Assembly: GCA_030491005.1 (NCBI GenBank)
Contig: JAKZMJ010000015.1
Coordinates: forward strand, 372,001-436,000
DNA length: 64,000 bases
Direction of reading: 5' to 3'
Source: Sulfurospirillum sp.
GTDB taxonomy: Bacteria > Campylobacterota > Campylobacteria > Campylobacterales > Arcobacteraceae
The notes beneath the pieces are model-generated. The model searched no databases. It was given only the letters and a program-made list of their open reading frames with translations, and was not told where the DNA came from. Each line of letters starts with the position of its first letter. The first letter of the stretch is position 1. The translations under genes and the position numbers were made by a program. Positions 1 to 64,000 of this stretch are shown in pieces.

Positions 1-304
1 CCATTATTTCTGTTATTTCTTCAAGAGCAGTTTCTAAGCCTTCTTCTTTCGTATCTTCTGCATCTGAGCTTGTGTTATCTTGAGTTGAATGAGCTTCACT
101 TTGTGTTTCAACAGAAGTTGTTGAATCTAAAAAACCCATAGCTTTTTTCATAATCTCAAAATATTCTTCAACTTTTGTTTTATCCATTACAGCCATAGAT
201 AATAATAAAATAAAAAATGTAAGTAATAAGGACATCAAGTCCCCAAATTGAACTAACCATCCTGGTAAACATCTAGGGCATTCAGGACATTTATTTTTTG
301 CCAT
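1..304 (-). CDS. motB: Flagellar stator protein MotB, N-terminal part (runs off the left edge)
   Basis: The first 101 codons of the proton-channel stator subunit are present; the C-terminal OmpA-like peptidoglycan-binding domain lies outside the window. The N-terminus has a cysteine cluster (C6, C9, C12 in KCPECPRC) followed by PGWLVQFGDLMSLLLTFF, the single membrane helix. D22 of FGD is in the place of the proton-carrying aspartate of MotB. A low-complexity Ser/Thr/Glu linker follows from about residue 60. The start lies 3 bases after the motA stop, so the two genes are co-transcribed and probably translationally coupled. The cysteine cluster before the helix is familiar from Campylobacterota MotB. 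Identification is secure. Confidence 0.95.
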   Translation of the reverse strand, partial: MAKNKCPECPRCLPGWLVQFGDLMSLLLTFFILLLSMAVMDKTKVEEYFEIMKKAMGFLDSTTSVETQSEAHSTQDNTSSDAEDTKEEGLETALEEITEIM

Positions 305-307
305 TAT

Positions 308-1063
308 TTACTCATTGTTTCCGACTAAAATAGCATTTAATTGCATTTTAATATTACCTATTGATTCCTCAGCTGCAATCATAGATGAACCGTGTATTAT
401 AACTTCATATGCTGTTACTTCCACGTTATGCTTTTGTGTTAATTTACTTTCAATAATTCCTGCAAATAATGTTCCAATTAAAGCTCCATACATCGTAGTT
501 AATAAAGCAACTGCCATAGCTGGTCCAACAGCAGCTGGATCAGATAGATTAGCAAGCATGGCTACTAAACCAACCAAGGTACCAATCATTCCCATAGCAC
601 CTGCTGTTCCCCCAATACTAGCAAAAATAGCAATCATCGCACCATGTCTTTTCCCAATATGCTCTAGTTTTAATTCTAATAAAGGTTGCAGGGTTTCTGC
701 TCTAGTACCATCAACTAATAACTGAAAGGCTTCTTGGAAAAAAGGGTCTGGTTCTTCTAATATCTTTTGTTCAATATGCATAACACCGTGTTTTTTAATT
801 TCTGTTGCATAAAAAATAATCTTTTCAACTAATTCAGGTAAGGGTTCAACATTTACTACATTCATTGACGCCTTAATAGCAGCACCAATTCTTTTTAAAT
901 CGGCTATTTCAAATTGACCAGCTGTAACAGCAGATGTCCCACCAATTACAATAATAACAGAAGGAACATCAAGATAAGGACCAAAACCAACACCACCTAA
1001 TACAATTGCAAGACCAACTAAAGCCCACCCAATTCCTAATCCACCTGCTGTACTTTTATCCAT
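308..1063 (-). CDS. motA: Flagellar stator protein MotA
   Basis: A 251-residue inner-membrane protein with the four-helix layout of MotA: two helices near the N-terminus (about residues 8-50), a cytoplasmic loop with the PDPFFQEAFQLLVDGT stretch, and two helices around residues 145-205 including MGMIGTLVGLVAML. MotA surrounds MotB and couples ion flow to rotor movement through FliG. It ends 3 bases before motB and starts 2 bases after the fliY stop, so it sits inside a flaG-like-fliY-motA-motB operon. Length and gene order fit the family. Confidence 0.96.
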   Translation of the reverse strand: MDKSTAGGLGIGWALVGLAIVLGGVGFGPYLDVPSVIIVIGGTSAVTAGQFEIADLKRIGAAIKASMNVVNVEPLPELVEKIIFYATEIKKHGVMHIEQKILEEPDPFFQEAFQLLVDGTRAETLQPLLELKLEHIGKRHGAMIAIFASIGGTAGAMGMIGTLVGLVAMLANLSDPAAVGPAMAVALLTTMYGALIGTLFAGIIESKLTQKHNVEVTAYEVIIHGSSMIAAEESIGNIKMQLNAILVGNNE

Positions 1064-1065
1064 TT

Positions 1066-1956
1066 TTATAATCCTAAATTATTTAAAGTTGCTACATTAG
1101 TTTTGATATTTTTAATTTTTAAGCCAAATTTTCCTTCAACGATTACAGCTTCACCTTCACCAATTTGTACTCCATTTATTAAAATTTCTAAAGGTTCATT
1201 AACCATTTGTTCTAATTCAATAATTTTACCAATATCCCATTGTAATACATCTTTTAATAAAAATAATTTTGTTCCAAGCCTAACACTTAATTTCAATTTA
1301 ATATTCATTAATAATTGTAAATTTTTTGTAGCTTCTTGTGATAATGAAGAATTGGCATCTATTTCATTTGTATTATCTGTAGGGCTTGTAATATCATTGC
1401 TTATATGATTTTGTTCTATACTTGTACCTATGCTTGTATTTGAACCTAATTGAGATAAATAAGATAAAATAATGTTATCAAAAGAAATTATCATTGAAAA
1501 TTTTTCATCTTCTAAGCTCATATGAAATTCATATTTATTTTGAAGATCACTTATGATTGATGTTTCATTAATGGACACATCTAATATTGTACTTTTTATT
1601 GATGAAACATCAGCAAAGTTTTGAGCATTTATAGAAGTACAAAAACTTCCACAAACATTAGATATAAGTTCACTAGTAGCATCAAGAATTTCATCATCTA
1701 AATGGTCTTTTAAATCACCCATTCCTCCTAGCATAAAGTATTCCAGCTTAGTAGCAAAAGCTGTTGGAATAATAAACGACCAAGTGGAAACTATATTTTG
1801 AAATTCAAATTTTACTAATATTTTTATACATTGTGATTCTTTAAATGAATCATCTGGTGCATCATTAATTAAATCTATTATACATTTTTTTGATAATAAT
1901 TGTTCTAATGTACTAGATAGTTCATCTTTTAAAAAACTTGATAAATCTGATGCCAA
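1066..1956 (-). CDS. fliY: Flagellar motor switch phosphatase-like protein FliY
   Basis: A 296-residue protein with two parts. The N-terminal half (about 1-180) resembles the CheC/FliM-middle fold, with an acidic helix DEILDATSELISNVCGSF in the position of the CheC-like phosphatase motif. The C-terminal 75 residues form a SpoA/FliN domain (LGTKLFLLKDVLQWDIG, then VQIGEGEAVIVEGKFGLKI). A Ser/Thr/Asn-rich linker joins them. FliY belongs to the rotor switch complex with FliM, FliG and FliN. A separate short FliN is encoded at 10062-10355, so this genome has both FliY and FliN, as other Campylobacterota do. Whether the CheC-like part is catalytic cannot be judged from the sequence. Confidence 0.88.
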   Translation of the reverse strand: MASDLSSFLKDELSSTLEQLLSKKCIIDLINDAPDDSFKESQCIKILVKFEFQNIVSTWSFIIPTAFATKLEYFMLGGMGDLKDHLDDEILDATSELISNVCGSFCTSINAQNFADVSSIKSTILDVSINETSIISDLQNKYEFHMSLEDEKFSMIISFDNIILSYLSQLGSNTSIGTSIEQNHISNDITSPTDNTNEIDANSSLSQEATKNLQLLMNIKLKLSVRLGTKLFLLKDVLQWDIGKIIELEQMVNEPLEILINGVQIGEGEAVIVEGKFGLKIKNIKTNVATLNNLGL

Positions 1957-1970
1957 GTATTAACCTTTGA

Positions 1971-2285
1971 TTATAATTTATTATTTTCTTTTAGCTCATT
2001 TAAAAGTAAGGATTTCATTCTCATCATATCCTCAGTTGGATATTTGTATTCAGCTTCGCCTCTGGTTACTTTAACAAAAAAATCTTTTGAGTTTTTATTG
2101 TATCCAAATTTAACATTATCAAGTATTACTTCATTGATTTGTGTTGCAATATCAGGACTTTTAACTTTTTTGTATTCTTGGTTATCCAAAATTTTTTGCT
2201 TATTATCAACTTCTTTTACTGATTTAAGTTTTTCTATATGATTTGTCTGAACATTTTTGATATCTTCTAATCTTCCTATTTCCAT
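1971..2285 (-). CDS. FlaG-like small flagellar protein
   Basis: A 104-residue, lysine-rich soluble protein at the head of the fliY-motA-motB operon. The N-terminal half is charged and probably disordered. The C-terminal part (VKFGYNKNSKDFFVKVTR, then YPTEDMMRMKSLLLNEL) has the beta hairpin plus final helix layout of the FlaG family, where an IP/YP-x-E-x-M-x(2)-M motif precedes the last helix. FlaG proteins influence filament length and assembly. The assignment rests on this motif and the context. An AAGGAG ribosome site precedes the ATG. It could also be an unrelated short protein. Confidence 0.55.
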   Translation of the reverse strand: MEIGRLEDIKNVQTNHIEKLKSVKEVDNKQKILDNQEYKKVKSPDIATQINEVILDNVKFGYNKNSKDFFVKVTRGEAEYKYPTEDMMRMKSLLLNELKENNKL

Positions 2286-2319
2286 AATAAACTCCTTAAA
2301 TAATATTGAAATATCTATT

Positions 2320-2328
2320 ATTATAGCA
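2320..2328 (-). promoter_or_regulatory. Extended -10 promoter of the flaG-like/fliY/motAB operon
   Basis: Read on the minus strand this is TGCTATAAT, a perfect extended -10 box, behind a T-rich stretch, about 35 bases upstream of the ATG at 2285. This is the usual Campylobacterota sigma-70 arrangement. No clear sigma-54 (GG-N10-GC) or sigma-28 element was seen, which suggests constitutive motor gene expression. The rest of the 2286-2491 gap is AT-rich with no other recognisable feature. Confidence 0.6.
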
Positions 2329-2491
2329 AAATAAAATATATAAAGATATTTATATATAATAAATTTTATTTAATTAAAACTTATAGGTTAAGTTTTTTGT
2401 AAATATCAGGTACAAATAGCTATTTAGTTATATCATTATAGAATATATTGATAATTTTTTAAAATTAGTTAGCAATCGTTTTAACCTTATA

Positions 2492-3064
2492 TTAGTCTAT
2501 AAAATTAGAGACTATAATACCTTCTAATCTCCCATGTTCTGTTTCGATATCATAATCTTTATTCATTTTGTTATATTTTTTAATTATTTTTTTTGTTTCA
2601 TAATATATTTGTTGTTTAAGTAATTTACAATTATGAAATTTACTTATCGTAAAAAACATATCTTCAATTTCTTTAGCTGCCAATAATCCATATTGAGCAT
2701 GTTTTTGTTCATGTTCTAGTAAAGCATTATAATAGTTATTAAAAGTATCTTTGGTTTCAAAATTAATATTAAATGTAGATGGGATATTGGGCATTTGATA
2801 TTTAATGTCTATGTATACAGTAGCTGAAATTATTTCACAAACATTATATTTTGTTTCCCATTTATAATTCCACTTAATATACCAGTTGTTATGTCCATAA
2901 AATATTTTTCCATTGTGTTTAATTGGAGAGTGTTTATACATTTCATTATCTATTTTATATTTTGATTCTGGATATATATTATAGTATTGATAACGTTCAC
3001 TTATAATTGGTTCTGCATTTAAAGTGTAAAATATTACTAGAAGTAATAAATAAAATAATTTCAT
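2492..3064 (-). CDS. Secreted DUF922-family putative zinc protease
   Basis: A 190-residue exported protein with a signal peptide (about residues 1-17, cleavage near LNA-EP). It carries HEQKH at residues 118-122, an HExxH zinc-protease motif, followed by a helix (YGLLAAKEIEDMF). The C-terminal stretch DYDIETEHGRLEG is typical of DUF922 proteins. The family is predicted to contain periplasmic Zn-dependent proteases; the substrate is unknown. It lies alone between the motor operon and the TPR gene, and its start is 88 bases from the TPR stop, so it may be expressed with that gene. Catalytic activity is inferred from the motif only. Confidence 0.75.
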   Translation of the reverse strand: MKLFYLLLLVIFYTLNAEPIISERYQYYNIYPESKYKIDNEMYKHSPIKHNGKIFYGHNNWYIKWNYKWETKYNVCEIISATVYIDIKYQMPNIPSTFNINFETKDTFNNYYNALLEHEQKHAQYGLLAAKEIEDMFFTISKFHNCKLLKQQIYYETKKIIKKYNKMNKDYDIETEHGRLEGIIVSNFID

Positions 3065-3151
3065 GGAAATTCCTTTTTATATAAGAATGAATTGGCGTAT
3101 TTTTAAAATCATAATAATATACAACTAATTATTGTGTATATTTTACCTGAT

Positions 3152-5140
3152 TTATAACGCTTCTAATAATTTATCGAAATCTTTAATTTTAAAGTCAATT
3201 AAATCATGATGAAATGGTTTTTTAATATATTCTTTTGCACTTTTTAATTTCAATTCTTGTATAAGTTGAATACCAGTTAAAAAATTTGAAGTATTATCTT
3301 TAAATAAAGCATTAATAAGGGATATTTGAATAGATGCGTCATTATATCTTTTTTCATTAAGCAAGGCTGCAACTAATAAATACATTGTGTATTTGTTTTC
3401 AAGTTTATATTGTTTTTGTAAATACTCTAAAGTATCAATTGTTTTATTTGATTTTTCTTTATATAAGTCATTAAAAGCTTTAAGAAGAAGGTATGTAGGT
3501 GAATTATTTGTCTGAATAAGTAAATTTGTTTTATTAAATAAGCCCAATGCTTTTAATAAATCAATATAATAATTACCTACTGTAAATGATCCTTCAAGGA
3601 AATTATTATTAAGGTGTAAAGGAATAGTATCTTGTAGTCTTGCAAAGTATTGTAAATCATTCTCTTTATTTTCTCTTATAACATTGTTCATTAAAAAAAT
3701 CAAAGGATCTTTATAATATTGTTTAAAAAATATATGCTTAGTGCTAAGTTTATTATTATTCATTGTATGTAGATAATCAATAGCATAATAAAGAGCAGTC
3801 TTATTATATTTTTTGGCTGTAATTTTTGATATAAATTTCTTATTTATAATAAGTTTATATAATTGATGACCAAAATATTTATATGAACCATTATTTGAGC
3901 GTATATTTGTTTTTATGTATTCTAAATTTGTTAATGTTTTATTTATTTTTTGTGAGCTTAATATTGACATAATAGCATATAGTTTATTTCCAGGGTTTAG
4001 TTTATATGCTTTTGAAAAGTATTTAAAAGCATTATTAAAATCATTTATTTGTGCATAACAAAGTGCCAAATTATAATACATATATGATTTATTGTTTTTT
4101 GTCATTAACAGTTTTAATTTATTGATTCTAATAATTTGATCATCTTTTATAATATTAATTAAATTAACATTATAATTTAGCATTTCTTCTAAATTTTTAA
4201 TATTTTTAGAAGAGTTAATGATAAAACCTTTAGTTGTATCATAAAGTATTTCTTCATTATTAGAAAAAATAAAAGGTGCAAAATAAAATACAAAATCTAT
4301 TTGTCTGGAAATATTAAATTTACTTATAAAAGTGATATAATCTTTTGGACTATACTTATTCTTATTAAAAAATATTTCTAAGGGATATTTTAAATTCGTT
4401 TTAAATTTGGATTTAATTTTTTTTATATCATTAATATTTTCTTGAAAACTTATAATATCATTTGACTTTAAATCTCTAAATAAAGTAATCCAATAAATTA
4501 GATTCAATTTTTCTTGATTGTATGTATTGTTTTTTGCTTGACTTAATAAGCCCCTTGCTTTTTGTAGTTTATTTAATTTTATGTTTAACATAGCTTGTTT
4601 TAAAAATAATTTTTTTTTCATAGAATTTAAAACTATTAATGATTTTTTATATTCTTTCAATATAATATATGTATCACTTAATATTCTTTTAGAATTTTCG
4701 CCCAAGCTTTTATATTTTTTGCTTAGCAGTATGATTTTTTTTAAATATATATCATCATTTTTTATTTTATACAAATAAAAACAAGCAGATAAATATGAAT
4801 AAGAATGTAAATAAGCTATATTTTTTGTTTTATATATTTTATAAAAATAAGTTTCTGCTTTTTTTTTAAAACCTAATTTATAATTAGATATTGCAATATT
4901 TAATAAAGAAGGAATTTTTAATATCTGTCGTGTATCTTCAAATATTTTTATAGCTTTTTTATATTCTTTCTTTTCAAGTAACAAAATTGCCTTATTAAAC
5001 TTAACCTTAAGAAGAAGTTTCTTTTGGTTTCTTTTTAATTTTTTATGATTAAAGATGATATCAGCTTGTGCTTCTATAGTATCTTTTGCATAAGAATTAC
5101 TTAATAAAAAAAATATAAGTATAAAAATAATTTTTTTCAT
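3152..5140 (-). CDS. Exported tetratricopeptide-repeat protein, possible flagellar accessory factor
   Basis: A 662-residue protein with a signal peptide (residues 1-18, ending NSYA-K), very rich in Lys, Asn, Tyr and Leu. Helical repeats are visible throughout. The clearest TPR units are near residues 48-85 (KFNKAILLLEKKEYKKAIKI, then NIAISNYKLGFKKKAETYF) and 355-390 (YNLALCYAQINDFNNAFKYF). No enzymatic motif was found. It follows a membrane coiled-coil gene by 9 bases and lies within a run of flagellar genes. A periplasmic TPR protein in that setting recalls PflA, a stator-scaffold protein of Campylobacter motors, but I cannot show homology and this one is shorter than my recollection of PflA. 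The family is otherwise unassigned. Confidence 0.6.
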   Translation of the reverse strand: MKKIIFILIFFLLSNSYAKDTIEAQADIIFNHKKLKRNQKKLLLKVKFNKAILLLEKKEYKKAIKIFEDTRQILKIPSLLNIAISNYKLGFKKKAETYFYKIYKTKNIAYLHSYSYLSACFYLYKIKNDDIYLKKIILLSKKYKSLGENSKRILSDTYIILKEYKKSLIVLNSMKKKLFLKQAMLNIKLNKLQKARGLLSQAKNNTYNQEKLNLIYWITLFRDLKSNDIISFQENINDIKKIKSKFKTNLKYPLEIFFNKNKYSPKDYITFISKFNISRQIDFVFYFAPFIFSNNEEILYDTTKGFIINSSKNIKNLEEMLNYNVNLINIIKDDQIIRINKLKLLMTKNNKSYMYYNLALCYAQINDFNNAFKYFSKAYKLNPGNKLYAIMSILSSQKINKTLTNLEYIKTNIRSNNGSYKYFGHQLYKLIINKKFISKITAKKYNKTALYYAIDYLHTMNNNKLSTKHIFFKQYYKDPLIFLMNNVIRENKENDLQYFARLQDTIPLHLNNNFLEGSFTVGNYYIDLLKALGLFNKTNLLIQTNNSPTYLLLKAFNDLYKEKSNKTIDTLEYLQKQYKLENKYTMYLLVAALLNEKRYNDASIQISLINALFKDNTSNFLTGIQLIQELKLKSAKEYIKKPFHHDLIDFKIKDFDKLLEAL

Positions 5141-5149
5141 AAAAATAAT

Positions 5150-5479
5150 TTATACCATAGTATTAACTTGTTCATAAAGTTCTTCAATTCTACTTTCTAA
5201 AATATCTATCTCTTTATTTAAGCTATTATTATCTAGTTTTAAATCTTGTAAATCATTTCTTGCTACTTTTAGATTATCTTGATTTTGCTTAACAGCATTA
5301 ACTCCTATTTTTACTTGTTTTTCATATCTTTTAATTATAGATTGTAATTTAATGATTTCATCGTTTATTAATTGTTTTTCTTCATTAATCTTTTTATATA
5401 AAGATTTATATACATTTGCACTTGAAAAAAAATACAGCAATAAAATGCTAAAAATTATAAGTAATAAAAAGTTTTCCAC
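5150..5479 (-). CDS. Small membrane-anchored coiled-coil protein
   Basis: A 109-residue protein with one N-terminal membrane helix (about residues 2-21, LLLIIFSILLLYFFSS) and a long heptad-like coiled coil from residue 25 to the end (for example KKINEEKQLINDEIIKLQSI and NSLNKEIDILESRIEELYE). The most likely orientation is helix in the inner membrane, with the coil side not decidable by eye. I do not recognise the family. It lies between flgE1 and the TPR gene; 9 bases separate it from the latter, so the two proteins may act together at the flagellar base or cell pole. Confidence 0.6.
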   Translation of the reverse strand: MENFLLLIIFSILLLYFFSSANVYKSLYKKINEEKQLINDEIIKLQSIIKRYEKQVKIGVNAVKQNQDNLKVARNDLQDLKLDNNSLNKEIDILESRIEELYEQVNTMV

Positions 5480-5491
5480 ATATTCCTCTTT

Positions 5492-5527
5492 ATATAATAA
5501 TTAAGGGTTTAACCTTAATTATTATAT
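5492..5527 (-). terminator. 15-bp stem-loop after flgE1
   Basis: A perfect 15-bp inverted repeat (arms 5492-5506 and 5513-5527, loop of 6 bases) overlaps the last base of the flgE1 stop codon. The stem base is AT-rich and its inner end is GG/CC. No long U tract follows on the minus strand, so it may act as an imperfect terminator or as an mRNA-stabilising 3' hairpin between the hook operon and the downstream coiled-coil/TPR pair. Confidence 0.6.
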
Positions 5528-7821
5528 TATCGTTTTAAATTAATTAATGTATTTAATAATTGATCTGATGTTGTAATAGATTTTGCATTTGCTTCAAAAG
5601 CTCTTTGAAATACCATTAAATTAACCAAACTCTCACTTAAATCAGCAGTACTTAATTCTAAGGTTTTACCTTGAATATTAGAACTTTTTTCATTATTAAG
5701 GTTATAAACAGGTTCACCTGAGAGTGTAGTTTTTTTAAGCAAATTATCACCACTTGGTTCTAATGCACGTACATTATTAAATAAAGCAATAGCAACTTGC
5801 CCTATAGCAAACACAGCACCATCTTGCTTCATAGTAATTAAACCAGAACTATCAACACGAAATTCACCAAAAGCAGCATCTGAAATCTTTAAAGTATCCA
5901 ACCTTAATTGCATTCCATTTTTTGAAGATGTTTGATCTATCTTAGTTTTAATTTCAATAAATTCAGCCCCAGCACCTTTTCTTCCTGAATAATCAGAGTT
6001 TTTATCTATTATAGTTACATTTGCAGTAGTTTTATCTTTTAGTGTTGAAGAGAATTCTACATCATAATTTTGATCATTTGTTTCAATAACTAAATTACCG
6101 TTAACATTAGTTGCCGTAAAATAAGTTTTAAAAGATTTCTCTAGTGTAGGATTTGCTGTATTTGAAGCTGTAATGGCAGCAGTAACAATACCAGCAGATG
6201 CAGCAGATGCAGCAACAAGTTCCGTAGGGCTAATAGGACCAGTAATCGCAGCAGCATATGCAGTTTCAGCAGCAGTAATTTCAGTAGGTGTTCCCGTACC
6301 AAAAGCAGCAAGATATGCAGCTTTTGCTGCTGTTTTTTCAGCAGCTGTACCAGCAGTAATTTCATTATCATAAGCAGCAGCAGCAGCAGGTGCAGCTGCT
6401 GCAATTGTAGCTAGTTTACCAGTACCTCCACCTTTATTTAAAGCTGCAACGATTTCATCTATACTACTCATATTTGTAAATGTAATAGGTGGAATACCTA
6501 TAGTTTTTCTTAATTCTTTATCATATACAGTAAAATCAAAAGTAAAATCATCTCCCCCAGCAGAATCAAAATTTAAATCCTTTGGAGTATAAACATTTCT
6601 TTGATTTCCAGTTATAGCTTTTGCTAGTGCATCTCTTGCTGTTTCTAATGCTCCAATACCAGCACCTTCTAAGGCTTTTGTTGCACTTGCAGTTTGATTG
6701 TGTTCACCTTGTATTAAAGTAGAACCTGACATTTCTGCAACTTCTGTCACCTTGAATTGTTTTCCAGGAATTAATGATTTAATCTCTAGCATACCATGTA
6801 AAACATTTATATCAGATGTCGTTTTTGCAAAAGTATCTTTATTATCAAAACCATTAGTTAAATCAGAATCTAAAACATTATATGCAACTAAACCAGGTAT
6901 TTCAGAAATTTTATTTGCTAAGGCTTTATACGTAGCTATTCTACTTGCTGCTAGATTTTGATCTTTAGGTGTTCCAGCTGTTCCATCTCCATCTAAATCT
7001 TTTATGGTTAAATTTGTTAAATTTGTAGTAACTGGTATAAAGTTTTGTGAGTATTTATTGCCATCAATAAATACATAGATTTGATCCCCTTCTTTTTTAA
7101 AAGCTGTACCTTTAAAATTAACCTGTGTTGTTTGTGCTACAGAAGTAGCTGATGATCCATCAGGGGTATCTTTTAATCTTTGAAGCCAAGTTGAATAGTT
7201 TTTAACTAGCTCTTCAATATCATTAACTTTTGCTGAGGCACTTTTTAATCCATATCCAGAAAAGATAAGCTCAGAGTCAGCTCTTGCTGTTTCTGCATAA
7301 TCTGTAGCTTTTGCAGTAATAGTTTCTATGTAAGTTGAGTGTTTAATTATCTTAGAACTTAATAATTTTTTATAATCTCCTGAAAAAACATTTACATTTG
7401 GATTTGTACTTGAGACATCTTTTACTTGATCAATAGGTGACATAGCCCAACCTTGAACTTCATTTCCAGCTGCATCTTGCAGTCTTCCGTTATCCCCCAT
7501 TCTAAAGTTACCAGCTCTTGTATAATATGTCTCAGCTGTTCCTCTTGCAGTTTGGTTTGTTACAGTAAAAAATCCTCTTCCATTAAGAGCCATATCATAA
7601 GATACACCTGTTAATTTAAGACTTCCTTGTACATAAAGTTTTTCTGCATCAAGAATTTTTGAACCTTTTCCAATTTTATCTTGATACATTTGATCTGCAA
7701 ATGATATTCGTGACGCTTTATAACCCACTGTATTTACATTGGCAATATTATGCGCTTCATTATCTAGTGCTGTTTGTTGTGATGCTAGTCCTGATATTCC
7801 AGTCCATAAAGCTCCTATCAT
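5527..7821 (-). CDS. flgE: Flagellar hook protein FlgE, copy 1 (alanine-rich insert)
   Basis: A 764-residue hook protein. The N-terminal D0 region is canonical (MIGALWTGISGLASQQTALD, then NIANVNTVGYKASRISFAD), followed by GRGFFTV and the flg_bbr-type strand. The C-terminus (ESLVNLMVFQRAFEANAKSI, then TSDQLLNTLINLKR) is the D0 helix of hook and rod proteins. The middle is a long variable region. Residues about 467-563 are a low-complexity Ala/Thr-rich stretch (runs such as AAAAPAAAAAYDNEI) whose codons are much GC-richer than the surroundings. A 484-residue paralog lies just upstream at 7928-9382. Which copy builds the main hook is not decidable; the length of this one is closer to known epsilonproteobacterial FlgE. 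Confidence 0.92.
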   Translation of the reverse strand: MIGALWTGISGLASQQTALDNEAHNIANVNTVGYKASRISFADQMYQDKIGKGSKILDAEKLYVQGSLKLTGVSYDMALNGRGFFTVTNQTARGTAETYYTRAGNFRMGDNGRLQDAAGNEVQGWAMSPIDQVKDVSSTNPNVNVFSGDYKKLLSSKIIKHSTYIETITAKATDYAETARADSELIFSGYGLKSASAKVNDIEELVKNYSTWLQRLKDTPDGSSATSVAQTTQVNFKGTAFKKEGDQIYVFIDGNKYSQNFIPVTTNLTNLTIKDLDGDGTAGTPKDQNLAASRIATYKALANKISEIPGLVAYNVLDSDLTNGFDNKDTFAKTTSDINVLHGMLEIKSLIPGKQFKVTEVAEMSGSTLIQGEHNQTASATKALEGAGIGALETARDALAKAITGNQRNVYTPKDLNFDSAGGDDFTFDFTVYDKELRKTIGIPPITFTNMSSIDEIVAALNKGGGTGKLATIAAAAPAAAAAYDNEITAGTAAEKTAAKAAYLAAFGTGTPTEITAAETAYAAAITGPISPTELVAASAASAGIVTAAITASNTANPTLEKSFKTYFTATNVNGNLVIETNDQNYDVEFSSTLKDKTTANVTIIDKNSDYSGRKGAGAEFIEIKTKIDQTSSKNGMQLRLDTLKISDAAFGEFRVDSSGLITMKQDGAVFAIGQVAIALFNNVRALEPSGDNLLKKTTLSGEPVYNLNNEKSSNIQGKTLELSTADLSESLVNLMVFQRAFEANAKSITTSDQLLNTLINLKR

Positions 7822-7861
7822 GATTTATCCTTTAGATAAAATTTTAAACACTTCCATGCTC

Positions 7862-7904
7862 AAATATTAATGCTTGTTTATTGAAACTATAAGCACTAAT
7901 ATTT
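7862..7904 (-). other. Long RNA hairpin between the two flgE genes
   Basis: On the minus-strand transcript, arms 7891-7904 and 7862-7875 form a 14-bp stem with one G-U wobble. The loop can add a 4-bp GTTT/AAAC stem. The wobble makes pairing better in the minus-strand RNA than in the plus-strand RNA, which fits selection in the flgE2-flgE1 message. No U tract follows, so it is less like a terminator than like a processing or stability element, or a partial attenuator lowering flgE1 relative to flgE2. Confidence 0.5.
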
Positions 7905-7927
7905 AAACACTAAAATTTTAAATTAAG

Positions 7928-9382
7928 TTATTTTTTTAATTGTATTGCAATTTTTAAAAATTCATCTGCTGTAGTAATTGATTTTGAACTAGCTTCAAAC
8001 GCTCTTTGATAAACCATCAAATCAACTAAACTTTCACTTAATTGTGTATTACTTAGCTCTATTGCTTTTGAATCTAATGTATTTAATTTATCTGCATTTA
8101 TCGCCTCACCTGATTGTTTATTAGCTTTATATAAATTAGAGCCTTGTGCTTTTAATCCTAAGGGATTATTAAAATATGCTGTTTGTATTTTCCCTAATAA
8201 AAATTTATTTCCAGAACTTTTAGAATAAATAAAACCATCATTAATCTCAATATTCCCAAAAGCAGATGTTGATAGATTTAATTTATCAAGCTTTAGTTGA
8301 ATATCTTTAAGCTCTAAATTTGCTTCATTTTTTAAAGAAATTGTATTTGTAATTTCTAACAGTTTTGCATTTGCTTTTTCTAAAGCTACTTTTAAAGCCT
8401 CTCTTGCACTATTAACTAGCCCTAATCCAGAACCATTTTGTGCATTTGTTATATTATTTATACTAGGAGCACGATTATTAATAGATGCAGAATTTATATC
8501 AATAGACTTACCTGGAATTAACGAATCTATAATTAAAAGTCCTTTTGCATCAATACTTGCTTTAATTCCTGCAATATTAGATATTTTATCAGAAAACTTA
8601 TTCATAGTTGTTTGTGTATTAGTATCAAAATTTTGTCTAATTTTTGTTCCATTTATGTTTATTTCCATAAAATCAGATTTTGATTTTAAGTCTGCAAGAT
8701 AACTTGTAAATGATATTTTGGTTTTTTGAGAACTAGATGCTTTAGATTCCATTTGTGAACTTGAAGAATATACATTAAGTGTTTCTTTATAATTTGCGAC
8801 TAATAATTCAATATCTGCTATTATTGAGCCTGAACTTTTATAACCTTGTCCATGAATTCCATTTTCTTTTGCTGTTTGATTATAATTTGTTGTTCTTGTA
8901 TTTATTGTTTGGGCAAAAGTATTATTTGAAATTGAAATTGATGCTAAGGTATTAATATAATCCTTAGTAAACATAGTAGTTAAATCAGAACTAACAACAT
9001 TTGTTATTTTAGAAGCCAGACCTAATACATTCATATTTGACGCAGTACTTAAAGTACCACTAGAACTCATTTTAAAATTTCCAGCTCTTGAGTAAAAAGT
9101 CTCATTGCTTAGTGGGTCGTTTATAATAAAAAAACCTTTTCCATTAATTGCGATATCATAAGGATTGTTAGTTATTTTAATATTCCCTTGGTTAAAGTTT
9201 TTTTCAATTGTTTGAACAGAAGAACCTTTTCCTATTCTTCCTTGGTACATCAAATCTTCAAATAAAATTTTATCAGATTTATGTCCTATAGTATTAACAT
9301 TTGATATATTATTTGAATGTACATTTAATGCTTTTTCAAATGAGTCTAAACCAGAAATTCCATTCCATAATCCTGTAATCAT
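7928..9382 (-). CDS. flgE: Flagellar hook protein FlgE, copy 2 (short paralog)
   Basis: A 484-residue hook-family protein with the same ends as copy 1: N-terminal MITGLWNGISGLDSFEKALN, then NISNVNTIGHKSDKI, then GKGFFIINDP, and C-terminal SLVDLMVYQRAFEASSKSIT. The variable centre is about 280 residues shorter and lacks the alanine-rich insert. The gene follows flgD by 9 bases. Paired hook proteins occur in Campylobacterota; the shared Asp-Gln/Glu-rich segment DxMYQxxIGKGS (residues about 44-55) marks the two as sister copies. It may form a distinct hook segment or a cap-proximal part. Function in hook assembly is inferred from family. Confidence 0.85.
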   Translation of the reverse strand: MITGLWNGISGLDSFEKALNVHSNNISNVNTIGHKSDKILFEDLMYQGRIGKGSSVQTIEKNFNQGNIKITNNPYDIAINGKGFFIINDPLSNETFYSRAGNFKMSSSGTLSTASNMNVLGLASKITNVVSSDLTTMFTKDYINTLASISISNNTFAQTINTRTTNYNQTAKENGIHGQGYKSSGSIIADIELLVANYKETLNVYSSSSQMESKASSSQKTKISFTSYLADLKSKSDFMEININGTKIRQNFDTNTQTTMNKFSDKISNIAGIKASIDAKGLLIIDSLIPGKSIDINSASINNRAPSINNITNAQNGSGLGLVNSAREALKVALEKANAKLLEITNTISLKNEANLELKDIQLKLDKLNLSTSAFGNIEINDGFIYSKSSGNKFLLGKIQTAYFNNPLGLKAQGSNLYKANKQSGEAINADKLNTLDSKAIELSNTQLSESLVDLMVYQRAFEASSKSITTADEFLKIAIQLKK

Positions 9383-9391
9383 AAGATATCC

Positions 9392-10060
9392 TTAAAATAT
9401 TTTAGTTATTTTATCGTACGGTATAGATGACAATTCATTTGAATATACACGTGTTATTTCCCCACTAAAAGTATATTTACTATTTTTTATTTGCTTATTA
9501 TCTTTATCTAAAATAATAGGTTTTCCATCTTTTTTAAGAACTTCTCCTACATTTTTTAAAGCCACTTTATATCCTGTAGCTTTACCTTTTTCATCTAAAA
9601 TCTCACCTTTAATATTATAAGAAATTAATTTTTTATTTCCATCTAATACATTATCTTTTAAAAATAATATTTCTTGTATTTTTAAATATATTCCATCTTT
9701 AGTTTTTTCTACAGATCTAACAGTATAAGCTTTACTCACACCATTTTTACCTACCTCACCATTTTCAATATGTTTTCCAAGCATACTTGAAGCATTTGAT
9801 AAAGCTGATTGTGTAAATGTATTTTGTAAAGATTTCATAGTTTTGATGGTTTGTAAGTTAGTTTCGATACTAGACATTTGCATTTGAGTTGAAAGCATTC
9901 TTGCTGAATCCATAGGTTTTGTAGGATCTTGTAGTTTTAATTCAGTTATCATTAGTTTTAAAAAATCTGCATTTGTAAGTTTATCATTACTTATCGAAGT
10001 AGTATAAGAATTTCCATCTATACCACTTTTTGTACTTACTTGAATATTGTTTTCTGCCAT
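9392..10060 (-). CDS. flgD: Flagellar hook assembly scaffold FlgD
   Basis: A 222-residue protein with the FlgD N-terminal signature: LTNADFLKLMITELKLQDPT, then KPMDSARMLSTQMQMSSIET. This part forms the rod-cap/hook-cap interaction region, followed by about 120 residues of beta-rich sequence. FlgD caps the growing hook and directs FlgE polymerisation. It starts right after fliN (1 base between) and precedes flgE2, the expected order. No signal peptide is present, as expected for export by the flagellar type III apparatus. Confidence 0.92.
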   Translation of the reverse strand: MAENNIQVSTKSGIDGNSYTTSISNDKLTNADFLKLMITELKLQDPTKPMDSARMLSTQMQMSSIETNLQTIKTMKSLQNTFTQSALSNASSMLGKHIENGEVGKNGVSKAYTVRSVEKTKDGIYLKIQEILFLKDNVLDGNKKLISYNIKGEILDEKGKATGYKVALKNVGEVLKKDGKPIILDKDNKQIKNSKYTFSGEITRVYSNELSSIPYDKITKIF

Positions 10061-10061
10061 A

Positions 10062-10355
10062 TTACACTCCTAAAAGACTTTCTTCAAAGAAATATTTTAC
10101 CACACTATCAGAGTCCATTGAATCTTGAACTCTAACCGCCAATTTTTCATCTATAACAATGATGTCTCCTGTTCCTATGATTCGTTTATTCACATAAATA
10201 TCCCCACCTGAACCTGCATGTTTATTTAAAGATAAGATATCTCCAGCACAAAGGTCTAAAAATTCTTTTATCGTTATACGCACACTTCCAAGCATTACAT
10301 CTACAGTAATTTCAGTATCAACTAATAAATCATATTCTCTTTCACTTATATCCAT
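10062..10355 (-). CDS. fliN: Flagellar motor switch protein FliN
   Basis: A 97-residue SpoA-domain protein: YDLLVDTEITVDVMLGSVRI, then TIKEFLDLCAGDILSLNKHA, then VNKRIIGTGDIIVIDEKLAV. This is the C-ring subunit that binds FliM and FliH. It is the first gene of the fliN-flgD-flgE2-flgE1 operon. A promoter lies directly upstream and leaves a leader of only about 14 bases with no strong ribosome site. Confidence 0.93.
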   Translation of the reverse strand: MDISEREYDLLVDTEITVDVMLGSVRITIKEFLDLCAGDILSLNKHAGSGGDIYVNKRIIGTGDIIVIDEKLAVRVQDSMDSDSVVKYFFEESLLGV

Positions 10356-10375
10356 ATATTACACTTTTTGAAGAT

Positions 10376-10384
10376 ATTATAACA
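10376..10384 (-). promoter_or_regulatory. Extended -10 promoter of the fliN-flgD-flgE operon
   Basis: On the minus strand this reads TGTTATAAT, a perfect extended -10 box, about 21 bases upstream of the fliN ATG at 10355. The predicted start is near 10369. It is a sigma-70 type site. I found no sigma-54 pair of GG and GC at the right spacing in this gap, although hook genes of Campylobacter are usually sigma-54 dependent. Confidence 0.55.
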
Positions 10385-10440
10385 TAAAGTTTATCCTTTA
10401 AGCAAAGTTTTTATAAATTAAACCATAATAATTGTTCTTT

Positions 10441-12729
10441 TTATATTTTCTTTTTGTATTTATCTATTAAACTTAAAATAGCTGGTAACATTAATAAATC
10501 TGCAATAATAGCAATAATAAGAGCAGATGCCGTTATAACTCCAAACATATAATTTGGTAAAAAATCACTAAACAAAAACACACTAAATGCTAGACTTAAA
10601 ATTATAGTTGTTAAAATAATAGCATATCCAGCATATTTCATTACATAGGTCAAGGAATCTTGTACGTTATATCCTTTCTTTAAAGCTTCAAAATATTTAA
10701 CAAAAAAGTGTATACTATCATCAACAGCTATACCTATTATAATAGCTCCAGCAATTGCAACTCCAATATCAATGTCTATATTTAGCCAGCCCATGATACC
10801 AACAACTAAAACAATCGGAATAATATTTGGTAATATATAAAGTGGTAAAAATCTTATATTCTTAAAAATAAGTAACATGATAAGGGAAACAGCAATAATA
10901 GCAAGCATAATCGAAAAAAATAAAGTTTGTGTCAAATCCTGTGCTAAATTTGCAAACATAGCAGTTTGTCCATTGACTTGGGCTTTATATTCACTATTAT
11001 TTTTCCACCAGTTTTCAATCCAAGCTATCATTTTTAAATCTTTAGATGTCTCAGTAACATTCATAGAGGCTGTTATTCTAAGCATTCTTTCATTTATGTC
11101 AATTTGATCATTAATCTCCATGCCTTGAGGTAAAGAAAGAGTATAAAGTAGTAGATACTGTGCTATAAGTTCTTGTTTATTTGGTATAGTTTTACTATGA
11201 TTCATAACGTAATTAATTTTTTGTACAATTTGTAAAAGAGAGCTTATATGTCTTACTTCATCTGGAAAAGTTTTATAAAACATTTCATAAAAATTATTTA
11301 CTTTTGTTAAAAATTTTGGGTCTTTAATCCCATCTTTTTTTTGAGAGTCTATAATAATCTCATAACTAACAGGACCACCCATATTACTTTCTACAAAATT
11401 AACTGCTTTTCTTAAATCTGTATTTTCATTGAAATATCGTACAGTATTTGAATCGACTTTGACTTTAGTTATACCGAAGCCTAAAATAATAAAAATGAAA
11501 AGTGTACTTATTAGAATTTGTTTGTCAAACCTTATTATAAAAGAGCCATACCATTTTGCAAAATTATTTATACGATTTTTCTCTTTTTTTACTTTTTCTA
11601 TTTTAGGATTTATAATAGCCAAAATTGCAGTAATAAATACAATAGTTAATATAAATGCTAAAAGTGCGGCAGTTGCAGTGGCTATTCCAAGTGTTTTTAT
11701 AGGTATTATATTTGAAATAGCTAAAGATGCAAATCCAATAGATGTTGTCAAAGAAGTAAAAAATATAGGTAAAAAGTTTTGCTTAATACTCTTATATATA
11801 GCTTGGACATTGTCCATACCTTCTTTTCTAGCAACAGTGTATATCCAAAAAATATGCATGGCATCAGCAATAGCAATTGCTGTTATAAATACAGGCATAT
11901 TTACTGTAAAATTGTTTATCTTATATCCTAGCATTATTTGCACAGATAATACAATAACAATAATCAATACTACAACTACAACACTTGTTAACATAATAGA
12001 AAACTTTTTAAAAATAACTAAGAAGATCAGCATAGCTAACACAAGTACTAAAGGAGTAAATAAAATTCCTTCAGCTGTTGCTATTTCTACAAAAGCAGAA
12101 TTAACAATTGGTCTACCATTTAAAAAAAACTCATATCCATATTTTTGTATTTCTGGTTGTAAAATAGCCTTTGTTAACTCTTTTAATTCTAAGTTAAACT
12201 CAGGAGTTTCACTTGCACTTGGAGAAAGTCTTGCTACTATTGTAGTTGTTGTTGCATCACTACTAATTAGTCTATTTACTATGGCTTCTTCTTTTAATAT
12301 TAGCCTTTTTTTATCTTCTAACTGCTTAATAGTCAACTTGTCTATTTCTTCAATAAAGTCTTCAATAATAACATCATCAATATGTTTTGTACCTGAGTAA
12401 ATATATTGATAATTTGTGATTGAATCAACTCTTGATATATACTTGGTTTCCCAAAACTTATCAGTAATTCTTTTGATTACATGCAAAGATTCTTTATTAA
12501 AAATACCTTTATCATTTTTAAAAGACACTGTTATTACTTGATCATTTCCAAAAGTACTTCTAAAGTTATCATAGTTTTTTAATATTTTTGAATCTTTGTC
12601 AAACCAAATTCTGTAGCCACTTTCAAATGTTATATTTTTTAATTGTAATCCAATTATAATCGTAATAATTGGAATAATCAAAGCTATGTACCATCTAAAT
12701 TTTATAATTAAATTTATAAATTTATCCAT
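10441..12729 (-). CDS. RND/MMPL-superfamily exporter
   Basis: A 762-residue inner-membrane transporter built as two repeated halves, each with one helix, a large periplasmic loop, then a five-helix bundle (twelve helices in all). The second helix bundles carry acidic/charged motifs typical of the superfamily, ITAIAIADAMHIFWIYTVA in half one and IIGIAVDDSIHFFVKYFEA in half two (sterol-sensing-like). It is a member of the hydrophobe/lipid exporter branch (MMPL, HpnN-like). The next gene upstream is a LolA-like periplasmic protein, a common pairing, which suggests lipid or lipoprotein traffic across the periplasm. The substrate is unknown. AAAGGA precedes the ATG. Confidence 0.85.
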   Translation of the reverse strand: MDKFINLIIKFRWYIALIIPIITIIIGLQLKNITFESGYRIWFDKDSKILKNYDNFRSTFGNDQVITVSFKNDKGIFNKESLHVIKRITDKFWETKYISRVDSITNYQYIYSGTKHIDDVIIEDFIEEIDKLTIKQLEDKKRLILKEEAIVNRLISSDATTTTIVARLSPSASETPEFNLELKELTKAILQPEIQKYGYEFFLNGRPIVNSAFVEIATAEGILFTPLVLVLAMLIFLVIFKKFSIMLTSVVVVVLIIVIVLSVQIMLGYKINNFTVNMPVFITAIAIADAMHIFWIYTVARKEGMDNVQAIYKSIKQNFLPIFFTSLTTSIGFASLAISNIIPIKTLGIATATAALLAFILTIVFITAILAIINPKIEKVKKEKNRINNFAKWYGSFIIRFDKQILISTLFIFIILGFGITKVKVDSNTVRYFNENTDLRKAVNFVESNMGGPVSYEIIIDSQKKDGIKDPKFLTKVNNFYEMFYKTFPDEVRHISSLLQIVQKINYVMNHSKTIPNKQELIAQYLLLYTLSLPQGMEINDQIDINERMLRITASMNVTETSKDLKMIAWIENWWKNNSEYKAQVNGQTAMFANLAQDLTQTLFFSIMLAIIAVSLIMLLIFKNIRFLPLYILPNIIPIVLVVGIMGWLNIDIDIGVAIAGAIIIGIAVDDSIHFFVKYFEALKKGYNVQDSLTYVMKYAGYAIILTTIILSLAFSVFLFSDFLPNYMFGVITASALIIAIIADLLMLPAILSLIDKYKKKI

Positions 12730-12798
12730 AACAATCCTTTTTTAAAAAAATAACTTATATTACAATGGACTTAAAAAAAACAAGGCTTATATTAGGTT

Positions 12799-13554
12799 TC
12801 ATCTTTTTAATACTTTTTTATGAAAATCTTTACTAGTTAAACCATTTTTTATGCTTTCTTCTTCCCAAACTAAGATACTTTCTTTAAAATTTTGAAAGTT
12901 CTTTACATGTATTGTTCCATTTCTATATACACCATTTATTAGTTTATAATTACTAAAAAAAGCACTTTTTAAAAGAAATTTTTTTCTATCATAGTAATCA
13001 ACTTGAATAATCAAAAATGTTTTTGCATCTATGTGAAATATTTGTTTTGTATACCCTGAATATTTATAATTAGGATAACACTCAACCATATATACATTTT
13101 TGCCATTTATTTTTGATACAAGAACTTCTTCTTTTTTATAATCATATTTGTTTATGTTAAAAGAACTCACATCTTCATATGAAAATTCACTGCCCATAAA
13201 AGCACCTGATTTATTTTTAGAAGAGATTCTTTTAACTCTTTGTAAAGCTGGTAGATACAACCATTGGTGATCATCTTTTTTTGCATATTCATAATTTAAA
13301 AATTTTGCACCTTTTACATCCGCTGGACTTAAGAATTCCATTAAGGATTTATCTCCACCTTCTTGCTCTAAAGATTTGTATTTCATCGTTCGTATTCTTG
13401 TTTTACCCTTTGCATTTACAAGAGTCATAGTAATTAAAGATTTAGAATCTTCAAATCCACTCATAATTTGGTCATTTTTCTTAATCACTTCAAAATTAGA
13501 TATTCCAAATAAATTTACAACTATTAATAGTGAAATCATATTGATTTTAATCAT
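12799..13554 (-). CDS. LolA-like outer-membrane lipoprotein-sorting family protein
   Basis: A 251-residue periplasmic protein with a signal peptide (about residues 1-19). The body is beta-rich and matches the family often annotated as outer membrane lipoprotein-sorting protein (PF17131): MEFLSPADVKGAKFLNYEYA, then DHQWLYLPALQRVKRISS, then GAFMGSEFSYEDV. These proteins have the LolA/LolB half-barrel and usually sit beside MMPL exporters, as here (69 bases apart, same strand). A role in carrying a lipid delivered by the exporter is inferred. It is not the housekeeping LolA. Confidence 0.82.
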   Translation of the reverse strand: MIKINMISLLIVVNLFGISNFEVIKKNDQIMSGFEDSKSLITMTLVNAKGKTRIRTMKYKSLEQEGGDKSLMEFLSPADVKGAKFLNYEYAKKDDHQWLYLPALQRVKRISSKNKSGAFMGSEFSYEDVSSFNINKYDYKKEEVLVSKINGKNVYMVECYPNYKYSGYTKQIFHIDAKTFLIIQVDYYDRKKFLLKSAFFSNYKLINGVYRNGTIHVKNFQNFKESILVWEEESIKNGLTSKDFHKKVLKR

Positions 13555-13647
13555 TTTAAATCCTTGTTAAAAATAGTATTTATTTTTATTTTGAATTCTA
13601 GCATATAAAATAATGTTTTTATGTCAAAGCAAGTAAAAAAATACAAA

Positions 13648-13693
13648 TATAATATAAAATAATATTTTAGGAAGCAATTATAATGCTTCTTTT
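13648..13693 (+). promoter_or_regulatory. Possible promoter and attenuator-like leader of the ligase/peptidase operon
   Basis: A TATAAT box lies at 13648-13653. About 18 bases later comes GAAGCA-N7-TGCTTC (13671-13689), followed directly by TTTT. A transcript starting near 13660 would meet this small hairpin before reaching the M20 gene start at 13742. The stem is only 6 bp, so termination would be weak. Real regulation is speculative. Confidence 0.3.
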
Positions 13694-13741
13694 ATGCTAC
13701 TATTAGATAATATAATTAACAATATTTTTTTAGGACACCTT

Positions 13742-14839
13742 ATGAAATATCTAAATGATTTAGAAAAGATAATAAATATTAACTCTTATACAAAAAATAA
13801 ACAAGGAGTTGATAAAGTTGGCAGTATTATGTCAATATGGCTAGAAGAACTTAATTTTCAAACAAAAACTTTTGAATGCGAAGAAATAGGAAATCACTTA
13901 TTATATACAAGTAGCATAAAAAACAATCTACCAAGAATTTTACTTCTTGGTCATAATGATACAGTTTTCCCACCTAATACATTTGAAGAATTTACACAAG
14001 ATAAAGACTATATATATGGTCCTGGTGTTTGTGATATGAAAGGTGGCAATATCGTTGCCTTACAAGCATTAAGAAATGTGTATAAAAAACATAACAAGAT
14101 ATATAATATAGATTTTTTATTAGTTTCTGATGAAGAAACAGGCAGTGATAATTCTAAACATTTAAGCTTAAGCATTGCTAAAAATTATGATTATTGTTTT
14201 GTTTTTGAAGCAGCTGGCAAGAACCTTGAGCTTGTAGTTGGAAGAAAAGGTGTTGGTACTTTTACAATAAATATCAAAGGAGTAGCATCTCATGCTGGAA
14301 CTTCTTATGAAAAAGGAATTGATGCAAATATAGAAGCTTCTTATAAACTTCAAGAATTAGTTAAATTAACTAATTTAAAACTTGGCACGACAGTTAATGT
14401 AGGAAAAATAAAAGGAGGAATTGGTGCAAATACAATTTCACCTGAAGCTAGTATTCTTTTTGAAATAAGATATACCTCTAAAGATGAAAAAGATAGATTA
14501 TTAAACTGCATTAATACTATTACAAATACTTCATATGTCAAAGGTTCAACTTCGAGCTTAAGTGGTCTAATTCAAAGAGATGTTATGCAACACAATAAAA
14601 ATCAAGATATTTTAATAAAAACCATTGAAAATTTAAGCGATGAAAAAATTTTAACAGAACATAGAGGAGGAGTAAGTGATGCTAATATAATATCTAGCCA
14701 AGGAGTAACAACACTTGATGGATTTGGGCCTTTTGGAGATGGCGATCATACTGTAAAAGAAAGGGCATTAAAAAGTTCATTTGAACAAAGAATACAACTA
14801 ATGACAAAAATTCTTAATTTTTTCCAAGAAACTAATTAA
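13742..14839 (+). CDS. M20-family metallopeptidase, glutamate-carboxypeptidase (CPG2) type
   Basis: A 365-residue cytoplasmic zinc peptidase. I use the ATG at 13742 because TTAGGA lies just before it; an in-frame ATG 48 bases upstream has no ribosome site. Zinc-ligand and catalytic positions are visible: H71 and D73 in GHNDTVFP, D98 in GPGVCDMKGG, E131-E132 in VSDEETGS, E156, and the late His in GPFGDGDHTVKE. H184 in ASHAGTS belongs to the dimerisation domain. The pattern is closest to CPG2-like enzymes that remove C-terminal glutamate or split small amide conjugates. It heads an operon with two ATP-grasp ligases and an M14 carboxypeptidase, so a small peptide substrate is likely. Confidence 0.85.
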   Translation: MKYLNDLEKIININSYTKNKQGVDKVGSIMSIWLEELNFQTKTFECEEIGNHLLYTSSIKNNLPRILLLGHNDTVFPPNTFEEFTQDKDYIYGPGVCDMKGGNIVALQALRNVYKKHNKIYNIDFLLVSDEETGSDNSKHLSLSIAKNYDYCFVFEAAGKNLELVVGRKGVGTFTINIKGVASHAGTSYEKGIDANIEASYKLQELVKLTNLKLGTTVNVGKIKGGIGANTISPEASILFEIRYTSKDEKDRLLNCINTITNTSYVKGSTSSLSGLIQRDVMQHNKNQDILIKTIENLSDEKILTEHRGGVSDANIISSQGVTTLDGFGPFGDGDHTVKERALKSSFEQRIQLMTKILNFFQETN

Positions 14840-14853
14840 TAAAAGGGATTATC

Positions 14854-15759
14854 ATGAGGGATAAAACAATAGGTTTATGGTTATATAAAAATGGTGGTGG
14901 TGATAAAATACAACAAAGACTTGTTGATAAACTTAAAGAGAGAAATATTAATACAATTACTGATATAAACCTAAGAGGAGCTATTGCAAAAAATGAACAT
15001 ATTTTGTATAACGACATTAAACTTGATGAATTAGATCTATTTTTTTCATATAATGCAGGTGAGCAAACTCAATATCAAATGTATTTATATAAAGCATTAG
15101 ATCATGTAATACCTATGATTAATACATTTAAATCTCTTGAATTAACAGAAGATAAGTTTCATACATCTTTTCTTTTAAGACAACATGGAGTGCAAACTGC
15201 TGATTATAAACTTTGTCATAGAGATGATACACATCATTTAAAATCCATAATGGAACAATGGGATAAAATGGTGTATAAACCAACTGATGGTTGGGGTGGA
15301 GTAGGACTTACAAAAATTGAGAATCAAGAAACACTAGATATGTTAATGCCTTTTTTAAATCAAATAGATTTAAGATATTTTTATGTTGAAAAATTTATAA
15401 ACTATGATAATACAGATTATAGAATTGATATAGTTGATGGTAAATTCATAGCTTGTTATGGAAGAAAAGCAAATAAAAATAGCTGGAAAACAAATATAAC
15501 AAGTGGGGGAAGTGTCTTTTTACGAGAAGCAAATGACGAGCTGGTTAATTTAGCTATAAAAGCTGCAAAAATAACAGGCTTAGATATAGCTGGAATTGAT
15601 ATTTTATATGACAAGGTTAAAGAAGAATATATAGTATTAGAAGTAAATGGTATACCAGCATTTGCAACACCACAACAAGAAAAATTAGGCTTAGATTTTA
15701 ATGAAAAAAAGATAAATGCAATTGTTAATTTGATTGATAGAAAAGTAAATAAAAAATAA
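14854..15759 (+). CDS. ATP-grasp ligase, RimK/glutathione-synthetase type
   Basis: A 301-residue soluble protein with a pre-ATP-grasp N-terminal domain and an ATP-grasp fold. Visible elements are K142 with the glycine loop DGWGGVG (145-151), E179 for nucleotide binding (YVEKFI), R190, an active-site strand WKTNITSGGS (211-220), D249 and the metal-binding E263-V-N265 in VLEVNG. The full catalytic set suggests an active carboxylate-amine ligase forming an amide or peptide bond via acyl phosphate. The substrate is unknown. It starts 14 bases after the M20 gene with AAGGGA upstream, and is followed 9 bases later by a second ATP-grasp gene. RimK itself or a glutathione synthetase are poorer fits given the neighbours. 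Confidence 0.85.
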   Translation: MRDKTIGLWLYKNGGGDKIQQRLVDKLKERNINTITDINLRGAIAKNEHILYNDIKLDELDLFFSYNAGEQTQYQMYLYKALDHVIPMINTFKSLELTEDKFHTSFLLRQHGVQTADYKLCHRDDTHHLKSIMEQWDKMVYKPTDGWGGVGLTKIENQETLDMLMPFLNQIDLRYFYVEKFINYDNTDYRIDIVDGKFIACYGRKANKNSWKTNITSGGSVFLREANDELVNLAIKAAKITGLDIAGIDILYDKVKEEYIVLEVNGIPAFATPQQEKLGLDFNEKKINAIVNLIDRKVNKK

Positions 15760-15768
15760 GGAAAAAAA

Positions 15769-17280
15769 ATGAATAAAAATGAATTACCAAAGATAGCTTT
15801 CTTGTACTTAGATTATGTTCTAAGATTTTTTGACCATTCAAACTTTAAAGGATGGCCTAATAAAATACACTCTATTACTTATCATTGGAAAAATGATAAA
15901 AATAGATTTATTAAAGAAGTTAAGAATAAAAAAATTGATATCTTAATTGGAAATATTCCTGCAACTGCTTATGATACTTTTGTTCAAATTTCAAAAGAAT
16001 TACCAAATGTTAGATTTGTACCATCTTTAGAGACTCAATTTCCAAATAAATCAAAAGAAAATGTAACACTATTTTGTGAAAAATATAATCTTAGTATTCC
16101 TAAGACCAAAATATTTTATGATAAACAAAAAGCAGATAAATACTTTAAAAATGAAGCAAGTTATCCACAAATAATTAAAAAATCTTATGGACCTTCAAAT
16201 TATGGTGGTTATTTCGTACATAAAGTAAATAGTCCAAGTGAAGCAAAAAAATTAGTTGAAGAAAAAAAGTATAATCCAATATATACACAAGATGGAATTG
16301 ATTTAAAACATTCAGGTGATTTAAGAATTATGCTAATAGGACATAAACCAGTATGTGCTTTTTGGAGGTTTTCAGGTAAAGGAGAGTGGATTACAAATAC
16401 TTCTCAAGGTGGAAGCATGTCTTATGACAATGTTCCTATGGCATCTTTAGAATTAGCAGTACAAGCAAGTAAAGCAGCAAAAGCAGAATATTGGGCTTGT
16501 GATATTGCAATTGATGCTAAAACTAATAAAGCTTACATTTTAGAATGTGCAACAGCATTTGCCGCTTTTCCATATATTAGAGATTGGATTTGTCAATACT
16601 TAATGTGGGATTTTTCACAAGGAGCATTTCAAAAACCTCATGTTCCTTTATTTTCTTGGGAAGAGTTAGGAAAAATAAATCCAAACCTTTTAAGAACTAT
16701 GAGACATATAGGCTTTGGACAATATACACAATCTAGTGATGCAGAATACTATACAAATGAAAAATACAATGAATTCATAATGGAAAAAACACTAGAAAGT
16801 AAGCTTAGTGATGTTCCTAAAAATATCAATATTGAAGATTTAGATATTTATAAAGATTTATTAAAACCAAATACTCAAGAAAAAAGTTGTGATGTACAAA
16901 AGATAAATTTAAATTCTACTTCATTAACTACTCTTATGAGTTTACATGCCATGGAAGAGGATTTAGCATTAGAAATTTTTGAATATACAAAAGATAATAT
17001 TATTACAGATACTTCAGATTTGCTTGATTTAGAATCAATTAATGAAACCATGATTAATACTTGGGAAGATGATATAGAAGATATGAGATTTAATATAAAT
17101 GACATAAAACACGAATATTTAATAAAAATCAAAGGTATAGGTGCTAAACTTGCAAAAAATATTGTAGCTAAGAAGGAAGACTTGGGCAAGTTTACTTGTC
17201 TTGATGAATTAAAAGATATTGATGGTATTGGTAAAAATAAATTTTATGAATTAAAATCAAGATTTAAAATAGGAGAATAA
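15769..17280 (+). CDS. ATP-grasp protein fused to C-terminal helix-hairpin-helix repeats
   Basis: A 503-residue protein. Residues 1-285 are a second, divergent ATP-grasp module: IIKKSYGPSNYGGYFV (135-150), DLRIML (184-189), WRFSGKGEWITNTSQGGS (199-215), D245 and E259. The usual metal-binding E-x-N is E259-C-A261 here, so one ligand is missing. Residues 379-405 resemble a degenerate helix-hairpin-helix, and 450-500 a canonical tandem one (LIKIKGIGAKLAKNIVAKKE, then LKDIDGIGKNKFYELKSRF), as in ComEA. The joining region 290-370 is unassigned. HhH domains usually bind DNA backbone, which is unexpected on a ligase; a protein-interaction or peptide-carrier role is possible. It ends 3 bases before the M14 gene. 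Confidence 0.8.
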   Translation: MNKNELPKIAFLYLDYVLRFFDHSNFKGWPNKIHSITYHWKNDKNRFIKEVKNKKIDILIGNIPATAYDTFVQISKELPNVRFVPSLETQFPNKSKENVTLFCEKYNLSIPKTKIFYDKQKADKYFKNEASYPQIIKKSYGPSNYGGYFVHKVNSPSEAKKLVEEKKYNPIYTQDGIDLKHSGDLRIMLIGHKPVCAFWRFSGKGEWITNTSQGGSMSYDNVPMASLELAVQASKAAKAEYWACDIAIDAKTNKAYILECATAFAAFPYIRDWICQYLMWDFSQGAFQKPHVPLFSWEELGKINPNLLRTMRHIGFGQYTQSSDAEYYTNEKYNEFIMEKTLESKLSDVPKNINIEDLDIYKDLLKPNTQEKSCDVQKINLNSTSLTTLMSLHAMEEDLALEIFEYTKDNIITDTSDLLDLESINETMINTWEDDIEDMRFNINDIKHEYLIKIKGIGAKLAKNIVAKKEDLGKFTCLDELKDIDGIGKNKFYELKSRFKIGE

Positions 17281-17283
17281 TTT

Positions 17284-19863
17284 TTGAAACAACTTTATAG
17301 GTCATACGAACAGTCAACAAATATATTTAATGATTATGCAAAAAAATATAATAAACATTTTAAAATAGAATCAATAGGAAAAACTTGGGAAAAAAGAGAT
17401 ATTAATTTACTTACAATATCACAAGATATTAATACAGCACATACTAAACCTGCTTTATTTTTTACAGGTACTATTCATGCAAGAGAGTGGGTAGGTCACG
17501 AACTTGCACTTGAGTTTACAAAACATATTTTAGAAAATATTGAACATGATTTAAACTTACTATCTTATTTAAAAAATGCAACTATATATATAGTTCCTTG
17601 TGCTAATCCTGATGGTTATGAATACTCAAGAACACATTTTTCTTTTTGGAGAAAAAATAGACGACCTAATGCTGATGGAACTTTTGGAGTTGATTTAAAT
17701 AGAAATTTTCCAATTGGTTTTATTCATAGTACTCAAACAAACTCTAATATCTATGGAGGTCCCAATCCTTTTTCAGAACCTGAGAGTTTAGCTATTAAGC
17801 ACTTTATAGAGACACATAAAAATATTACATTAGCTCTTGATTATCACTCTCAAGGTAATGTTTTTTTTCCAGCTCATGATTTTAGATATGAAGATACTAT
17901 TGATACAACTGATATGAATATTTTATGTGCAAATATGGCTGAAGAGATTAGAAAAATATCAGGAAGAGAATATGGAATACATCAAGGAAAACCACCTGCT
18001 AAACTAATATCAGGAAGTGGAAGAGAGTTTTATTATTCTAAAGGAATACTCTCAGTAGTTGTAGAAGTGGGTACTAGAAATATAAGTGATTATTTAGATG
18101 ATATGAATGAACATTTAAGAGAACATATACAAGCTTTATTAATAACACTTAAAGAAGTACCAAATTATAGTAAAAGCTCTACTAAAAGAGTGTCTTCTTT
18201 TGAAGTTAGCGAAATAGGATCATCTCGTGTTGGTTTGAAATGGGATTATGAACAAAGTGATGATATATTTTTTGAAATTTATAGAAGCCATAAAGATAAA
18301 AGTTTTTGTCTTGAATCAAATTTTATAGTCAAAACAAAAAAGTTGGAATTTACAGATATTAACTTAGACTCTAATAAAGATTATTTTTATAATATTAGAG
18401 TTGTAAATAAAGTTTCAAATTTAAAATCACCATTTTATCCAGAAATAAAAGTAAGAACTAAATTAGAATTTGATGAATTTTCAAGAACTTATTATGCAAT
18501 TGCTTCAAAAACTGGTTATGTCTGTGAAAACCATAAAACAAATGCTAATCATTTTGCTGTGAATTCATTATTCGTAGGAGTTGATACTAACAAAGGTATT
18601 TCTTATGCTATTGTAAGTATAGATATAAAATCTTTACCACAAAATGCTCTTATTAAAACAGCTTCATTTAACTTATACCCAATTAATAGAGTTTCTACAA
18701 CTATTGAAAAATACGGAGAATGGAATGTAGGAATTGTAAATCAAGATACGATGGGTGATATTACAGATTTTGAAGATGTTCATAATATGGAAATATTAAC
18801 TTATATTGGAAGACCTACTCAATCTCACCAATTAACACAAGGTATATGGAGAACTTGGGAACTATCAGGTTTGGAAGCTGGAATATTAAATTCACAGATA
18901 AAAAATGAACAAATTATTTTAAGAATTGAGGGACCAAAAGAGTTAAAAGTTAATAGAAATAAACAAATGATGCAATGGGATATAGGTTATGGGAAGTTTG
19001 GCTTTGGATTAACTTATAGACCAAGGTTTGAATTAACATACCAATTAGAAGCAAATACAACAACACTATACCCTAAAGCTTTATGTACTTTAAGCAAAGA
19101 CAAAATAATAAAAGATCAATTAATTTCTGGTTTTGATAAGAATGCTTTTAAAATTTATTCTACTTTTGAATTTAATCTATCTTCTTTGCCAAATTATGAT
19201 TATACTATGATTACAAAAGCATATTTTGAATTAAATTCAACAAAAATATATTTAAAAGATGATATAAGATTTCATTTAGAATTTGTTGATGAAAATATAA
19301 ATAATAATTATGATGAAATTCATAACCGAGATATTATTCAAAACATTGGCTATGATGTTAGTGCAAATGAACTAAAAAATAACCAAACTCAATATTTTGT
19401 TTTTGATGCTTTCGCCCAAAAACAACTAAATGAAAAATTAAAAAATAAATCAGATATTACTTTTATTTTAAATCCAACTTCTTCAAAAAAACTCTTAAAA
19501 GATAAAACAATTTCATGGGAAATAAGTAATTCCGATTTAGCTCCAAAATTAATAATTGAACATATACCAAAAAGACGCTTTGGTGTAGAACAAATAACAA
19601 ATTTAAAACTTACAAATGAGAACTCTAAAATAAAACTTTTATGGAAAAACCCAAATAATAAAGACTTCAAAGGTGTAAAAGTCATAAGTAATCCTCATAG
19701 AATTCCATTTTCACATATGGATGGAAATAAGCTTTATGCTGGTACTGATGAGTTTACTTACGATGAATTTGGGGCAAGTGATATAAATAAATATTATGCT
19801 GTATTTACTTATGATGATGTTCCAAATTATTCAAAAGCACAAATCCTAGAATATAAAGCTTAG
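17284..19863 (+). CDS. M14 zinc carboxypeptidase with FnIII and beta-sandwich extensions
   Basis: An 859-residue protein. Translation probably starts at TTG 17284 with AGGAG 8 bases before it. Residues 1-290 are an M14 carboxypeptidase: zinc ligands H65 and E68 (HARE) and H188 (DYHSQG), carboxylate-binding N139-R140 (VDLNRNFP), and catalytic E261 (VVVEVGT). Residues about 300-395 and 775-859 look like FnIII domains. Between them are two beta-sandwich modules of about 190 residues resembling DNRLRE/CBM-like domains. There is no signal peptide, which is odd for such a surface-style architecture, so the enzyme is predicted to be cytoplasmic or exported by an unusual route. It closes the M20/ATP-grasp operon. 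Confidence 0.85.
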   Translation: MKQLYRSYEQSTNIFNDYAKKYNKHFKIESIGKTWEKRDINLLTISQDINTAHTKPALFFTGTIHAREWVGHELALEFTKHILENIEHDLNLLSYLKNATIYIVPCANPDGYEYSRTHFSFWRKNRRPNADGTFGVDLNRNFPIGFIHSTQTNSNIYGGPNPFSEPESLAIKHFIETHKNITLALDYHSQGNVFFPAHDFRYEDTIDTTDMNILCANMAEEIRKISGREYGIHQGKPPAKLISGSGREFYYSKGILSVVVEVGTRNISDYLDDMNEHLREHIQALLITLKEVPNYSKSSTKRVSSFEVSEIGSSRVGLKWDYEQSDDIFFEIYRSHKDKSFCLESNFIVKTKKLEFTDINLDSNKDYFYNIRVVNKVSNLKSPFYPEIKVRTKLEFDEFSRTYYAIASKTGYVCENHKTNANHFAVNSLFVGVDTNKGISYAIVSIDIKSLPQNALIKTASFNLYPINRVSTTIEKYGEWNVGIVNQDTMGDITDFEDVHNMEILTYIGRPTQSHQLTQGIWRTWELSGLEAGILNSQIKNEQIILRIEGPKELKVNRNKQMMQWDIGYGKFGFGLTYRPRFELTYQLEANTTTLYPKALCTLSKDKIIKDQLISGFDKNAFKIYSTFEFNLSSLPNYDYTMITKAYFELNSTKIYLKDDIRFHLEFVDENINNNYDEIHNRDIIQNIGYDVSANELKNNQTQYFVFDAFAQKQLNEKLKNKSDITFILNPTSSKKLLKDKTISWEISNSDLAPKLIIEHIPKRRFGVEQITNLKLTNENSKIKLLWKNPNNKDFKGVKVISNPHRIPFSHMDGNKLYAGTDEFTYDEFGASDINKYYAVFTYDDVPNYSKAQILEYKA

Positions 19864-19883
19864 ATGATTAATCATCTAAGCTT
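19856..19883. terminator. Perfect 28-base palindrome at the end of the M14 gene
   Basis: A perfect palindrome (12-bp stem, 4-base loop) with HindIII-like AAGCTT at both ends spans the M14 stop codon. It lies between the convergent M14 and dUTPase genes. U tracts are weak on both sides, so it is a likely but imperfect bidirectional terminator. Confidence 0.55.
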
Positions 19884-19910
19884 GTAAAATTAATGTAGAA
19901 TTAGATTAAT

Positions 19911-20837
19911 TTATACTCTCTTTAACTTAGAGTAAACCTCTGATAATTCTAAGTAAAGTTCATCTAAACTTATATTATCACTTTGTTTTAAAAGCTCTAC
20001 CATCACGATATTGTCTTCTTTATTATTCCAAACTTTTATATATGTACCTTCTTTATAACCATGTTCTTGTCTAAATTTATTTAAACAATTTTTACCTATA
20101 TAAAGTTTTTGTAACCAAGAAAATGATAAACCAGAAACTTTACAAGATTTAAAAAATTGATCAATAAATCTTTCTACACCAGAAAAAGATGGCATATTTC
20201 CTGTTTGTATTGCTAAGGCTATATAAGATAATTTTTCAGCTTCTTCTGTCATAAGTTTAATATTTATATTACTAGATGGCTCATAAATACAATGAGTATT
20301 TACTAAAGATACAGCTTTTGGTATATTTGTTTCTTGTAAAATATAAGACATTAAAAAATGCCAAACATCTACTAGTTCAATATGAATATTGTTAAAATCA
20401 GCATCTGCATTAATATTTTTCCAATGTTTCCAAGGTGTTGATTCTATTAATTCAGAAACTTCCATATGAATACATCTAAGCCAGTTAATTTCTTTTCCAA
20501 ACTTATTAATTCCTAGTTCCCAATTTTTACCATTGGTTGAGTCATTTAATTTCTTTTGCAATAAAAACATTTCTTCTAATTTAGAAGGAAAGGATGAAGA
20601 TTCATCTAATAAAGTAGCCAAGGGCAAACATTCATCAACTAAAGAATCTAACCTCATATCTATTTTATGACTATTAGCCTCTAAACTTTGAATTAGTAAA
20701 CTTACAATTTGAGGAGATTTATCATCTTTTTTCCACAATTGAATATCTTTTGCTTCAAATCCAATATACTTTATAAATTCTTCTACTGAACTAAAACCTA
20801 ATACTTTAATACTATTTTCTAAATCTTTATACGACAA
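19911..20837 (-). CDS. Dimeric dUTPase (all-alpha NTP pyrophosphatase) with an extra N-terminal HTH-like domain
   Basis: A 308-residue protein. Residues about 86-308 match Campylobacter-type dimeric dUTPase: LLQKKLNDSTNGKNWELGI, then E126-V-S-E129 and the WKHWKN core, then E154-L-V-D157 followed by VWHFLMS. The ExxE and ExxD pairs are the magnesium ligands of the MazG-like fold. It converts dUTP to dUMP, limiting uracil in DNA and feeding thymidylate synthesis. The first 85 residues are additional: SSVEEFIKYIGFEAKDIQLW, then KKDDKSPQIVSLLIQSLE resembles an XRE-type helix-turn-helix. The gene is alone, convergent with the M14 operon and divergent from an ABC ATPase. The ATG at 20837 appears to be the only good start. 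Confidence 0.87.
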   Translation of the reverse strand: MSYKDLENSIKVLGFSSVEEFIKYIGFEAKDIQLWKKDDKSPQIVSLLIQSLEANSHKIDMRLDSLVDECLPLATLLDESSSFPSKLEEMFLLQKKLNDSTNGKNWELGINKFGKEINWLRCIHMEVSELIESTPWKHWKNINADADFNNIHIELVDVWHFLMSYILQETNIPKAVSLVNTHCIYEPSSNINIKLMTEEAEKLSYIALAIQTGNMPSFSGVERFIDQFFKSCKVSGLSFSWLQKLYIGKNCLNKFRQEHGYKEGTYIKVWNNKEDNIVMVELLKQSDNISLDELYLELSEVYSKLKRV

Positions 20838-21072
20838 ATTAACTCCTGATTATTAGTAAATATACATTATACTAAAATTAATTTAAAGGTCACTTTACTT
20901 AAAATTACTTAAAATTAATCTTAGGTAATTAAGTGTTACTTGAATAATTTATATCTTAAATTTAATATAGTTTACATTATAATTAAATTTATAAAATTTA
21001 CATAATTGTACCAATTCTTACTTTATTTAAATTAGCTAATTTAATTATAAATATATTATACAAAGGGTTCTA

Positions 21073-21879
21073 ATGAATATTATAGATTTTAAAAATGTAT
21101 CTGTATCTTATGATTATAGATTTATAGTATTAAAAAATATAAATCTTACTATTAAAGAAGGTGAGCATTGGCTTATATTAGGTGCTAATGGTTCTGGTAA
21201 AACTACACTTCTTAAACTAATGTCAAATGATTTATACCCAAATACTAATTGTGCATTTAAAAAAGAAATCTTTGGACAAGAAAAATGGAATATTAGCGAA
21301 CTAAAAAATTACTTAGGCTTAGTCACTAATGATTTACAAAATGAATTTATCTATAATGCAAGAAATTCTACTGCTTATGATATTATTATTTCATCTTTTT
21401 ATTCTAGTTTAGGAAAAATGCAACATCATATTTATACAAAAGAACAAATACAAAAAACAAATGACATATTAAAAGAATTAAACTTAATAGAACTTAAAAA
21501 TAAAAAGTCTTATGAAATGTCAACAGGAGAACTTAGAAAGTGTCTTATAGCAAGAGCATTAATACATAAGCCAAAAGCTTTGCTTTTAGATGAACCAAGT
21601 TCAGGTTTAGATATAAAGGCTCAACATCAATTTGTACTATTATTAAAACAACTAAGTAAAAAATTAAGTATTATTATCATAACTCACCATTTAGAAGAAA
21701 TTTTTGAAGAAATTACAAATGTAGCTCTAATTCATAATAATGAAATATATAAACAAGGTAAAAAAGATTTATTGATGACAAGTTCAAATATCTCAAAAGT
21801 TTTTGATTTAGAACTTAATATTAAAAAAGTAAATCATAGGTATTTTATTGAAAATATTATAAAAGAAAATAAATATTAA
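21073..21879 (+). CDS. Stand-alone ABC transporter ATP-binding protein
   Basis: A 268-residue ABC ATPase: Walker A LGANGSGKTT (about residues 37-46), signature STGELRK, Walker B ALLLDEPSSGLD, and the switch His in IITHHLEE. The layout resembles the YlmA/ModF branch, where the protein often acts without its own permease. No permease or binding protein gene lies nearby. AAAGGG precedes the ATG. The 235-base gap upstream is AT-rich, contains a short direct repeat of ACTTAAAATT near 20900, and must carry promoters for both divergent genes. Confidence 0.8.
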   Translation: MNIIDFKNVSVSYDYRFIVLKNINLTIKEGEHWLILGANGSGKTTLLKLMSNDLYPNTNCAFKKEIFGQEKWNISELKNYLGLVTNDLQNEFIYNARNSTAYDIIISSFYSSLGKMQHHIYTKEQIQKTNDILKELNLIELKNKKSYEMSTGELRKCLIARALIHKPKALLLDEPSSGLDIKAQHQFVLLLKQLSKKLSIIIITHHLEEIFEEITNVALIHNNEIYKQGKKDLLMTSSNISKVFDLELNIKKVNHRYFIENIIKENKY

Positions 21880-21978
21880 GATAATAGTATTTTGTAAATC
21901 AATACAAAACATTAGAACTAAAGTCCTAATGCTCTATTATTGTTATATATTATTATTTTATAGAATTGTTATTTGTAA

Positions 21979-22329
21979 TTAAACAAACGAGATAAATGCC
22001 ATAGGTGAGGCATCACCTCTTCTTATTCTTGTTTTTACAATAGAAGTATATCCACCATTTCTATTTTCATATTTTGGTGCTATTTCATTTATTAATTTTT
22101 TTGTACTTTCTTTATCTTGCAAAACAGAAAACACAATTCTATGTGTATTTAAATCTGCATTTCTTGAAGTAGTTACTAATTTTTCAATAAATCTTTTTAA
22201 TTCTTTTGCTTTTGGTACAGTAGTTTCAATCTTTTCTCTTAGAATTATCGCAATTGCCAAGTTTTTTAACAATGCTTTTCTATGTGAAGAAGTTCTACTT
22301 AATTTTCTATATCCATGCTTATGTCTCAT
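21979..22329 (-). CDS. rplQ: 50S ribosomal protein L17
   Basis: A 116-residue basic protein starting [20 protein letters not shown], the L17 signature, and ending with [20 protein letters not shown]. It is the last gene of the alpha operon, 15 bases after rpoA. Two small hairpins lie beyond the stop in 21880-21978 and probably end both this operon and the facing ABC gene. Confidence 0.98.
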
Positions 22330-22344
22330 ATCAAACCTTTAATT

Positions 22345-23343
22345 TTATACTTTATGTTGTTCTATTTTTTTTCTTAATGCAGACGCTATATCTTCAGAAA
22401 GTGAATCTTCAATTGGAAAACCTAAAGATTCTAACTTATCATAAATCTCATCATAAGATTTTTTTCCTAAGTTTTTAATATTTTTAACTTCTATTTCACT
22501 CATAAGTACTAATTCACCTAAGAATTTCAAACCAGCTCTATCTAAAGAGTTAAATGATCTTGCACTTAAATTTAATTCATCAATTTTTACAATCAAATCT
22601 TTTAGTTCAATAGGTTCTTCACTTAAAGTCCCAACTTTAACTTCTGAGAGATTAAAAACTTTATTAAATACAGACATTTGTTCATACATAACAGATACAG
22701 CTTCTTGAAATGCTGTCGTTGGAGTAATTTGTCCATTTGTACATACAGTTATAATAGCTTTTTCATAATTGGGATTATCTTCAACTAACATTTTTTCTAT
22801 TGTATAAACGACTTTTTTAACAGGTGCAAAAAAAGCATCTAATGGAATATAATCAGTTCCGATTATTTCTCTTATGTCTTCAGAAGGTACATATCCAATA
22901 CCTTTTTGAATAATAACAGAAAAAGTTAAATTACAATCAGCATTAATAGTAGCTAAATGAACATCAGGAGAAACAACTTCAACTTCACTATTAGTTAAAT
23001 CTGAACCTTTAATTTCTTTTGAGCCATCAAAAGAATATTCAACTTCAACTTGTTCTTGGTCACCATTTATTTTAAATTTCATATTTTTAAGATTAATAAT
23101 AAAAATAGCTATATCTTCAAGCATTCCTCTTAATGAATCAAACTCATGAGTAGCACCATCAATTTTAAGTGCAATTGGTGCAAATCCAACTGAACTTGAT
23201 AATAAAAGTCTTTTCAAAGGATGAGCTAAAGTAATAGCAAAACCACTTTCAAATGGATATGCTATGATCTTAGCTTCATTATCGCTTATCATTTCTATAT
23301 TGACTTCAGTTGGTAAATACGGTGTTTCTGCAAATTTCTTCAT
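22345..23343 (-). CDS. rpoA: RNA polymerase alpha subunit
   Basis: A 332-residue protein with the alpha N-terminal dimerisation domain (FESGFAITLAHPLKRLLLSS) and a C-terminal domain with helix-hairpin-helix (LNLSARSFNSLDRAGLKFLG, then IKNLGKKSYDEI). It assembles the core enzyme and contacts activators and UP elements. It lies between rpsD and rplQ, the universal order. Length and domains are complete. Confidence 0.98.
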   Translation of the reverse strand: MKKFAETPYLPTEVNIEMISDNEAKIIAYPFESGFAITLAHPLKRLLLSSSVGFAPIALKIDGATHEFDSLRGMLEDIAIFIINLKNMKFKINGDQEQVEVEYSFDGSKEIKGSDLTNSEVEVVSPDVHLATINADCNLTFSVIIQKGIGYVPSEDIREIIGTDYIPLDAFFAPVKKVVYTIEKMLVEDNPNYEKAIITVCTNGQITPTTAFQEAVSVMYEQMSVFNKVFNLSEVKVGTLSEEPIELKDLIVKIDELNLSARSFNSLDRAGLKFLGELVLMSEIEVKNIKNLGKKSYDEIYDKLESLGFPIEDSLSEDIASALRKKIEQHKV

Positions 23344-23355
23344 ATATTGCTACCT

Positions 23356-23982
23356 TTATTTAGAATATAACTCTACTATTAGTCTCTCTTCAACAGGAAT
23401 AACTACTTCTTCTCTTGTAGGAATTCTAGTAAAAATACCAAATACTTTTTCTTTTTCAACATCAACCCAATCAACCATTCCAGTTTGATTAGTTAATTCT
23501 AATGCTCTTTGTACTTGAGGATTAGATTTGAATTTTTCTTTTACTTCAATTTTTTGACCAGCTTTTACTACATATGAAGGAATATCTAGTTTTTTACCAT
23601 CGACTAATATATGTCCATGAGTTGTTATTTGTCTTGCAAACGCTCTAGTTGTTGCAAATCCCATTCTATATACTACATTATCTAATCTTTGTTCAATTGA
23701 AGTAATTAAGTTCGAACCTGTATTACCATCTCTTGCAGCTGCTTTTTTAAAGTATTTTCTGAATTGTTTTTCAGAAACACCATACATAAATTTAGCTTTT
23801 TGTTTTTCTTTTAATTGTAAACCATACTCTGAAATTTTACTTCTTCTTTGACCATGTTGCCCTGGAGGGAATGGTCTTTTTTCTAAAGCTGATTTTCCGT
23901 TAAGTCTTCGCTCACCTTTTAAACCAAGGTCTGCATCTAATCTTCTTTCTATTTTCTCTACTGGTCCTGTATATCTTGACAT
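23356..23982 (-). CDS. rpsD: 30S ribosomal protein S4
   Basis: A 208-residue primary rRNA-binding protein starting [20 protein letters not shown]. It has the S4 core ([11 protein letters not shown]) and the S4 RNA-binding module ([20 protein letters not shown]). The position between rpsK and rpoA is standard. It has no zinc-binding cysteines, so it is the C-minus type. Confidence 0.98.
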
Positions 23983-23993
23983 TATTTTGCTCC

Positions 23994-24386
23994 TTACACT
24001 CTTCTTCTCTTAGGAGGTCGACAACCATTATGTGGTAATGGTGTAACATCCTTTAACCATGTAACTCTAATACCTTCTAATGCCCCAACAGCCTTAACAG
24101 CTGTATCTCTTCCAGATCCAGGTCCTTGAATTTTGATTCCAACATTTTTAATACCATGCTCCATTGCTTTTTTCATAGCATCTTCAACTGCTGCTTGAGC
24201 TGCAAAAGGAGTAGATTTCTTACTACCTTTAAAACCTAAGTTTCCAGCTGAACTCCAAGTAATAGCATTTCCTGCATTATCAGTTATAGTTACCATTGTA
24301 TTATTAAATGTTGCCGCAATATGAACAATACCATCAGCAATATTCTTTTTTACAACTTTTTTTCTAGTTACTTTTCTCTTTGCCAT
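23994..24386 (-). CDS. rpsK: 30S ribosomal protein S11
   Basis: A 130-residue protein with [18 protein letters not shown], then [19 protein letters not shown] and the C-terminus [12 protein letters not shown], all diagnostic of S11 in the platform of the small subunit. It lies between rpsM and rpsD in the alpha operon. Confidence 0.98.
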
Positions 24387-24396
24387 TTAATAATCC

Positions 24397-24765
24397 TTAT
24401 TTGCTAGCTGCGCCAACGGTTCTTTTTTTACCTTTTCTAGTTCGTGCATTAGTTTTAGTCTTCTGCCCTCTACAAGGTAAACCTTTTCTATGTCTCATAC
24501 CTCTATATGAACCTAAATCCATTAAAGATTTTATATCCATAGCAACTTTTTTTCGTAAATCACCCTCGACCATATATGATGCTTGAAGTTCTTTTCTAAT
24601 TGCTGCTGCTTCATCTTCTGTAATTTCATAAGCTCTTTTGTTAAAATCAATTCCAACTGCTTTTAAAATCAACCTTGAATTATGTAAACCTACACCATAG
24701 ATGTAAGTTAAAGCATATTCCATTCTTTTTTTGTTTGGTAAATCAACACCTGCTATTCTTGCCAT
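24397..24765 (-). CDS. rpsM: 30S ribosomal protein S13
   Basis: A 122-residue protein starting [20 protein letters not shown], with the C-terminal [20 protein letters not shown] tail that contacts tRNA in the P site. It follows rpmJ by 6 bases. Confidence 0.98.
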
Positions 24766-24771
24766 GCTTTT

Positions 24772-24885
24772 TTATCCTTGTCTTTGTTTATGTTTTTTTG
24801 TCTCGCAAATAACTCTTACGACACCTCTTCGTTTGACAATTTTACATTTGTCGCACATCTTTTTAACTGAAGCTCTTACTTTCAT
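24772..24885 (-). CDS. rpmJ: 50S ribosomal protein L36
   Basis: A 37-residue protein found by direct reading: it begins [20 protein letters not shown] and continues [17 protein letters not shown]. The zinc ligands C11, C14, C27 and H32 are all present, so it is the zinc-binding C-plus form. AGGAC lies upstream of the ATG. It is the first gene of the rpmJ-rpsM-rpsK-rpsD-rpoA-rplQ operon; infA and secY are not adjacent. Confidence 0.97.
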
Positions 24886-24939
24886 AAGTTGTCCTTCTTT
24901 GTGTATTTTTTCCAGATTTTAAAAGGAATAAATAAAATA

Positions 24940-24945
24940 ATTATA
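24940..24945 (-). promoter_or_regulatory. Probable -10 box of the ribosomal alpha operon
   Basis: TATAAT on the minus strand, about 55 bases upstream of the rpmJ ATG, within an AT-rich gap (24886-25098). The predicted leader is about 48 bases. No S4-binding pseudoknot could be confirmed by eye. The remainder of the gap shows only an 8-bp inverted repeat (arms 25074-25081 and 25101-25108) at the end of nth. Confidence 0.4.
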
Positions 24946-25098
24946 ATATTTATCCAAATTTTTATAAAACACAAATATTTTATAAAAACTTCTTTAATGC
25001 TTAAAAAATGGAATGAGATTATATTTAATTTTTGCTTAAGAAGATATTAATATTTTTAAATAAGAACTTGAATACCAAGATTAAACAATATAGCTAAT

Positions 25099-25743
25099 TT
25101 ATCTTGGTTTAAAAGACTTTGTAGTTTTACAAACATGAGGAAAAAGACAATTTTCACAATCAGGTTTTATAGCCTTACATATATATCTTCCAAATAAAAC
25201 CATAGCTTGATGAAAAATATGTAAGTCATCTTTTAATTTCTTAACCAAATGTTCTTCTGTTTGCATAACTGTTATACCATCACTTAAGCCAAGTCTGTGA
25301 GAGACTCTAAATACATGAGTATCAACAGCCATCAAGTTAGCTCCTTCGCTTTCTATCATAAAAACATTTGCAGTTTTATTACCAACTCCTGCTAAACTCA
25401 TAAGTTGTTTTTGAACATGAGGAATATTACCTTCAAAATTCTCAATAACACTATTTGCCATTTTTATAATATTTTTGGATTTATTATTAAAAAAAGAACA
25501 AGACTTTAATAATTCTTTTACATCTTCTAGTGAAGCTTGTGCTAAATCAAATACATTTGGGTATTTTTTAAATAAAGCAGGTGTTATGATATTAACTCTT
25601 TTATCTGTACATTGTGCTGAGAGTATAATAGCAATTAAAAGTTCGTAATCATTTGTATAGGAAAGTTCCGTAACTGCATTTGAGTATTTTTGTACAAAAG
25701 CTTCTTTTATAATTTGAATATCTTTTTTTGTGGCTTTTTTCAT
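25099..25743 (-). CDS. nth: Endonuclease III
   Basis: A 214-residue base-excision DNA glycosylase/AP lyase. The helix-hairpin-helix LMSLAGVGNKTANVFM is followed by the catalytic Asp in AVDTHVFRVSHRLGL; the catalytic Lys lies in the SAQCTDKRVN helix. The C-terminal 4Fe-4S cluster motif C-x6-C-x2-C-x5-C is intact (CKAIKPDCENCLFPHVC). It removes oxidised pyrimidines. It stands between the alpha operon and a GspF-like gene. Confidence 0.97.
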   Translation of the reverse strand: MKKATKKDIQIIKEAFVQKYSNAVTELSYTNDYELLIAIILSAQCTDKRVNIITPALFKKYPNVFDLAQASLEDVKELLKSCSFFNNKSKNIIKMANSVIENFEGNIPHVQKQLMSLAGVGNKTANVFMIESEGANLMAVDTHVFRVSHRLGLSDGITVMQTEEHLVKKLKDDLHIFHQAMVLFGRYICKAIKPDCENCLFPHVCKTTKSFKPR

Positions 25744-25835
25744 TCTTCTCCAAATATTATTGCGAGTTAAGTATTATAAATTATAGCAAAATAAAGATAT
25801 TTTACAAAATATTTAAAAGCTTTAAATATTGCATT

Positions 25836-27026
25836 TTAGATATTAATTATACTACTCATACTCCAAATAGGAACAAAAATAGCAACAATTAGCCATACAA
25901 TTAAAGACATAATTAATATAAAAAAAATAGGAGATATTAACAAAGATAAAAGTTTTAGTTTATCATCTAATCTTTTTTTATAAATATTTTTTATTTCATT
26001 TATTATTTTATTTATATTATTACTATGCTCTCCTGTGTTTATTAAATTTAACATCATATCATCAAATAAATTTACATTTTTAAATGCAAAACTTATAGAG
26101 TTACCACTTTTTATTAGATTATCAATTTTATTTATTTTATTTAATAAATATTTATTTTTTATAATAACTTTTGCTTGGACAATACAGGTATAAAATTCAT
26201 TTTTATTTTCTAATAAAAGACTAAGAAGTAAAAAATATCTATACAAATTCTTTATTTTATATATATCACTTAAGATAAATAAATTTTTAATAAATATTTT
26301 ATCTATTAAAAGTTCAAAAGTTTTATTTTTTTTATAAATATAAATAAAAATACTAAATAAAAATATAAAAATAAATAAAATAATATGTGTATAATTTTCT
26401 AAAATATTTTGAACACTAAATAATATTTGTGTAGCAAAAGATAAAGTAATACTATTTTCAACAAGCAAAAATTCAAACTTAGGAACAACAAAATTAAATA
26501 TTACAAATAATGAAGAAATAAAACACAATAATAAAACAATAGGATAAGAGATACTTTTAATAAACTCTTGTTTAGCTTGATATTCATCTTTTAATAAGAT
26601 ATGTAAAGCTTGTATATTTTTTGTAATATTTCCATAATTTTGACTAATTTTGAAAAAGGACTTAACTAAATGATTGATTTTAAACTCATCAAAATGTTTA
26701 GAAATTGCTTGATTTTTACTAAATGAGTTTTTTATAATGTTTAGAAATTTTATTATATTTTGATTTTTCCTATTTTTTATTAAAATATTAATAGCATCAT
26801 CTAATAATATTCCACTTTCTAACATCAAACTTAATTCATAAAAAACAAGAATTAGTTCTTTATCTTTAATTTTGTTAGATAGATTAATGTTATTAAAAAA
26901 TTTCTTATTAATTATTGTAATGTCTATAATATTAGAAGGCAAAGTTTGGCTATTTAAATCATTTGTTTCTATTATAATTGAGTGTACTTGTGTGTCTTTT
27001 TGAAAGCTTATCTTATATTTGTTCAT
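25836..27026 (-). CDS. Type II secretion/type IV pilus inner-membrane platform protein (GspF/PilC family)
   Basis: A 396-residue protein with the duplicated T2SSF domain. The first repeat begins KDKELILVFYELSLMLESGI (about 55-75); the second covers IKNLYRYFLLLSLLLENKNE through LNLINTGEHSNNINKIINEI. Membrane helices lie near residues 160-185, 205-230 and 365-390. In Campylobacter a relative (CtsF) serves DNA uptake. No ATPase, pilin or secretin gene lies beside it, so it is an orphan within this window. The membrane protein at 50308-51888, with a GspL/PilM-like layout, could be a partner. Second-repeat conservation is poor. Confidence 0.8.
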   Translation of the reverse strand: MNKYKISFQKDTQVHSIIIETNDLNSQTLPSNIIDITIINKKFFNNINLSNKIKDKELILVFYELSLMLESGILLDDAINILIKNRKNQNIIKFLNIIKNSFSKNQAISKHFDEFKINHLVKSFFKISQNYGNITKNIQALHILLKDEYQAKQEFIKSISYPIVLLLCFISSLFVIFNFVVPKFEFLLVENSITLSFATQILFSVQNILENYTHIILFIFIFLFSIFIYIYKKNKTFELLIDKIFIKNLFILSDIYKIKNLYRYFLLLSLLLENKNEFYTCIVQAKVIIKNKYLLNKINKIDNLIKSGNSISFAFKNVNLFDDMMLNLINTGEHSNNINKIINEIKNIYKKRLDDKLKLLSLLISPIFFILIMSLIVWLIVAIFVPIWSMSSIINI

Positions 27027-27074
27027 ACAAATAATATCTAAAAGGAAATGTTTTAATAAATAAACATATATGTT

Positions 27075-28484
27075 TTATGTTAAGTCTTTTAAAGTAGTAA
27101 TATTAGCAGCTAATTTATTTTGCACTTCTTCATATTCAAGTTGTGGTACTGAATCAGCTACTATTCCAGCACCTGCTTGAAAAATAACTTTATCTTTTGT
27201 CAACATTGTTGTTCTTATTGTAATCGCTGAATCCATATTACCATCAAAACCAAAATAAGCAATACTCCCTGAATAAAAATTTCTTTTAATACCTTCAAAT
27301 TGTGCTATTAGTTCCATGGCTCTAATTTTTGGAGCTCCTGTCATAGTTCCTGCTGTAAAAGTTGCTGCGAATAAATCGAACATATCATATTTATCATCAA
27401 TCATAGCCTCAACATCACTTACTATGTGCATAACATGAGAATATTTTTCAACTCTCATTAAATCACTTACTTTTACACTTCCTGTTTTAGCACAACGACT
27501 TACATCATTTCTACCTAAATCAACAAGCATAATATGTTCAGCTCTTTCTTTTGGATCACTTAAGAGTTCTTTTTCCATTTCTAAGTCTTGGTTTAGAGTT
27601 TTCCCTCTTTTTCTAGTCCCTGCAATTGGTCGTAAAAGAATATGACCATCAACTAATCTAATCATAACCTCAGGCGAACTTCCTGCTATTGTAAAGTTTT
27701 CAAACTCTAAAAAAAACAAATATGGACTTGGATTTTTACTTCTTAAGGCTCTATAAAAACTAAGATGATCAACTTTAGCTTTTTGTATAAATCTATTTGA
27801 CATAAGTATTTGAAAAACATCACCTGATTTTATCATCTCTTTTGATTTCTTAACCATTTCAAAAAACTTTTCTTTTGAAAAATTAAACTTTCCGTCATCT
27901 AAAAGAACGGCTTTTTTTAAAGGAGTAAAACTATATGGTTTTAATAATTCTTCTTCAATGTTATCTAAAGACTTTTTATGTTCTTTTAAAGAAGTAATCA
28001 TTATAAGTTGAGAGGTCTTATGTGAAAAACCTAGTATGATTTTAGGTCGTATTAAATCTAAATCAGGAATATTTAATTCATCTTCTAAATCATCCATAAA
28101 AGGTTTTAAAGATGGCTCAAACTCCTTACCCATATCATAAGATATATTTCCTATAAATCCATCAATTAAACCAATGCCTAGCTCAAGTGATTTTTGTCTA
28201 TAGAATTCTTTATCAAATACTTTATAATATTTTTGAAGATAGGCTAAAGGGTTAGAGTCTACTTCTTTAACTTCATCTTTTTCATTTCTAAAATATGTTT
28301 TAGAATTTTGATGCCATATTCTTTCTCTTTGACCTATTATAATGTACGAATAATTTCCATCTGTTGAATTAATAGTACTTTCAAATAAAAAAGTAATTTC
28401 TTTTTTAAAAAGCTTTTTTACTTTTTCATAGATTGAGACAGGAGTAAATTGATCTAAAAAAAGTTTTTTAGTATAAAAGTCCAT
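27075..28484 (-). CDS. trpE: Anthranilate synthase component I
   Basis: A 469-residue chorismate-utilising enzyme. The C-terminal core is complete: LLRPIAGTRKRG, then LLSDPKERAEHIMLVDLGRN, then AATFTAGTMTGAPKIRAMEL and SGSIAYFGFDGNMDSAITIR. The N-terminal FLFESTINSTDGNYSYI fits the tryptophan feedback site. It makes anthranilate from chorismate with the glutaminase TrpG, which is not in the window. It starts 13 bases after a SPOR gene, so it is likely transcribed from further upstream. p-Aminobenzoate synthase PabB is a less good match because of the N-terminal allosteric region. Confidence 0.92.
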   Translation of the reverse strand: MDFYTKKLFLDQFTPVSIYEKVKKLFKKEITFLFESTINSTDGNYSYIIIGQRERIWHQNSKTYFRNEKDEVKEVDSNPLAYLQKYYKVFDKEFYRQKSLELGIGLIDGFIGNISYDMGKEFEPSLKPFMDDLEDELNIPDLDLIRPKIILGFSHKTSQLIMITSLKEHKKSLDNIEEELLKPYSFTPLKKAVLLDDGKFNFSKEKFFEMVKKSKEMIKSGDVFQILMSNRFIQKAKVDHLSFYRALRSKNPSPYLFFLEFENFTIAGSSPEVMIRLVDGHILLRPIAGTRKRGKTLNQDLEMEKELLSDPKERAEHIMLVDLGRNDVSRCAKTGSVKVSDLMRVEKYSHVMHIVSDVEAMIDDKYDMFDLFAATFTAGTMTGAPKIRAMELIAQFEGIKRNFYSGSIAYFGFDGNMDSAITIRTTMLTKDKVIFQAGAGIVADSVPQLEYEEVQNKLAANITTLKDLT

Positions 28485-28497
28485 TATCTTAAAATAC

Positions 28498-29463
28498 TTA
28501 GAGTTTTAAAATAAATGTACTTGTAACATTTAATTTTTTCTTGATTTTTGAACTTTCAGAAGAAGCTTTATTGCGTGACATATAAGGACCAATTAAAAGC
28601 TTATAAAAAGTTTTATTTTTTATATAAATTTTATGTATTTTATACTTGTATCCTAAATTAGTAATATTATTTAAATATTTTTTATTTGGTATTTTTGAAA
28701 AAGCTCCAATTTGAACAAAAGTATTTTTTTGTAGTTTGCTTTGCTTTTGATTGCTATTTACTACTTTTGGTTCACTTCTAACAACTTTTTTCTTTGGCCA
28801 AATATTTTTATTAAAAGTCTTTTTAGCATTAGTATTTTTTCTTATCACTTTCTTAATCTGTTTTTTAATCTGTTTTTTTGCTTTTTTAACAATAATTTGT
28901 TTTTTCTTTTGAACTTGTTTAATTTCTTTTACTACTTTATCTTTTTGCTTACTTATTATTTCTTTAGCTTTATTAATTTTCAAGTGTTTAAGTTTTTCAA
29001 GCTTTTCTTCCATATCTTGAAGTGTAGTTTTATCTTTTACTTCTTTCTTTTTTTCTATGTTTTTAATTGTTTGTTCCATTATCTTCTGATATTGATCTTC
29101 TATATTTTCATTATTAATAATTTTTTGTTCTATTTTTTTTTCTTTTTGACTTATAAAAGAATCCTCATTCTTATCATTATTTGTCAATAAACGAATACTA
29201 ATGATTGTTAATAAAAATAAAATGATTAAAACTAAGCCTAAAAAAAGATATTTCTTTTTGTCACTTTTTGTAGCAGACTGATCAAGTAATAAATCATTTA
29301 ATTTTTGCTCAGTATCTTTTGTTTTAGATTTAGAATTATTATATTCTTTAGTGGTGTTAATATGATTTTCCACTTCTTCAAGTTTATGTAATTTTTCTTC
29401 TAATTCATTTTTTTCTTGTTTGATTTGAACTTTTTTAATAAACTCTTCACCTTTAATTTCCAA
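28498..29463 (-). CDS. SPOR-domain cell-division/cell-envelope protein
   Basis: A 321-residue bitopic protein: charged cytoplasmic tail 1-71, membrane helix about 72-92, a very lysine-rich coiled region to about 240, and a C-terminal SPOR domain (TFVQIGAFSKIPNKKYLNNI to the end) that binds denuded glycan strands at the septum. The layout matches DedD/FtsN-like proteins. Related SPOR proteins follow lysS-glyA in other Campylobacterota, as here. The linker is low complexity (for example KKAKKQIKKQIKKVI). Confidence 0.82.
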   Translation of the reverse strand: MEIKGEEFIKKVQIKQEKNELEEKLHKLEEVENHINTTKEYNNSKSKTKDTEQKLNDLLLDQSATKSDKKKYLFLGLVLIILFLLTIISIRLLTNNDKNEDSFISQKEKKIEQKIINNENIEDQYQKIMEQTIKNIEKKKEVKDKTTLQDMEEKLEKLKHLKINKAKEIISKQKDKVVKEIKQVQKKKQIIVKKAKKQIKKQIKKVIRKNTNAKKTFNKNIWPKKKVVRSEPKVVNSNQKQSKLQKNTFVQIGAFSKIPNKKYLNNITNLGYKYKIHKIYIKNKTFYKLLIGPYMSRNKASSESSKIKKKLNVTSTFILKL

Positions 29464-29492
29464 AACTATACCTTTTAAAATAATACTTTAAT

Positions 29493-29520
29493 AAAAGAAA
29501 GTATAGCTATACTTTCTTTT
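29493..29520. terminator. Perfect palindromic terminator between glyA and the SPOR gene
   Basis: A perfect 28-base palindrome with AAAA at the left and TTTT at the right end, so both strands give a stem followed by a U tract. It lies 8 bases beyond the glyA stop and ends the glyA message. The downstream SPOR-trpE genes then need their own promoter, which would have to lie between the hairpin and 29463. Confidence 0.75.
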
Positions 29521-29527
29521 TATAGTA

Positions 29528-30790
29528 TTAATATGTTGATTTATTATAGATTATAAAATCTTGAGTTAAAACTTTTAACTCTTTTTTTATTGTTTCTTGT
29601 AATGTAGTATTTTCAATGTCATCTAAGACATCACAAATTTTATTTGCAATAAGCTCAAATTCTTTTTCTTTCATACCTCGTGCGCTTAAAGCTGGACTTC
29701 CAACTCTAATACCAGAAGTTACAAAAGGAGATCTAGTTTCACCTGGAACTGTATTCATATTAACTGTAATTCCAGCATTTCCTAAAGCACTATCAGCTTG
29801 TTTACCTGAAAAATCTTTATTTAAAAAACTTACTAAAATTAAATGGTTATCACTTCCCCCACTAACTATATCATAGCCTCTTTTTATTATAACTTTTGCT
29901 AATACTTGTGTATTATTTATTACTTGTTGTGCATATTCTTTCCAAGAAGGATCTAATATTTCTTTAAATGCTACTGCTTTTGCAGCAATTACATGAATAA
30001 GTGGTCCACCTTGAAGTCCTGGGAAAATTGCTGAATTTATTTTTTTAGAAATATCTTCATCATTTGTCATAATCATTCCACCTCTTGGACCTCTTAGTGT
30101 CTTATGAGTTGTAGTTGTAACCACATGAGCATGAGGGAAAGGTGATACATGAAGACCAGCAGCAACCAAACCAGCGATATGTGCAATGTCTGCGAATAAA
30201 ATAGCACCTACTTCATTGGCTATTTCTCTAAATCTTTTAAAGTCAATTTCTCTTGCATATGCGCTAGCTCCACAAATAATTATTTTAGGTCTTACAATTT
30301 TCGCAATTTCTAAGACTTTATCATAATTTATTCGTCCATCAAGTTCAACCCCATAATAAAAAGCAGAATAGTTTTTACCAGAAAAAGATGGTTTACTTCC
30401 ATGTGTTAAATGTCCACCATGAGATAAATCCATACCTAATATTTTATCGCCAGCTTTTATAAGTGCTGCATAAACAGCACCATTTGCTTGGCTTCCTGAG
30501 TGTGGTTGTACATTTGCATAAGTACATTTAAAAATTTCACAAGCTCTGTTTATTGCAAGTTCTTCAACTTTATCAGCATATTCACAACCACCATAATATC
30601 TTTTATATGGATAACCCTCAGCATATTTATTTGTAAAAATTGAACCCATAGCTTGCATAACAGCAGGAGATGTAAAATTCTCACTTGCTATCATCTCTAA
30701 GTGATCACTTTGTCGCTCCAACTCATCTTCTAAAATATCAAAAATTTCTTTATCTGATTCTTGTAAATTTTTACTTGTAATATAGCTCAT
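29528..30790 (-). CDS. glyA: Serine hydroxymethyltransferase
   Basis: A 420-residue PLP enzyme. Diagnostic segments are [36 protein letters not shown], and [19 protein letters not shown] with the PLP lysine. It interconverts serine and glycine and supplies one-carbon units as methylene-tetrahydrofolate. It lies downstream of lysS with a 148-base gap, and AGGAG precedes the ATG. Length is typical. Confidence 0.98.
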
Positions 30791-30938
30791 GTATTTCTCC
30801 TATTAAATTATAAATTAACTTTATTTAAAAAATCAAATAAAGCAACACAATACTGCAAACCTTTAATTATATATTATAATTTATAAAAGTGGAGAAATAA
30901 TATCACTTTACTTAAAACTATAAAAATATTTTACCTTA

Positions 30939-32450
30939 TTAATGTTCATGTAAATCTATTTCGTGTTTAATTACTTTCATAGCTGGAAATAATAACACAT
31001 CTCTAATTGAATGTTGATTTGTTAATAACATAACTAATCTATCCATTCCTATACCTTGTCCAGCTGTTGGTGCCATACCATAAGATAAAGCATTTACAAA
31101 ATCTTCATCCATTTCATGAGCTTCATCATCTCCCCCAGCTTCTTTGTTTTCACCTTGAGCTTTAAATCTTTGAAGTTGATCAAGAGGGTCATTTAATTCA
31201 GAAAAAGCATTTGCTATTTCTCTTCCTGCAATAAATAATTCAAATCTTTGTGTCAAATGTGTTTGCTCGTCATCTCTTCTTGCAAGTGGTGAAATTTCAA
31301 CAGGATAATGAGTAATAAAAGTGGGATTTATTAATTTGTCTTCAACAAATTCATCAAACAATTCACCTTGTAATTGTCCCAAATTCATATTTTCATTTAC
31401 ATCAATTTTCTTTTCTTTTAAATAACTTATAATATTTTCTTTATTTTTAACTATAGGAGCAGGAATATTGCCAATTTCACTTAAAGAATCAATTAAAGTT
31501 ATTTGACTAAATTTTGTAAAATCCACCTTAAACTCTCCATAAGGCAGCGTTGTTGGTAAATCTAAGTGTTCAAAAAGATATTCAAAATATTCTTTTGTTA
31601 AAATTATCAAATCTTTATATGTTTTATATGCCCAGTAAAATTCAATAGAAGTAAACTCAGGATTATGTGTTGCGTCCATGCCTTCATTTCTAAAGCATCT
31701 ATTTATTTCAAATACTGCTTCAAAACCACCTACAATTAGTCTTTTTAGATATAGTTCAGGTGCAATTCTTAAATATCTATCAATTCCTAAAGCATTATGA
31801 TGAGTTACAAAAGGTTTAGCATTTGCACCCCCTGCAATAGGGTGCATCATAGGAGTTTCTACTTCTAAAAAGCCTTTATTTTCAAAAAATCTTCTTGTTA
31901 AAGAAATAACCTTTGATCTAATATGAAATGTTTTACGAACTTCACTATTCATAATAAGATCTAAGTATCTTTGTCTATATCTTAATTCTTTATCTTGAAT
32001 TCCATGATATTTTTCAGGAAGTGGAGAAATAGCTTTTGTTAAAATCTTTAAATCGTGAACATGAAGTGATAATTCACCTTTTTGTGTAATAAAAGGATAA
32101 CCTGAAACTTCTATAATATCGCCAACTTCAATATTTTTTTTGAAAATTGTATTATAAAAGTCTTCTTTTAAGTTATCTCTTGCTACATAAATTTGTAAAA
32201 GTCCAGATTCATCTTCAATTTTAAGAAAACTTGCTTTTCCCATAAGTCTAAAAAACTTAATTCTTCCTGCAAGAATATAATGTCTATTTTCATCTCTTCT
32301 TTCTTGCGTTTGAAAAAGATCACTATTTACATTTATATATTTTGAAACACTTGTATTTCTTTTACTATCATTTGAGTAAGGATTTATTCCTAAGTCTTTT
32401 AATTTTTGTACTTTTTCTATTCTTTGTTGTATATATTTATTTTCAAACAA
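30939..32450 (-). CDS. lysS: Lysyl-tRNA synthetase (class II)
   Basis: A 503-residue class II synthetase: N-terminal OB fold ([20 protein letters not shown]), then the class II core with motif 2 ([20 protein letters not shown]) and motif 3 ([18 protein letters not shown]). It charges tRNA-Lys. It follows cvpA by 11 bases and precedes glyA, an order common in Campylobacterota. Confidence 0.98.
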
Positions 32451-32461
32451 TTTTATTTTCC

Positions 32462-33058
32462 TTATTGTTTTTCGTTATCAAAGTTTTCTACCATATTAGA
32501 ACCTTCTTCTTTTTCTTCGCTTGAATTATTATCATAATTATTTATTTTTTTTTCAATACCACTCATTAATTGTGCTGTGTCTATTTTGACTATATAAGCC
32601 CCAGTTTCTAATAAATAAGGGTATAAAAAGGAGTCTTGTCCTTTTTCCTTCATAAGATTTTCTATAGTTTTTATTTGTGTTAAACCATAAGTAATAACAG
32701 CAAAAAATAAAAATATTTTTGCACTTCCAAAGGCACAACCAAGTATCCTATCAATGGTACTTAAACCACTAAGTTGAAATAATTTATTTATAAATGTTCC
32801 AATAACATAAGCTATAATCCAAAATCCAATAAATCCAAGTACAAAACCTATTAAACTAATAGTATGTTTATTTTCTAATGCTAGCAAGGGAGCTATAAGT
32901 TCACCTAATTGCACAGCAAATCTTGATGAAACAAAAATACCTCCTACTAGTCCAACTAGCGAAAAAACTTCTTTTACAAAACCAGAAAAAAGACCTTTTA
33001 ACCCTAATAATACTGTAAGAGACAATACAACAACATCAAATATATTTAATGACTCCAT
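32462..33058 (-). CDS. CvpA-family membrane protein
   Basis: A 198-residue inner-membrane protein with four helices in the first 130 residues: [55 protein letters not shown] and [15 protein letters not shown]. This is the CvpA pattern, a family linked to envelope integrity and colicin V production. The C-terminal tail is acidic and cytoplasmic. It is the first gene of the cvpA-lysS run. Confidence 0.85.
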
Positions 33059-33148
33059 CTTAGCTCTCCTTATAATTGAAGCACATTGTATCTAATTATC
33101 TTGAAATAGAAGTTTAATAGATTTTTTTATTAAAAATTAATTTTTTTT

Positions 33149-33157
33149 TGCTACAAT
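33149..33157 (+). promoter_or_regulatory. Extended -10 promoter placing ispG on a leaderless transcript
   Basis: TGCTACAAT, an extended -10 box behind a run of nine T, ends 5 bases before the ispG ATG at 33163. The usual 6-7 base spacing puts the transcript start at or within a base or two of the A of the ATG. No ribosome site is present. Confidence 0.6.
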
Positions 33158-33162
33158 TTAGC

Positions 33163-34233
33163 ATGATAAAAAGATACCCAACTAAAACTATATATGTAGG
33201 TAATGTTCCTATTGGTGGCACATCTGCTATTTCTGTGCAGTCTATGACTTATACAAAAACTAGCGATATACAAGCAACGGTTGAACAAATAAAGTGTTTA
33301 CATTTTGCAGGTGCTAATATAGTGCGATTAGCTGTTCCTGATGTTCAAGCTGCTAGTGCTTTAGAAGAAATTAAAAAACAAGTCTCTTTGCCTATTGTTG
33401 CAGATATACATTTTAATTATAAGTTAGCTTTAATGGCTGCTAAAAGTGTAGATTGTATTCGTATTAATCCTGGAAATATTGGGGATAAACAAAGAGTTAA
33501 AGAAGTGGTAAAAGCCTGTCAAGAAAGAAATATTCCTATACGAATTGGTATAAATTCAGGATCACTTGAAAAGCAATTTGAAAATAAATATGGTCAAACA
33601 CCAAAAGGTATGGTCGCAAGTGCTGATTATAATATAAAGTTTTTAGAAGATTTAGGCTTTACTAATATTAAAGTATCTTTAAAAGCTAGTGATGTGCAAA
33701 GAACAGTACAAGCATATAGAGATTTAAGACCTATGAATAATTATCCTTTTCATTTAGGAGTTACTGAAGCTGGAACACTTTTTCATAGTACCATTAAATC
33801 CTCAATTGCTTTAGGAGCATTACTCTTAGATGGTATTGGAGATACTCTTCGTATTTCTATAACTGGTGAGTTAGAAAAAGAAATTGAAGTTGGAAAGGCT
33901 ATTTTAAAAGATGTAGGTTTAGTAAAAGAAGGCTTAAACATCATATCTTGTCCAACTTGTGGAAGAATAGAAGTAGATTTGGTTGAAGTAGTAAAGAAAG
34001 TTGAAGAAAAAACAAAACATATCAAAGTGCCTTTAGATGTATCTGTTATGGGGTGTGTTGTCAATGCTCTAGGTGAGGCTAAAAGTGCTGATATTGCTAT
34101 TGCTTATGGAAAAGGGTCTGGACTTATTATAAAAAAAGGTGAAACAATAGCTAAGTTACCTACAGATGAATTACTTGATAGGTTTTTAATAGAAGTTGAA
34201 AAAGAAGCTAACATAAGGCAAGAACTTGGATAG
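33163..34233 (+). CDS. ispG: 4-hydroxy-3-methylbut-2-enyl diphosphate synthase (flavodoxin)
   Basis: A 356-residue iron-sulfur enzyme of the MEP isoprenoid pathway. I choose ATG 33163 ([20 protein letters not shown]) over an in-frame TTG 15 bases upstream, since family members start at this point. The TIM-barrel part contains VRLAVPD and [12 protein letters not shown]; the cluster ligands are C-x2-C in ISCPTCGR plus the Cys in [11 protein letters not shown]. The gene overlaps the dnaB start by 8 bases. The -10 box abuts the start codon, suggesting a leaderless message. Confidence 0.97.
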
Positions 34234-35665
34234 TATTTATAGAGTAAATATTGAAAGAGCTGTACTAAGCTCAATACTGTTTAATCCTGAAGAATTTGAA
34301 AATATTATAGAAGTTTTAAAAGCAAAAGATTTTTATCTTCTTGCTCATCAAAAAATCTTTGAGATTATGATTAATCTATATAATGATGATATGCCTCTTG
34401 ATGAAGAATTTATTCGAAAAAGAGTTAATACAAAAGATCTTGATGATTCTATTTTAATAGAAATACTCTTAGCAAATCCAATTACAAATACAAGTGCTTA
34501 TGTTAAAGAGATTAAAGATGCTTCTATTAAAAGAGAACTTTCTACTTTAGCAACTACCATTAAAAGAGTCTCAATTGAAGAAGATATAAGTGCAAATGAA
34601 GCCTTAGATACGGTACAAGGTGAACTATATAAAATATCAACTAACTCTATTAATTCAGAGTTAAAAGATATGGTGCAAATTACAGATGATACTTTATCTT
34701 ATATTAAGAAGATGAAAGAATTAGGAAATAAACACTTAATTGGAGAGACTACAGGTTTTTATGATTTAGATAAAAAAACTACAGGTTTCAACGCTGGTGA
34801 TTTAGTCATCATTGCAGCACGACCAGCTATGGGAAAAACGGCGCTTGTATTAAATATGGCTTTAAAGAATATAGAATTAAACAAAGGTGTAGTTTTATTT
34901 TCACTTGAAATGCCTTCTGAACAATTAATGCTAAGACTACTATCTGCAAAAACATCTATACCCTTACAAAATTTACGAAAAGGTGATTTAAATGATGAGC
35001 AGTGGTCAAGACTTACAAATGCTTTTGATGATTTAAGTACTAAAAAACTTTTTGTTGATGATGGAGGTAGTTTAAATATTAATCAACTACGCTCAAGAGT
35101 GAGAAAACTAGCACAAAATGAAGATAATAATATTTCAATGGTTATCATTGATTATTTACAACTAATGCAAGGAACTGGAAATAAAGATAGACATCAAGAA
35201 GTGTCTGATATTTCAAGAGGATTAAAACTTTTAGCAAGAGAGATGAAGATACCTGTAATTGCTTTGTCTCAATTAAATAGAGGTTTAGAAAGTAGACCTG
35301 ATAAAAGACCCATGTTAAGTGATATAAGAGAATCAGGTTCTATTGAACAAGATGCTGATATTATTATGTTTGTTTATAGAGATGATGTTTATAAAGAAAG
35401 AGATGAGGCTAGAAAAGAAAAAGAAGCTAAAGATAAAGGCGATGAATATAAATCAAAATTTTTACACAAATCAGTAGAAGAAGCTGAAATTATAATTGGA
35501 AAACAAAGAAATGGTCCAATAGGCACAGTAAAATTAGACTTCCACAAAAACCTTACAAAATTTATTGATAAAGAAAATGACTCAAGCGCTCCAATAGAAA
35601 CTATATATGAAAGTGTTGCTGATATTCAAAAAGAAACACATATTGAATTACCAGATATTATATAA
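34226..35665 (+). CDS. dnaB: Replicative DNA helicase DnaB
   Basis: A 479-residue hexameric helicase. It probably starts at TTG 34226 ([20 protein letters not shown]) with AAGG 7 bases before it; the start overlaps the end of ispG. The N-terminal primase-interaction domain is followed by the RecA core: Walker [17 protein letters not shown], then [19 protein letters not shown], Walker [11 protein letters not shown], and [15 protein letters not shown]. It unwinds the fork during replication. No intein is present. Confidence 0.97.
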
Positions 35666-35691
35666 TATCTGATTTAAAAAATAGGTTGAAA

Positions 35692-36045
35692 ATGATAGGT
35701 ATAGATATAGTTAAAATTGACAGAATTACAAAGATGTATGAAAAATTTGGTGCTAAAGCATATGAAAGATTTTTAAGTAAAAAAGAAATACTTTTAATCA
35801 AATCACCTCAAACAGCAGCTGGTTTTTGGGCATTAAAAGAGGCTGCAAGTAAAGCAATAGGCACAGGCATTGGGAAAAAATGTAGTTTTCTTGATATAAA
35901 AATAAAAAAAAACAAACATAATGCTCCTTTACTAAAATATAAAAAAAGTCTTAGAAAAAAATATAATATAAAAAAATCTTTTGTTTCTATATCTCATGAT
36001 AGTGGGCTTGCTATTGCAGTGGTTGTAAATATTTTAATAAAATAA
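35692..36045 (+). CDS. acpS: Holo-[acyl-carrier-protein] synthase
   Basis: A 117-residue phosphopantetheinyl transferase: MIGIDIVKIDRITKMYEKFG with the metal-binding Asp, then FWALKEAASKAIGTGIGKKC with the catalytic Glu and Lys, and SISHDSGLAIAVVV. I use ATG 35692 with TAGG 6 bases before it rather than the in-frame TTG at 35686. It activates acyl carrier protein for fatty-acid synthesis. It lies 26 bases after dnaB, likely the same transcript. Confidence 0.95.
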   Translation: MIGIDIVKIDRITKMYEKFGAKAYERFLSKKEILLIKSPQTAAGFWALKEAASKAIGTGIGKKCSFLDIKIKKNKHNAPLLKYKKSLRKKYNIKKSFVSISHDSGLAIAVVVNILIK

Positions 36046-36118
36046 CATACTTACAACTAGATACTAAATATTCTTATTCCCATTTAAATTTAATATATAT
36101 CTATTTTAATAAATTATT

Positions 36119-36709
36119 TCATTTGTGTTTTTGTATAAAATATCTAATTGAAGCAAAACCATAAGCTTTAGTTTGCATTATCTCACTTATTTGAGCTTGA
36201 TTTATTATACCACCTAGGGCTATAATATCCATTTGATTATATGTAGATAATACTTTTTTTAACGCTTCAATGCCTTTGGCTTTTCCTTTTTTAGGACTAG
36301 TAAATATGGGTGAGTAAGTAATACAATCAACTTTTAATTTTAGGGCTTGTTTAATTTCCTCATCATTATGACAAGAAAGAATAGTAAAAAGGTTTAATTC
36401 TTTAGCTTTTGTTATGTCATTAAACGAAGAGCTAGGAAGATGAACTCCATTTGCTCCTAATTTTTTTGCTAGTTTATAATGAGTATTCAACAAAATCTTT
36501 TTTATTTTAAATTTTTTTGCTATTTCAATGAATTTTTTTGCTAGTTCCTCATAGTTTGTTGAAGTCTTATCTCTAAAACAAATAATATCAACATTAAAAT
36601 TTTGTAAAACTAAGTTTAGTTTTGTCTCAAATATTTTTAAATCATTTGAATAATATTTTGGGTCTGTAATTAAATACCCAATAAACTCTTGCTTAGTTTT
36701 TTTACTCAT
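36119..36709 (-). CDS. Thiamine phosphate synthase/TenI-family protein
   Basis: A 196-residue TIM-barrel protein: GYLITDPKYY, then DIICFRDKTSTNYEELAKKF (the pyrophosphate-binding region), LGANGVHLPSSSF, CITYSPIFTSPKKGKAKG and IIALGGI. These match ThiE/TenI, which couple HMP-PP to thiazole phosphate or isomerise the thiazole. The usual GVHxGQxD is HLPSSSF here, which departs from strict ThiE and leans toward TenI-like or divergent ThiE. No other thiamine gene is adjacent. Confidence 0.8.
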   Translation of the reverse strand: MSKKTKQEFIGYLITDPKYYSNDLKIFETKLNLVLQNFNVDIICFRDKTSTNYEELAKKFIEIAKKFKIKKILLNTHYKLAKKLGANGVHLPSSSFNDITKAKELNLFTILSCHNDEEIKQALKLKVDCITYSPIFTSPKKGKAKGIEALKKVLSTYNQMDIIALGGIINQAQISEIMQTKAYGFASIRYFIQKHK

Positions 36710-36744
36710 TTATCTTATCCTAGCAAGTATATATAAATCAGACA

Positions 36745-36786
36745 TAAAAAAAGACAAAGAGAAAATACTAATCTCTTTGCCTTTTT
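36745..36786 (-). terminator. Intrinsic terminator of atpB
   Basis: An 8-bp stem (CAAAGAGA at 36755-36762 with TCTCTTTG at 36772-36779, loop 9 bases) is flanked by a run of A on the left and T on the right. On the minus strand it follows atpB by about 25 bases and is followed by TTTTTTT. It could also stop plus-strand transcripts. Confidence 0.8.
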
Positions 36787-36806
36787 TAATTATAGAAATT
36801 TTCTAC

Positions 36807-37493
36807 TTAGTGTTCTTCTTCTGCCATCATAACTGAACCTGCTATGTAAACATAAGTTAATATACTAAAAATAAATGCTTGTAATAAACCAAATGCAGTT
36901 AATAAGAAAAAACCAGGCAAAGGTAAAACCCAAGGTACTAGCATTAAAAGTACCATTAAAAACATATCATCACCTTTGATTGAACCAAAAAGTCTAAAAG
37001 ACAATGATACAATTCTTGAAAAATGTGATATTAATTCAATAGGAAACATTAAAGGTGCAAGTATAGGCATAGGTCCCATAAAGTGTTTAAAATAATTAAA
37101 AAAGCCATTGATTTTAATACCCAAATAATTATAATAAACAAATACTATTAAAGCCAAAGCTAAAGTAAAGTTGATATTTCCAGTTGCTGATTCAAAACCA
37201 GGAATAATACCCATCATGTTGTTTACAAAAATTACAAGAGCTAAAGAACCTATTAATGGTAAATATATTCTAGCATTTTTCTCACCCATAGTATCAGCAC
37301 CCATAGAAACAATACCACCAACAAATGCTTCCATTACATTTTGTGAACCAGTTGGTACTAGCTGAAGTTTATTTGTAGCTTTTCTAACAATATAAAATAT
37401 AATCCCAATAGCTAAAATAAAGTGTGATAATATAAGCCATTCTTGTCCATGTCCACCAAGTGAACCTAAGAATGTAAATAGTCTTTCTTCCAT
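36807..37493 (-). CDS. atpB: F-type ATP synthase subunit a
   Basis: A 228-residue inner-membrane protein with about six helices. The essential Arg lies in the fourth-fifth helix region (PIELISHFSRIVSLSFRLFG), with the C-terminal GLLQAFIFSILTYVYIAGSV. It forms the proton half-channels against the c-ring. It stands alone, apart from the other atp genes, as in other Campylobacterota. It is bounded by a hairpin upstream and a terminator downstream. Confidence 0.96.
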   Translation of the reverse strand: MEERLFTFLGSLGGHGQEWLILSHFILAIGIIFYIVRKATNKLQLVPTGSQNVMEAFVGGIVSMGADTMGEKNARIYLPLIGSLALVIFVNNMMGIIPGFESATGNINFTLALALIVFVYYNYLGIKINGFFNYFKHFMGPMPILAPLMFPIELISHFSRIVSLSFRLFGSIKGDDMFLMVLLMLVPWVLPLPGFFLLTAFGLLQAFIFSILTYVYIAGSVMMAEEEH

Positions 37494-37570
37494 TTATGTC
37501 CTTTTTAAAATCTTAAAATCAATGCCATTATAGTATTAGTTTTCTAAAAATCGTATGAATGAGTAGTAAA

Positions 37571-37605
37571 TATAGTACAAAGTATGAAATTTACTTTGTA
37601 CTATA
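37571..37605. terminator. 14-bp perfect stem-loop between the cytochrome c gene and atpB
   Basis: Arms 37571-37584 and 37592-37605 pair perfectly around a 7-base loop. On the plus strand TTTTA follows; on the minus strand the following bases are only moderately T-rich. It lies about 55 bases past the cytochrome gene stop and 78 bases before atpB, so it is either a terminator or a dyad operator in the atpB promoter region. Confidence 0.55.
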
Positions 37606-37660
37606 TTTTAAGTTATTGATTTTTAATATTTTTATTGTTTTATTACTCTTTTAAAATACA

Positions 37661-38089
37661 TTATCTAGTTAATCCTGCATTATTAAACCAAGTATTATAT
37701 ATTTCATTATTCCAGAAATTTTGAAAATAAGATATTATATAGCTAATCTCTTCTTTATTTAATACATTTTTAAAAGCTGGCATTGTACCATCATAAAGTT
37801 GTCCACCATTTAATATAATTCTTTCTAATTGACTTTTTGGATGATGCCAAGCATGAGCAGTACCATTTAAGGGAGGAGGAGGATAAGTACCATCTTTTAA
37901 AGTTCTTTTCCAGTTTAAAGTTTTTTGTGCTTTTTTACCATGACAGGACGAACAGTTGTTTATAAATAATTTTTTTCCTTTTGTCACATCTTCTTGTGTA
38001 TACCATCTTTCATTAAGGCTAGCTTTTTCTTGTGCAAATATATAAGTACAGAAAAATACAAGTATAAATAATATTTTTTTTAGCATCAT
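37661..38089 (-). CDS. Periplasmic monoheme cytochrome c
   Basis: A 142-residue exported protein: signal peptide (residues 1-19, ending IFA-Q), one heme site CSSCH, and a distal Met candidate in YDGTMPAFKNVLNKEEISYI. It is a class I cytochrome c of the small electron-carrier type. It follows petC by 86 bases on the same strand, so it may carry electrons from the bc1 complex to a terminal oxidase. The TxPPPPLNGTAHAWHHP segment is unlike standard cytochrome c553, so the exact partner is uncertain. Confidence 0.85.
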   Translation of the reverse strand: MMLKKILFILVFFCTYIFAQEKASLNERWYTQEDVTKGKKLFINNCSSCHGKKAQKTLNWKRTLKDGTYPPPPLNGTAHAWHHPKSQLERIILNGGQLYDGTMPAFKNVLNKEEISYIISYFQNFWNNEIYNTWFNNAGLTR

Positions 38090-38175
38090 ATAATCTTTAT
38101 ATTTTATATAATGCTAAAAAATAAGCGATAGGATACAATCTTGTAATTAAAAATACAAGATTATATTTAGAAAGA

Positions 38176-39048
38176 TTAATGAACATCTCTCCACTTACTA
38201 GCTTTCCATAAAAATGCCATGATAGCAAATACAAGTAAATATATTAAAAACTTAGGACCTAATTCATTTCTTTGCTCTTTTTTAGAATCACCTATTTCTT
38301 CCATATAAGCTACAACTTGTTCTTGTGCATCTTTTGTTAATCCAACTCTAGGCATTGCTGTACCTTCAAGATGTTTTTGTGGATCATTAATAAATTCATG
38401 TAAATATGATTTACTTCTTGATCTAATATATTGAGATAAATCTGGTGGAATTTTACCCATATATGTTTCAAGGTTTTCACTTGGTGTTATAGAATTCATA
38501 GTTCCTTTTTGCATATCAGCATATTTTATACCATGACATCTAAGACATGAATCAGCGAATACTTCTTTATTTGTCATAGTTTCAGGTGCTATACTTTTTA
38601 AATAAGCGACCATATCTGCTATTTCACTAGCTTTCATCCAATCATATTTTGGCATTGGATGAACTGCACCATCTTCATATTTATGTTCAACTTTTCCAGC
38701 TTTTGCAGGGTCTTTAATAAAAGCAGCTAAATAATTTTCATTATATAGTTTACCTGCTGTACTTAAATCAGGTGGTACAACACCATACGCTGCTGCTGAA
38801 CTTGCATTGTCCATTACAGGAGGAAAGTTTTGAGATATTATAGAGTGACAAGCAGTACAATTAGCTTGTACAAGCGTAGCTCCATTTTTTGCATCACCTT
38901 TTAAATCTTTTAATCCATCAACATCACTAAATGTATAGTCTGCTGGTTCTACATGTGGATGCATTTGTGAGTGAGCAAAAGGTTCAACTCCTATATACAT
39001 AATTAGAGTAAAGAATACTACAACTGCTAATATTTTTAATTCTCTCAT
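38176..39048 (-). CDS. petC: Ubiquinol/menaquinol-cytochrome c reductase, diheme cytochrome c1 subunit
   Basis: A 290-residue membrane-anchored cytochrome with an uncleaved N-terminal helix (about 6-24), two CxxCH sites (CTACH and CLRCH) in duplicated cytochrome c folds, and a C-terminal helix (LIYLLVFAIMAFLW). Two hemes instead of one are typical of the epsilonproteobacterial bc1 complex. Its ATG overlaps the petB stop by one base (TAATG), so the two are translationally coupled. Confidence 0.94.
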   Translation of the reverse strand: MRELKILAVVVFFTLIMYIGVEPFAHSQMHPHVEPADYTFSDVDGLKDLKGDAKNGATLVQANCTACHSIISQNFPPVMDNASSAAAYGVVPPDLSTAGKLYNENYLAAFIKDPAKAGKVEHKYEDGAVHPMPKYDWMKASEIADMVAYLKSIAPETMTNKEVFADSCLRCHGIKYADMQKGTMNSITPSENLETYMGKIPPDLSQYIRSRSKSYLHEFINDPQKHLEGTAMPRVGLTKDAQEQVVAYMEEIGDSKKEQRNELGPKFLIYLLVFAIMAFLWKASKWRDVH

Positions 39049-40295
39049 TATTCACCCCTTCTTGAAGCATCTATTTTTGTAACAATAGGTAAGGCTAAAA
39101 ATATAAGAATAAAACCAACGGCGGCTGCAAAACCTATCCATGTAAATATTCCCTCAGGTGGCAATTTACCACAAACGGTTAATACAATTAAATCAACAAT
39201 CATAATCCAAAACCATATAAAAAATGCAGGTCTTTTATGTGCTGGTAAGATTTTAGGGTCTTTGTCTAAAAATGGTAATAATAAAAAAGCAACATTAGCA
39301 AACCCAAAAGCAGCTAAACCAATATCAAATGCTTTAACACCAGCTATATCAAAAAAGAAACCTCTTAATACTTCATATGACCATAAAAAATACCACTCAG
39401 GATATATATGAGCAGGAGTTACCATATTATCAGCTGGATCAAAATTCACAGGATCCATCGCAAAATTATAATGGAAAAATACTAAATAAAAATAAAATAT
39501 TAGAAATACTCCAAGAACTGCAAAATCTTTTGATATAAATACAGGCCAAAAAGGTATAACTTTTGATTCTTTTTTATTTCCTGATAAATATTTTTCAGCT
39601 TCTAAATCATAATCTAATTCTTCTGATGTTTGATTATTTACATGAGGTATTCTAAGTGCATAAAAATGTAAACCTATAATTCCCATAATACTAATAGGTA
39701 ATAAAAAAACATGTAGCATAAAAAATCGTGTCAAAGTAGCATCTGCTACATTAAAGTCACCTCTTATCCAAACTACAAGTGCGTCACCAATTAAAGGAAT
39801 TCCACCAAATAAATTAGTAATAACCATAGCAGCCCAATAAGACATTTGTCCCCAAGGAAGCATATATCCAGAGAAACCAGCAGCTGAAAATGTCATAAAT
39901 AACAACATTCCAGATATCCATACCATCTCACGACCTTGTTTATATGAACCATAATAAATTCCAGCGAACATATGAATATAAATTATAAGAAATATTACAG
40001 AAGCAGCAACACCGTGCATATGTCTAAATAACCAACCAAATGCAACTTCTTGCATAATAGTATAATTTACACTATCAAATGCTAAATTAATATCTGGTTT
40101 ATAATACATCATTAAAAAAATACCAGATATTACTAATATTCCAAAGGTAGTAGCCAACAGTACACCCATAGCCCATAAAAAATTTATATCTTTTGGTATC
40201 CAATACTCAGTCATCATAACTTTATTGAAAGTTGTTGTATTTAATCTTTGATCAAACCAATCTCCTAAAGATTTTGCTTTTGTGATTTTTGCCAT
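39048..40295 (-). CDS. petB: Cytochrome b subunit of the bc1 complex
   Basis: A 415-residue membrane protein with the four heme-binding His in two helices (GWLFRHMHGVAASVIFLIIY and FFMLHVFLLPISIMGIIGLH) and the quinol-site PEWYFLWSYEVLR. It is a full-length cytochrome b with eight helices. It oxidises menaquinol and passes electrons to the Rieske protein. It lies between petA (9 bases away) and petC. Confidence 0.97.
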   Translation of the reverse strand: MAKITKAKSLGDWFDQRLNTTTFNKVMMTEYWIPKDINFLWAMGVLLATTFGILVISGIFLMMYYKPDINLAFDSVNYTIMQEVAFGWLFRHMHGVAASVIFLIIYIHMFAGIYYGSYKQGREMVWISGMLLFMTFSAAGFSGYMLPWGQMSYWAAMVITNLFGGIPLIGDALVVWIRGDFNVADATLTRFFMLHVFLLPISIMGIIGLHFYALRIPHVNNQTSEELDYDLEAEKYLSGNKKESKVIPFWPVFISKDFAVLGVFLIFYFYLVFFHYNFAMDPVNFDPADNMVTPAHIYPEWYFLWSYEVLRGFFFDIAGVKAFDIGLAAFGFANVAFLLLPFLDKDPKILPAHKRPAFFIWFWIMIVDLIVLTVCGKLPPEGIFTWIGFAAAVGFILIFLALPIVTKIDASRRGE

Positions 40296-40304
40296 TACTA
40301 CCCC

Positions 40305-40811
40305 TTATACTTGACTTGCTAGATAACTAGCAATTTTTTCATATTCTTCACCAGTTTCACCTAAAACAATAGTATTTCCTTTTAGGCTAAATTCTGGTAA
40401 TTTAAGAGGTACAGGAGGAGGTCCAAATGTTTGAGTCCCACTTGAATTAAATGCTCCTCCATGACAGGCACATTTCCACATATCTTTTTTCCATGCAGGA
40501 ATACAACCTAAGTGAGTACAAAGACCAATGGCAATAACAAATCTTTCATTATTAACGATCAAATCTCTTGGTGATTTCTCCATTTGTGCAGTTTTCTTTA
40601 AAATAAAGATAGGTTTTCCTCTCCATTCTACAGTTTTTGGTTTTCCTGCTTTTAAAGGCATTAAGTCTACACTTGTAAATCCACCAGCTAAAACACTAGG
40701 AAGAGGATCCCAAGCTCGTTTCATACCATAAAGCGATACTACACCACCAACTAGAGCAGTAGCTGCAAATGTATAACCTAGAAAATCTCGTCTATTTTTT
40801 TCATTAGACAT
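40305..40811 (-). CDS. petA: Rieske iron-sulfur subunit of the bc1 complex
   Basis: A 168-residue protein with a twin-arginine-type leader (NRRDFLGYTFAATALVGGVV) that stays as the membrane anchor, and a Rieske 2Fe-2S domain with ligands C-T-H-L-G-C and C-A-C-H-G-G. It is the first gene of petABC. A 9-bp inverted repeat lies in its upstream gap. Confidence 0.97.
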   Translation of the reverse strand: MSNEKNRRDFLGYTFAATALVGGVVSLYGMKRAWDPLPSVLAGGFTSVDLMPLKAGKPKTVEWRGKPIFILKKTAQMEKSPRDLIVNNERFVIAIGLCTHLGCIPAWKKDMWKCACHGGAFNSSGTQTFGPPPVPLKLPEFSLKGNTIVLGETGEEYEKIASYLASQV

Positions 40812-40853
40812 TCATATTCCTTAATTTTGAAATTTTAGTAAGTATATAGATTT

Positions 40854-40894
40854 TTATCTTAAATCATCATAATACAAGTACTAGCTTAAGATAA
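40854..40894. promoter_or_regulatory. Inverted repeat upstream of petABC
   Basis: TTATCTTAA (40854-40862) and TTAAGATAA (40886-40894) form a 9-bp dyad with a 23-base centre containing a TGTATTAT-like -10 on the minus strand. It lies 43-83 bases upstream of the petA ATG and just beyond the thrC stop. It could be an operator for bc1 expression or a weak thrC terminator. No U tract follows. Confidence 0.35.
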
Positions 40895-40916
40895 TATTAC
40901 CTTTGAAGTTATCTTT

Positions 40917-42398
40917 TTACACAATAAAAAGGAAATTTAATATTTCTTTTTCTATTGAATCTTTATTTATTATATCTTTATGTTTTATAGGAGAGGTAAA
41001 TAAAGCTTTTATATTTTTAGGCACTTCTATATTATATTTTTTCGATATTTCTTCTAAAGCTTCTTTATCTGAATAATTGTTATTATCATTATTTAGTGCA
41101 TTTAATACCGTAGGTGAGAATTTTGTCCATTGTGCTGTTGAATAAATAATAGTTTTTAAATCTTTTTCTCTTAAGCTTTCAAATGGTTTCAGACAAGTTG
41201 CTGTATGTGGATCCATTATATAGTTTTTTTGTGCATATTTATTAATAATTTTTAAACCATAATCATCATCTGAATTAACTGCATCAAAATATTTTCTCAA
41301 TTCTTTTGTTTGCTCTTTGCTCATAGAAAAAATATCATTTTGCTTTAAATCTTCCATAAATATTTTTGTTTGTTTAGCTCCAAATAAAGAATACAATATC
41401 CTTTCAATATTTGATGACTTTAAAATATCCATAGCAGGTGATTTTGTAAGTTTTAAATTTTTATTTCTTATATCATAAACACCTGTATTAATCCATTGGC
41501 TTAATATATCATTTTCATTTGAAGCAACTAATAATTTTTCAACTTTAAGTCCCATTTTTTGTGCATAAAATGCACCAAGTACATTTCCAAAGTTTCCACT
41601 TGGTACAATTAGATAAATTTTTTCATTATTTTTAATTTCATTTTGTTTTAAAAGTTGTATATATGAATGGAAGTGATAAATGATTTGAAATATAATTCTT
41701 CCAAAATTAACAGAATTTGCAGCACTTAACTTGATATTGTTTTTTTGAAGTTTATCATTAAACGTTTTTGATATAAGTAACTTTTTTAAAGCATCTTGAG
41801 CATCATCAAAATTTCCTTCTATTCCTATAACTTTTGTGTTTGTAGCATCTTCACAAACCATTTGTAGTCTTTGTACATCAGATGTCCCACCATTTGGATA
41901 CAAACATACTACTTGAATATTTTCTTTATTTCTAAAAGTATTAAGAGCAGCAGGTCCTGTATCACCTGAAGTGGCTACTAAAATCAAATATTTTTCGTCT
42001 TTTACTTTTGCAAGAGAACTTAATATTGAACCAAAAGGTTGCAATGCCATATCTTTAAAAGCTCTCGTTGGTCCATGAAACTGCTCTTGAACGAATAAAT
42101 TCTCTTCTATTTTAACAACAGGACAAGGGTTTAAAGGATTATCAAAATTATCATATAAATCCAAGGCTTTTTGTATTTGTTCATCATTTATATCTATATC
42201 AAATGCTTTTAAAATATCAAATGCCAATGCTTTATACGAAGTATTTATGTGCTTTTGTATAAAATCATCTTCTAGTTTTGGCAAATATTTAGGGACATAA
42301 AGTCCACCAAAGGATGCACTAGGGTTTAAAATAGCTTGACTAAAAGAGACTTCTTCCTTATGTTTTGTATCGTTCCCTCTTGTTTCTACAAAATTCAT
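40917..42398 (-). CDS. thrC: Threonine synthase
   Basis: A 493-residue PLP enzyme converting O-phosphohomoserine to threonine. It starts NFVETRGNDTKHKEEVSFSQ; the PLP lysine lies in FHGPTRAFKDMALQPFGSIL and the phosphate-binding loop is ATSGDTGPAALNTF. Its length fits the longer bacterial/fungal-type threonine synthase. It is divergent from the aminotransferase gene. Confidence 0.96.
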   Translation of the reverse strand: MNFVETRGNDTKHKEEVSFSQAILNPSASFGGLYVPKYLPKLEDDFIQKHINTSYKALAFDILKAFDIDINDEQIQKALDLYDNFDNPLNPCPVVKIEENLFVQEQFHGPTRAFKDMALQPFGSILSSLAKVKDEKYLILVATSGDTGPAALNTFRNKENIQVVCLYPNGGTSDVQRLQMVCEDATNTKVIGIEGNFDDAQDALKKLLISKTFNDKLQKNNIKLSAANSVNFGRIIFQIIYHFHSYIQLLKQNEIKNNEKIYLIVPSGNFGNVLGAFYAQKMGLKVEKLLVASNENDILSQWINTGVYDIRNKNLKLTKSPAMDILKSSNIERILYSLFGAKQTKIFMEDLKQNDIFSMSKEQTKELRKYFDAVNSDDDYGLKIINKYAQKNYIMDPHTATCLKPFESLREKDLKTIIYSTAQWTKFSPTVLNALNNDNNNYSDKEALEEISKKYNIEVPKNIKALFTSPIKHKDIINKDSIEKEILNFLFIV

Positions 42399-42493
42399 TC
42401 TTTACCTTTATATTGATTTTTTATTTTAACTAAAAAAAACTCATAATTTAATAAATATCTTAAAATAAATCATTTTTATTGTATACTTTTTTC

Positions 42494-43612
42494 ATGAGAT
42501 ATGAAAATATGAGTTCTTTTATTGTTATGGATATTGTTCGTGAGGCATTAAAATATGAAGATACAATTCATTTTGAAATAGGTCAACCAGATTTAAATCC
42601 ATCAATAAAAGTAAAACAGAGTTTACAAAAAGCATTAGATGAAAATAAGTTTTCTTATACCCAAAGTCTTGGTTTATTAGAACTTAGAGAAAAAATTGTA
42701 AAACATTATAAAAAAACTTATAATGTAAATATAGATACTTCAAGAGTTTTATTAACTCCTGGCACATCAGGAGCATTTTTAGTAGCTTATACTTTAAGTT
42801 TAAAATATAAACAAAAACTTGGACTTAGTGACCCTTCTTATCCTTGTTATAAAAACTTTGCACACATGTTAGATATCGATCCTATTTTTATGAATATTTC
42901 TAAAAAGAATAATTATCAACTACATGTGCAAGATTTAGAAAAACACAAAATTGACGCCTTACAAATTTCCTCACCTGCAAATCCTACGGGTAATATTTAT
43001 GAAAAAGATAATTTAGAACAATTAGTACAGTACTGTAGTAAAAATAAAATCGCATTTATTTCAGATGAGCTTTATCATGGTTTAGTTTATGAAAAAGAAG
43101 CCAAAAGTGCATTAGAATTTTCTTCTGATGTGTTTGTTATAAATGGTTTTTCAAAATACTATTGTATGCCAGGACTTAGGTTAGGTTGGATTATAGTTCC
43201 CCAACATTTAAGTAGAAAAGCTGAGATAATAGCACAAAATCTTTTTATTTGCCCTCCTACCCTTTCACAATATGCGGCACTTGAAGCTTTTGATTATGAA
43301 TATTTAGACTATATCAGAGATACTTTTAAGCAAAGAAGAGATTATTTATTTCAAGAATTAAATGATATTTTCACAATAGATGCCAAGCCAGATGGAGCTT
43401 TTTATCTTTGGGCTAATATTTCTAAATATTCAAATGATAGTTTTGCTTTTGCAAAAGAGTTATTAGACAATATTCATTTAGCAAGTACACCAGGTATGGA
43501 CTTTGGAGAAAATAAGACAAACTTATATTTGCGTTTTGCATATACAAGAGATATAAAGCATATGAAAGAAGGAATTACTAGACTAAGGGAATATTTAAAA
43601 AATAGACCTTAG
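42494..43612 (+). CDS. Class I/II pyridoxal-phosphate aminotransferase
   Basis: A 372-residue fold-type I aminotransferase. The PLP lysine is in VINGFSKYYCMPGLRLGW; other motifs are IGQPDLNPS, LTPGTSGAFLVAY, ISSPANPTGNIYE and FISDELYHGLVY. I choose ATG 42494 (MRYENMSSFIVMDI); an in-frame TTG 15 bases upstream lies before a TATACT box. The substrate is uncertain: aspartate/aromatic-type or alanine aminotransferase are possible. It stands alone with no biosynthetic neighbours except the divergent thrC. Confidence 0.85.
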   Translation: MRYENMSSFIVMDIVREALKYEDTIHFEIGQPDLNPSIKVKQSLQKALDENKFSYTQSLGLLELREKIVKHYKKTYNVNIDTSRVLLTPGTSGAFLVAYTLSLKYKQKLGLSDPSYPCYKNFAHMLDIDPIFMNISKKNNYQLHVQDLEKHKIDALQISSPANPTGNIYEKDNLEQLVQYCSKNKIAFISDELYHGLVYEKEAKSALEFSSDVFVINGFSKYYCMPGLRLGWIIVPQHLSRKAEIIAQNLFICPPTLSQYAALEAFDYEYLDYIRDTFKQRRDYLFQELNDIFTIDAKPDGAFYLWANISKYSNDSFAFAKELLDNIHLASTPGMDFGENKTNLYLRFAYTRDIKHMKEGITRLREYLKNRP

Positions 43613-43640
43613 CTTATAGTGTAAATTAGCGAATTAAGTT

Positions 43641-43955
43641 TTAGTGCTTAATAAAAGAGCAACAGTAGTCTACAAGATAATTTACTCTTAGTGTGAACTT
43701 AGAATTTGCAGGTATTTCAAAAGAAGCTGGAGCTTTGTACTCAACCCAATCTAAAGCAGGTAACCTAAGTTCTAAAATACCAGATTGTATATCTAGTACT
43801 TCTTTATGTACAGTATTAAACTCATATTCACCAGGAAGCATAATACCAAGTGTTTTATAACTTCCATCATCAAAAAGTATACTTCTACCAGTTACATTAC
43901 CATCATAAAAGATACTTGCAGCTTTTTCAATCGTAACATTTTTAAATTCTGCCAT
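43641..43955 (-). CDS. ppnP: Pyrimidine/purine nucleoside phosphorylase (PpnP/YaiE family)
   Basis: A 104-residue single-domain cupin: FKNVTIEKAASIFYDGNVTG, then TLGIMLPGEYEFNT, then EIPANSKFTLRVNYLVDYCC. These match the PpnP (DUF1255) family, which phosphorolyses several nucleosides. Length is as expected. It is convergent with the aminotransferase gene and divergent from recO. Confidence 0.92.
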   Translation of the reverse strand: MAEFKNVTIEKAASIFYDGNVTGRSILFDDGSYKTLGIMLPGEYEFNTVHKEVLDIQSGILELRLPALDWVEYKAPASFEIPANSKFTLRVNYLVDYCCSFIKH

Positions 43956-44028
43956 TCATTTTTCCTTAAAACTTATTATGCTTAATACTAGCATAATTTT
44001 TATTTGAAGCAAATATCTATTTTGAATT

Positions 44029-44037
44029 TGTTATAAT
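44029..44037 (+). promoter_or_regulatory. Extended -10 promoter of recO
   Basis: TGTTATAAT, a perfect extended -10 box, 41 bases upstream of the recO ATG at 44079. A second TATAAC at 44068-44073 is close enough to the ATG to give a leaderless transcript but is a poorer match. No ribosome site precedes the ATG. Confidence 0.5.
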
Positions 44038-44078
44038 TTATTATGAAATTTTTAAAATATGTGAAATTATAACTTATT

Positions 44079-44696
44079 ATGCAAGGATATATAATAGATA
44101 TTAAAGCTGTTAGAGATGATGACTTAATAGTTTTAATATTGACAGAAGATTATATTTATACAACATATAGGTTTTATGGAGCAAGACATTCTATTATTAA
44201 TATAGGTTATAAAATTGATTTTGAGTTAGAATATAATACAAAAACATCAATCCCAAGATTAAAAGATGTTATACACTTAGGTTTTCAATGGATATTTGAT
44301 AATGAGAAATTATACTCTTGGCAAAGATTTATAAAGTTATTTCATTTTCACTTTAAAGACATTGATAAAATTGATAGTTTTTATTTTAATGCCTTAGATG
44401 ACTTAACACACAAGATGATAAAACAAAATTCTAAAAGAGCAATTTGCACGACATATATCAATTTCTTAGCATTTGAAGGACGCTTGCATACTCAATATAA
44501 TTGTTTTTTATGTGATAAAGATATTATAAAAGACATATCTTTAGTGCGAAGTTTTATGCCTGTGCATTCTTTTTGTGCCTATAGTAAAACTTTAAACTTT
44601 ACACATACAAAAGAACTTTTAGAAGAAAAAAGCCTTATAAATTTTGAAGATGATGATATCAATTATTTATGGGATATTTTACTCCAAGGCTTGTAG
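44079..44696 (+). CDS. recO: DNA recombination/repair protein RecO
   Basis: A 205-residue protein of the short epsilonproteobacterial RecO form: an N-terminal OB-like part (MQGYIIDIKAVRDDDLIVLI, YRFYGARHSIINIGYKIDFE) and a helical part with C-F-L-C in YNCFLCDKDI, half of the usual zinc site, plus later Cys residues. RecO loads RecA on SSB-coated DNA in the RecFOR route. It is shorter than typical RecO (about 240 residues). Confidence 0.8.
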   Translation: MQGYIIDIKAVRDDDLIVLILTEDYIYTTYRFYGARHSIINIGYKIDFELEYNTKTSIPRLKDVIHLGFQWIFDNEKLYSWQRFIKLFHFHFKDIDKIDSFYFNALDDLTHKMIKQNSKRAICTTYINFLAFEGRLHTQYNCFLCDKDIIKDISLVRSFMPVHSFCAYSKTLNFTHTKELLEEKSLINFEDDDINYLWDILLQGL

Positions 44697-44705
44697 CCTT
44701 AAAGT

Positions 44706-45524
44706 TTATTCATCTAATAATTTATCTTGTAATTTTACAATAGCTGCTTTTATATATTTTGTATCAATGCAATATTTTTTAGCTTTATTTAAAGCTTCTT
44801 CAATATTTTTTTCGCCCAAAGGTGCGCTTACACAACAAACTGTTCTAATGATGTCCAACATTTGTGTCTTTTTTAAGTATTTCTCTTCACATTTTGAAAT
44901 ACTATCAACATTTTCAATTACTTTGATTAATTTCTCACTTAATTTCCAATGTGAAAATATTTTTGCTGTTATTTCTGAAGTACTTAATCCTACAATTTCT
45001 TTTTCTGCTTCATAAATTTTTTTACCAGAAATAATTAAATCTTTAAATTCTTTTTCTTTATCTAAAGAAATAATCAAATCAGCTAAAATAAACTTACCAG
45101 CTTCTTGTAATAATGCAGGCATTACTAATTCTTCTTTTAATTCAAAAGATACTTTTGAAAGCCAATATGTAGCAAAAGTAGTTGCCAAGGAAGAAGCTCT
45201 CATAAAATCTTCACTATTTATATCATAAGGCGATAAGTTCGTTTTTAACAAGTTTTGTATAGTTCCACCAATAGCAACTGAAATTGTAAAATTTGTTCCT
45301 AAAAGATGAATAGCCTTACTCGTAGTTTCAACCTTACTTCTAAAACCAAACATAGCTGAATTTGTTATCTTTAGTAAAGTAGATACGATTAAAGCATCTT
45401 TTTCTATAATTTTAACTAAGTCAAAAAGCTCTTTATCTGGGTCTTTTCTAAATTCTTCTATTTCTATAATAGTTTGTGGTAAAGGTGGCAAAGATTCAAT
45501 TCTTTCTATAATATCATCAGTCAT
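44706..45524 (-). CDS. HDOD-domain signalling protein
   Basis: A 272-residue soluble protein whose first 200 residues form an HDOD domain: IESLPPLPQTIIEIEEFRKD, then IEKDALIVSTLLKITNSAMF, then SKAIHLLGTNFTISVAI. The His/Asp pair of HD phosphohydrolases is absent, as usual for HDOD proteins, which act as regulators of motility or stress. No output domain is attached. It is convergent with recO. Confidence 0.85.
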   Translation of the reverse strand: MTDDIIERIESLPPLPQTIIEIEEFRKDPDKELFDLVKIIEKDALIVSTLLKITNSAMFGFRSKVETTSKAIHLLGTNFTISVAIGGTIQNLLKTNLSPYDINSEDFMRASSLATTFATYWLSKVSFELKEELVMPALLQEAGKFILADLIISLDKEKEFKDLIISGKKIYEAEKEIVGLSTSEITAKIFSHWKLSEKLIKVIENVDSISKCEEKYLKKTQMLDIIRTVCCVSAPLGEKNIEEALNKAKKYCIDTKYIKAAIVKLQDKLLDE

Positions 45525-45604
45525 AACAAAACTCCTATTTTTTTAAATTCTATCTTAAATTTTATTTGTTTATAATTAATGATTATCTTTAAGTGAAAAA
45601 ATAA

Positions 45605-45704
45605 TATAATCATTTGTTTAATCAGACGGGAGATATTAAAGTGAAATTTGATATTTAGATATAGGTTTAAAATCAAAACGAATACTTATAGTTTGGATTT
45701 TTTT
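45605..45704 (+). ncRNA. Possible small RNA or attenuating leader upstream of a lipoprotein gene
   Basis: A TATAAT box (45605-45610) is followed about 60 bases later by an intrinsic-terminator-like element: a 10-bp stem with one mismatch (arms 45670-45679 and 45691-45700, loop 11) continuing into TTTT. Between them GGGAG precedes a GTG and a five-codon frame (45641-45658). A transcript of about 88 bases would result. It could be a stand-alone small RNA or a leader that controls the lipoprotein gene at 45731. It matches no riboswitch family I recognise. Confidence 0.35.
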
Positions 45705-45730
45705 AATGAAATAAATAAAAAAGGAATAAT

Positions 45731-46732
45731 ATGAAAATAAAAACTTTAGGATCTGCTCTAGTACTTATGTCTACTTTAGGCTTAATATTAACAGGCTGTG
45801 GTGGTGGAGGTTCAAGTAGTAGTAGTAAAGCTGCTGTAGCTAATACAGGTGTTTTTGCAGATGCACCAGTAAAAGGTCTTACATATAAAACAGCAACACA
45901 AAGTGGAACTACAAACGATAAGGGTGAATTTAAATACATCACAGGTGAAAAAGTAAAATTTACCTTAGGTAAGAATCTTGTATTAGGAGAAGTAGCTGCA
46001 GAAAAACTAATCACTCCATATACTTTAGGAAAAAATACTATAAAAGATATAGAAATAAGTAATACAACTAAAAATATTGCTATGTTATTACAAAGTTTAG
46101 ATGGTAATAGAGCAAATGATAAAATGTTAGATTTAAGTAAACTAAAAGAATTTACATTTGGTAAGAAAGTAAAAATAGGTGCTAATACAGATGATATTAA
46201 AAAAGAATTAACAAAATTATTTGGTCAAGATAGTTTCAAAGCACATAGAGATCCTACGGCAACAACAATAGTAGATGAAGTTTCTGCTCTTAGTACTATG
46301 AATGCTTATCTTTATGATCATCTTGCACCAGAAAGTAGTAATAAATTTGCTGCTAAGTGGTTAGAAGGTAGAACTTTATATATAGTTAGCTATTCTAGTC
46401 ATGAAAAAGCTTGGGAGAAAAACAAATTAGTATTTGGTAAACCTAATGTAGCTCACAATCTTACAATCCATGAAAAAGATGAAGAAGAAAAAGCGACATG
46501 GTATATTGAAAATAATGGTGGTCATGGTTTCTTAGAAATCCTTGAGATGCATGGTGATGATAAGAATTATACAAACTATAAGATTGATAGTGCTAAAGAT
46601 GGTAAGATTATTGCGACAGCAACATCAGCAGATACTCGATATTATGCATCTTGGACTCCCCAGAGACATAAAGCACATTTCTTTGAATCAGAAGCAAAAG
46701 CTGCTAAATTATTTAAAGATTTAACTAAATAA
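45731..46732 (+). CDS. Lipoprotein with a marine-type surface-protein module
   Basis: A 333-residue lipoprotein: signal peptide with lipobox LTGC (C23), then a Gly/Ser-rich linker (GGGGSSSSS). Residues about 38-105 (GVFADAPVKGLTYKTATQSG, then TNDKGEFKYITGEKVKFTLG) form a prealbumin-like beta module that recurs in Gram-negative surface lipoproteins. The rest has no family I recognise. Function is unknown. AAAAAGGA precedes the ATG. A terminator-like hairpin 27-61 bases upstream may attenuate it. Confidence 0.75.
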   Translation: MKIKTLGSALVLMSTLGLILTGCGGGGSSSSSKAAVANTGVFADAPVKGLTYKTATQSGTTNDKGEFKYITGEKVKFTLGKNLVLGEVAAEKLITPYTLGKNTIKDIEISNTTKNIAMLLQSLDGNRANDKMLDLSKLKEFTFGKKVKIGANTDDIKKELTKLFGQDSFKAHRDPTATTIVDEVSALSTMNAYLYDHLAPESSNKFAAKWLEGRTLYIVSYSSHEKAWEKNKLVFGKPNVAHNLTIHEKDEEEKATWYIENNGGHGFLEILEMHGDDKNYTNYKIDSAKDGKIIATATSADTRYYASWTPQRHKAHFFESEAKAAKLFKDLTK

Positions 46733-46846
46733 TAGTTTTACATTATGTAAATACGAGTAATTTATAAACTACAAAATAGTCATAAAAGGCTATTTTGCAG
46801 TTACTTTAAGCTTTTATTATTCTCATAAATTATAATTTAATAAAAA

Positions 46847-46996
46847 CTAAAAATCTATATCATTATTGATATCATCTTCCTCATTATTATCGTTTTCATC
46901 ATTTTTATTATAAAAAAAGAAAGAAGCAATTAGTACAGGAATAAGAATCAATAAAAAAACAATAAGAAAGATAAAATCATCAAATGTGTCAAGCAT
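46847..46996 (-). CDS. Small acidic single-pass membrane protein (49 residues)
   Basis: Read directly from the minus strand: MLDTFDDFIFLIVFLLILIP, then VLIASFFFYNKNDENDNNEE and DDINNDIDF. TTTGGAG lies 7 bases before the ATG, a strong ribosome site. One helix (about residues 8-28) is followed by an Asp/Asn/Glu-rich cytoplasmic or periplasmic tail. It fills the 398-base space between a lipoprotein gene and bioF. Function unknown; the length and pattern resemble small accessory subunits of membrane complexes. The rest of the gap, 46733-46846 and 46997-47130, is AT-rich with nothing else recognised. Confidence 0.6.
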   Translation of the reverse strand: MLDTFDDFIFLIVFLLILIPVLIASFFFYNKNDENDNNEEDDINNDIDF

Positions 46997-47130
46997 ACAA
47001 AACTCCAAATAATTTTTTAATATAGTAGCAAATTTTTGTAAAATTTTATATTTTATTTTAATTTTATTGCATTTTCGTTAATATAAACTTGACATAAACT
47101 TAATAAAGTATAAAAATTTTAGGGGTTTTC

Positions 47131-48240
47131 TTGTATGAAAAAGAATTGAATTCTATAAAAAAATCAAATCGTTTAAGAGCTAGAGAAGTCTTTGATAAAA
47201 ACTTAATAGACTTAGCCTCAAATGATTATTTAGGTCTTTCTTCAAATAAAGAGCTTTTAAAAAAAGCTTATGAAAGAGTATTAAAAGAGCAGTATAACTC
47301 ATCAAAAGCTTCAATGCTTGTAAATGGCTACTCTTTAATTCATAAAGAATTTGAACAAGAACTATGTAGGGTTAATCATTTTGAAGATGCACTAGTTGTA
47401 GGAAGTGGTTTTTTAGCAAATATTGCTTTAATTGAAGCTTTAGTTAGAAAAAGTGATATTTTATATATAGACGAATATTATCATGCTAGTGGTATTTTTG
47501 CTTCAAAAGTCTTAAGTAAAAGTCAAGTAATTGTATTTAAACACAATGATATAAATGATTTAAAAGAAAAATTTGAAAAATATAACAAAAATACTAGAAA
47601 TATAATAGCAATAGAAGGTGTCTATTCTATGAATGGAGAACTATCTAATATAGAGATTTTTGAATTTGCTAATAGTAAAAATGCTTTATTGATAGTTGAT
47701 GAAGCACATTCTTCTGGTGTCTTAGGAAATAATCTTTTAGGTATTTTTGATTTGTATAAAATAAAAGTACAACAAAATCATATTAAGATGGGAACACTAG
47801 GAAAAGCGTATGGAAGTTATGGGGCATATATCTTAGCAAGTAAGGTTATTATAGAATTTTTACTTAATAGATCTAAGGCAATTATTTATACAACAGCCCC
47901 ATCATTATTTGACATAGCATTAGGACATGAGGGTTTGAAATATATTTTAAACAATAAAGAAGTATTAAAATTTAAAATCAAAAATAATTTAAATATTATA
48001 GAAAAATATTTAAATATAAAATCATCTAGTTTAATTATTCCCATTGATGTAGGAAATAACAAAAAAGTTATCGAAATACAAAATATTTTAAAAGAAAAAG
48101 GTTTTTTATTAGGTGCAATTAGACAGCCCACAGTTAAAAGTGCTATAATGCGATTAATAGCAAAAATAGATATTAAAAATCAAGACTTAATCACTATTTG
48201 TAAAGAATTAACAAAATTATTAGACAAAGAAATAAAATGA
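47131..48240 (+). CDS. bioF: 8-Amino-7-oxononanoate synthase-like alpha-oxoamine synthase
   Basis: A 369-residue PLP enzyme starting at TTG 47131 with AGGGG 5 bases upstream. It has the family layout: NDYLGLSSNKELLKKAYERV, then AIEGVYSMNGELSN, DEAHSSGVLGNNLLG and the PLP lysine in MGTLGKAYGSYGAYILAS. It condenses pimeloyl-CoA/ACP with alanine in biotin synthesis; a related glycine acyltransferase is possible but less likely. It overlaps the carbonic anhydrase gene by 4 bases. No other biotin gene is in the window. Confidence 0.85.
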   Translation: MYEKELNSIKKSNRLRAREVFDKNLIDLASNDYLGLSSNKELLKKAYERVLKEQYNSSKASMLVNGYSLIHKEFEQELCRVNHFEDALVVGSGFLANIALIEALVRKSDILYIDEYYHASGIFASKVLSKSQVIVFKHNDINDLKEKFEKYNKNTRNIIAIEGVYSMNGELSNIEIFEFANSKNALLIVDEAHSSGVLGNNLLGIFDLYKIKVQQNHIKMGTLGKAYGSYGAYILASKVIIEFLLNRSKAIIYTTAPSLFDIALGHEGLKYILNNKEVLKFKIKNNLNIIEKYLNIKSSSLIIPIDVGNNKKVIEIQNILKEKGFLLGAIRQPTVKSAIMRLIAKIDIKNQDLITICKELTKLLDKEIK

Positions 48241-48881
48241 AATTATCACAATTAATACAAGGACACACGAAGTTTAAAGAAGAAAGGTTTCCAAAGCTAG
48301 AAAAAGAATTTGGACATCTTGTAAAACAAGGTCAGCACCCAAAGATTATGTTTATTGGTTGTTGTGATTCAAGAGTTACTCCTGATTTAATGTTAAGTAC
48401 AAAACCTGGAGATATGTTTATTTTACGAAATGTCGGAAACTTTGTACCTCCTTATGTTTATGATGAAGAGTTACATGGCAATGCTGCTGCTATTGCTTAT
48501 GCAGTTGCTGTTTTAAAAGTAAAACATATCATAGTTTGTGGTCATTCACATTGTGGGGCTTGTGAAAGCTTGTATAAAGATATACCTAACAATGAGTCTT
48601 TAATACATATAAAAACATGGTTAAGCTTAGGATTAAAAGCAAAAGAGAAAACATTGGAAGAAAATAAGTTTACAACAAAAGAAGAAATGTATAAAATTAC
48701 AGAAAAATATTCTGTAATTTCACAAATGAAAAACCTATTAACTTATCCTGATATACAAAAACGCTTAAAACTAGGTGCTATTAAAATACATGCTTGGTAT
48801 TATGAGATAGAAACAGGAGATATGAGCTTTTATGATAAAAATGACGATACATTTAAAGCACTTAATGAATATATAATATGA
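48237..48881 (+). CDS. Beta-class carbonic anhydrase
   Basis: A 214-residue zinc enzyme interconverting CO2 and bicarbonate. Zinc ligands and the catalytic dyad are in IGCCDSRVTPDL and HSHCGACESL. It has no signal peptide, so it is cytoplasmic. It overlaps bioF and the next gene by 4 bases each (ATGA overlaps), which suggests coupled translation. Supply of bicarbonate to carboxylases is a plausible role in this capnophilic lineage. Confidence 0.93.
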   Translation: MKLSQLIQGHTKFKEERFPKLEKEFGHLVKQGQHPKIMFIGCCDSRVTPDLMLSTKPGDMFILRNVGNFVPPYVYDEELHGNAAAIAYAVAVLKVKHIIVCGHSHCGACESLYKDIPNNESLIHIKTWLSLGLKAKEKTLEENKFTTKEEMYKITEKYSVISQMKNLLTYPDIQKRLKLGAIKIHAWYYEIETGDMSFYDKNDDTFKALNEYII

Positions 48882-49201
48882 GTGAAATAGCCAAGCGAAA
48901 AATTCCTAAGAAATATATTTTTGTTATGTTTATATTAGTAATTTTAGGCTGTTTTGTTTATTATATAATTAATGTTACAAGAGAAGCAAAAGTCACACAG
49001 ATATTGTATGATTTAGGATACACAAGTATAAAAAATGTTCAAGTTGTTAATAGAACATATGTTGAAAATAAAGACACAAGAAGAAGAGGTGTTTCTTTTA
49101 AGCTATTGTTTTTTGATAATAATGCACAAAAAAATTGTATAGGTTTTGTGTATAAAAATAATTCAAAAAAATATGAGCAAAATATAGATTGCACTTTATA
49201 A
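48878..49201 (+). CDS. Small single-pass membrane protein of unknown function
   Basis: A 107-residue protein with a basic N-terminus, one helix (about residues 13-31, YIFVMFILVILGCFVYYII) and an outer domain of about 75 residues with two Cys (CIGFV and the C-terminal DCTL) that could form a disulfide. Its start overlaps the carbonic anhydrase stop by 4 bases. I do not recognise the family. Confidence 0.6.
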   Translation: MSEIAKRKIPKKYIFVMFILVILGCFVYYIINVTREAKVTQILYDLGYTSIKNVQVVNRTYVENKDTRRRGVSFKLLFFDNNAQKNCIGFVYKNNSKKYEQNIDCTL

Positions 49202-49230
49202 AATAATATAGAACAATAATAGGATAATAA

Positions 49231-50292
49231 ATGAATTTAATTGATAAATTAGATAATAATATAAGATTAAACTATGAAGAAGCCATTAAGTTATATGATT
49301 TAGATATATTCACTCTTGCACATTATGCAAATAAAATAAGAAAAGATAAGCATCAAAATAAAACATATTTTAATATAAATAGACATATTAATCCTACAAA
49401 TATATGTAAAGATGTTTGTTTGTTTTGTGCATATTCTTCAAGTAGAAAAAATCCAAATCCTTATACTTTAAAACATAAAGAAATTCTGGATATTGTTGAT
49501 AATTCTGTGCAAAAAGGAATTAAAGAGGTGCATATAGTATCTGCTCATAACCCTGATACTGGATTAAATTGGTATTTAGACATATTTAAACAAATAAAAG
49601 ACAAATATCCCCATATTCATATTAAAGCTTTAAGCGCTGCTGAAATACATTTTTTAGCACAAGAATACAATCTTTCTTATGATGAATTATTAGATAAGAT
49701 GATTGAAAATGGCGTTGATTCTCTCCCTGGTGGTGGAGCTGAGATTTTTGATGAAAGGGTGCGAAAAAGAATTTGTGGAGGCAAAGTCACAAGTGAACAA
49801 TGGTTGGAAATACATAGACTTTGGCATGAAAAAGGCAAACAAAGTACGGTTACTATGCTTTTTGGACATATAGAAAGTAGAAACAATAGAATTGATCATA
49901 TCTTAAGAATAAGAGATTTACAAGATATAACAGGAGGTTTTAATGCTTTTATACCTCTTGTGTATCAAAAAGAGAATAACTTTTTAAAAGTAAAAGATTT
50001 TTTAACAGGACAAGAAATTTTAAAAACCATAGCTATTTCAAGAATCTTACTTGATAATGTTAATAACATAAAAGCATATTGGGTAACATCAACTATAAAA
50101 TTAGCACTATTAGCTCAAGAATTTGGTGCGAATGATTTAGATGGCACTATTGAAAAAGAATCAATTCAAAGTGCCGCAGGGGCAAGTAGCTCTAATGGTA
50201 TGAAAGTAGAGGCTTTAGTTGCATTGATTAAAAATTCAGGTTTTAAAGCAGTTGAAAGAGATTCTATTTATAATGAAGTTAAAGCTTGGTAG
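49231..50292 (+). CDS. mqnE: Aminofutalosine synthase (radical SAM)
   Basis: A 353-residue radical SAM enzyme: CKDVCLFC (C-x3-C-x2-C) binds the 4Fe-4S cluster, preceded by FNINRHINPTNI and followed by LDSLPGGGAEIF-like DSLPGGGAEIFDERVRKRIC. The latter distinguishes MqnE from MqnC. It joins the enolpyruvyl group of chorismate-derived substrate to SAM's adenosyl in the futalosine pathway to menaquinone, the quinone used by the bc1 complex encoded at 38-41 kb. AGGATAATAA precedes the ATG. It has an independent position after the carbonic anhydrase cluster. Confidence 0.92.
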   Translation: MNLIDKLDNNIRLNYEEAIKLYDLDIFTLAHYANKIRKDKHQNKTYFNINRHINPTNICKDVCLFCAYSSSRKNPNPYTLKHKEILDIVDNSVQKGIKEVHIVSAHNPDTGLNWYLDIFKQIKDKYPHIHIKALSAAEIHFLAQEYNLSYDELLDKMIENGVDSLPGGGAEIFDERVRKRICGGKVTSEQWLEIHRLWHEKGKQSTVTMLFGHIESRNNRIDHILRIRDLQDITGGFNAFIPLVYQKENNFLKVKDFLTGQEILKTIAISRILLDNVNNIKAYWVTSTIKLALLAQEFGANDLDGTIEKESIQSAAGASSSNGMKVEALVALIKNSGFKAVERDSIYNEVKAW

Positions 50293-50307
50293 AACTTATA
50301 AAATAAC

Positions 50308-51888
50308 CTACCTTAACTGATGAAATTGTAAAATAAATTCTACATCAATGCCATCAGGTGTTTTTACAAAACTTAAAGGATAGCTAATATTTATAGAATA
50401 TAACTCATTATTTAAAGTATTGATTATATTAAAAAACTCCATTGGATTTTTGATTAATATATTCACAGCATAGTTAAAAGTAATAATTTTTGACTTAAAA
50501 CTTGATTTAAAGTTTATAACTGTATTTTTAGGAAATAACATTTTTAATTGTTCCGTAACAGTTATTATAGATATAAATTCATTTTTATTATAAATATCTT
50601 TATAATCTTTAAATTTTGATATTTTTTTAATCCTTAAGTTTTCATTTGTAATTACTGCTTTTAGAATTGGTTTATCTTTATAATCAATATAAATATGACT
50701 AGTTTTATAAAATTCTAAAAAACTTTCTTTCATTGTTTTTACAAAAATATTTTCATTTAATAAATTAGTAACTAATTTTAAACTATTAACTTTTAAAGAC
50801 AATTCTTTTAGCAAAACATTATAAGGAATTATTTCTAAAGATTTTAGTATTCTTTGTGAGATAATTTCATTTTTATCTATATGATCAGGTAATTGTACAA
50901 TATGTGTAATCACACTAGTACTTACACTTTCTTCTTTTACTTTTGGTATATTGTCTTTAGCAATGGAGATAAAAAGATAAATAGATAAAAACATTATAAT
51001 AGCAATAAAAGTATTTAATACTATCTTGTTAAGTTTTGTATTATGTTTTTTTCTAGCCTTTATAAAGCTTTTTTTAGGATTTGTATATTGTGTTAGTTTG
51101 AAAAGTTCTTCATCTATATGAATATAATTATATTCAATATTTATCATTAATTCTTCATTCATTTGACGCACTTGTTCATTGTTAAAATGCTTGATTGTAT
51201 ATAAAATAGATATTTTTTCTATAAAAATATTTTTAGTTTTTTTATAAAAGTTTTCAATAGTACTTTGGAGCATAAGAGAAAACTCTAAAGAATATATCTC
51301 ATCAAAAAGTTTTTGACCTAAAATATCATTATCATAAAATTTTGTCTTTTTTATATCTTCAAATGCAGTAAAAGTAAGAATTTTACTAAAAATAATATTT
51401 GATTTTTCACCTAAGATAAATATAAACGCTTTTGTATTAAGTGTAAGAATTAATAATTCGTTTGAACAAATATTCTCTTCTATATATAAATTTAAAATAT
51501 GAAAAGCTGAATATATATAATCAATACCAGTTTTCTTAAAATAATTTTTTGTTTCAAATAGTCTAGTTTTTAATACAGCAATGCTATAATCATTGTTTAA
51601 TTTAAGTAAATCATAGTTTTTATCTTGATTTTTAAATTTTAATAAATTTGTTTTGTGTATGAGTTTTGTTTCATCATCAATTAATAGTGTTGTTATATAT
51701 ACTTGGTCAATATTTCGTGATAATGAATTGATTTTTTGTGCAATATTTTTCTCTAAAATATCATTTTTTGCTAAATATGTATTATTTTCTATTTGTATAG
51801 GAATTTTATTAATAATCTTTTTGTATGCAATTTTTAATTGAATATTATATTTAAGTGCATTTATATATAAAAAGTTTTTGCTAAACAT
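50308..51888 (-). CDS. Bitopic membrane protein, possibly GspL/PilM-N-like
   Basis: A 526-residue protein: a cytoplasmic part of about 288 residues with alternating strands and helices, one membrane helix (about 289-310, VLNTFIAIIMFLSIYLFISI), and an external part of about 215 residues ending in two alpha/beta stretches. This cytoplasmic actin-like, helix, ferredoxin-like layout is that of GspL or a PilM-PilN fusion. I see no conserved motif that proves it. The GspF/PilC homolog at 25836 is the only other such component in the window. It lies 14 bases upstream of nothing in its direction and follows the DUF374 gene. Function otherwise unknown. Confidence 0.45.
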   Translation of the reverse strand: MFSKNFLYINALKYNIQLKIAYKKIINKIPIQIENNTYLAKNDILEKNIAQKINSLSRNIDQVYITTLLIDDETKLIHKTNLLKFKNQDKNYDLLKLNNDYSIAVLKTRLFETKNYFKKTGIDYIYSAFHILNLYIEENICSNELLILTLNTKAFIFILGEKSNIIFSKILTFTAFEDIKKTKFYDNDILGQKLFDEIYSLEFSLMLQSTIENFYKKTKNIFIEKISILYTIKHFNNEQVRQMNEELMINIEYNYIHIDEELFKLTQYTNPKKSFIKARKKHNTKLNKIVLNTFIAIIMFLSIYLFISIAKDNIPKVKEESVSTSVITHIVQLPDHIDKNEIISQRILKSLEIIPYNVLLKELSLKVNSLKLVTNLLNENIFVKTMKESFLEFYKTSHIYIDYKDKPILKAVITNENLRIKKISKFKDYKDIYNKNEFISIITVTEQLKMLFPKNTVINFKSSFKSKIITFNYAVNILIKNPMEFFNIINTLNNELYSINISYPLSFVKTPDGIDVEFILQFHQLR

Positions 51889-51902
51889 AAATTAATCAGA
51901 CT

Positions 51903-52526
51903 TTATTTTAAACTATTAACTAATAGTTTATTTTTAATCAATTCTTTTGAATCAGCCAAATTTAGATTTGCAATGCAAAATGGTTCAGAAATATAAAAAT
52001 CTATTGTTCCAAAAGGTTTAGGAATAACAAATTGATCCCAAGATTTTAACTTCCAATATCTTTTAGGAATACAATTTAATGCGATAATTCTAGTATTTGT
52101 TTTGTGTGCAATAGCAATTATACCTTTAGCTACAGAATATTTTGGACCTCTTGGACCATCAGGTGTGATTGCCACATCAACGCCATTTTTGATTTCTTTT
52201 ATTGCATTTAATAAAGCTCGTATTCCACCTTTTGAAGAAGAACCTTGAATATCTAAAACACCTAAGTATTTACAAACTTTTCTGATAATTACTCCATCTT
52301 TGTGTTGGCTTACGATTACTTTTATATTTCCATTTTTTCTAAATTTTCTATAATTTAATGCTTGCATCAATAAATCACCATGCCACATAGCAACAAGTAA
52401 AGGTTCTCTCTTCTCATCTTTACAATGGTGAAACTTTTTTTTTGATGTTAAATACACAAATCTTACAAATAGTTGTAAAAAAAATGGCAAAATATTTGTA
52501 AGGATATATATCTTAAGCATTTTCAT
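51903..52526 (-). CDS. DUF374 lysophospholipid-acyltransferase-like protein
   Basis: A 207-residue membrane-associated protein: N-terminal hydrophobic helix, then AMWHGDLLMQALNY (the His-containing acyltransferase site), VIVSQHKDGVIIRKVCKYLG, IQGSSSKGGIRALL and VDVAITPDGPRGPKYSVAKG. This is the DUF374 family of the LPLAT superfamily, likely acylating a lipid or lipid A precursor. It overlaps miaB by 4 bases. In Helicobacter the homologs HP0268-HP0269-HP0270 have, as I recall, the same order. Confidence 0.87.
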   Translation of the reverse strand: MKMLKIYILTNILPFFLQLFVRFVYLTSKKKFHHCKDEKREPLLVAMWHGDLLMQALNYRKFRKNGNIKVIVSQHKDGVIIRKVCKYLGVLDIQGSSSKGGIRALLNAIKEIKNGVDVAITPDGPRGPKYSVAKGIIAIAHKTNTRIIALNCIPKRYWKLKSWDQFVIPKPFGTIDFYISEPFCIANLNLADSKELIKNKLLVNSLK

Positions 52527-53842
52527 AGTTTTAATACTTCTGCTTTTAATGAAGTTCTACTTGCACTTATGATTTTTACTTTAACAATTTTACCTAAAAG
52601 TTCATCACTACCTTTTACAAAAACTTGACAAAGGTTATCAGTAAATCCAGACACTTCACCATTTGCTTTTAAATTTTCAAATAAAACATCTACTATTTTA
52701 TCAATATTAGAGTGCATTAATTCAACTTGATGAGTTTTATGTAGCTCAATTACTTGTGTTAATCTATTAGAAGAAGTTTTATCATCAATTGCTTTATCTT
52801 CTAGTTTAAGAGCTGATGTATTTGGTCTTGGCGAATATTTGAAATTATAGATTTGATCAAATTTAACTTTTTTCATAACATCAATAGTATCTAAAAAATC
52901 TTCATGGCTTTCACTTGGAAAACCTACAATAATATCTGTTGTAATTCTTACATTTGGAACTTTGTTTTTAATTTTTTCAACTCTATTTAAAAACCATTCT
53001 TTGCTATATCCTCTTTTCATAACTTTTAGTATTTTACTTGAGCCACTTTGTAGTGGTATATGAATGCACTTTGCAATTTTGGGATTTGTTGAAAATTCTT
53101 CAATGAACTCATCATCCATATGTAAAGGGTGGGGAGAAGTAAATCGAATTCTTTCTAATCCCTCAATTAGAGATATCTCTTGTAAAAGTTTAGTAAACGA
53201 AGTTTTTTGTCTTTTATCAGAAAATCTTCTTCCGTAAGAGTTTACATTTTGACCTAAAAGCATAACTTCAACTACACCACTTTGAACATCTTTTTTTATC
53301 TGCTCTATTATCATCTCAGGTGGAATAGATATCTCTTTTCCTCTTGTTGCTGGAACTATACAATATGCACATTCTTTATCACAACCAATTGAAATATTAA
53401 TATTTGTTTTAAATCTTGATGTATGACTTGAAGCAAAGTCATAAGTTGATTCATCATTATCAATGCTAATTTCAACGGCACCTTTTACATCAATGACATC
53501 TTTGATTTTAGAAATATTACGCGCACCTAATACAAAATCAATATAAGGAGCTCTTTTTATAATATCTTTACCTAAATGACTTGCTGTACATCCACAAACA
53601 CCTATTTTAGCACCTTTTTTTTTCTTACTTCTAAACTGACCGAGTTCAGAAAAAAGTTTTTGAACAGGCTTATCCCTTACAGAACAAGTATTAATTATAA
53701 TTAAATCTGCTTCTTCTATTGAAGTTGTTACATTATAATTCTTATGCTTTTTAAGCTCTTCTGCTATATGTACACTATCTGTGTCATTCATTTGGCAACC
53801 AAGTGTTTTAATAAATAGTTTTTGACTTTTCATTTTTGACAT
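52523..53842 (-). CDS. miaB: tRNA-2-methylthio-N6-dimethylallyladenosine synthase
   Basis: A 439-residue radical SAM methylthiotransferase. The N-terminal domain (KTLGCQMNDTDSVHIAEEL, INTCSVRDKP, GCTASHLG) binds one 4Fe-4S cluster, the radical SAM motif CDKECAYC binds the second, and the C-terminal TRAM domain follows. It modifies A37 of tRNAs reading U-starting codons. It is the middle gene of an HP0268-miaB-DUF374 operon. Confidence 0.97.
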   Translation of the reverse strand: MSKMKSQKLFIKTLGCQMNDTDSVHIAEELKKHKNYNVTTSIEEADLIIINTCSVRDKPVQKLFSELGQFRSKKKKGAKIGVCGCTASHLGKDIIKRAPYIDFVLGARNISKIKDVIDVKGAVEISIDNDESTYDFASSHTSRFKTNINISIGCDKECAYCIVPATRGKEISIPPEMIIEQIKKDVQSGVVEVMLLGQNVNSYGRRFSDKRQKTSFTKLLQEISLIEGLERIRFTSPHPLHMDDEFIEEFSTNPKIAKCIHIPLQSGSSKILKVMKRGYSKEWFLNRVEKIKNKVPNVRITTDIIVGFPSESHEDFLDTIDVMKKVKFDQIYNFKYSPRPNTSALKLEDKAIDDKTSSNRLTQVIELHKTHQVELMHSNIDKIVDVLFENLKANGEVSGFTDNLCQVFVKGSDELLGKIVKVKIISASRTSLKAEVLKL

Positions 53843-53860
53843 ATAATATATCTTTGCTAG

Positions 53861-54103
53861 TTATAAAACATGCACTTCATACATATATTCATCATCAGAT
53901 AGACCATATTTTACTTCTCTAAAATAAACATTAAGATTATCATCTTCAAGAGATGTTACTAATTTCATCATATCTTTATGTGAGTTTTCTTTATCAAAAT
54001 AAAATATTTTTTCACCTTCTTTAGATAGTTTATCTTTTATATCTTCCAATTGAACTTTTTGTGGTTTATCTTTTAACTGTGTTCTTGCAAATAATAATTC
54101 CAT
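53861..54103 (-). CDS. HP0268-family protein
   Basis: An 80-residue protein of a Campylobacterota-specific family: MELLFARTQLKDKPQKVQLE, then EKIFYFDKENSHKDMMKLVT and DEYMYEVHVL. The pattern FYF-x(3)-N-x-HKDM closely matches H. pylori HP0268, reported as a Smr-like nicking nuclease/purine-specific ribonuclease. It precedes miaB by 18 bases as in Helicobacter. Whether nuclease activity is shared is not known. Confidence 0.8.
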   Translation of the reverse strand: MELLFARTQLKDKPQKVQLEDIKDKLSKEGEKIFYFDKENSHKDMMKLVTSLEDDNLNVYFREVKYGLSDDEYMYEVHVL

Positions 54104-54246
54104 ATACTAGACCTTTGTATTTTAAATGACTAATATTTTAACTAAGTATCTCTTTAATATGGATAAAAGAACTTTTTCAATAAAATACAAGTCTTACACA
54201 TTGATAATCAGCAAAATCACATTTCAATGTTAAAAAAAGGGTTAGA

Positions 54247-55410
54247 ATGGATAAAATTATAGATATCTTAGATTCTATTGCATACGAAAAAGGTCTAAAA
54301 ATAGAAGATGTTGAAAATGCTTTAAAAGAATCTTTAGTAAAAACTGCTGAAAAGATGGTAGATTATACTTTAATATTTGATGCAGAAATAGATAGAGTAA
54401 ATAAGAAATTAAAGTTATTTCAAAAAATTGAAGTTGTTAGTAAAGATGACAAACGCCTAGATGAAAATGCAGTTGATGAATATGATAATATTTTAAATAA
54501 AGAAAACTATATTATTTTAGAAGATGCACTAGAAATTTCAGATAATTTAGAAATTGGTGATTTTATGCACTATGATTTAGAGTTTGAAAATATGGGAAGA
54601 AATGCAGCTACGATATTGCATAATAATTTTGAATATAAATTGCAAAGATTTTTAGAAGGAAATCTTTTATCAAAGTATCAAAATAAAATTGGACACACTA
54701 TTAGTGGACGAGTTACAAGAATAGATAAAGATGATAATACTTTTGTCGAAATTGGAGAAGTTAAAGGTCTATTGCTTAGAAAAAATAGAATTAAAGGTGA
54801 ATATTTTAAAATAGGCGATACGGTAAAAGCAGTTGTAAGAACTGTGGGTATCAATAAAAACTATGGTTTAATAGTTGAGATATCAAGAACTTCGCCAAAA
54901 TTTTTAGAAAGCCTTTTAAGATTAGAAGTATTAGAATTAAAAGATGACATTTTAACTATTGAAGCTTGTGCTAGAATTCCTGGAAGTAGAGCTAAAATAG
55001 CAATGAGTTCAAGTGATATCAATGTAGATCCCATTGGTTCTGTTGTTGGAGTAAAAGGTGTTAGAATTACAGCTGTTTCCAAACAGTTAAATGGTGAAAA
55101 TATTGATTGTGTTGAATATTCACCAATTCCTGAGATGTTTATATCAAGAGCATTATCTCCTGCACTTATCTTAAGTGTAAAAGTTGAGCGACCAATACAA
55201 GGCAATGAAAGAGGAAAGGCTATAGTTACTATTAATTCTGATCAAAAATCAAAAGCAATTGGTAAGGCTGGTTTAAATATAAGACTAGCATCAATGCTAA
55301 CAAAATTTGATATTCAATTAGAAGAAGTTGATAGCCCAAGTTTAGATGCAAACGGAGAAGTTATAGAAAAACAAACTGACACTGCAAGTTTGGAAGCTTT
55401 ATTTAAATAA
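54247..55410 (+). CDS. nusA: Transcription termination/antitermination factor NusA
   Basis: A 387-residue protein with an N-terminal RNA-polymerase-binding domain, an S1 domain (GHTISGRVTRIDKDDNTFVE) and two KH domains (DPIGSVVGVKGVRITAVSKQ and SKAIGKAGLNIRLASMLT). It lacks the C-terminal acidic repeats of E. coli NusA, as expected for this phylum. GGGTTAGA precedes the ATG. It is the first gene of nusA-cysS-MET8-like-Crp/Fnr. Confidence 0.96.
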   Translation: MDKIIDILDSIAYEKGLKIEDVENALKESLVKTAEKMVDYTLIFDAEIDRVNKKLKLFQKIEVVSKDDKRLDENAVDEYDNILNKENYIILEDALEISDNLEIGDFMHYDLEFENMGRNAATILHNNFEYKLQRFLEGNLLSKYQNKIGHTISGRVTRIDKDDNTFVEIGEVKGLLLRKNRIKGEYFKIGDTVKAVVRTVGINKNYGLIVEISRTSPKFLESLLRLEVLELKDDILTIEACARIPGSRAKIAMSSSDINVDPIGSVVGVKGVRITAVSKQLNGENIDCVEYSPIPEMFISRALSPALILSVKVERPIQGNERGKAIVTINSDQKSKAIGKAGLNIRLASMLTKFDIQLEEVDSPSLDANGEVIEKQTDTASLEALFK

Positions 55411-56808
55411 ATGATACAAATATATGATTCAGTTTGTAAACATAAAATAAAATTTGAAGAAATTTGTAAACAAAAAGTCAAAATATATATATGTGGACCA
55501 ACTGTTTATGATTCTTCACATTTAGGTCATGCAAGAAGTGCTATTGCATTTGATCTTCTTCATAGAATGTTCAAACAAAATAATTTTGAAGTAATCATAA
55601 GCAAAAATTTCACAGATATTGATGATAAAATCATCAAAAAAATGAATGAAAAAAATCTAAGCTTAGAAGAAATTACAAATAAATATATTAATGAATATAA
55701 AGATGATATGAAGAATTTGAATATTTTAGAAAACTCCTTAGAACCAAAAGCTACTGAAAATATAAGCATTATGCTTGATATGATAGACAAATTACTTGTA
55801 AAAGATATTGCATATATCATTGACGATGGTGTTTATTTTGATATATCAAAAGATGATAAATATGGCAGTATTTCTCATAAAGTGAATGAAGAAAATTCTA
55901 AATCAAGAATAGCAAATAATATACAAAAAAGAAATCAAGCTGATTTTGCCTTATGGAAATTTGAAAAAGCAAACGATACATCATATAAAGCAAGATTTGG
56001 AAAAGGTCGTCCAGGTTGGCATCTTGAATGCTCTGCTATGATTGATAAACACTTAGCATATAAGAATGAAGATTTTCAAATTGACATTCATTGTGGGGGT
56101 GCTGATTTATTATTTCCACATCACGAAAATGAAGCAGCACAAACTAGATGTTCAACAAAACAAAATCTAGCAAAATATTGGATGCATAATGGTTTTGTAC
56201 AAATAAATAATGAAAAAATGAGTAAGTCTTTAGGAAATTCATTTTTTTTAAAAGATATTTTAAAATCATATAAAGGAGAACTTATAAGATTTTATTTATT
56301 AAGCTCACATTATAGAAGTGATTTTAATTTTAGTGAAGAAGATTTGTTGTCTTCGAAAAAAAGATTAGATAGATTATATAGGCTAAAAAAAAGAGTTTAT
56401 TTGATATCTTCATCAAAAATAAATAAATTATTTTTTAAAGATATAATGTCTTCTTTAAATGATGATTTAAATTCTCCTAAAGCACTTGGTATTTTAGATG
56501 AATTTATAACAAAATCAAATGAACTTTTAGATAAAGACAATAAGAACAAGAATGCTAAAAAAGAAATACTAGCATCTTGTGAATTTATAGAAGAGGTACT
56601 AGGTATCGGTTTTATGGATGCTTATGAATATTTTCAATATGGTATCAATGAAGATATGATTTTAGAAATTAAAAATCTAATTAGTAAAAGAAATGAAGCA
56701 AAAAGAAATAAAGATTTTTTAAAATCTGATGAAATAAGAGATGAGATTTCAAAGCTTGGAATTTCTATTATGGACACAATAGATGGTGTTGTGTGGGAAA
56801 AAGTATAA
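55411..56808 (+). CDS. cysS: Cysteinyl-tRNA synthetase
   Basis: A 465-residue class I synthetase: CGPTVYDSSHLGHARS (zinc Cys and HIGH), zinc-binding HLECSAM and HHENEAAQTRC, and KMSKSLGN (KMSKS). It starts on the base after the nusA stop with no clear ribosome site of its own, so translation is probably coupled to nusA. Confidence 0.98.
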   Translation: MIQIYDSVCKHKIKFEEICKQKVKIYICGPTVYDSSHLGHARSAIAFDLLHRMFKQNNFEVIISKNFTDIDDKIIKKMNEKNLSLEEITNKYINEYKDDMKNLNILENSLEPKATENISIMLDMIDKLLVKDIAYIIDDGVYFDISKDDKYGSISHKVNEENSKSRIANNIQKRNQADFALWKFEKANDTSYKARFGKGRPGWHLECSAMIDKHLAYKNEDFQIDIHCGGADLLFPHHENEAAQTRCSTKQNLAKYWMHNGFVQINNEKMSKSLGNSFFLKDILKSYKGELIRFYLLSSHYRSDFNFSEEDLLSSKKRLDRLYRLKKRVYLISSSKINKLFFKDIMSSLNDDLNSPKALGILDEFITKSNELLDKDNKNKNAKKEILASCEFIEEVLGIGFMDAYEYFQYGINEDMILEIKNLISKRNEAKRNKDFLKSDEIRDEISKLGISIMDTIDGVVWEKV

Positions 56809-56835
56809 TATTTTAAAATAATATTTGGAGTTGTG

Positions 56836-57432
56836 ATGTCATATTTTCCTTTATTTTTAAATTTTAATCATAAAAAAGTACTACTTATTGGTGCAGGAAA
56901 AATAGCTTATGAAAAATTAGTCCATTTGTTAGATTTCACAAAAGATATTACGATAATAGCAAAAACATTTAATAAAGATATTGAAAAACTAATAAAAATA
57001 AATCATTTAGAATATATACAAAAAGAATATAGCAATAATGATATAGAGCCTTATGATATAATTATAGTTGCTATTGATGATATCATTTTACAAAAAAGTA
57101 TATATATCGACTCTATGAAGTATAAATGTTTATGTAATTGTGTAGATCTACTTGAGTGTTGTGATTTTATTTTCCCTTCTTATATTAAAAAAGACAATTT
57201 AATTATAGCAATTTCTACATCAGGAACATCACCTGCTTTTGCAAAACACTTAAAACAATATTTAAACAATATCATTCCAAATTCGGTAGTTGCTTTTTTG
57301 AAAGAAATGAAAAATTTAAGAAAAACTTTACCAAAAGGTAAAGAAAGAATGTATTTTTTAAATAAAAAAGCTCAAAATTATATTAAAAAATGGGACAATA
57401 AAAGTAATAATAATGATAAATATATTAAGTAG
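56836..57432 (+). CDS. Precorrin-2 dehydrogenase/sirohydrochlorin ferrochelatase-like (MET8/CysG N-terminal)
   Basis: A 198-residue protein: YFPLFLNFNHKKVLLIGAGK starts the NAD-binding Rossmann fold, and FPSYIKKDNLIIAISTSGTS, then PAFAKHLKQYLNN is the CysG/MET8 core. It oxidises precorrin-2 and may insert iron to give siroheme. I use ATG 56836 with GGAG 5 bases before it. With the methyltransferase at 58097-58837 it completes a two-enzyme siroheme route. It lies just before a Crp/Fnr regulator. Confidence 0.85.
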   Translation: MSYFPLFLNFNHKKVLLIGAGKIAYEKLVHLLDFTKDITIIAKTFNKDIEKLIKINHLEYIQKEYSNNDIEPYDIIIVAIDDIILQKSIYIDSMKYKCLCNCVDLLECCDFIFPSYIKKDNLIIAISTSGTSPAFAKHLKQYLNNIIPNSVVAFLKEMKNLRKTLPKGKERMYFLNKKAQNYIKKWDNKSNNNDKYIK

Positions 57433-57438
57433 GAATAA

Positions 57439-58071
57439 ATGAAAGAAAAGTTAAAAAATATTTTTTTATTTAAAGATTTATGTGATGATATATTAGAAGA
57501 AATTGAAAGTTTTTCTAGTATTGTGCATTTAGAAAAGGGTAATATTCTTTTTTATGAAGGTGACGAAGCTAAAAATATATATTTTTTATATGAAGGAATT
57601 ATAAAACTATATAAGACATCATCTTCTAATAAAGAAATAATAATGAAATACTTTACTCCAAATGAATTAATAGCAGAAGTAGCAAACTATGAAAACATAC
57701 CATATCCTGCTAGTGCTGAAGCATTTACAAGTGCAAAAATAATAAAAATAAATTTTAAAAAATTAGAAAAAATTATTTTTTCTGATGTAAAGATATCTTA
57801 TCAAATTCAAAAATCACTAATTAAAAAAATCAGAACTTTAGAAAATGTAATATCTTCATATTTAGTATTAGATTCAAAAGAAAGAGTGGCTAAATATATT
57901 TATGAAAATAGTGAAGATTTTTTTCATACAAAACATATTTTAATTGCACAGATTTTAAATATGTCGCCAGAAACCTTATCAAGAATTTTAAGAGTTTTTA
58001 AAGATGAAGAAACAATTGATATGAAAAATAAAACTATTAATAAAGATGCTTTACGTAATAATTTTATTTAA
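57439..58071 (+). CDS. Crp/Fnr-family transcription regulator
   Basis: A 210-residue regulator: cyclic-nucleotide-binding-type beta barrel (about 10-120, GNILFYEGDEAKNIYFLYEG) and C-terminal winged HTH with recognition helix SPETLSRILRVFKDEETI. There is no FNR-type cysteine cluster. It follows the siroheme gene by 6 bases and lies beside the convergent methyltransferase gene, so regulation of tetrapyrrole or nitrogen-oxide metabolism is plausible (NssR or DNR-like) but unproven. Confidence 0.87.
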   Translation: MKEKLKNIFLFKDLCDDILEEIESFSSIVHLEKGNILFYEGDEAKNIYFLYEGIIKLYKTSSSNKEIIMKYFTPNELIAEVANYENIPYPASAEAFTSAKIIKINFKKLEKIIFSDVKISYQIQKSLIKKIRTLENVISSYLVLDSKERVAKYIYENSEDFFHTKHILIAQILNMSPETLSRILRVFKDEETIDMKNKTINKDALRNNFI

Positions 58072-58096
58072 TTTGGATTTTACTTAAGCGTCATTC

Positions 58097-58837
58097 TTAA
58101 ACGTTATTCTTAAACCATTGTATTTGTGCGTGTAAGTTTACAACTTCTCCTATTATTAACATTGAAGGACTTTCTAAGTTTTTAGATTTTTCTACTATAT
58201 TTTCTAAAGTACCTATGATAACTTTTTGTTGCATTGTGGTACCTTTTGATATAACAGCACAAGGGCAGTTCTTGTCTTTACCCAAAGAAATCAATTTATG
58301 GCTTATAAAAAGCAGATTATGATATGACATTAAAAAGATAATTGTCTCATCATTTAAAAAACTTTCCCATTCTTTTTTACTAATGTTATTATTTAACATC
58401 TTATGCCCTGTTACAATTCTAAGTGAGCTTGAAACTCCTCTATGCGTAACAGGAATACCTGCATAAGCTGGTACTGCAATAGCAGATGTAATACCTGGAA
58501 TAACTTCAAATTTTATACCTTTTTTAGCCAAATATATAGCTTCTTCAGCACCTCTTCCAAAGACAAAAGGATCTCCACCTTTTAATCTGACAATAGTTTT
58601 ATAAGTTAAAGATGCCTTATAAAGAATCTCATTTATTTCATCTTGAGGAATGATGTGCTTTCCATCTTCTTTTCCAACATAAATTTTTTTGACATTTTTC
58701 TTAGCAAGTTCTAGGATTTTAGGATTTGCTAATCTATCATATATGATAATATCAGCTTTTTTTATTATTCTTAATGCTTTTATTGTTAAAAGTTCTATAT
58801 CTCCAGGACCAGAGCCTGTTAAGTATACGGTAGCCAT
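58097..58837 (-). CDS. cobA: Uroporphyrinogen-III C-methyltransferase
   Basis: A 246-residue SAM-dependent enzyme: LTGSGPGDIELLTIKALRII, then TIVRLKGGDPFVFGRGAEEA and GIPVTHRGVSSSL. These are the SUMT signatures. It makes precorrin-2 for siroheme (or cobalamin/heme d1). It is convergent with the Crp/Fnr gene. Three 11-base direct repeats lie 18-50 bases upstream of its ATG. Confidence 0.95.
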   Translation of the reverse strand: MATVYLTGSGPGDIELLTIKALRIIKKADIIIYDRLANPKILELAKKNVKKIYVGKEDGKHIIPQDEINEILYKASLTYKTIVRLKGGDPFVFGRGAEEAIYLAKKGIKFEVIPGITSAIAVPAYAGIPVTHRGVSSSLRIVTGHKMLNNNISKKEWESFLNDETIIFLMSYHNLLFISHKLISLGKDKNCPCAVISKGTTMQQKVIIGTLENIVEKSKNLESPSMLIIGEVVNLHAQIQWFKNNV

Positions 58838-58854
58838 TGATTTTATTTTTCCTT

Positions 58855-58887
58855 ATTGTTACTAAATTGTTACTAAATTGTTACTAA
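58855..58887. repeat. Three tandem 11-base repeats upstream of cobA
   Basis: ATTGTTACTAA occurs three times in exact tandem (58855-58865, 58866-58876, 58877-58887), one DNA turn apart, within 50 bases of the cobA start on the minus strand. They could be operator half-sites or a length-variable tract. The rest of this 395-base space is AT-rich, contains no gene I can support and ends at the terminator near 59180. Confidence 0.7.
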
Positions 58888-59163
58888 ATATATTAAGATT
58901 TTAACTTTATTTCACTTGATTTAGTTTAAAGCAAACAATTACATTTGATATTCACTAATAAAATATAAACTAATCATAAAAATATACACAATTTTGCCCA
59001 TAGGTATAGCCTTGTTTTAAATACTTTCTAATATAATAATCTTATCTATATTCTTATATTATAAAGATACTTCTAGTGTATAATATATTTAAAAAAGATT
59101 ACAAAACAGCTGTTATTACAATAGATAGTCATTTATTAGGCGATAAAAGTATAAGTACTCTTA

Positions 59164-59192
59164 GAAAAAATAATAGGGAAAACCCTATTATT
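59164..59192 (-). terminator. Intrinsic terminator of the 911-residue lipoprotein gene
   Basis: A 10-bp perfect stem (59169-59178 with 59183-59192) with an AAAA loop and GGG/CCC inner end, followed on the minus strand by a run of seven T. It lies about 40 bases past the gene's stop. Strong and typical. Confidence 0.88.
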
Positions 59193-59232
59193 AAGTCTTA
59201 AATTTAATTTTAAACTAATGTGTTATTTTAGA

Positions 59233-61968
59233 TTAAAAATTTGTAGTTCCAAAACCCATAACTTGTAAACGAGCAGAACCACTTCTTACATTTTTACCTA
59301 CTTGTGCTTTTATTTTTGCTTGGTTTATTTTTAAAGTTTTATCTTCTGTATCTAAAAAATAACTTGATAAATCAAAAGTTTTACTAGCTGCCTTATTATT
59401 ATCATCAACTCCATTTATTACAGGAAGAACTGAAGCTGTAAGTATACTACCTTCAACACTGATTGTTACTTTAACTTGTACAGTAGACTCTAAAAAGTTT
59501 ATATTAACATTTTCATGAATAAGAACCATTTCAGAACTTCTAGGAATAAGTCTTTCATCAGCATTATTATTCCATGCATACATACTAATTTGCTTAGCTT
59601 TTATATTTATACCAAAAGATATACCTTTTCCACCCCCAACATTTTCCAAGGAAGCTTCAACTACACCTTTTGCAACATTAGACCTTGTACCACTACTTCC
59701 TTTTACTAATTGAACTATTGCACTTATTTCTTTTTTTGCCTTGCTAAAAGACACTCTTGCATCTGCTCTTGATCCTAAAGAATTGGCATGATATGCATTA
59801 ATTTTTATTTGTCCCTTAGATACATATGCATTATTACCATCAACTTGAAATTGGCTTTCATATTTATCATGCTCTTTTATATTTGTCCATTTATGTCCTA
59901 AAGCATAAAACTTTGAGTTTTTAGTTTTTAAGTGATTTATATGAGATTTTATTTTTTCTTTTATTGCATCTCTTGCTTTATCATTATACAAAGTATCAAT
60001 TAGAAATTTTTTTAAAGGTGATATTTCACCTTTCCATACAGCCAAAGAACCACTCTCTTTTTGAAATACTGTAAAAATAGTATGTTGAAATTCATCATCA
60101 AATGAAGCATTTGGTTTTAACATTAAAATGTCTTTCCCCCGTACATTTGTAATATTCCAAGTACCATTTATACTTCCATTAGATGATAATAACTTACCCT
60201 TTGTTTGTCCATTAGTACATTTTTCAAAAAAATACTTAGTATTACCTACTCCAAAATCATTTTTATTTTTATTTGTTCCACAATGATTAGCTTGTGTGAT
60301 TAAATCATCAAGTGTTGTAAATGAAGTATATTCATGCGAACCATCATTATATAGTTTATATGAATGGGTATTTGTATTTATAAATTTATATGAATATGAT
60401 ACAGCATCACTTGGCATACTTACATCTAAATTTAAATCTTTCATATGAATTGTTTTATTTGATATATCATTTTTTGATACAAGGATTAATTTACCATTAA
60501 CGTCAGATAAATATATTACATTGTTCTTATCAATAGTATAAGAAGATGTTGGAGTTTCTTCTTTCCATCCACTAGATGTTAAAATATAATACTGATAATT
60601 TATATTTTCTTTTTCCCAAGATTTATTTTTAAATTCATATACATAATCCATGATTAATTTTTTTTCTTTAAAATCAAGTTTTGAATATTGATATTTATTA
60701 TTATAGTTATAAAAATTAAAAAGTGTTAACTTCTCACTTGGAGCAAGACCTTTACTAGCACCTAAAACTTTTTCTCTTTCTTTTTCTTCCTTCTTCTTTG
60801 TATTTTGTTTTTCCTTATAGGTATCAATTGCCGTTTTTATTTCTTTAAACTCAGAATTAGTTTTAATTAATTCATCTATTATTTTAAATAAATTTTTTGC
60901 AGATACTATAGGCACAGTTGATTTTGCTAATTTAGTAGCTAAAGAACTTGCTCCTGAAACACCTAAAGATTTTAGTTTACTTTCTATTCCTAATTTTCTT
61001 ATTTCATCTTTTGATGTTGTAAATATTTTAGAATCTTTTTCAATTGCTACTATACTTTCATCATTTTCAATTTTTTCCACTTCTTTTTCAATCAAAGTAT
61101 TTATTTTATCTAATAAATCGCTTGTATCCTCATTTGCTACTTTTTGCATATTATCAAAAATTAAAGCTATATTAGAAGAAAGGGTTTTAAAGTTTGATTT
61201 TTTATCTTCTGGTGCTAGTGCATTAATAGTATTATCTACTAAAGCACTGACCCCTAGTTTTTTACTATCTTCGTTTTCAGCTTTTAAACCTTCAATTTTT
61301 GTAGCTATTGTATCTAAAACTTTTTCTAATTCTTCTTTATATGTAGTGCCGCTATTATTATTAGCATCTGCTAAGGCTTCAGATATTTTTTGAATTTGCA
61401 AGGCTACTTTATTTGCTTTTTTAGCATCAGTAGTACCTTTGTTTTCTATAAAGTCAATATTAGTATCTTCTATTCCTAATACTTTTTTTACAAGATTTTC
61501 TTTTGCTTTTATTAGTTTTTCAATTTCATCTTCACTTGCATTTGTTGTTAACTCTTTTGAAAGTATTTTTGAAACTAAAGTACTAATCGGTGTTATATTT
61601 ATCTTTTTACTTGAATCTTTAGGTGATTCTAGGATACCTTTAAATTCTTTTCCTGTATCAATATCAATTCCACCAGTTGATAATAAAGGAGCAATATTAT
61701 AGTTTTTATGATTTAAATGTTCTGCTTTACTTATAACTAGTTTATAATCTTTAGTCTTACTTGTAGTTGATGGCTCATCTATATCACAAGTTGAATTTAG
61801 ATTTAAATCTAAACAAATCTTTGCACCAAATATATACCCATCAATTGGTGTGATATCATATTCTTTAGTAATAGATTTTGTACTACTACCTCCACTTCCA
61901 CCACAAGCTACCAACAAAGCAACAAGTGATACAGACAAGACTGTGTTTTTTACAACATTTTTATACAT
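59233..61968 (-). CDS. Large surface-type lipoprotein, possibly phase-variable
   Basis: A 911-residue lipoprotein: signal peptide with lipobox LVAC (C22) followed by Gly/Ser. Residues about 38-75 hold DGYIFGAKICLDLNLNSTC, then DIDEPS, a calcium-loop-like surface module. Residues about 130-400 are charged helical sequence. The C-terminal 250 residues are beta-rich (VQLVKGSSGTRSNVAKGVVE, IKAQVGKNVRSGSARLQVMG). No enzyme motif is visible. Its 5' leader is an octanucleotide repeat tract. AAAAAGGA precedes the ATG. It is a plausible outer-surface adhesin or matrix protein, by inference. Confidence 0.75.
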   Translation of the reverse strand: MYKNVVKNTVLSVSLVALLVACGGSGGSSTKSITKEYDITPIDGYIFGAKICLDLNLNSTCDIDEPSTTSKTKDYKLVISKAEHLNHKNYNIAPLLSTGGIDIDTGKEFKGILESPKDSSKKINITPISTLVSKILSKELTTNASEDEIEKLIKAKENLVKKVLGIEDTNIDFIENKGTTDAKKANKVALQIQKISEALADANNNSGTTYKEELEKVLDTIATKIEGLKAENEDSKKLGVSALVDNTINALAPEDKKSNFKTLSSNIALIFDNMQKVANEDTSDLLDKINTLIEKEVEKIENDESIVAIEKDSKIFTTSKDEIRKLGIESKLKSLGVSGASSLATKLAKSTVPIVSAKNLFKIIDELIKTNSEFKEIKTAIDTYKEKQNTKKKEEKEREKVLGASKGLAPSEKLTLFNFYNYNNKYQYSKLDFKEKKLIMDYVYEFKNKSWEKENINYQYYILTSSGWKEETPTSSYTIDKNNVIYLSDVNGKLILVSKNDISNKTIHMKDLNLDVSMPSDAVSYSYKFINTNTHSYKLYNDGSHEYTSFTTLDDLITQANHCGTNKNKNDFGVGNTKYFFEKCTNGQTKGKLLSSNGSINGTWNITNVRGKDILMLKPNASFDDEFQHTIFTVFQKESGSLAVWKGEISPLKKFLIDTLYNDKARDAIKEKIKSHINHLKTKNSKFYALGHKWTNIKEHDKYESQFQVDGNNAYVSKGQIKINAYHANSLGSRADARVSFSKAKKEISAIVQLVKGSSGTRSNVAKGVVEASLENVGGGKGISFGINIKAKQISMYAWNNNADERLIPRSSEMVLIHENVNINFLESTVQVKVTISVEGSILTASVLPVINGVDDNNKAASKTFDLSSYFLDTEDKTLKINQAKIKAQVGKNVRSGSARLQVMGFGTTNF

Positions 61969-61981
61969 GAAAATCCTTTTT

Positions 61982-62027
61982 GATTATTTGATTATTTGAT
62001 TATTTGATTATTTGATTATTTGATTAT
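61982..62027. repeat. Octanucleotide tandem repeat in the lipoprotein 5' leader
   Basis: GATTATTT is repeated five times exactly and once partly. On the minus strand a TATAAT box (62028-62023) sits at the far edge of the tract and the ribosome site AAAGGA at the near edge, so the repeats form almost the whole leader. Loss or gain of units would change leader length in 8-base steps. Confidence 0.85.
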
Positions 62028-62141
62028 AACCAAATAACTATTAAACTTAAGTCATTTTAAAGCTAAGTTCTTTATTTATACTTGAAAAATAATTATGCCA
62101 TCTATAAATAAAAAATAGCAAAATTCTTAGTATATACTTTA

Positions 62142-62150
62142 TGATATAAT
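62142..62150 (+). promoter_or_regulatory. Extended -10 promoter of era
   Basis: TGATATAAT, a perfect extended -10 box, 22 bases upstream of the era ATG at 62172. The predicted start is near 62157; AAGG at 62162-62165 serves as ribosome site. Confidence 0.6.
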
Positions 62151-62171
62151 ACAATAAAAACAAGGTAACAA

Positions 62172-63053
62172 ATGAACAAATGTGGATATGTATCAGTTGT
62201 AGGTCGACCAAATGCAGGGAAAAGCTCACTATTAAATTGGCTTGTTGGTGAAAAAATTGCGATGGTTTCACACAAAGCAAATGCTACAAGAAAAAGATTA
62301 AATATTATAGTTATGAATGGTGATGATCAAATCATTTTTGTTGATACTCCTGGTTTACATGAGACTGAGAAGTTATTGAATAAATATATGTTAGAAGAAG
62401 CATTAAGGGCTATGGGTGATTGTGATTTAATTCTTTTTTTAGCTCCAGTTACAGATAGAATTATTTATTATGAAGATTTTTTAATCAAAAATAAGAAAAA
62501 TACAAAGCATATTTTATTATTAACCAAAATTGACAATGTAAATAATGAACAAGTTTTAGAAAAAATGAAAGAATATGAACAATATAATACAAAGTACGAA
62601 GCAATTATACCTGTATCTATTACAAAACAAACAAAACAAAGTGATATCTTAGATGTAGTTGTAAAGTATTTGCCTGTTCATCCTCATTTGTTTGATCCTG
62701 ATATTTTAACTACTGAACATTTAAGAAGTATTTTTAAAGAACTAATTAGAGAATCTATTTTTGAGAATATTTCAGATGAGATTCCTTATGAAACTGATGT
62801 TTTGATTAATAAAGTTGAAGAAAAAGAAAATATAGATGTCATAAGAGCTACGATAATTGTACAAAAGAGTACTCAAAAAGGTATGATAATTGGGAAAAAA
62901 GCTACTGCAATAAAACGAATAGGAAAAGATGCAAGACTTAAAATAGAAAAACTAACTGGTAAAAAATGTTATCTTGAATTATTTGTATCTATTAAAAAAG
63001 CTTGGACAAAAAACAAACAAGGTCTTAAAGATCTTGGCTACGATATAGATTAA
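62172..63053 (+). CDS. era: GTPase Era
   Basis: A 293-residue protein: GRPNAGKSSLLNWLVGEKIA (G1), DTPGLHE (G3), LTKIDN (G4) and a C-terminal KH domain (IGKKATAIKRIGKDARLKIE). It helps maturation of 16S rRNA and small-subunit assembly. It lies upstream of ovoA by 14 bases. Confidence 0.97.
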   Translation: MNKCGYVSVVGRPNAGKSSLLNWLVGEKIAMVSHKANATRKRLNIIVMNGDDQIIFVDTPGLHETEKLLNKYMLEEALRAMGDCDLILFLAPVTDRIIYYEDFLIKNKKNTKHILLLTKIDNVNNEQVLEKMKEYEQYNTKYEAIIPVSITKQTKQSDILDVVVKYLPVHPHLFDPDILTTEHLRSIFKELIRESIFENISDEIPYETDVLINKVEEKENIDVIRATIIVQKSTQKGMIIGKKATAIKRIGKDARLKIEKLTGKKCYLELFVSIKKAWTKNKQGLKDLGYDID

Positions 63054-63067
63054 ATTTAAGGTTAAGA

Positions 63068-64000
63068 ATGAATCATATTATAAAATTAGTAAATTTAGAA
63101 TTAGGAAGCATAGAAGATAAAAGAGAAGAAATAAAAGAATACTTTTTACAAACATATACTTTATACGAAAAACTTTTTGATTTATTAGAAGATGAAAAAT
63201 TTATTTATGAACAAGCAAATAAATTCAGGCACCCATTGATTTTTTATTATGGACATACCTCTACATTTTTTATTAATAAATTATACAATGCAAATATCAT
63301 AAACAAAAGAGTAAACGAACACTATGAATCGATTTTTGCTATTGGTGTTGATGAAATGACTTGGGATGATTTAAATAAAAAAAATTATGCTTGGCCTTTG
63401 TTTGAAGAAATTAAAGCTTACAGAAATACAGTTAAACAAATAATTTTAGATTTGATTTCTAATATGCAATTTACCATGCCAATTAACTGGGAAAGTCCTA
63501 TGTGGATTATATTAATGGGAATTGAACATGAAAATATACATATAGAAACATCTTCTGTATTATTAAGAGAACTTGATTTAAAATTTTTAAATAATAAAGA
63601 ATTATTTCCTTATAATAATGAGGGGTCAAACAATTATCCTGAAAATGAATTACTTGAAGTAAAAGGTGCTGATGTAATACTAGAAAAAGATAGAAACAAT
63701 CCTGTATATTATTCTTGGGATAATGAATTTTCATTCCATAAGTCTTACATTAAAGATTTTAAAGCAAGTAAGTATTTAGTATCAAATGGTGAATTTTTAG
63801 AATTTATTGAATATGGTGGTTATTTAAAGCTTCATTATTTTTCTAAAGAAGGACTTAAGTGGTTAGACTTTACACAAGCTAAGATGCCAGTTTTCTGGAG
63901 CCTTGAAGATGGAAAATACTATTTAAGAGAAATTAATAGAAAAATACCTTTAGCCTTAAATTACCCTGTTGATGTGAATTTTTATGAAGCTCAAGCATTT
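63068..64000 (+). CDS. ovoA: 5-Histidylcysteine sulfoxide synthase OvoA, N-terminal part (runs off the right edge)
   Basis: The first 311 codons are present. The reading frame begins MNHIIKLVNLELGSIEDKRE and shows the OvoA DinB-like iron-binding region: HPLIFYYGHTSTFFINKLYN, then IGVDEMTWDDLN and IEHENIHIETSSVLLREL with the H-x3-H-x-E ligands, followed by the start of the FGE-sulfatase domain (YYSWDNEFSFHKS, YLVSNGEFLEFIEYGGY). OvoA makes the sulfoxide from cysteine and histidine in ovothiol A synthesis, an antioxidant thiol. The later SAM-methyltransferase domain, if fused, is outside the window. It follows era by 14 bases. Confidence 0.88.
   Translation, partial: MNHIIKLVNLELGSIEDKREEIKEYFLQTYTLYEKLFDLLEDEKFIYEQANKFRHPLIFYYGHTSTFFINKLYNANIINKRVNEHYESIFAIGVDEMTWDDLNKKNYAWPLFEEIKAYRNTVKQIILDLISNMQFTMPINWESPMWIILMGIEHENIHIETSSVLLRELDLKFLNNKELFPYNNEGSNNYPENELLEVKGADVILEKDRNNPVYYSWDNEFSFHKSYIKDFKASKYLVSNGEFLEFIEYGGYLKLHYFSKEGLKWLDFTQAKMPVFWSLEDGKYYLREINRKIPLALNYPVDVNFYEAQAF

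Follow-up and report, generated by a model that had tools for sequence, protein, structure and literature searches.

What does a bacterium join, and what does it cleave, with two ATP-grasp ligases encoded between two metallopeptidases? This arrangement occurs in the window (the whole 64,000-nucleotide stretch of DNA analysed), which belongs to a 2.69-Mb assembly of a member of the Campylobacterales. A sequence-only reading had described four genes here, all in one direction, and their order, their orientation and the gaps between M20, AG1, AG2 and M14 (14, 9 and 3 bases, respectively) were confirmed exactly to the base, with Pfam supporting each family assignment. The features are as follows:

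13742..14839, + strand: M20-family metallopeptidase, glutamate-carboxypeptidase (CPG2)-like (PF01546, 72 bits; PF07687, 61 bits)
14854..15759, + strand: AG1, RimK/MptN-type ATP-grasp ligase (PF08443, 71.2 bits)
15769..17280, + strand: AG2, second RimK-like ATP-grasp protein (residues ~1-330) with a C-terminal HhH tail (PF08443, 51.4 bits; HHH_3, 67 bits)
17284..19863, + strand: M14 carboxypeptidase with fn3-like and jelly-roll-like beta domains, read from a TTG codon (PF00246, 193 bits)
19856..19883, no strand assigned: perfect palindrome of 28 bases that overlaps the stop codon of M14

All of the Pfam models concerned (M20, M20_dimer, RimK, HHH_3, and Peptidase_M14) scored above their gathering scores, which are 21 bits for PF08443 and 21.6 for PF00246. 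The longest M20 open reading frame starts at 13694, and relatives favour the ATG at 13742 as the start. Inspection by eye revealed purine-rich ribosome sites before M20, AG1, AG2 and M14 (AGGA, AGGG, AAGGA, and AGGAG, in that order), as had been claimed for each gene. The palindrome, which was listed as a terminator on the minus strand and was also seen directly, is a probable terminator between convergent genes. No RNA family matched the window at its gathering threshold. The closest named relative, among the best 80 of 316 stretches carrying AG2 relatives, was the Arcobacter MAG BB30, with 96% identity in AG2.

Gene neighbours inherited together

The occurrence of the four genes was counted in a sample of 299 Campylobacterales genomes. 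At least one of them was present in 92 genomes, and 80 of these 92 carried the complete set (per-gene counts: AG2 85, M14 88, AG1 85, and M20 87). M14 was found in every genome with AG2 (85/85), and the two were adjacent in 73. Seven of the 12 genomes with an incomplete set are assemblies that are at most 87% complete (G001, G121, G164, G175, G186, G195, and G205), the remaining five being G009, G037, G131, G143, and G176. Rare co-occurrence, which had been named beforehand as counting against a functional cluster, is ruled out by these figures.

A pattern scan over 84,980 species genomes yielded the 316 stretches with AG2 relatives, of which the best 80 were used. All four genes stood in order at 43 of the 52 named loci with enough flanking sequence; two loci, L085 and L106, also proved to be in full order on re-inspection, antisense open reading frames having masked genes in the count. 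The set can be split and still be complete: in G016 and G126, AG2 is flanked by efp and dnaE and lies 0.75-0.84 Mb from the M20–AG1–M14 trio, and the trio likewise lies elsewhere in the genomes of loci L092 and L110. Since the separated genes are still retained together, they likely share a function. This exception pattern is a stronger argument than the Fisher test of the AG2–M14 association (p ~5e-72 over the 299 genomes), because that value ignores shared ancestry.

The whole set was also found in Thiomicrorhabdus heinhorstiae and on a Photobacterium replicon, where M20 is divergent. Among 274 sampled genomes of the Thiomicrorhabdus class, only Thiomicrorhabdus was positive for AG2, which was missing from the other 273. 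The presence of the whole set in Thiomicrorhabdus and Photobacterium and the absence of AG2 from the 273 other genomes suggest that the set was transferred as a unit.

Short spacing in a compact genome, with vertical inheritance able to preserve gene order, could also leave functionally unrelated genes side by side, as chance or lineage-inherited neighbours. This explanation is refuted in the main by the all-or-none presence of the set across genera and families and by its retention both when split and in two gammaproteobacterial genera, and we regard it as barely credible. The genes upstream of the set differ by lineage (argG, rplS-trmD or efp). Together, the four genes are a functional cluster, as had been proposed, and their co-occurrence is near-obligate and beyond chance.

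Ligases and peptidases

A search of the genome with the RimK domain gave two proteins above the cut-off, AG1 and AG2, and no others. The best curated match of AG1 in NCBIfam was MptN (tetrahydromethanopterin:alpha-L-glutamate ligase) at 152.5 bits, followed by the RimK family, but this score is far under the MptN cut-off of 350. The RimK alpha-L-glutamate ligase subfamily TIGR00768 (cut-off 143.4) was reached by neither AG1 (131.2 bits) nor AG2 (69 bits). Ligases of the RimK, ArgX, LysX and MptN types attach glutamate or aminoadipate.

The metal site of AG1 is complete, with the canonical E-x-N motif present in 69/69 sequences. AG2 retains the D and E metal ligands, and E-C-A replaces E-x-N in 79/79 sequences (Ala for Asn). 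Without the canonical Asn, AG2 may catalyse another chemistry or have a non-catalytic role. Its ~330 ligase-like residues are extremely conserved, with the signature ECATAFAAFPYxRDW, and the folds nearest to its AlphaFold model (pLDDT 75, pTM 0.55) were those of ArgX, LysX and RimK; the input alignments for structure modelling were used without one Photobacterium row. The HhH tail noted for AG2 in the window is indeed there, in tandem, but it is not a constant part of the protein: relatives have a single or degenerate helical hairpin, and the tail is absent in L101. A division of AG1 into subtypes that would represent donor-specificity classes was abandoned, as the subtypes differ at just nine positions and the active-site pattern is not clear.

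The best PDB relative of M20 was carboxypeptidase G2 (E 5.5e-26). In 66 M20 sequences, the metal-site motifs GHxDTV, YGPGxCDMKGG, SDEE and GDHT were largely or fully invariant, and the Arg aligned with that of the carboxypeptidase G2 motif EERTGG was invariant. M20 differs from this nearest solved relative in scoring 187.9 bits with the glutamate carboxypeptidase model PRK06133, below the curated cut-off of 349.

In M14, the zinc ligands His65, Glu68 and His188, the catalytic Glu261, and Arg123, Asn139 and Arg140 were invariant in 57 sequences, as were Lys236 and His198. The catalytic residues of the four enzymes are intact, apart from the Asn of AG2. HMMER alignments placed Arg247 of M14 opposite the specificity Arg of carboxypeptidase O and an Ile of carboxypeptidase A4, and this specificity position (residue 255 of carboxypeptidase A) was Arg in 56/57 sequences and Lys in 1/57. 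Residue 255 determines the specificity of M14 enzymes, and Arg255 confers a preference for acidic C-terminal residues (PMC9925722). From the pocket Arg, M14 is predicted to prefer acidic C-terminal residues. This specificity is read from sequence alone, because Tyr248 of carboxypeptidase A is not kept in M14 and the modelled active-site loops are of low confidence (overall pLDDT 84). In place of this Tyr, most relatives have Lys, His or Arg at position 240, chiefly Lys or His.

The M14 fold matched carboxypeptidases T, O and A (CPT/CPO/CPA), and the catalytic domain is followed by ~560 residues of fn3-like and jelly-roll-like beta-sandwich domains. Tails of this kind on M14 enzymes are more usual in exported proteins. 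By eye, none of the four window proteins shows an evident signal peptide, in agreement with the earlier reading, and the same held for 18 relatives of M14 (19 N-termini with that of the window) and for the M14 of Photobacterium. Because no inspected M14 N-terminus looks like a signal peptide, M14 and the cycle to which it would belong are probably cytosolic. M14 thus shares the specificity-position Arg, the zinc-site residues and the fold with the acid-specific M14A enzyme carboxypeptidase O, but carboxypeptidase O in humans is anchored to a membrane of the secretory path, whereas M14 is apparently cytosolic, has ~560 extra residues and lacks an equivalent of Tyr248. In one genome, G176, M14 is intact while M20, AG1 and AG2 are gone, so that M14 is able to serve alone.

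Each of the four enzymes belongs to a known superfamily yet falls below the curated cut-offs of the characterised subfamilies.

Searches for carriers, precursors and known pathways

Two LysX/ArgX-like ATP-grasp proteins and an M20 hydrolase would fit the logic of a pathway in which an amino acid or a secondary metabolite is made on a LysW-like amino-group carrier, M20 being the LysK-like release enzyme. The ArgX/LysX–LysW–LysK system likewise combines two RimK-type ligases with an M20 hydrolase, and its ligases are among the nearest folds of AG2. However, no LysW family member was found in the genome by a search whose controls matched Thermus and archaea, and M20 scored 43.5 with the LysW-lysine hydrolase model, against a cut-off of 363. 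The downstream biosynthetic enzymes (kinase, reductase, and aminotransferase) are not in the set, and M14, which is, has no role in such a pathway. We therefore consider a carrier-based pathway highly improbable.

No conserved small open reading frame was found beside the set in 134 flanking regions; those that recurred were parts or shadows of trmD, rplS, argG or a dUTPase-type gene. A graspetide or other RiPP was rejected, there being no precursor gene adjoining the ligases in these regions. The NAGGN osmoprotectant operon and cyanophycin clusters offer a precedent for ligases encoded with peptidases, and an M42-type peptidase accompanies NAGGN synthesis. The quartet differs from both in its scores: 29.6 against a cut-off of 569 for the NAGGN ligase (TIGR03103), and 50.3 for AG1 against 850 for cyanophycin synthetase. 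The locus had been said to match no known graspetide, glutathione, cyanophycin or NAGGN cluster, and this view is upheld by scores far below the curated cut-offs, by the lack of a precursor open reading frame and by the lack of LysW. None of the four proteins matched a family in the PADLOC defence models, and anti-phage defence was rejected on that ground.

Searches by title, abstract and term found no description of the quartet in the literature covered, which takes in a minority of subscription journals and does not include the main review on the gene neighbourhoods of ATP-grasp amidoligases. Together, these results mark the quartet as a ligase–peptidase amide cluster, pointing to an undescribed cycle.

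A proposed cycle of acidic residues, and its possible acceptor

We tentatively propose, with a confidence a little short of even, that the quartet is one functional module that probably operates a reversible cytosolic cycle, attaching and removing acidic amino acids (Glu or Asp) via peptide or amide bonds. AG1 and AG2 would add acidic residues to an acceptor at the expense of ATP, much as RimK, MptN and ArgX do. M14, with Arg in its specificity pocket, would trim acidic residues off the carboxyl end. The last dipeptide- or conjugate-type bond would be hydrolysed by M20, which resembles glutamate carboxypeptidase. The attached residue is expected to be acidic because the M14 pocket, the nearest relative of M20 and the substrates of the ligase family (Glu and aminoadipate) agree. 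We infer this residue type, the cytosolic location, the direction of each step and the reversibility from the protein sequences. An amide or peptide that is built and trimmed by the cluster, as originally suggested, fits the enzyme families, and the residue type can be narrowed to acidic; the osmolyte, storage peptide, metallophore or modified protein C-terminus named with it would be candidate products.

One candidate acceptor is a small molecule. In saline habitats, AG1 and AG2 would build a small acidic peptide as a compatible solute or storage compound, which M14 and M20 would recycle. The cultured carriers with names, the group to which this comparison was confined, fit such habitats: Malaciobacter halophilus, Poseidonibacter lekithochrous and Poseidonibacter ostreae, Thiomicrorhabdus heinhorstiae and Photobacterium, all of which we take to be marine or saline. 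Another carrier, Sulfurospirillum arcachonense, came from coastal sediment (PMC13209400). That neither a carrier nor a precursor gene was found also favours a free solute. Against it, some of the carrier MAGs have record titles that give no marine source, and ectoine synthase is as rare with the set (8/85 genomes) as without it (16/214). With no association between the two, ectoine synthase was also discarded as a marker of habitat or of substitution. We consider a solute or storage pathway rather unlikely as a specific assignment.

The alternative acceptor is a cytosolic protein, whose reversible glutamylation would be a bacterial counterpart of tubulin glutamylation or of the action of RimK on S6. 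Tubulin is glutamylated by ATP-grasp TTLL ligases and deglutamylated by M14 CCP enzymes. RimK, ArgX and LysX, the folds nearest to AG2, act on the C-terminal Glu of proteins, the apparently cytosolic M14 with its basic pocket resembles the CCPs in logic, and the variable accessory HhH tail of AG2 could bind a target. With RimK (the S6--L-glutamate ligase) and RimABK, AG1 and AG2 share the ATP-grasp fold and motifs, the putative addition of Glu onto carboxyl termini and, in RimABK, a protease partner; they differ in falling below the subfamily cut-off and in having M20 and M14 metallopeptidases as partners.

The target genes do not favour a protein acceptor. An acidic C-terminal tail of S6 was not found: the S6 of this genome ends in KKAKK and those of other carriers mostly in KKAN, an ending also seen in several non-carriers, so that carrier and non-carrier tails do not differ. 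S6 was rejected as the target on both grounds. EF-P, suggested by those lineages in which efp and dnaE flank AG2, was set aside as well, since argG or rplS-trmD takes that place elsewhere, and no target gene is consistently linked to the set. M20, the fourth enzyme, would by family precedent prefer small substrates, which also speaks against a protein acceptor. Glutamylation of a protein is accordingly an unlikely reading in our view. A bacterial cycle devoted to glutamylating and deglutamylating a protein (or peptide), in which two RimK-like ligases would work with a cytosolic M14 of acidic specificity, would stand as a counterpart of the tubulin system and seems quite unlikely; both would pair an ATP-grasp ligase with a cytosolic acid-specific M14 enzyme, but TTLL and CCP are eukaryotic families, and only the logic is alike.

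No carrier or target gene accompanies the two ligases and two exopeptidases. For this reason, we lean slightly towards a pool of small oligopeptides or solutes, rather than a protein, as the acceptor in the proposed cycle.

A set that is present all-or-none in over a quarter of the Campylobacterales genomes sampled, many of them from vents and sediments, must be useful to its hosts, and its presence as a whole in two gammaproteobacterial genera supports this usefulness. The predicted chemistry, acidic residues on and acidic residues off, is specific enough for testing. If true, it would mean either that marine chemolithotrophs maintain a new pool of peptides inside the cell or that a glutamylation switch exists in bacteria.

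Variation and duplication of the ligase genes

Across loci, the ligase part of AG2, the second RimK-like ATP-grasp protein of the quartet, was nearly invariant, unlike its tail, which past residue ~330 consisted of tandem HhH, a single hairpin or nothing, depending on the lineage. Locus L069, which belongs to the same assembly as L072, encoded a second AG2 paralogue apart from the full set; the linker of this protein is rich in Lys and its tail is of the HhH type. AG1, the RimK/MptN-type ligase, was duplicated at three loci (L035, L036 and L065), with layouts listed in order as AG1-M20-AG1-AG2-M14, M14 followed by an additional AG1 and an AG2-like fragment, and a tandem pair of different AG1 subtypes.

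Split sets and neighbours of AG2

The efp gene lay directly 5' of AG2 in L126, L129 (genomes G016 and G126), L092, L100, L105 and L110, and most of these loci had the order efp-AG2-dnaE. In the split cases examined, M20-AG1-M14 were grouped elsewhere; L108 displayed the order efp, then M20-AG1-AG2. A Sulfurimonas-like set occurred in a record labelled Desulfuromonadales (L049), reflecting either mis-binning or transfer.

The 3' boundary and retention of M14

In the window, the probable terminator palindrome is common to the M14 gene and the following gene:

19911-20837, convergent with the M14 gene, dUTPase_2-domain gene

At L124 (G176:C7), an intact M14 gene (62% identical) lay 3' of argG and M20, AG1 and AG2 were gone; this locus is a natural loss of three genes with M14 kept.
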